Of a stretch of 13,879 bases of DNA, positions 1 through 13,879 are shown in pieces. A program made the translations under genes and the position numbers. Location of the stretch: positions 1 to 13,879 of the forward strand of contig CAMFPZ010000004.1 of assembly GCA_945979635.1 (NCBI GenBank). Reading direction: 5' to 3'. The stretch is from an uncultured Eubacterium sp. (GTDB lineage Bacteria > Bacillota > Clostridia > Oscillospirales > Acutalibacteraceae). The stretch's first letter is position 1, and every line of letters begins with the position of its first letter. The notes below the pieces were generated by a model. That model ran no database searches, was not told the DNA's origin, and worked only from the letters and a program-made list of their open reading frames with translations.

Positions 1-370
1 CATCAGAAAGGTGTTTTAGTATAACCTTATTATTAGTTGCTTCGTAGATGCTGTAACCCTCTGCTTTTTCATTATTATCGGAATAATAAATATCGACTCT
101 GCTGTTTTCACTGAATAAAAATGCATATGAAGAGCCGTCCTTCATTTCCAAAACCCAATATCCGCCCTTGATTTTTTCTGCTTCAGTGTAATCGGCAGCT
201 TTACTAGGAGCATCTATCTCTCCCTGTGTAATTTGAGGCTTCCCTACGGTTGTAGGACCGGTATCAATAGGTGAGGTCTTTGTTGAAGATAGAGTGAAAA
301 TTGCGATTATCGAAAAAACAATAGCCCAAAACCCTGCAAGAAATAAGTTAAGCTTAATTTGATTTTTCAT
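1..370 (-). CDS. Partial membrane-anchored protein of unknown function (C-terminus beyond window)
   Basis: About 123 residues are visible from an ATG at 370; the gene continues past base 1. Residues 8-29 form a hydrophobic segment (LNLFLAGFWAIVFSIIAIFT), best read as a single N-terminal anchor or uncleaved signal. No lipobox Cys follows it. A Thr/Pro/Gly-rich linker (about residues 32-55) leads to a soluble region with GGYWVLEMKDGSSYAFLF, which looks like short beta strands. I do not recognise the family. The start codon overlaps the stop of the upstream DUF1858 gene by one base (TAATG), so it is probably translated by coupling from that gene and transcribed from the promoter at 620-648. The extracytoplasmic location is an inference from the anchor. 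Confidence 0.7.
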   Translation of the reverse strand, partial: MKNQIKLNLFLAGFWAIVFSIIAIFTLSSTKTSPIDTGPTTVGKPQITQGEIDAPSKAADYTEAEKIKGGYWVLEMKDGSSYAFLFSENSRVDIYYSDNNEKAEGYSIYEATNNKVILKHLSD

Positions 371-570
371 TATTTGCTTGCGAGATAATCGTTGATTTTT
401 GCCAAAACATCGTCGGCATCCAAGCCGTGTACCATACAAGCTTCTTCTAATGACTCGCCAATGCTTGCAGGACAGCCTACACAATGCATTCCGCATTCCA
501 TAAGTACGACAGCAATTCCTCTGTCAAATTCAATCATTTCGCCCATAGTAGTCTGTTTTGTGATTTCCAT
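370..570 (-). CDS. DUF1858 / redox-disulfide domain protein
   Basis: This 66-residue protein matches the small DUF1858 family (also described as the hybrid-cluster-protein-associated redox disulfide domain). The family hallmark GMHCVGCPAS lies at residues 27-36, giving a C30-V-G-C33 pair, followed by the usual EEACMVHGLD segment. Extra cysteines lie at 26 and 45. Members are thought to be thiol/disulfide or metal-related redox modules of anaerobes; no precise reaction is established for stand-alone copies. The ribosome site AAAGGA sits 9 nt before the ATG. A promoter at 620-648 lies just upstream, so it can be expressed separately from luxS. It overlaps the next gene by one base. Confidence 0.88.
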   Translation of the reverse strand: MEITKQTTMGEMIEFDRGIAVVLMECGMHCVGCPASIGESLEEACMVHGLDADDVLAKINDYLASK

Positions 571-619
571 AGTTTAATATCCTTTCAGTTTGCTGTAATT
601 ATCATTTGTAATATTGCTT

Positions 620-648
620 ATACTATCACAAGAAATTGAGTTCGTCAA
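620..648 (-). promoter_or_regulatory. Sigma-A-type promoter for the DUF1858 gene
   Basis: On the minus strand TTGACG (643-648) is followed after exactly 17 bp by TAGTAT (620-625). It lies in the 87-bp gap between the luxS-like stop and the DUF1858 start. A transcript from here would begin near 613, giving a leader of about 40 nt. Confidence 0.65.
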
Positions 649-657
649 TAGTATTAA

Positions 658-1131
658 CTATTCCTCTTCTGTTTCAACAGGGTATTCTAAATCGCTTTTT
701 GTGAGATTTGCGATAATGCTCGAATAATGCTTTGCTTCCTCCTTTGCCTGGGGAAGATTGTGTTCAAGACAGTTTGAGCACGCATTTACCGAAGCGTTTG
801 GAATTCTGCCCCAAAAATCCTCGGCGTGCTTGAATGCTGATTTAATGAGTTCAACCGTATATTTATCGCTGAGGCTTCTGGTGATGAGGAAAAATCCTGT
901 CCTCGAAGCCATCGGGCCAAAGAAAATAATATTGTCTGCAAATTCTGTTTTCGAAAGATATTCGTTTATGATATGCTCGAGTGTATGGAGTGCGGAGTTC
1001 GTTAGAACAGGCTCTCTGTTAGGCTCCTTCATTCGGATGTCATAAGTCGTAATATCCTCGTTTATTGAGCTGATGTAGATACCCGGCTTAAGAATATTTT
1101 TGTCAGCTGATGCTAAAGGTGATGTTTTCAT
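658..1131 (-). CDS. luxS: LuxS-like protein (S-ribosylhomocysteine lyase family) with altered active site
   Basis: A 157-residue member of the LuxS family, whose active members split S-ribosylhomocysteine into homocysteine and DPD, the AI-2 precursor. Family landmarks are clear: YDIRMKEPNRE at 30-40 (R33 matches the conserved Arg of FDIRF), the zinc motif HTLEH at 49-53 (H49, E52, H53), GPMASRTGFF at 72-81, and C118 at the third zinc ligand before NCLEHNLPQAK. The length is typical. The family-defining GPMGCRTG is here GPMASRTG, so the catalytic Cys (Cys84 in Bacillus subtilis) is Ser76. The DH motif near the N-terminus is D10-K11, so another conserved active-site residue is changed. The codon is TCG, two base changes from TGC or TGT. 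Zinc binding should persist, but normal lyase activity is doubtful. The ATG overlaps the preceding stop by one base (TAATG); AGAGG lies 7 nt upstream. Confidence 0.88.
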   Translation of the reverse strand: MKTSPLASADKNILKPGIYISSINEDITTYDIRMKEPNREPVLTNSALHTLEHIINEYLSKTEFADNIIFFGPMASRTGFFLITRSLSDKYTVELIKSAFKHAEDFWGRIPNASVNACSNCLEHNLPQAKEEAKHYSSIIANLTKSDLEYPVETEEE

Positions 1132-2054
1132 TAATAGACCTCTTTTCCCGTTAAGAACGAAATGTTATTTGTGATTTCCTTGCCGTCTGATTTTCCCTGG
1201 ATTATTTGCATAAATCCAAAAAGTAGACCTTCTGCATCCTTTGTGGCAAGCTCGAATAGCTGCTCGAAGGATTTTGTGCTTTTGTATTCTGTATCATATG
1301 GGGAAATCCATTCCTCGTTGTTTATATTAGCATATTTTATACCCTTTTTCCAGCAATTTGTTCTAATCATCGAAGAAAATTTGAAGTATTTTATAATAGG
1401 GCCTAGCATACATTCGATAATTTTGCATAGCACGGTTAAAATTCCTGTTCTGTCTCGTAGTAATTTTTGCATTCTTCGTGTGCTTCTTATTGCCGAAATT
1501 GCTTTTTTTGGAGTTAATTTATATGCCGTAATTCTGTTTACTAAATAGGAAACCGTTTTTCCAACCTCTGCTAAATTTTTTTCATCCAGTTCAAAAAGCG
1601 TGTCGGTGCAAAAATCTCTTGTACATTCTGTACCGCATTTTTTGTACAGCATATATCCGTCGAGTCCCATTTCGATTCTGTTGTGAGCCGATGAGTGATG
1701 AATAAATTTGTTTTGGGATGTGATTTTCTTTTCGAATGCATAAATAAAGGGATGGCATTTTCTGTCGAGTGCATAATGCAGAATAAATCCGTATGCATAT
1801 GATTTTGCTATACTGTTGTTCGTTTGTCTGATATATGATGCCAGAGCATTGAAAATATCCTCGGGCTTTGCCCTGTGTAATGCCGAGCCTATTTTTCTCA
1901 TGGGCTTTATGCTGAAGGGATTTGTGAAGAAGAAAATGTCGGGCCCCTGTGAACCTAGTGCAACGATGTCGTCGTCAACCTTGAAATCCGCAAGGTCATT
2001 TATTAGTTGCTTACATTCTTTAGAAAAAAGATAGTGCGTTATAAATGCAGGCAC
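1131..2054 (-). CDS. Zinc-dependent phospholipase C-like protein
   Basis: The 307-residue product resembles the zinc-dependent phospholipase C family (Pfam Zn_dep_PLPC). Landmarks are MPAFITHYLF at the N-terminus (H7), LGSQGPDIFFF at 33-43 (D39), SALHRAKP around H60, YGFILHYALDRKCHP at 88-102 (H93, D97, H101) and HNRIEMGLDGYML from H124 (E128). These His/Asp/Glu residues are the expected metal ligands. Unlike the secreted toxins of the family there is no signal peptide, so the protein is probably cytosolic and its substrate is unknown. Translation starts at a GTG with AGAGGTGA just upstream, located inside the last codons of the RluA-type gene (16-nt overlap). The stop overlaps the luxS-like start by one base. 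Confidence 0.8.
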   Translation of the reverse strand: MPAFITHYLFSKECKQLINDLADFKVDDDIVALGSQGPDIFFFTNPFSIKPMRKIGSALHRAKPEDIFNALASYIRQTNNSIAKSYAYGFILHYALDRKCHPFIYAFEKKITSQNKFIHHSSAHNRIEMGLDGYMLYKKCGTECTRDFCTDTLFELDEKNLAEVGKTVSYLVNRITAYKLTPKKAISAIRSTRRMQKLLRDRTGILTVLCKIIECMLGPIIKYFKFSSMIRTNCWKKGIKYANINNEEWISPYDTEYKSTKSFEQLFELATKDAEGLLFGFMQIIQGKSDGKEITNNISFLTGKEVY

Positions 2055-2899
2055 TTAATCACCTCTTTAATATCCTCGCTGTAATCGCAGAATATATGCA
2101 TTTTCTCATTTGTAATAGGATGTAAAAAATATATGTCGCGGCAATGAAGTGCCTGTCGTGATATGTATTCTGTGCTTCCTGAATACAGTTCATCGCCGAG
2201 CAGTGGATGACCTGCGTGCTCCATATGTACGCGAATTTGGTGTGTTCTGCCGGTTAAGAGATTGAATTTTATAAGACTTGCCTTTTCTGTTGAAGAGATT
2301 GTGAAATACTGCGTAATTGCTCTTTCTCCGTCATTTGAAACCTTTCGCTTGATAATACTGTCTGAACATCTTGCTATTGGCTCGTCGATTTCTCCGTTAC
2401 CGCTCATTTTACCCTGTATTATTGCATAGTAATCCTTTTTTATTTTTCCTGCAAGCTTTGAGGCGGCAAGCTCGTTTTTAGCTACTAAAACAGCACCGCT
2501 TGTATCTCTGTCCAGTCTAAATACAGCTCTAAACGCGGTGTCCTCATTTATATGATATGCAAAAAAATTCGAAAGAGTATCGCCTTGATGATTTCTGCTT
2601 TCGTGAACAGGGATTCCGTACGGCTTGTTGAAAACAATAATGTCCTCATCCTCGTACAGTATTTCTATATCCATCTTGACCGGAGTCGGCTTTTTTCCCT
2701 TATTTTCTATACGAATACTCAAAATGTCGCCGGTATTAAGAACTTCGATTGCTTTTGCAAACTTTCCGTTCTTTTTTATGCCGTTTTCGTTTTGCTTTAG
2801 ACCGGTGATAAGACTTGAGGAAAAGCCGAATCCCTTGAGAAAATCCCTAATCGGCTTGCCGTTGTCCTTTTCGGTTATAAAAAATTCTAATTCTCTCAT
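2039..2899 (-). CDS. RluA-family pseudouridine synthase
   Basis: This 286-residue protein converts uridine to pseudouridine in RNA, probably rRNA; the exact site cannot be read from sequence. Residues 1-70 look like an S4-type RNA-binding domain. The catalytic domain begins near 77 (DIEILYEDEDIIVFNKPYGI), followed by motif II FRLDRDTSG at 127-135 with catalytic Asp130, and GRTHQIRVHMEHAGHPLLGD at 217-236. Phe127 stands where many relatives have His; the rest of the motif is intact. No Shine-Dalgarno sequence lies in the 10 nt before the ATG; instead there is a perfect 9-bp hairpin (see 2910-2933). The 3' end overlaps the phospholipase-like gene by 16 nt. Confidence 0.9.
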   Translation of the reverse strand: MRELEFFITEKDNGKPIRDFLKGFGFSSSLITGLKQNENGIKKNGKFAKAIEVLNTGDILSIRIENKGKKPTPVKMDIEILYEDEDIIVFNKPYGIPVHESRNHQGDTLSNFFAYHINEDTAFRAVFRLDRDTSGAVLVAKNELAASKLAGKIKKDYYAIIQGKMSGNGEIDEPIARCSDSIIKRKVSNDGERAITQYFTISSTEKASLIKFNLLTGRTHQIRVHMEHAGHPLLGDELYSGSTEYISRQALHCRDIYFLHPITNEKMHIFCDYSEDIKEVIKCLHL

Positions 2900-2909
2900 A
2901 ATGCTAATA

Positions 2910-2933
2910 GGGCAAGAGTTTTATCTCTTGCCC
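2910..2933. repeat. Perfect 9-bp hairpin between degV-type and RluA-type genes
   Basis: GGGCAAGAG, a 6-nt loop and CTCTTGCCC form a perfect stem within the 43-bp intergenic space, ending 10 nt before the RluA-type ATG. No run of T follows on the minus strand (TATTAGCATT), so it is a poor intrinsic terminator. A purine-rich AAGGTAAGG stretch lies at the base of its 5' arm. Folding would bring this within about 10 nt of the start codon. A processing or translational role is an inference. Confidence 0.6.
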
Positions 2934-2942
2934 TTACCTTAA

Positions 2943-3794
2943 TTATTTTGTGTATGATACTATTAGTCCGCCATTTGCAGCATAAACGGAATTAAGTCCG
3001 CTCGCTCTGATGATTTCGACCTTACCGAAGCCGACGCCTTCGAGCCTTTGTGCAACGAATCTAGCCTTATCCTCACAGCATACATGAGATAGCACAATAT
3101 GTTGCTTCGAGGCATCAACATTCTTCATATCGTTTGCTATGATATTTGCCATTTTTATGAGTGCTCTGTTTGAACTGAATTCCTGTCCTGCAAGCTTAAC
3201 CGAGCCCTCCTGCGTACGCTCGCAAATCAGCTTTAGCTTGATTTTTTGGAGAATGCTTGCGGCCATAGCGTAAAGTCTGCCGTTTTGATTCAGTACATCG
3301 AGCGTTTCGAGATGGAAATACAGTGCTGTGTGATTTACTATAAAATCCTCGACTTTTTCAACGACCGCGTTGAAATCTGCACCTGAATTTGCCAGCTCAT
3401 ATATTTTTTCAACAACAAGGCTTTCTATTCCCGATGTTGCAAGAGAATTGAAAATATGAATATTCTTCGAGTTATTTTCTTCCTCAAATAAAGACTTACC
3501 CTGAACAGCACTGTTAAATGTTCCGGAAAGCTTGTCGGTTATTGTGATGACATAAATATCATCCTCATCACATTCCATAGCACTCGCAAATGCGTCCGGA
3601 GCAGGGCAGGCAGTTTTTGCTACGCTGCTGGAGGCAACAGTTCTGGCGATAAAATCCTCTTGGTCGAAGCTTTCATCATCGAGTATAGTATAATCGTCGA
3701 TAGACAATGTGAGCGGAACGAATGTGATATTTTCTATTTCTTTTAATTTTGCTGTGCGGTCGCAGCAGCTGTCTGCAATAATTCTAAAACTCAT
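2943..3794 (-). CDS. DegV family fatty-acid-binding protein
   Basis: The 283-residue length is typical of DegV proteins. In Firmicutes these bind a fatty acid and, as FakB, present it to the kinase FakA for phospholipid synthesis. Landmarks are RIIADSCCD at 4-12, AKTACPAP at 59-66 (T61), TDKLSGTFNSA at 86-96 (S90, T92), the LETLDVLNQNGRL hinge at 162-174 and the C-terminal SGLNSVYAANGG at 265-276. The last replaces the HxGPG seen in other DegV groups, so this is a subgroup member. No FakA gene is in the window, so the lipid role is inherited from the family. The ATG has AGGA about 9 nt upstream and its own strong promoter at 3828-3856. Placement ahead of a phospholipase-like gene is suggestive but not proof of a lipid function. 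Confidence 0.88.
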   Translation of the reverse strand: MSFRIIADSCCDRTAKLKEIENITFVPLTLSIDDYTILDDESFDQEDFIARTVASSSVAKTACPAPDAFASAMECDEDDIYVITITDKLSGTFNSAVQGKSLFEEENNSKNIHIFNSLATSGIESLVVEKIYELANSGADFNAVVEKVEDFIVNHTALYFHLETLDVLNQNGRLYAMAASILQKIKLKLICERTQEGSVKLAGQEFSSNRALIKMANIIANDMKNVDASKQHIVLSHVCCEDKARFVAQRLEGVGFGKVEIIRASGLNSVYAANGGLIVSYTK

Positions 3795-3827
3795 ATGTTT
3801 AAATCCTATGGTAAATATTTCATTTAT

Positions 3828-3856
3828 ATTATATATTACCGTCGTAATTTCGTCAA
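3828..3856 (-). promoter_or_regulatory. Strong sigma-A-type promoter for degV-type operon
   Basis: On the minus strand TTGACG (3851-3856), a 17-bp spacer and TATAAT (3828-3833) make a near-consensus promoter. The -35 box begins only a few bases after the stop of the P-type ATPase-like gene. It can drive the degV-type, RluA-type, phospholipase-like and luxS-like genes as one unit. Confidence 0.8.
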
Positions 3857-3860
3857 GAAA

Positions 3861-6293
3861 TTAAAAACCTAATTTTTGTAATTTCGTGATGATGTAAACA
3901 AATAGATTCCAAATGCTCAGAAAAGCGGCACAAGCCGTAGCGGTGAGCTGTGAATAACCCTTAAGAACCGATAAAATTACGATTGCACAAATGCCCAAGG
4001 CTGAGCCGAAGGCAGAAAGGAAATATAAAATTTTCTTGCTGGATATGATGTTGTATGCTCCACGCATTGCACCGATGAATCCCTTTGCCGAGCCGTCGTG
4101 TACTATGTATGACGGTGATTTGTGTACCGTCATATCCGAGTATTTCTCAAAAACTCTTGAGGCGGAATAATTCATTACTCTGACAAATCCCTTCGGGAGA
4201 TTGAAGAGCTCGGCTATGCTGTCCTCGTTGATATAAGGATCACAGCTTTTTACAATAAGCGTTATTCCTGTTTTTTCGAGCTTCTTGAGTTCACGCTTTA
4301 GTTCGGGGTCGGCACTGTATGAAACTACGAACATTGCCATAATCTTTCCGTTCACTGCCAGATACAGAGCCTTGCGGTTCTTTACTGTGTGCTTTTTTTC
4401 GAAGCTTTCCTTGGGAACCTCTACTCCGTGATGAATAAGCAGGTTTCGGGTTCCTATCAAAACCTTGCGTTTGTATACCCAGGCAGAGGTTCCGAGGCTG
4501 TCCTCATAAACGACATTTTCAACCATCGGAAGTATGGATTGCTTTCCGATGATAACATCGTCGAATACATTAGCCAGCGGACTCTTTGTTTGTGTTATAA
4601 CTGCAGCAGCATATATTATTGCATCATCAACCTTTGCCTTATGAAAAACCTTAATGCCGTGCAAATCGCATCCCTGTTTGCCGAATAGAGCCGAAGCCTC
4701 CATAACCATGGCATCTGTGTTTATTGCCATATTAGCACCATCAAAGCCGCATACTCTTGAGTTGTATTTTTCGAGCTCCTCCGACAAATCCGTGAGCAGG
4801 CTGTTCATCAAAAACAATACTGCTATCGGGGTGGAAACGGCCATAGCACACATAGCTGTGTTTATTCCTGTATACCAGCCTTCTGTTGCTCCGACGAATA
4901 TCAGAATTGCGGTGCTCAATGCCCACATTATAGGCGAAAGCACCTTGACCAGCTTGTTGCTTGGCTCGGTTTTACAGCTTATTTCCATAAAGTTAGTTGG
5001 GAAATCGGTTTTTACAGAGGTTTTTATTATTGGGTTTTCCTCTTCTAATACGCCTCTTGAGATAATATCGCTGTCGACCTTGTTTGCAATATTTTCCAAA
5101 CAGTATTTGTCGCCGTCGCTGATGATGTAATCAAAGTTGTCTATAACTCTTACTATTATTTGAAGCTTTCCGAGTTGCGAAGTAAACAACGACAGAGCAC
5201 CCACTATTCCGAGAAAGCTGCCGTTTTCAATCCATAAATTATCGCTTACTAAAAAGCCTATCGTTTGTGCCAACATTAGTATATTTAGCAATGCAACAGG
5301 CAGGTCGCAATTTATACCCTTTTTGAAATTGAACGCATGAACAAAAATATTGTAGTTTATGCACATTGTGACAGCCAACAGAATCAGGCCTACTGTGAGA
5401 AAAACCTTTGTCGGTGCTAAAAACATCGGAAGATAAACGCTGTCCTTGAATACAGTCATCAGCAACATCAGTAGTCCTGTAATAAGCGTGCAAATTAATT
5501 GCACCTGCGACCTGGATTTTTTTGCAAAAAGTCCCGAAAGAATGTTGCCCTGCTGGTTTTCGTTTTTGTAGTCGGATGATTTATATTCCTCGTCGCCAAG
5601 CTTCTTGTCGGTTTCGTCAGGACCGAATAATCTAAATTTGTTGACCTTTTCTTTTCGTTGCTCAATTAGTATCTTTTCTGCAACCTCTTCATCTATCGAG
5701 GGCACCTCTTCAAACTTATCATCAAATCCGTCGAAGCTCATTTGAATACCGATTTCTGCTTCAAAATCGCTTTCGGAATCATCCTCGCCGTTGAGATAAT
5801 TATTTAGTCTGTCGTGTGAAATCAGCGTAGGTATTTCCTGTAATGCATCCGAGCTCTCTTCTTCGGAGGAGCCTAGGATGACAGGCTTGGTCTTTTCGTT
5901 TGGAAACAACGGAGTGTCGAAAATATCGCTTTCGTCCTCGACAATTTTCATATCGTCGTCGTTTTCATCTGCATTTTCCTCGTCAGTTATTCTGACGGCG
6001 TTTTTTATGCTGGGAATAGCCTTTGTTCTGTCGAGCTTTGGCAGGGCAATTCTTACGGTTTGAGTCTTATTTGCCTTTTTCTCCGGAGCAGTATAAGCTT
6101 TTATATCCTCTTCTTCACTTAATTGCTCAACTCTTTGCATAACCGCTTGGGTATCGACAGTAACCTCGTCGATTGCGTTTTTTGCCATTTCGTCAAGACT
6201 TTTTTGTGCCTCCAGAAGATGCTGCTCTGCCTGTGCCTTGATTTCCTCTGCACGCTTTATAATTTCATCTATTGATAAATCCTTTTCGCTCAT
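3861..6293 (-). CDS. P1B-type ATPase-like membrane protein lacking catalytic motifs
   Basis: An 810-residue protein in three parts. Residues 1-260 are soluble, very acidic (rich in D/E from about 100 to 240) with a charged helical start. Eight membrane segments follow near 264-283, 292-312, 331-349, 358-378, 452-470, 475-497, 755-777 and 783-803. This spacing, with a loop after segment 4 and a large domain after segment 6, is the layout of heavy-metal P1B ATPases. CAMAVSTP (482-489) resembles the CPCALGLATP helix. TKSPLANVFDD (569-579) and SAWVYKRKVLIGTRNLLIHHG (603-623) resemble the nucleotide domain. Yet the phosphorylation motif DKTGT is absent (VMEASALFG at 530-538), TGD(N) is SCDP (683-686), GDGxND is missing, and the actuator loop (380-450) has no TGE. 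It is therefore probably an inactive relative with a sensing or scaffold role; that role is unknown. It follows rlmB by 14 bp with GGAG before the ATG. Confidence 0.75.
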   Translation of the reverse strand: MSEKDLSIDEIIKRAEEIKAQAEQHLLEAQKSLDEMAKNAIDEVTVDTQAVMQRVEQLSEEEDIKAYTAPEKKANKTQTVRIALPKLDRTKAIPSIKNAVRITDEENADENDDDMKIVEDESDIFDTPLFPNEKTKPVILGSSEEESSDALQEIPTLISHDRLNNYLNGEDDSESDFEAEIGIQMSFDGFDDKFEEVPSIDEEVAEKILIEQRKEKVNKFRLFGPDETDKKLGDEEYKSSDYKNENQQGNILSGLFAKKSRSQVQLICTLITGLLMLLMTVFKDSVYLPMFLAPTKVFLTVGLILLAVTMCINYNIFVHAFNFKKGINCDLPVALLNILMLAQTIGFLVSDNLWIENGSFLGIVGALSLFTSQLGKLQIIVRVIDNFDYIISDGDKYCLENIANKVDSDIISRGVLEEENPIIKTSVKTDFPTNFMEISCKTEPSNKLVKVLSPIMWALSTAILIFVGATEGWYTGINTAMCAMAVSTPIAVLFLMNSLLTDLSEELEKYNSRVCGFDGANMAINTDAMVMEASALFGKQGCDLHGIKVFHKAKVDDAIIYAAAVITQTKSPLANVFDDVIIGKQSILPMVENVVYEDSLGTSAWVYKRKVLIGTRNLLIHHGVEVPKESFEKKHTVKNRKALYLAVNGKIMAMFVVSYSADPELKRELKKLEKTGITLIVKSCDPYINEDSIAELFNLPKGFVRVMNYSASRVFEKYSDMTVHKSPSYIVHDGSAKGFIGAMRGAYNIISSKKILYFLSAFGSALGICAIVILSVLKGYSQLTATACAAFLSIWNLFVYIITKLQKLGF

Positions 6294-6307
6294 CTTTTCT
6301 CCGATTC

Positions 6308-7069
6308 TTATTGTTGCTCCAGTCGTTGTCTTGTAATTTCGTACATCAAAACTCCTGCCGCAACGCTGGCGTTAAGGCTGTTGACCTTGCCCAACATAGG
6401 AAGCTTGACTGTAATGTCGCATTTTTCCTTGATTAGTCTGCCGACTCCGTTGCCCTCGCTGCCGATTACGAGACAGCATCCACCCGAAAAGTCGGTTTTG
6501 TCCCAACGCTGACCATCCATATCTGCGGCATAGACCCAAATGTTTTTCTTCTTGAGTTCATCAATGGTCGATGCAAGGTTAGTCACCCTTGCAACCCTCA
6601 TATACTCTAGAGCTCCACAGCTTGTTTTTGCTACAATGTAATTGAGCCCTACATTTCTGCGTTTCGGAATAATAATTCCGTGAGCTGCACATGCCTCAGC
6701 CGTTCTTATTATAGCACCGAGGTTGTGGCTGTCCTCGATTTCATCGCAAAGGATGATGAACGGAGCCTCACCCTTTTCGTCGGCATATGCCAAAATATCC
6801 TCAATAGTGCTGTATTCGTGTGACGGAATATTTGCCGCAACTCCCTGATGATTTCCGCCGGGAGCTAAAAAGTCGAGCTTTTTTCTGTCAACATTTTTGA
6901 TTACAATTTTCTTTTCCTTGCAAAGAGCGATAATTCTGTTTATTGAGCCCTCACGCTCACCCTTAGCAATAAGTACATTTTCTACTTCTTTGTCGCTCTT
7001 TAGAAGCTCCAAAACTGCATTTCGTCCTATAATTAAACTGTCGTTTATTTTGTTATTTTCGTTTTTCAT
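6308..7069 (-). CDS. rlmB: 23S rRNA (guanosine-2'-O-)-methyltransferase RlmB (TrmH/SPOUT family)
   Basis: The 253-residue protein has a short N-terminal substrate-binding domain (IIGRNAVLELL, then GGNHQGVAA) and a C-terminal SPOUT methyltransferase fold. SPOUT motifs are DSHNLGAIIRTAEA (motif 1; N116 and R122), VIGSEGNGVGRL (motif 2; about 201-212) and LPMLGKVNSLNASVAAG (motif 3; about 223-239), which form the trefoil knot that binds SAM. By family it methylates a ribose in the 23S rRNA peptidyl-transferase region. I chose the ATG at 7069 (MKNENN) because the promoter at 7098-7126 would start transcription near 7091. The upstream in-frame starts at 7102 and 7126 lie outside that transcript. 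AGG lies about 10 nt before the chosen start. Confidence 0.9.
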   Translation of the reverse strand: MKNENNKINDSLIIGRNAVLELLKSDKEVENVLIAKGEREGSINRIIALCKEKKIVIKNVDRKKLDFLAPGGNHQGVAANIPSHEYSTIEDILAYADEKGEAPFIILCDEIEDSHNLGAIIRTAEACAAHGIIIPKRRNVGLNYIVAKTSCGALEYMRVARVTNLASTIDELKKKNIWVYAADMDGQRWDKTDFSGGCCLVIGSEGNGVGRLIKEKCDITVKLPMLGKVNSLNASVAAGVLMYEITRQRLEQQ

Positions 7070-7097
7070 AATTCTACCTGCCTGTATAACTGAAATC

Positions 7098-7126
7098 ATT
7101 ATACCATTTTTTAATCCAATATACAA
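7098..7126 (-). promoter_or_regulatory. Sigma-A-type promoter for rlmB
   Basis: On the minus strand TTGTAT (7121-7126), 17 bp, TATAAT (7098-7103). It lies immediately downstream of the S-component terminator and fixes the rlmB start at 7069. Confidence 0.75.
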
Positions 7127-7127
7127 T

Positions 7128-7171
7128 AAAAAAGACTATCTAAATTTTAGATAATCTTTAGATAGTCTTTT
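7128..7171 (-). terminator. Intrinsic terminator of the ECF S-component gene (possibly bidirectional)
   Basis: GACTATCTAAA (7134-7144) pairs perfectly with TTTAGATAGTC (7157-7167). On the minus strand the stem is followed by six T (7133-7128); the opposite strand also has a short T run. It begins 10 bp past the S-component stop. Confidence 0.9.
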
Positions 7172-7180
7172 ATGAAATGT

Positions 7181-7765
7181 TTACTTGCTTGTCTTCTGCT
7201 TGAGCTGTTTTTTGCCAATCTCGATGATTCGTACTATGACGGATGAAAGAACAAGGTTTGTACCAAGCTCAATAGCGAAATTCACTGTAACAAGACCGGC
7301 AACGACTGTTGCGAATCCTGTTGTGCCGAAAACAGCAACAAGCCAATCCCGGAAGAATATGTAGCATCCTGCCAAGAAAATTCCTGTGTTTACAATAGGG
7401 CATACGACACCTGCCGCAATAACGCCTGCGAGCTTGCTCTTCTTTTGGATAAGTGAGTAGATTGCTCCTGCAGCGAGTCCTGCGAGAATACCCTTTAGCA
7501 ATACAACAACAACTGTTCCGACAGGGTTAATTGCTAAAAACGCAGCCGCATCGCCTGAAATAAGAACTGTAACACCGAATATCAATCCCAAGAAAGCTCC
7601 TGCACCTATGCCGTAAATTGCAGCACCTATAACAATTGGTGCAAGCACGAGAGTAATTGAAAACGGTCCGAATTTGATGAAGGCACCGAGTAGCTGCAAT
7701 ACTACAATTATTGCCGTGAATAAGCCGATACCTACCACCTTGCCGGTTTTTGTGTTTGATTTCAT
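7181..7765 (-). CDS. ECF transporter S component (substrate unassigned)
   Basis: A 194-residue, almost wholly hydrophobic protein with about six membrane helices, matching the substrate-binding S subunit of energy-coupling-factor vitamin transporters. Typical are the N-terminal helix (FTAIIVVLQLLGAF), FGPFSITLVLAPIVIGAAIY, a GAFLGLIFG segment, NPVGTVVVVLLKGILAGLAAG and a small-residue-rich helix AGVIAAGVVCPIVN, of the type that docks the shared T subunit. No A/T subunits are in the window, so it would use the group II module encoded elsewhere. The vitamin cannot be read from sequence. The ATG at 7765 sits 9 nt after AAAGGA; an in-frame TTG at 7771 is too close to that site. The gene has its own promoter, a folded leader and a terminator. 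Confidence 0.85.
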   Translation of the reverse strand: MKSNTKTGKVVGIGLFTAIIVVLQLLGAFIKFGPFSITLVLAPIVIGAAIYGIGAGAFLGLIFGVTVLISGDAAAFLAINPVGTVVVVLLKGILAGLAAGAIYSLIQKKSKLAGVIAAGVVCPIVNTGIFLAGCYIFFRDWLVAVFGTTGFATVVAGLVTVNFAIELGTNLVLSSVIVRIIEIGKKQLKQKTSK

Positions 7766-7790
7766 ATTCAATTTTCCTTTCTGCTACTGT

Positions 7791-7852
7791 TCCAAGCGTT
7801 ATGGACCAACACAAAAGTCCACTCCGCCGAGAAATACTATTTTTCTCTTGGA
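7791..7852 (-). ncRNA. Three-way-junction leader RNA upstream of the ECF S component (candidate riboswitch)
   Basis: The transcript expected from 7867-7895 starts near 7860, so this element fills almost the entire leader. Helix P1 is UCCAA (7848-7852) with UUGGA (7791-7795). P2 is GAGAAA/UUUCUC (7842-7847 and 7829-7834) with a 7-nt loop. P3 runs GCG, GA, GUGGAC, a 10-nt loop, then GUCCAU, AA, CGC (7796-7827), with the GA/AA internal loop between its two stems. A single G joins P2 to P3. The fold is read by eye. It does not match the THF, TPP, FMN or preQ1 consensus as I know them. No terminator follows, so any control would act on translation or RNA stability. Confidence 0.5.
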
Positions 7853-7866
7853 TACAATGCGTTAGT

Positions 7867-7895
7867 ATTATATTACAATGCTCGCTTTTATGCAA
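7867..7895 (-). promoter_or_regulatory. Sigma-A-type promoter for ECF S component
   Basis: On the minus strand TTGCAT (7890-7895), 17 bp, TATAAT (7867-7872). It is divergent from the ktrB promoter, with about 45 bp between the two -35 boxes. Confidence 0.75.
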
Positions 7896-7940
7896 CAAAA
7901 AAGTGTCGGTTTTTATAAAAATTTTTTAACCTTATTTTGA

Positions 7941-7969
7941 TTGATTATTGCTTTTATTTGTATTATAAT
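7941..7969 (+). promoter_or_regulatory. Sigma-A-type promoter for ktrB-ktrA
   Basis: TTGATT (7941-7946), 17 bp, TATAAT (7964-7969). The leader would be only about 22 nt, leaving no room for a ydaO-type c-di-AMP riboswitch. Confidence 0.7.
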
Positions 7970-7998
7970 ATAAAAGTCCTTTTATTTAGGAATAAAAA

Positions 7999-9366
7999 AT
8001 GGAGAACGCTGTTTTAATGAAAAAAAAGGAAAAAACAAAATCTTCAATAACATATCCCAGAATCGTTGTTGTCGGATTCGCTCTGCTCATTTTGGTTGGC
8101 TCTGTGATGCTGAGTCTTCCGATTAGCACAAAAACCGGAGGAGTATCCTATATAGACGCTCTGTTTACAGCAACCTCGGCAACCTGTATTACAGGACTTG
8201 TTCCATTTGATACATTCTCAAATTGGACTGTGTTTGGACAAATTGTTATTATTTGCCTGATTCAAATAGGCGGACTTGGATTTATTACAATTCTTTCGAT
8301 TATTTCCCACCTTATCCGAAGGCGTATGGGACTAAAGGAAAAAATGCTTCTGAAGGAGAGCGTGGGCTCAATAAATATCGGAAATGTAAAAAAGCTTTCT
8401 CGTTCTGCCGTAATGTTTACGGCTTGCTGTGAGCTTGTCGGAGCTGTCATTTTGTCTGCTCGATTTGTTCCGCTTGCAGGATGGAAAAGGGGAATATATA
8501 TGTCCGTGTTTACAAGTATTTCTGCTTTTTGTAACGCAGGCTTCGACCTTATGGGTATGTTCTCTGCATCCTCCAGCCTGACCACGGTTAATGACGACCC
8601 TGTGATTCTCATTACGGTTATGCTTTTGATTGTTTTCGGCGGACTTGGCTTTTTCGTTTGGGAGGATATGCGAGAAAATAAATTTCAAATGAAGCGTTTT
8701 TCTCTTCACACGCGACTTGTCCTGTTTACAACCGCAGTTCTTGTTTTCGGCTCGGCAGCCCTGTTTTTAGTTCTCGAGAATAATGCGGGCTTCGAGCAAA
8801 TGAGCCTGGGAAAGAAAATTCTTAACGCCTTCTTTTGCAGTATTACCCCTAGAACGGCAGGATTCAACAGCGTCGATATTCCTGCTATGAGCAATACGGG
8901 AAAGCTTCTTACTATGCTTTTGATGTTCATCGGAGGTTCGACAGGCTCCACTGCCGGCGGCGTAAAAACCTCCACGGTAGCCGTAATTTTTATATGTGCC
9001 GTATCAACCTTTAAGAATAAGGAGGATATTGAATTATTCGGAAGACGAATTGACTTTAGGGTACTCAAGAGTGCAGTGTCCATTTGTCTTGTTAATCTTT
9101 TGAATATTATTATCGCTTCCTTTGTTATTTCAATAAACCAAGGCGAGTTTGCTCTGCTTGATGTTATTTTTGAATGTACCTCGGCTATGGGTACTGTCGG
9201 AATAACAGCGGGAATTACGCCGGATTTGAATACATTGTCTATGATAGTGATTATTGTGCTTATGTATATCGGACGATTAACCTCATTGATTTTTGCGTTG
9301 TCGTTCGTGGTTGCAAAGCCAACTGTAACAACAAGAAAACCGCTTGGTAAGCTAATGGTGGGTTAG
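7999..9366 (+). CDS. ktrB: Potassium uptake channel subunit KtrB (TrkH family)
   Basis: A 455-residue membrane protein with four M1-P-M2 repeats forming the K+ pore. The four filter segments are visible: ATCITGL (61-67), SAFCNAGF (175-182), TPRTAGFN (283-290) and SAMGTVGIT (395-403), each carrying the conserved Gly. The small-residue loop FIGGSTGSTAGG (310-321) matches the intramembrane gate in repeat 3. The length is that of KtrB rather than the longer TrkH. AGGA lies 7 nt before the ATG. The gate subunit gene ktrA follows after 19 bp. K+ uptake is probably coupled to Na+ or the membrane potential, as in the family. Confidence 0.93.
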   Translation: MENAVLMKKKEKTKSSITYPRIVVVGFALLILVGSVMLSLPISTKTGGVSYIDALFTATSATCITGLVPFDTFSNWTVFGQIVIICLIQIGGLGFITILSIISHLIRRRMGLKEKMLLKESVGSINIGNVKKLSRSAVMFTACCELVGAVILSARFVPLAGWKRGIYMSVFTSISAFCNAGFDLMGMFSASSSLTTVNDDPVILITVMLLIVFGGLGFFVWEDMRENKFQMKRFSLHTRLVLFTTAVLVFGSAALFLVLENNAGFEQMSLGKKILNAFFCSITPRTAGFNSVDIPAMSNTGKLLTMLLMFIGGSTGSTAGGVKTSTVAVIFICAVSTFKNKEDIELFGRRIDFRVLKSAVSICLVNLLNIIIASFVISINQGEFALLDVIFECTSAMGTVGITAGITPDLNTLSMIVIIVLMYIGRLTSLIFALSFVVAKPTVTTRKPLGKLMVG

Positions 9367-9385
9367 TCCACAGAAAGAGGTAATA

Positions 9386-10027
9386 ATGAAGAGTATTTTG
9401 GTAATCGGAGCAGGAAGATATGGTACTCATCTTGCATTAGAATTGTATAAGTTGGGCAATGAGGTTATGATTGTTGACCAAGATGAAACAAAGATTAATG
9501 AGATTTCACATCTTGTTACCGCCGCTGAAATAGGCGATTTTACAATAAAAAGCAATTTGGAATCACTCGGCGTTTCGGATTTTGATTATATTTTCCTGTG
9601 TATGAGCGACTTTAAGAGTAGTCTTATTATCCTTGACTACCTAAAGGAGCTTGGTGCAGGTATCGTTATAGCAAAGGCTTCCGGCGAGGTTCACGAAAAA
9701 TTTTTGCTCAAAAACGGTGCGGATAATGTTGTTTATCCCGAGCGTGATTTTGCCTTGGCTACCGCTGTTGAGTATTCGAATCGTAAAATTTTCGATTTCA
9801 TAAGGCTTTCGGATGATACGGGAATTTATGAGATTGAAGCCCCTGATAAATGGTGCTCCTATACTCTTGCTAATCTTGATGTACGAAAAAAGCATAATGT
9901 TTCTGTTATCGCCTCAAAGTGTGAAGGCAAGGTTGTTGCAATAAATAACCCTGATTATACCTTTAAGAAGGACGAACATATCTATGTTATGGGAACACCG
10001 AAGGATATTACAAAGCTTACCAAATGA
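9386..10027 (+). CDS. ktrA: Potassium uptake regulatory subunit KtrA (RCK domains)
   Basis: The 213-residue cytosolic partner of KtrB. Residues 1-125 form an RCK-N Rossmann domain with IGAGRYG (7-13) as the dinucleotide loop and D31 at the end of strand 2 (VMIVDQDE). Residues 140-213 form an RCK-C domain. KtrA assembles as a ring that opens KtrB on binding ATP; in Firmicutes the RCK-C domain often binds c-di-AMP, which cannot be judged here. AGAGG precedes the ATG. Translation ends shortly before the shared terminator at 10030-10061. Confidence 0.92.
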   Translation: MKSILVIGAGRYGTHLALELYKLGNEVMIVDQDETKINEISHLVTAAEIGDFTIKSNLESLGVSDFDYIFLCMSDFKSSLIILDYLKELGAGIVIAKASGEVHEKFLLKNGADNVVYPERDFALATAVEYSNRKIFDFIRLSDDTGIYEIEAPDKWCSYTLANLDVRKKHNVSVIASKCEGKVVAINNPDYTFKKDEHIYVMGTPKDITKLTK

Positions 10028-10029
10028 TG

Positions 10030-10061
10030 AAAAAGGAGCGACCTGTATGGTCACTCCTTTT
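10030..10061. terminator. Bidirectional terminator between ktrA and argH
   Basis: AAAAGGAG, one mismatch, GACC, a 5-nt loop TGTAT, then GGTC and CTCCTTTT. A/T tracts flank both sides, so it ends ktrBA rightward and argGH leftward. The stems are separated from both stop codons by fewer than 20 bp. Confidence 0.9.
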
Positions 10062-10077
10062 AAATTTCTTGATGTTA

Positions 10078-11448
10078 TTATAATGATGCTTTTGCAAGCT
10101 CAATTTGCTTCAGTACGCTTTCGGCACTTGGAGAACCGGCAACCTTGCGGTCGTTTACACATTTTTCCAGATTGATAGCGGAGTAAACTCCGTCGTCAAA
10201 TAAATCGCATATCGCCTTGTATTCTTCAAGAGGCAGGGTTTCGAGAGTTAGTCCCTTGTCTATGCATAAAGCAACGAGCTGTCCTGTGCATTTGTAAGCA
10301 TCTCTAAACGGCAAGCCCTTGCCGACAAGATAATCGGCACAGTCGGTTGCGTTGATAAATCCCTTTGCTGCCGCAAGACGCATATTGTCCTTAAGAACCG
10401 TCATTGTCTCTATCATTGGAGTGAATGCCGTCAAACACATTTTCACTGTATCAACAGCATCGAAGATTGCCTCCTTGTCCTCCTGCATATCCTTGTTGTA
10501 CGCCAGAGCAATGCCCTTCATAACAGTCAATAGTGTAGTTAAATCACCGAAAACACGGCCGCTTTTACCCCTAACCAGCTCTGCTATGTCAGGGTTCTTT
10601 TTTTGCGGCATAATGGATGAGCCTGTCGAAAATGCATCGTCTAGCTCTATGAATTTGAATTCCCAGCTGCACCACATAATTATTTCTTCGCTGAATCGAG
10701 AAAGATGAACCATAATCAGCGAAAGTGCCGATGCAAGCTCAATGCAAAAATCTCTGTCCGAAACACCGTCGAGTGAGTTGGCTGTGATTGAATCGAATCC
10801 GAGAAGCTCGGCTACCATTTCTCTGTCAAGAGGGTAGGTTGTACCCGCTAATGCACCTGAACCGAGAGGACAAACATTGAGCCTTTTCTTGACATCCTTG
10901 AGTCTGTCAATATCCCTCAAAATCATACTGCAATATGCCATAAGGTGATGACCGAAGGTGATTGGCTGTGCTCTTTGAAGATGGGTATATCCCGGCATAA
11001 TGGTTTGCTTGTGCTCCTCTGCCTTTTCGCATAGAACATAGATCAGAGCCTTGAGCATTTCGCTGATTTCGTCTATTTCCTTTCGTAGGGTGAGACGGAT
11101 ATCGAGAGCAACCTGGTCGTTTCTTGACCTCGCTGTGTGGAGTCGCTTTCCTGTTTGTCCGAGTCTTTCTGTAAGCTCGCCCTCTATGAAGGTGTGAATA
11201 TCCTCGGCATTCATATCAATTATCAGCTTGCCGCTCTTGATGTCCTCCAGTATTTCACCTAAGCCGTTGATGATTTTTTCGCTTTCGGACTTTTCGATTA
11301 TGCCTGTTGCTCCGAGCATTGTAGCGTGGGCGATTGAACCCTTTATATCCTCCTCGAACATTCTTGAATCGAAGCTGATTGAGGAGTTAAAATCATTCGT
11401 TTCCTTTGCAAGCTCCTTTTTGAACCTGCCCTTCCAAAGCTGTGCCAT
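10078..11448 (-). CDS. argH: Argininosuccinate lyase
   Basis: The 456-residue enzyme cleaves argininosuccinate to arginine and fumarate, the last step of arginine synthesis. Landmarks are the N-terminal MAQLWKGRF, TARSRNDQ (105-112), PGYTHLQRAQP (152-162, catalytic His156) and the fumarase/lyase signature GSSIMPQKKNPD (276-287), whose serine is catalytic. The length is normal. I chose the ATG at 11448 because the family begins M-A-x-L-W-x-GRF; an in-frame extension to 11502 only reads through the palindromic element. The ribosome site AAGG is 11 nt away and weak. It lies 92 bp after argG and is probably in one transcript with it. Confidence 0.96.
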   Translation of the reverse strand: MAQLWKGRFKKELAKETNDFNSSISFDSRMFEEDIKGSIAHATMLGATGIIEKSESEKIINGLGEILEDIKSGKLIIDMNAEDIHTFIEGELTERLGQTGKRLHTARSRNDQVALDIRLTLRKEIDEISEMLKALIYVLCEKAEEHKQTIMPGYTHLQRAQPITFGHHLMAYCSMILRDIDRLKDVKKRLNVCPLGSGALAGTTYPLDREMVAELLGFDSITANSLDGVSDRDFCIELASALSLIMVHLSRFSEEIIMWCSWEFKFIELDDAFSTGSSIMPQKKNPDIAELVRGKSGRVFGDLTTLLTVMKGIALAYNKDMQEDKEAIFDAVDTVKMCLTAFTPMIETMTVLKDNMRLAAAKGFINATDCADYLVGKGLPFRDAYKCTGQLVALCIDKGLTLETLPLEEYKAICDLFDDGVYSAINLEKCVNDRKVAGSPSAESVLKQIELAKASL

Positions 11449-11478
11449 ATTAGAGATAGCCTTTCGTTTGTTTAATAA

Positions 11479-11530
11479 GGCTCCCCTTGCTTTGTTCGTC
11501 AAGAGGAGCTGTCACGAAGTGACCGGGAGA
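11479..11530. repeat. REP-like palindromic element between argG and argH
   Basis: On the minus strand TCTCCC leads into the hairpin GTCAC-TTC-GTGAC (11511-11523), then GCTCCTC (11503-11509), a spacer, and GGGGAGC (11480-11486), which pair with each other. This two-hairpin pattern, CTCCC...GTCACTTCGTGAC-AGCTCC...GGGAGCC, resembles short dispersed repeats common in Clostridia genomes. Only one copy is in this window, so the family match is from memory and not demonstrated. It lies entirely within the argG-argH gap. Confidence 0.6.
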
Positions 11531-11540
11531 TAAAAGCTCT

Positions 11541-12773
11541 TTATTGCTCATTCCTTTGTTGGTCAAGCAGTGCCTTAACCTTGATTGATAATCCAAAGAG
11601 ATTGATGAAGCCGGAAGCGTCTGCTTGATTATATGCACCGCCGTCATCACCAAATGAAGCAACATTCTCATCATATAAGGTGTATGGTGAGGTGATACCT
11701 GCGTTTATCACATTGCCCTTGTAGAGCTTTAGCTTAACATCGCCCGTAACTGTCTTTTGAGTTTCATCAACAAATGCAGATAATGCCTCACGCAATGGTG
11801 TGAACCATAAGCCGTTGTATACAAGCTCGCCGAATTTTTGTGCGATGAGCTTCTTATAGTGTTGAGTTTCCTTGTCTAGGGTGATGGTTTCGAGCATTTC
11901 GTGTGCCTTGTAGAGGATTTCACCGCCGGGAGTCTCATATACTCCACGGGATTTCATACCAACGAGACGGTTTTCAACGATGTCAAGAAGACCGATTCCG
12001 TTTTCGCCGCCTACCTTGTTGAGAGCCTCAACGATTGCGAGAGGTGACATTTCCTCGCCGTCGATTGCGGTCGGAACGCCCTTTTCGAAATGAAGGGTGA
12101 TGTATGTCGGCTTGTCGGGAGCCTGCTCCGGTGATACGCCCATCTCAAGGAAGCCTTCCTTGTTGTAAAGCGGTTCGTTTGCCGGGTCCTCAAGATCGAG
12201 TCCCTCGTGTGAAAGATGCCAAACATTCTTATCCTTTGAATAGTTTGTTTCACGGTTTATCTTGAGAGGGATGTTGTGAGCCTCGGCATATTCGATTTCC
12301 TGCTCACGCGAAACGATATCCCATTCACGCCATGGAGCGATGATTTCCATTTCCGGAGCAAATGCCTTCAGGGTTAGCTCAAAACGAACCTGATCGTTGC
12401 CCTTTCCTGTACATCCGTGGCAGATAGCGTCCGCACCCTCCTTCTTTGCGATTTCGGCAAGTCCCTTTGCAATGCAGGGACGAGCGTGAGATGTTCCGAG
12501 GAGGTATTTTTCATATTCTGCTCCTGCCTTGAGGCAAGGGAAGATATAGTCCGCAACATATTCCTCCTTTAGGTCGAGAACATAAAGCTTTGATGCACCT
12601 GTTGCAATCGCTTTTTCCTCCAGACCGTCGAGCTCTGTTCCTTGTCCTACATCACCGCTTACTGCGATAACCTCGCAGTTATTGTAATTCTCCTTGAGCC
12701 AAGGAATGATGATGGATGTATCGAGTCCGCCGCTGTATGCTAGCACTACCTTTTTGATGTCCTTCTTGTTCAT
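11541..12773 (-). CDS. argG: Argininosuccinate synthase
   Basis: The 410-residue enzyme joins citrulline and aspartate using ATP to make argininosuccinate, the substrate of the argH product. The N-type ATP pyrophosphatase loop AYSGGLDTS is at 12-20. [12 protein letters not shown] (93-104) and [14 protein letters not shown] (119-132) are the citrulline/aspartate-binding segments, and PWREW follows. The length is typical. The ATG at 12773 has AAAGGAG 8 nt upstream; an in-frame start at 12863 would lie upstream of the -35 box at 12835-12840 and is rejected. It is first in argGH. Confidence 0.96.
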
Positions 12774-12812
12774 ATCGAGAACTCCTTTTCCGTTGAATTG
12801 ATAACTGTACCT

Positions 12813-12840
12813 ATTATAACACCTAAATTCATAAATGCAA
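12813..12840 (-). promoter_or_regulatory. Sigma-A-type promoter for argG-argH
   Basis: On the minus strand TTGCAT (12835-12840), 16 bp, TATAAT (12813-12818). The leader would be about 30 nt, so neither a T-box nor a riboswitch fits. Confidence 0.75.
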
Positions 12841-12848
12841 GCCTTTTT

Positions 12849-12862
12849 TGTAATTTTATACA
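12849..12862. promoter_or_regulatory. Possible ARG box (ArgR/AhrC operator), promoter-proximal
   Basis: TGTAATTTTATACA matches the arginine-repressor half-site pattern TGNATWWWWATNCA at all but one position. It sits just upstream of the argG -35 box. The region is AT-rich, so chance similarity is possible. Confidence 0.4.
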
Positions 12863-13152
12863 TAAAAATTAAATAATTTCGTCGATTTAACCTTTAATAT
12901 GTGTATATTAACGAAAATTTATGCATAAATATACAAATATGCGTATATTCCAAGTGTAAACAGAAATTCACATATAACATTAATGTAATTAATATATATG
13001 AATCACCATTTTTACCATATATCCTATGCCTAAACACAAAGGGGAATTTTCATTTTTTTACACAATTGAGAATGTGTATAAGGTAGAAATATTAAAATTT
13101 TATTAATTATCCAAAATTGCTTACAATTTGGAAAAAATGTTGTGCCAAAGTA
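12863..13152. other. AT-rich intergenic region between argG and the secreted-protein gene
   Basis: No plausible gene is seen; short open frames lack ribosome sites. It contains the distal ARG-box candidate and two inverted repeats: TACACA-8 nt-TGTGTA (13059-13078) and CCAAAATTG-CTTA-CAATTTGG (13111-13131). The second repeat ends 21 bp before the -35 box of the rightward promoter and could be an operator. No regulator can be named. Confidence 0.5.
12922..12935. promoter_or_regulatory. Possible ARG box, distal
   Basis: TGCATAAATATACA fits TGNATWWWWATNCA fully. Its centre is 73 bp from the proximal box, close to seven helical turns, as would suit a hexameric repressor binding both on one DNA face. 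No argR gene is in the window. Confidence 0.4.
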
Positions 13153-13181
13153 TTGCAGTTTTGTTAGCAATGTGATATTAT
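13153..13181 (+). promoter_or_regulatory. Sigma-A-type promoter for leader and secreted protein
   Basis: TTGCAG (13153-13158), 17 bp, TATTAT (13176-13181). The start would be near 13188, giving a leader of about 140 nt. Confidence 0.65.
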
Positions 13182-13208
13182 CAGTTTGTATATTAGAAGG
13201 GGTGGACT

Positions 13209-13277
13209 ATGCCCAATTGGCTATATGATTATAGCCGCGTATTCAGCAAAGGCTGTTGGTCAGATACGAAAAACTGA
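13209..13277 (+). CDS. Small upstream ORF (22 codons), possible leader peptide
   Basis: An ATG at 13209 follows AGAAGGGG (13195-13202) with a 6-nt gap, a stronger ribosome site than that of the main gene. It encodes 22 residues, starting MPNWLYDYSR and ending KGCWSDTKN, with two Trp, two Tyr, one Phe and one Cys, then TGA. The hairpin GGCTATA-TGAT-TATAGCC (13219-13236) lies inside it. It ends 53 nt before the secreted-protein ATG. It may be a regulatory leader peptide or fortuitous. Confidence 0.4.
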   Translation: MPNWLYDYSRVFSKGCWSDTKN

Positions 13278-13323
13278 ATTTGGTACGGAAATCCCATACA
13301 AAGTATTATTCCGAAAGGGGAAT
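13238..13323 (+). promoter_or_regulatory. Structured leader with competing hairpins at the ribosome site
   Basis: CGTAT (13238-13242) can pair with ATACG (13264-13268) around a CAGC/GCTG stem. Near the start codon, ATTCC (13308-13312) pairs with GGAAT (13319-13323), burying part of the ribosome site AAAGGGG (13314-13320). The alternative pairing CGGAA (13286-13290) with TTCCG (13309-13313) would release it. The two pairings exclude each other, the usual layout of a translational switch. Folding was by eye; no ligand class is recognised. Confidence 0.4.
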
Positions 13324-13330
13324 GTCTATC

Positions 13331-13879
13331 ATGAAACGAAACCTAAAGCGTACTTTAAGTGTGCTTTTGGCTGTAATTATGGTATTGAGTTCATTACCGT
13401 TTACAGCAATTTCTGCTTTCGCTGCTGAGGATATGTCGGCTGAATTACAGACGGCTATCTCTGAGTACGAGGAAGCTATGACAACAATGACTACTGGAAA
13501 CAAGCTCTACAAGAATCTTACTGCTGCATACAATAGCTATGTTAAGGCAAATAGATATGTAGACGCATATAAATACGGCGGCAAGGAGATTACCGCAGCC
13601 GAGTTTACTGCATTGACCTCCGAGCTTCGCACAAATACTGCCGCAATGACAGAGTGGACTGCTCAAAAGGGTGAATACAAGGAACCGTTTTCGTCAGGTG
13701 ACGGCCAGGATGCAGACTTGAATGTAACCAAAAACAACAGCATCAATATTCTTTACACTACCCAAACATCCGCCCAGACCGGCGGAACAAGCGAAGGTGG
13801 TAATGTACAAAGAAAGATGTACTATTCATCTGCAGTGCTTCTTTACGACGGTGTAACAAAGCCTCGTATGCCTATTATG
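13331..13879 (+). CDS. Partial secreted protein with Sec signal peptide, function unknown
   Basis: The first 183 codons are visible and the frame stays open to the window end. Residues 1-31 are a classic signal peptide: basic start (MKRNLKR), hydrophobic core (LSVLLAVIMVLSSLPF) and AFA-A cleavage site after residue 31. The mature start (34-110) looks helical and rich in Ala, Tyr, Thr and Glu, with a repeated aromatic pattern (AAYNSYVKANRYVDAYKYG). A Ser/Thr/Gly-rich stretch follows, then MYYSSAVLLYDGVTKP. I do not recognise a catalytic, dockerin or wall-anchor domain in this part; such a domain may lie beyond the edge. AAAGGGG lies about 10 nt before the ATG. Confidence 0.8.
   Translation, partial: MKRNLKRTLSVLLAVIMVLSSLPFTAISAFAAEDMSAELQTAISEYEEAMTTMTTGNKLYKNLTAAYNSYVKANRYVDAYKYGGKEITAAEFTALTSELRTNTAAMTEWTAQKGEYKEPFSSGDGQDADLNVTKNNSINILYTTQTSAQTGGTSEGGNVQRKMYYSSAVLLYDGVTKPRMPIM

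What the first reader, a model, noticed from the sequence alone, without database searches (positions are those of the whole stretch)
3861..6293. Catalytically degenerate P1B-ATPase-like protein with a 260-residue acidic cytosolic arm
The eight-helix layout and the nucleotide-domain remnants place it with heavy-metal P-type ATPases, but DKTGT, TGE, TGD(N) and GDGxND are all missing or altered while the frame is intact over 810 codons. A conserved pseudo-pump with a large acidic arm would be a sensor, scaffold or chaperone for a membrane process, and I know of no described family of this kind. It is linked to rlmB by a 14-bp gap.
Basis: partly seen in the sequence, partly recalled or inferred. 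Interest (0 to 1): 0.78.

Follow-up and report, generated by a model that had tools for sequence, protein, structure and literature searches.

The report
Dead metal pump kept beside rlmB
A whole order of gut-type bacteria carries, next to a ribosome-modifying gene, a membrane protein descended from copper pumps that has lost its known catalytic parts yet is strongly preserved, so it has probably been re-used for a non-pumping job that still has to be found.

The parts
3861..6293 (-). rlmB-linked pseudo-P1B-ATPase, 810 aa, whole gene
5556..6293 (-). residues 1-246: acidic cytosolic arm, mostly disordered, predicted helix 8-43
5451..5555 (-). residues 247-281: helix MA (first membrane helix, long)
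   Evidence: AF2 model
5121..5411 (-). residues 295-391: helices MB, M1, M2
   Evidence: AF2 model
4965..5120 (-). residues 392-443: shrunken A domain; TGES loop deleted (G375 to P454 span 80 here, 67-81 in the family, 144 in 7 canonical pumps)
4764..4964 (-). residues 444-510: helices M3 and M4; CPC is T488-P489-I490
4674..4763 (-). residues 511-540: first part of P domain; DKTGTLT is EASALFG (residues 532-538), commonest family form DxxDLFP
4314..4673 (-). residues 541-660: N domain; invariant G601 and G614 kept, His of SEHP lost
4089..4313 (-). residues 661-735: second part of P domain; invariant D685 (TGD Asp); GDGxND segment deleted
3867..4088 (-). residues 736-809: helices M5 and M6
   Evidence: AF2 model
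6299..6302 (-). GGAG, ribosome-binding-like box before the ATG
   Evidence: read directly
6308..7126 (-). rlmB, 23S rRNA (guanosine-2251-2'-O)-methyltransferase, 14 bp upstream; the listed TTG start is probably too long, homology begins near residue 20-30
   Evidence: TIGR00186 257.9 bits (cut-off 160.15)

Best explanation
A P1B (CopA-type) ATPase gene in the ancestor of this order lost its catalytic cycle and was kept as a pseudoenzyme. Shown: the P1B fold (by prediction); loss of the parts known to be needed for phosphorylation, dephosphorylation and metal binding; two shared deletions (nearly half of the A-domain span with the TGES loop, and the GDGxND segment); purifying selection; and a fixed place behind rlmB. 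Inferred (about 0.9): it cannot run the E1/E2 pump cycle. Inferred (about 0.5): it works as a non-enzymatic membrane platform or regulator, the 8-helix bundle fixing it in the membrane, the N/P head acting as a rigid or ligand-binding surface, and the arm, where present, recruiting cytosolic partners. Inferred (about 0.35): the partner process is 50S maturation or translation, through RlmB made from the same transcript (co-transcription is itself inferred from the short gap).
Against: No binding, localisation or phenotype evidence exists. The phospho-Asp position is still Asp in 19 of 59. One of 80 named loci has CPC at the M4 site (L189), one of 59 has CPA, and a CPT string occurs somewhere in 2 of the 14 further members (L203, L208, place not checked), so residual metal binding in some members is possible. 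G601, G614 and D685 are invariant, which could mean a retained ligand or catalytic site and not only structure. Gene order alone cannot prove a functional link to RlmB, and the downstream gene varies: DegV here, EF-G-like, MetG, YebC-family, TIGR03960 radical SAM and many others elsewhere.
Confidence: 0.55

Rival explanations
1. Envelope-side scaffold with no functional tie to RlmB: co-transcription only gives it constant expression, and the arm docks it to envelope machinery.
For: A short N-terminal motif (S-x-D-D-I-L-x-E) occurs in 24 of 59 members by a strict pattern, with a near variant LSIDEII in the window's genus. In one genome (G130) the same kind of motif opens a sortase and an ABC-2 permease, 2 of 768 ORFs in 800 kb.
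Against: Order-wide adjacency to rlmB while other neighbours shuffle. The motif on sortase and permease was seen again only in G602 among the 22 loci checked, 2 of which were misread.
Confidence: 0.2
2. Passive channel or gated conduit: the pump's membrane pathway survives and the head gates it.
For: M4 Pro489 is kept in 46 of 59 and all eight helices are kept in the model.
Against: Metal-binding Cys lost in the window protein; no conserved polar residue of the membrane part is among the columns with at least 80% identity (M1, G516, F537, F577, G601, G614, Y644, Y659, D685, W795).
Confidence: 0.12
3. Regulatory partner of an active P1B pump (for example a CopA-pseudo-CopA complex).
For: Matches that look like canonical P1B pumps (about 60-118 bits, model 427-708) are found in many of the same genomes.
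Against: No linkage to a pump, chaperone or metal regulator was seen among the recurrent neighbours; the gene follows rlmB.
Confidence: 0.08
4. Still an ATPase or phosphatase using altered residues around D685 and the DxxDLFP motif.
For: D685, G601 and G614 invariant; acidic residue at position 535 in 47 of 59.
Against: TGES and GDGxND segments deleted, N-domain His lost in 59 of 59; PxDK Lys lost in the window protein.
Confidence: 0.07
5. Decaying pseudogene or assembly artefact.
For: Fast sequence drift: 15-26% identity to members outside the genus; a few homologous places hold one or two stop codons in the aligned stretch (for example G058, G173, G103).
Against: Open frames in nearly all listed matches, one match per genome, dN/dS 0.03-0.12.
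Confidence: 0.01

Closest known systems
P1B-1 copper-exporting ATPase CopA (structures 3rfu, 4bbj)
   Same: Same 8-helix membrane part, N-domain and P-domain core, with the same spacing between M4 Pro, the phospho-Asp site and the TGD Asp.
   Different: No phosphorylation motif, no TGES loop, no GDGxND, no CPC in the window protein, no SEHP His; an N-terminal arm in place of metal-binding domains; behind rlmB in 72 of 73 loci.
Canonical P1B pumps of the same order (L209-L215)
   Same: Homologous over 536 profile columns.
   Different: 7 of 7 keep all motifs. On the family profile canonical-type matches reach at most 138 bits, while the members inspected score 250-842, two divergent ones 178 and 196.
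RlmB (TIGR00186)
   Same: Constant upstream neighbour, probably same transcript.
   Different: An rRNA methyltransferase; no sequence relation.

Membership tests
P1B-type ATPase (as an active pump) | DKTGT phosphorylation motif | tested here: not met
   0 of 59; position is E532 here, D in 19 of 59 but without KTGT
P1B-type ATPase (as an active pump) | TGES dephosphorylation loop of the A domain | tested here: not met
   TGES in 0 of 59; A-domain span 67-81 against 144
P1B-type ATPase (as an active pump) | GDGxND hinge and magnesium site | tested here: not met
   0 of 59; span 46-52 against 81-84
P1B-type ATPase (as an active pump) | CPx metal site in M4 | tested here: not met
   T-P-I here; exceptions in other members: CPA in 1 of 59, CPC in 1 of 80 named loci (L189)
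P1B-type ATPase (as an active pump) | SEHP nucleotide-binding His | tested here: not met
   His in 0 of 59
P1B-type ATPase (as a fold and by descent) | 8 membrane helices plus P and N domains, full-length homology | tested here: met
P1B-type ATPase (as an active pump) | ATP-driven metal transport | not testable with these tools
   needs purified protein
P-type ATPase pseudoenzyme | intact, conserved gene with catalytic residues lost across the clade | tested here: met
RlmB (neighbour gene) | TIGR00186 equivalog score over cut-off | tested here: met
   257.9 bits against 160.15

The most novel reading that the evidence does not exclude
A core component of one bacterial order in which a dead heavy-metal pump serves as a membrane-bound organiser or sensor that couples late 50S maturation (RlmB, ObgE, EF-G-like factor) to the membrane: the first P-type ATPase pseudoenzyme family with a ribosome-linked job.
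Probability: 0.22. Interest if true: 0.87.

Novelty: new variant of a known kind. Interest (0 to 1): 0.72.

Why it matters
Pseudokinases and pseudophosphatases are well known (recall), but my searches of the held open-access library found no described pseudoenzyme family of P-type ATPases. This one is near-universal in a large order common in gut and rumen samples, is retained even in a genome of about 0.9 Mb (G711), and in the listings I saw is named only 'hypothetical protein', 'membrane protein of unknown function' or 'cation transport ATPase'. The last name would suggest metal export wrongly. The rlmB pairing gives a direct, testable handle on what a fold built for pumping can be re-used for, and on a possible membrane link to ribosome maturation.

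Tried and rejected
Sporulation gene: Spo0A_C is present in 27 of 27 genomes tested, 19 with the family and 8 listed as lacking it, so this does not discriminate. Decaying copy: rejected. Different fold: rejected. True absences: mostly rejected; 2 of 8 'missing' genomes hold a divergent homologue after rlmB and 6 lack an rlmB match too. N-terminal motif as a general envelope tag: weak; found on a sortase and a permease in G130 and G602 only. Promoters and terminators: 12 and 5 sites against 12.2 and 4.7 in shuffles, uninformative. The third homologous-protein search gave 34 proteins, 2 of them with canonical P-type Pfam domains. Paper searches: no relevant hit (listings and abstract starts only); in PMC10654040 I read two passages, neither on inactive pumps; PMC3573892, on P-type ATPases of mycobacteria, was seen only in the listing.

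Rows dropped and limits: my gene caller missed the homologue in L102 and L114 (2 of 61 loci), so A1 has 59 rows; both were recovered as L195 and L197. Of the 14 further members, L202 and L207 are cut by contig ends, so GDGxND cannot be judged in L207. The threshold E 1e-42 was chosen after one search showed the best outside-order match (138.4 bits, 1.5e-40); members as divergent as those of G576 and G697 would fall below it, so very divergent relatives outside the order are not excluded. In one search only the 2 best candidates per genome were scored, and the weakest accepted ones (genus g297, E 2.9e-44 to 5.7e-48) were not inspected. The single-sequence counts may include canonical pumps among weak matches. 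Motif regexes hit 6 of 80 loci; 5 lay elsewhere in the protein and only L189 CPC is at the real site. In one search the ORF picked for L284 and L291 was not the queried protein. Spans first measured used unequal end points; one search repeats them with equivalent ones and replaces them.

Full report
WHAT IS THERE. The ORF at 3861-6293 lies on the minus strand. It begins 14 bp after the rlmB stop with a GGAG box in between. Pfam has no model above cut-off for it; NCBIfam gives a sub-threshold CopA match, E 2.3e-10. Of the 59 aligned members, 45 match the CopA model and 40 the heavy-metal ATPase model at E 0.001 or better, while Pfam finds its HAD hydrolase model in 2 of 59. A profile of the 59 members aligns with 7 canonical P1B pumps from the same order over 536 columns, E 9e-34.

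WHAT IS LOST AND WHAT IS KEPT. In 59 of 59 members no DKTGT, TGES or GDGxND occurs; the only other regex hits were CPA in L064 and TGDQ/TGDR in the arms of L060 and L095. The 14 further members also lack DKTGT, TGES and GDGxND, with L202 and L207 cut by contig ends. By profile alignment the phospho-Asp site is D in 19, E in 13 and something else in 27 of 59; the SEHP His is absent in 59 of 59; the PxDK Lys is lost in the window protein. Spacing shows how, measured between end points that the profile alignment equates: M4 Pro to phospho site 43-45 against 44, and phospho site to TGD Asp 146-160 against 145-157, are as in pumps; the A-domain span is 67-81 against 144, and TGD Asp to pre-M5 is 46-52 against 81-84. 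So two deletions, of about 65 and 32 residues and shared by all 59, removed the TGES loop and the GDGxND segment. Kept without exception: G601, G614, D685; nearly so: F537 (54), Y644 (50), Y659 (50), W795 (50). The family has its own recurrent motifs in place of the old ones, for example DxxDLFP and DPNI.

DISTRIBUTION. With the single sequence, 57 of 60 relatives and 134 of 147 order genomes match at E 0.001. With the profile at E 1e-42, 388 of 396 order genomes (the window's own plus others of at least 95% completeness) match, 387 with one match and G713 with two, only the 2 best candidates per genome being scored. Of the 8 misses, 6 have no rlmB match at E 1e-30 either, which points to missing contigs, and G576 and G697 carry a divergent homologue right after rlmB (178 and 196 bits on the family profile; on the canonical profile no match and 11 bits). 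Outside the order, 0 of 294 genomes of the phylum sample match at that threshold, and the best of 278 in the class sample reaches 138.4 bits, over model positions 428-701 only. The family persists in reduced genomes, for example G711 at about 0.9 Mb.

SELECTION. Nei-Gojobori dN/dS for the core is 0.027, 0.048, 0.089, 0.087, 0.102, 0.068, 0.114 and 0.119 in 8 of 9 pairs; the ninth was saturated. Four of the eight dS values exceed 1.5 and are rough. The arm is less constrained than the core in 5 of the 6 pairs where both could be computed (0.078-0.145). rlmB is lower than the core in all 7 computable pairs (0 to 0.063). So the protein drifts fast between families but is under clear purifying selection.

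NEIGHBOURHOOD. rlmB is directly upstream on the same strand in 59 of 59 loci and 13 of 14 further members. In the exception, G037, rlmB lies on another contig and obgE is directly upstream. In named loci, mostly of the window's genus, 66 of 66 with at least 1 kb upstream (of 80) agree. The next most frequent neighbour, an EF-G-like GTPase (NF009381, 853 bits), lies on the same strand within 6 kb downstream in 13 of 59 and in the shorter flank in 5 of 14. Elsewhere the next gene is, among many, MetG, a YebC-family protein or a TIGR03960/TIGR03936 pair; in the window it is degV. The translation flavour of this list is suggestive, but genes near rlmB may be biased that way, and many next genes are unrelated to translation.

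THE ARM. It is net negative in 55 of 59 members and 112-614 residues long in 56, but three members of one family (L087, L094, L096) start directly at the membrane part, so the core carries the conserved function. Its clearest recurrent sequence is a short N-terminal motif, SxDDILxE (24 of 59 by strict regex, against 2 of 949 neighbouring ORFs), which also opens a sortase and an ABC-2 permease in G130 and their close copies in G602, but no other relative that was read correctly.

MECHANISM. Without phospho-acceptor chemistry, actuator loop and hinge, the pump cycle should not run; this step is strongly inferred. What remains is a membrane bundle with an N/P head and usually a long arm. I judge a platform or regulator most likely, with a link to RlmB or 50S maturation as the leading but unproven target. 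A passive conduit, a pump regulator or a cryptic enzyme are rivals that bench work can separate.

NOVELTY. Searches of the held open-access library returned no paper on an inactive P-type ATPase family or on rlmB with such a gene; I saw listings and abstract starts, and two passages of one review. Subscription papers are not covered. Public names in the listings are 'hypothetical protein', 'membrane protein of unknown function' or 'cation transport ATPase'.

Noticed in passing
L236:14989-16458 (-) and L267:15426-16748 (-), genome G130: A sortase and an ABC-2 permease begin with the same SxDDILxE-type N-terminal motif as many members of this family, suggesting a shared docking partner.
   Followed up: partly
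L189 (CANQZA010000001.1): One member has CPC at the M4 metal site although DKTGT, TGES and GDGxND are gone.
   Followed up: no
L087, L094, L096: Members of family f10 (541-548 aa) lack the N-terminal arm completely.
   Followed up: no
L275:4137-5501 (+): In G037, the only one of 73 loci not behind rlmB, obgE sits 21 bp upstream of the pseudo-pump ORF.
   Followed up: partly
P0171 residues 23-196: The Caproicibacterium homologue's arm contains a predicted helix of about 170 charged residues; function unknown.
   Followed up: no
L167 (JAMPEQ010000010.1): Record titled Bacteroides sp. carries a member of this order-specific family behind rlmB; the label is probably wrong.
   Followed up: no
window 658-1131 (-), 7999-10027 (+), 10078-12863 (-): Ordinary neighbours: LuxS-like protein, TrkH/TrkA potassium uptake pair, argininosuccinate lyase and synthase.
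   Followed up: yes
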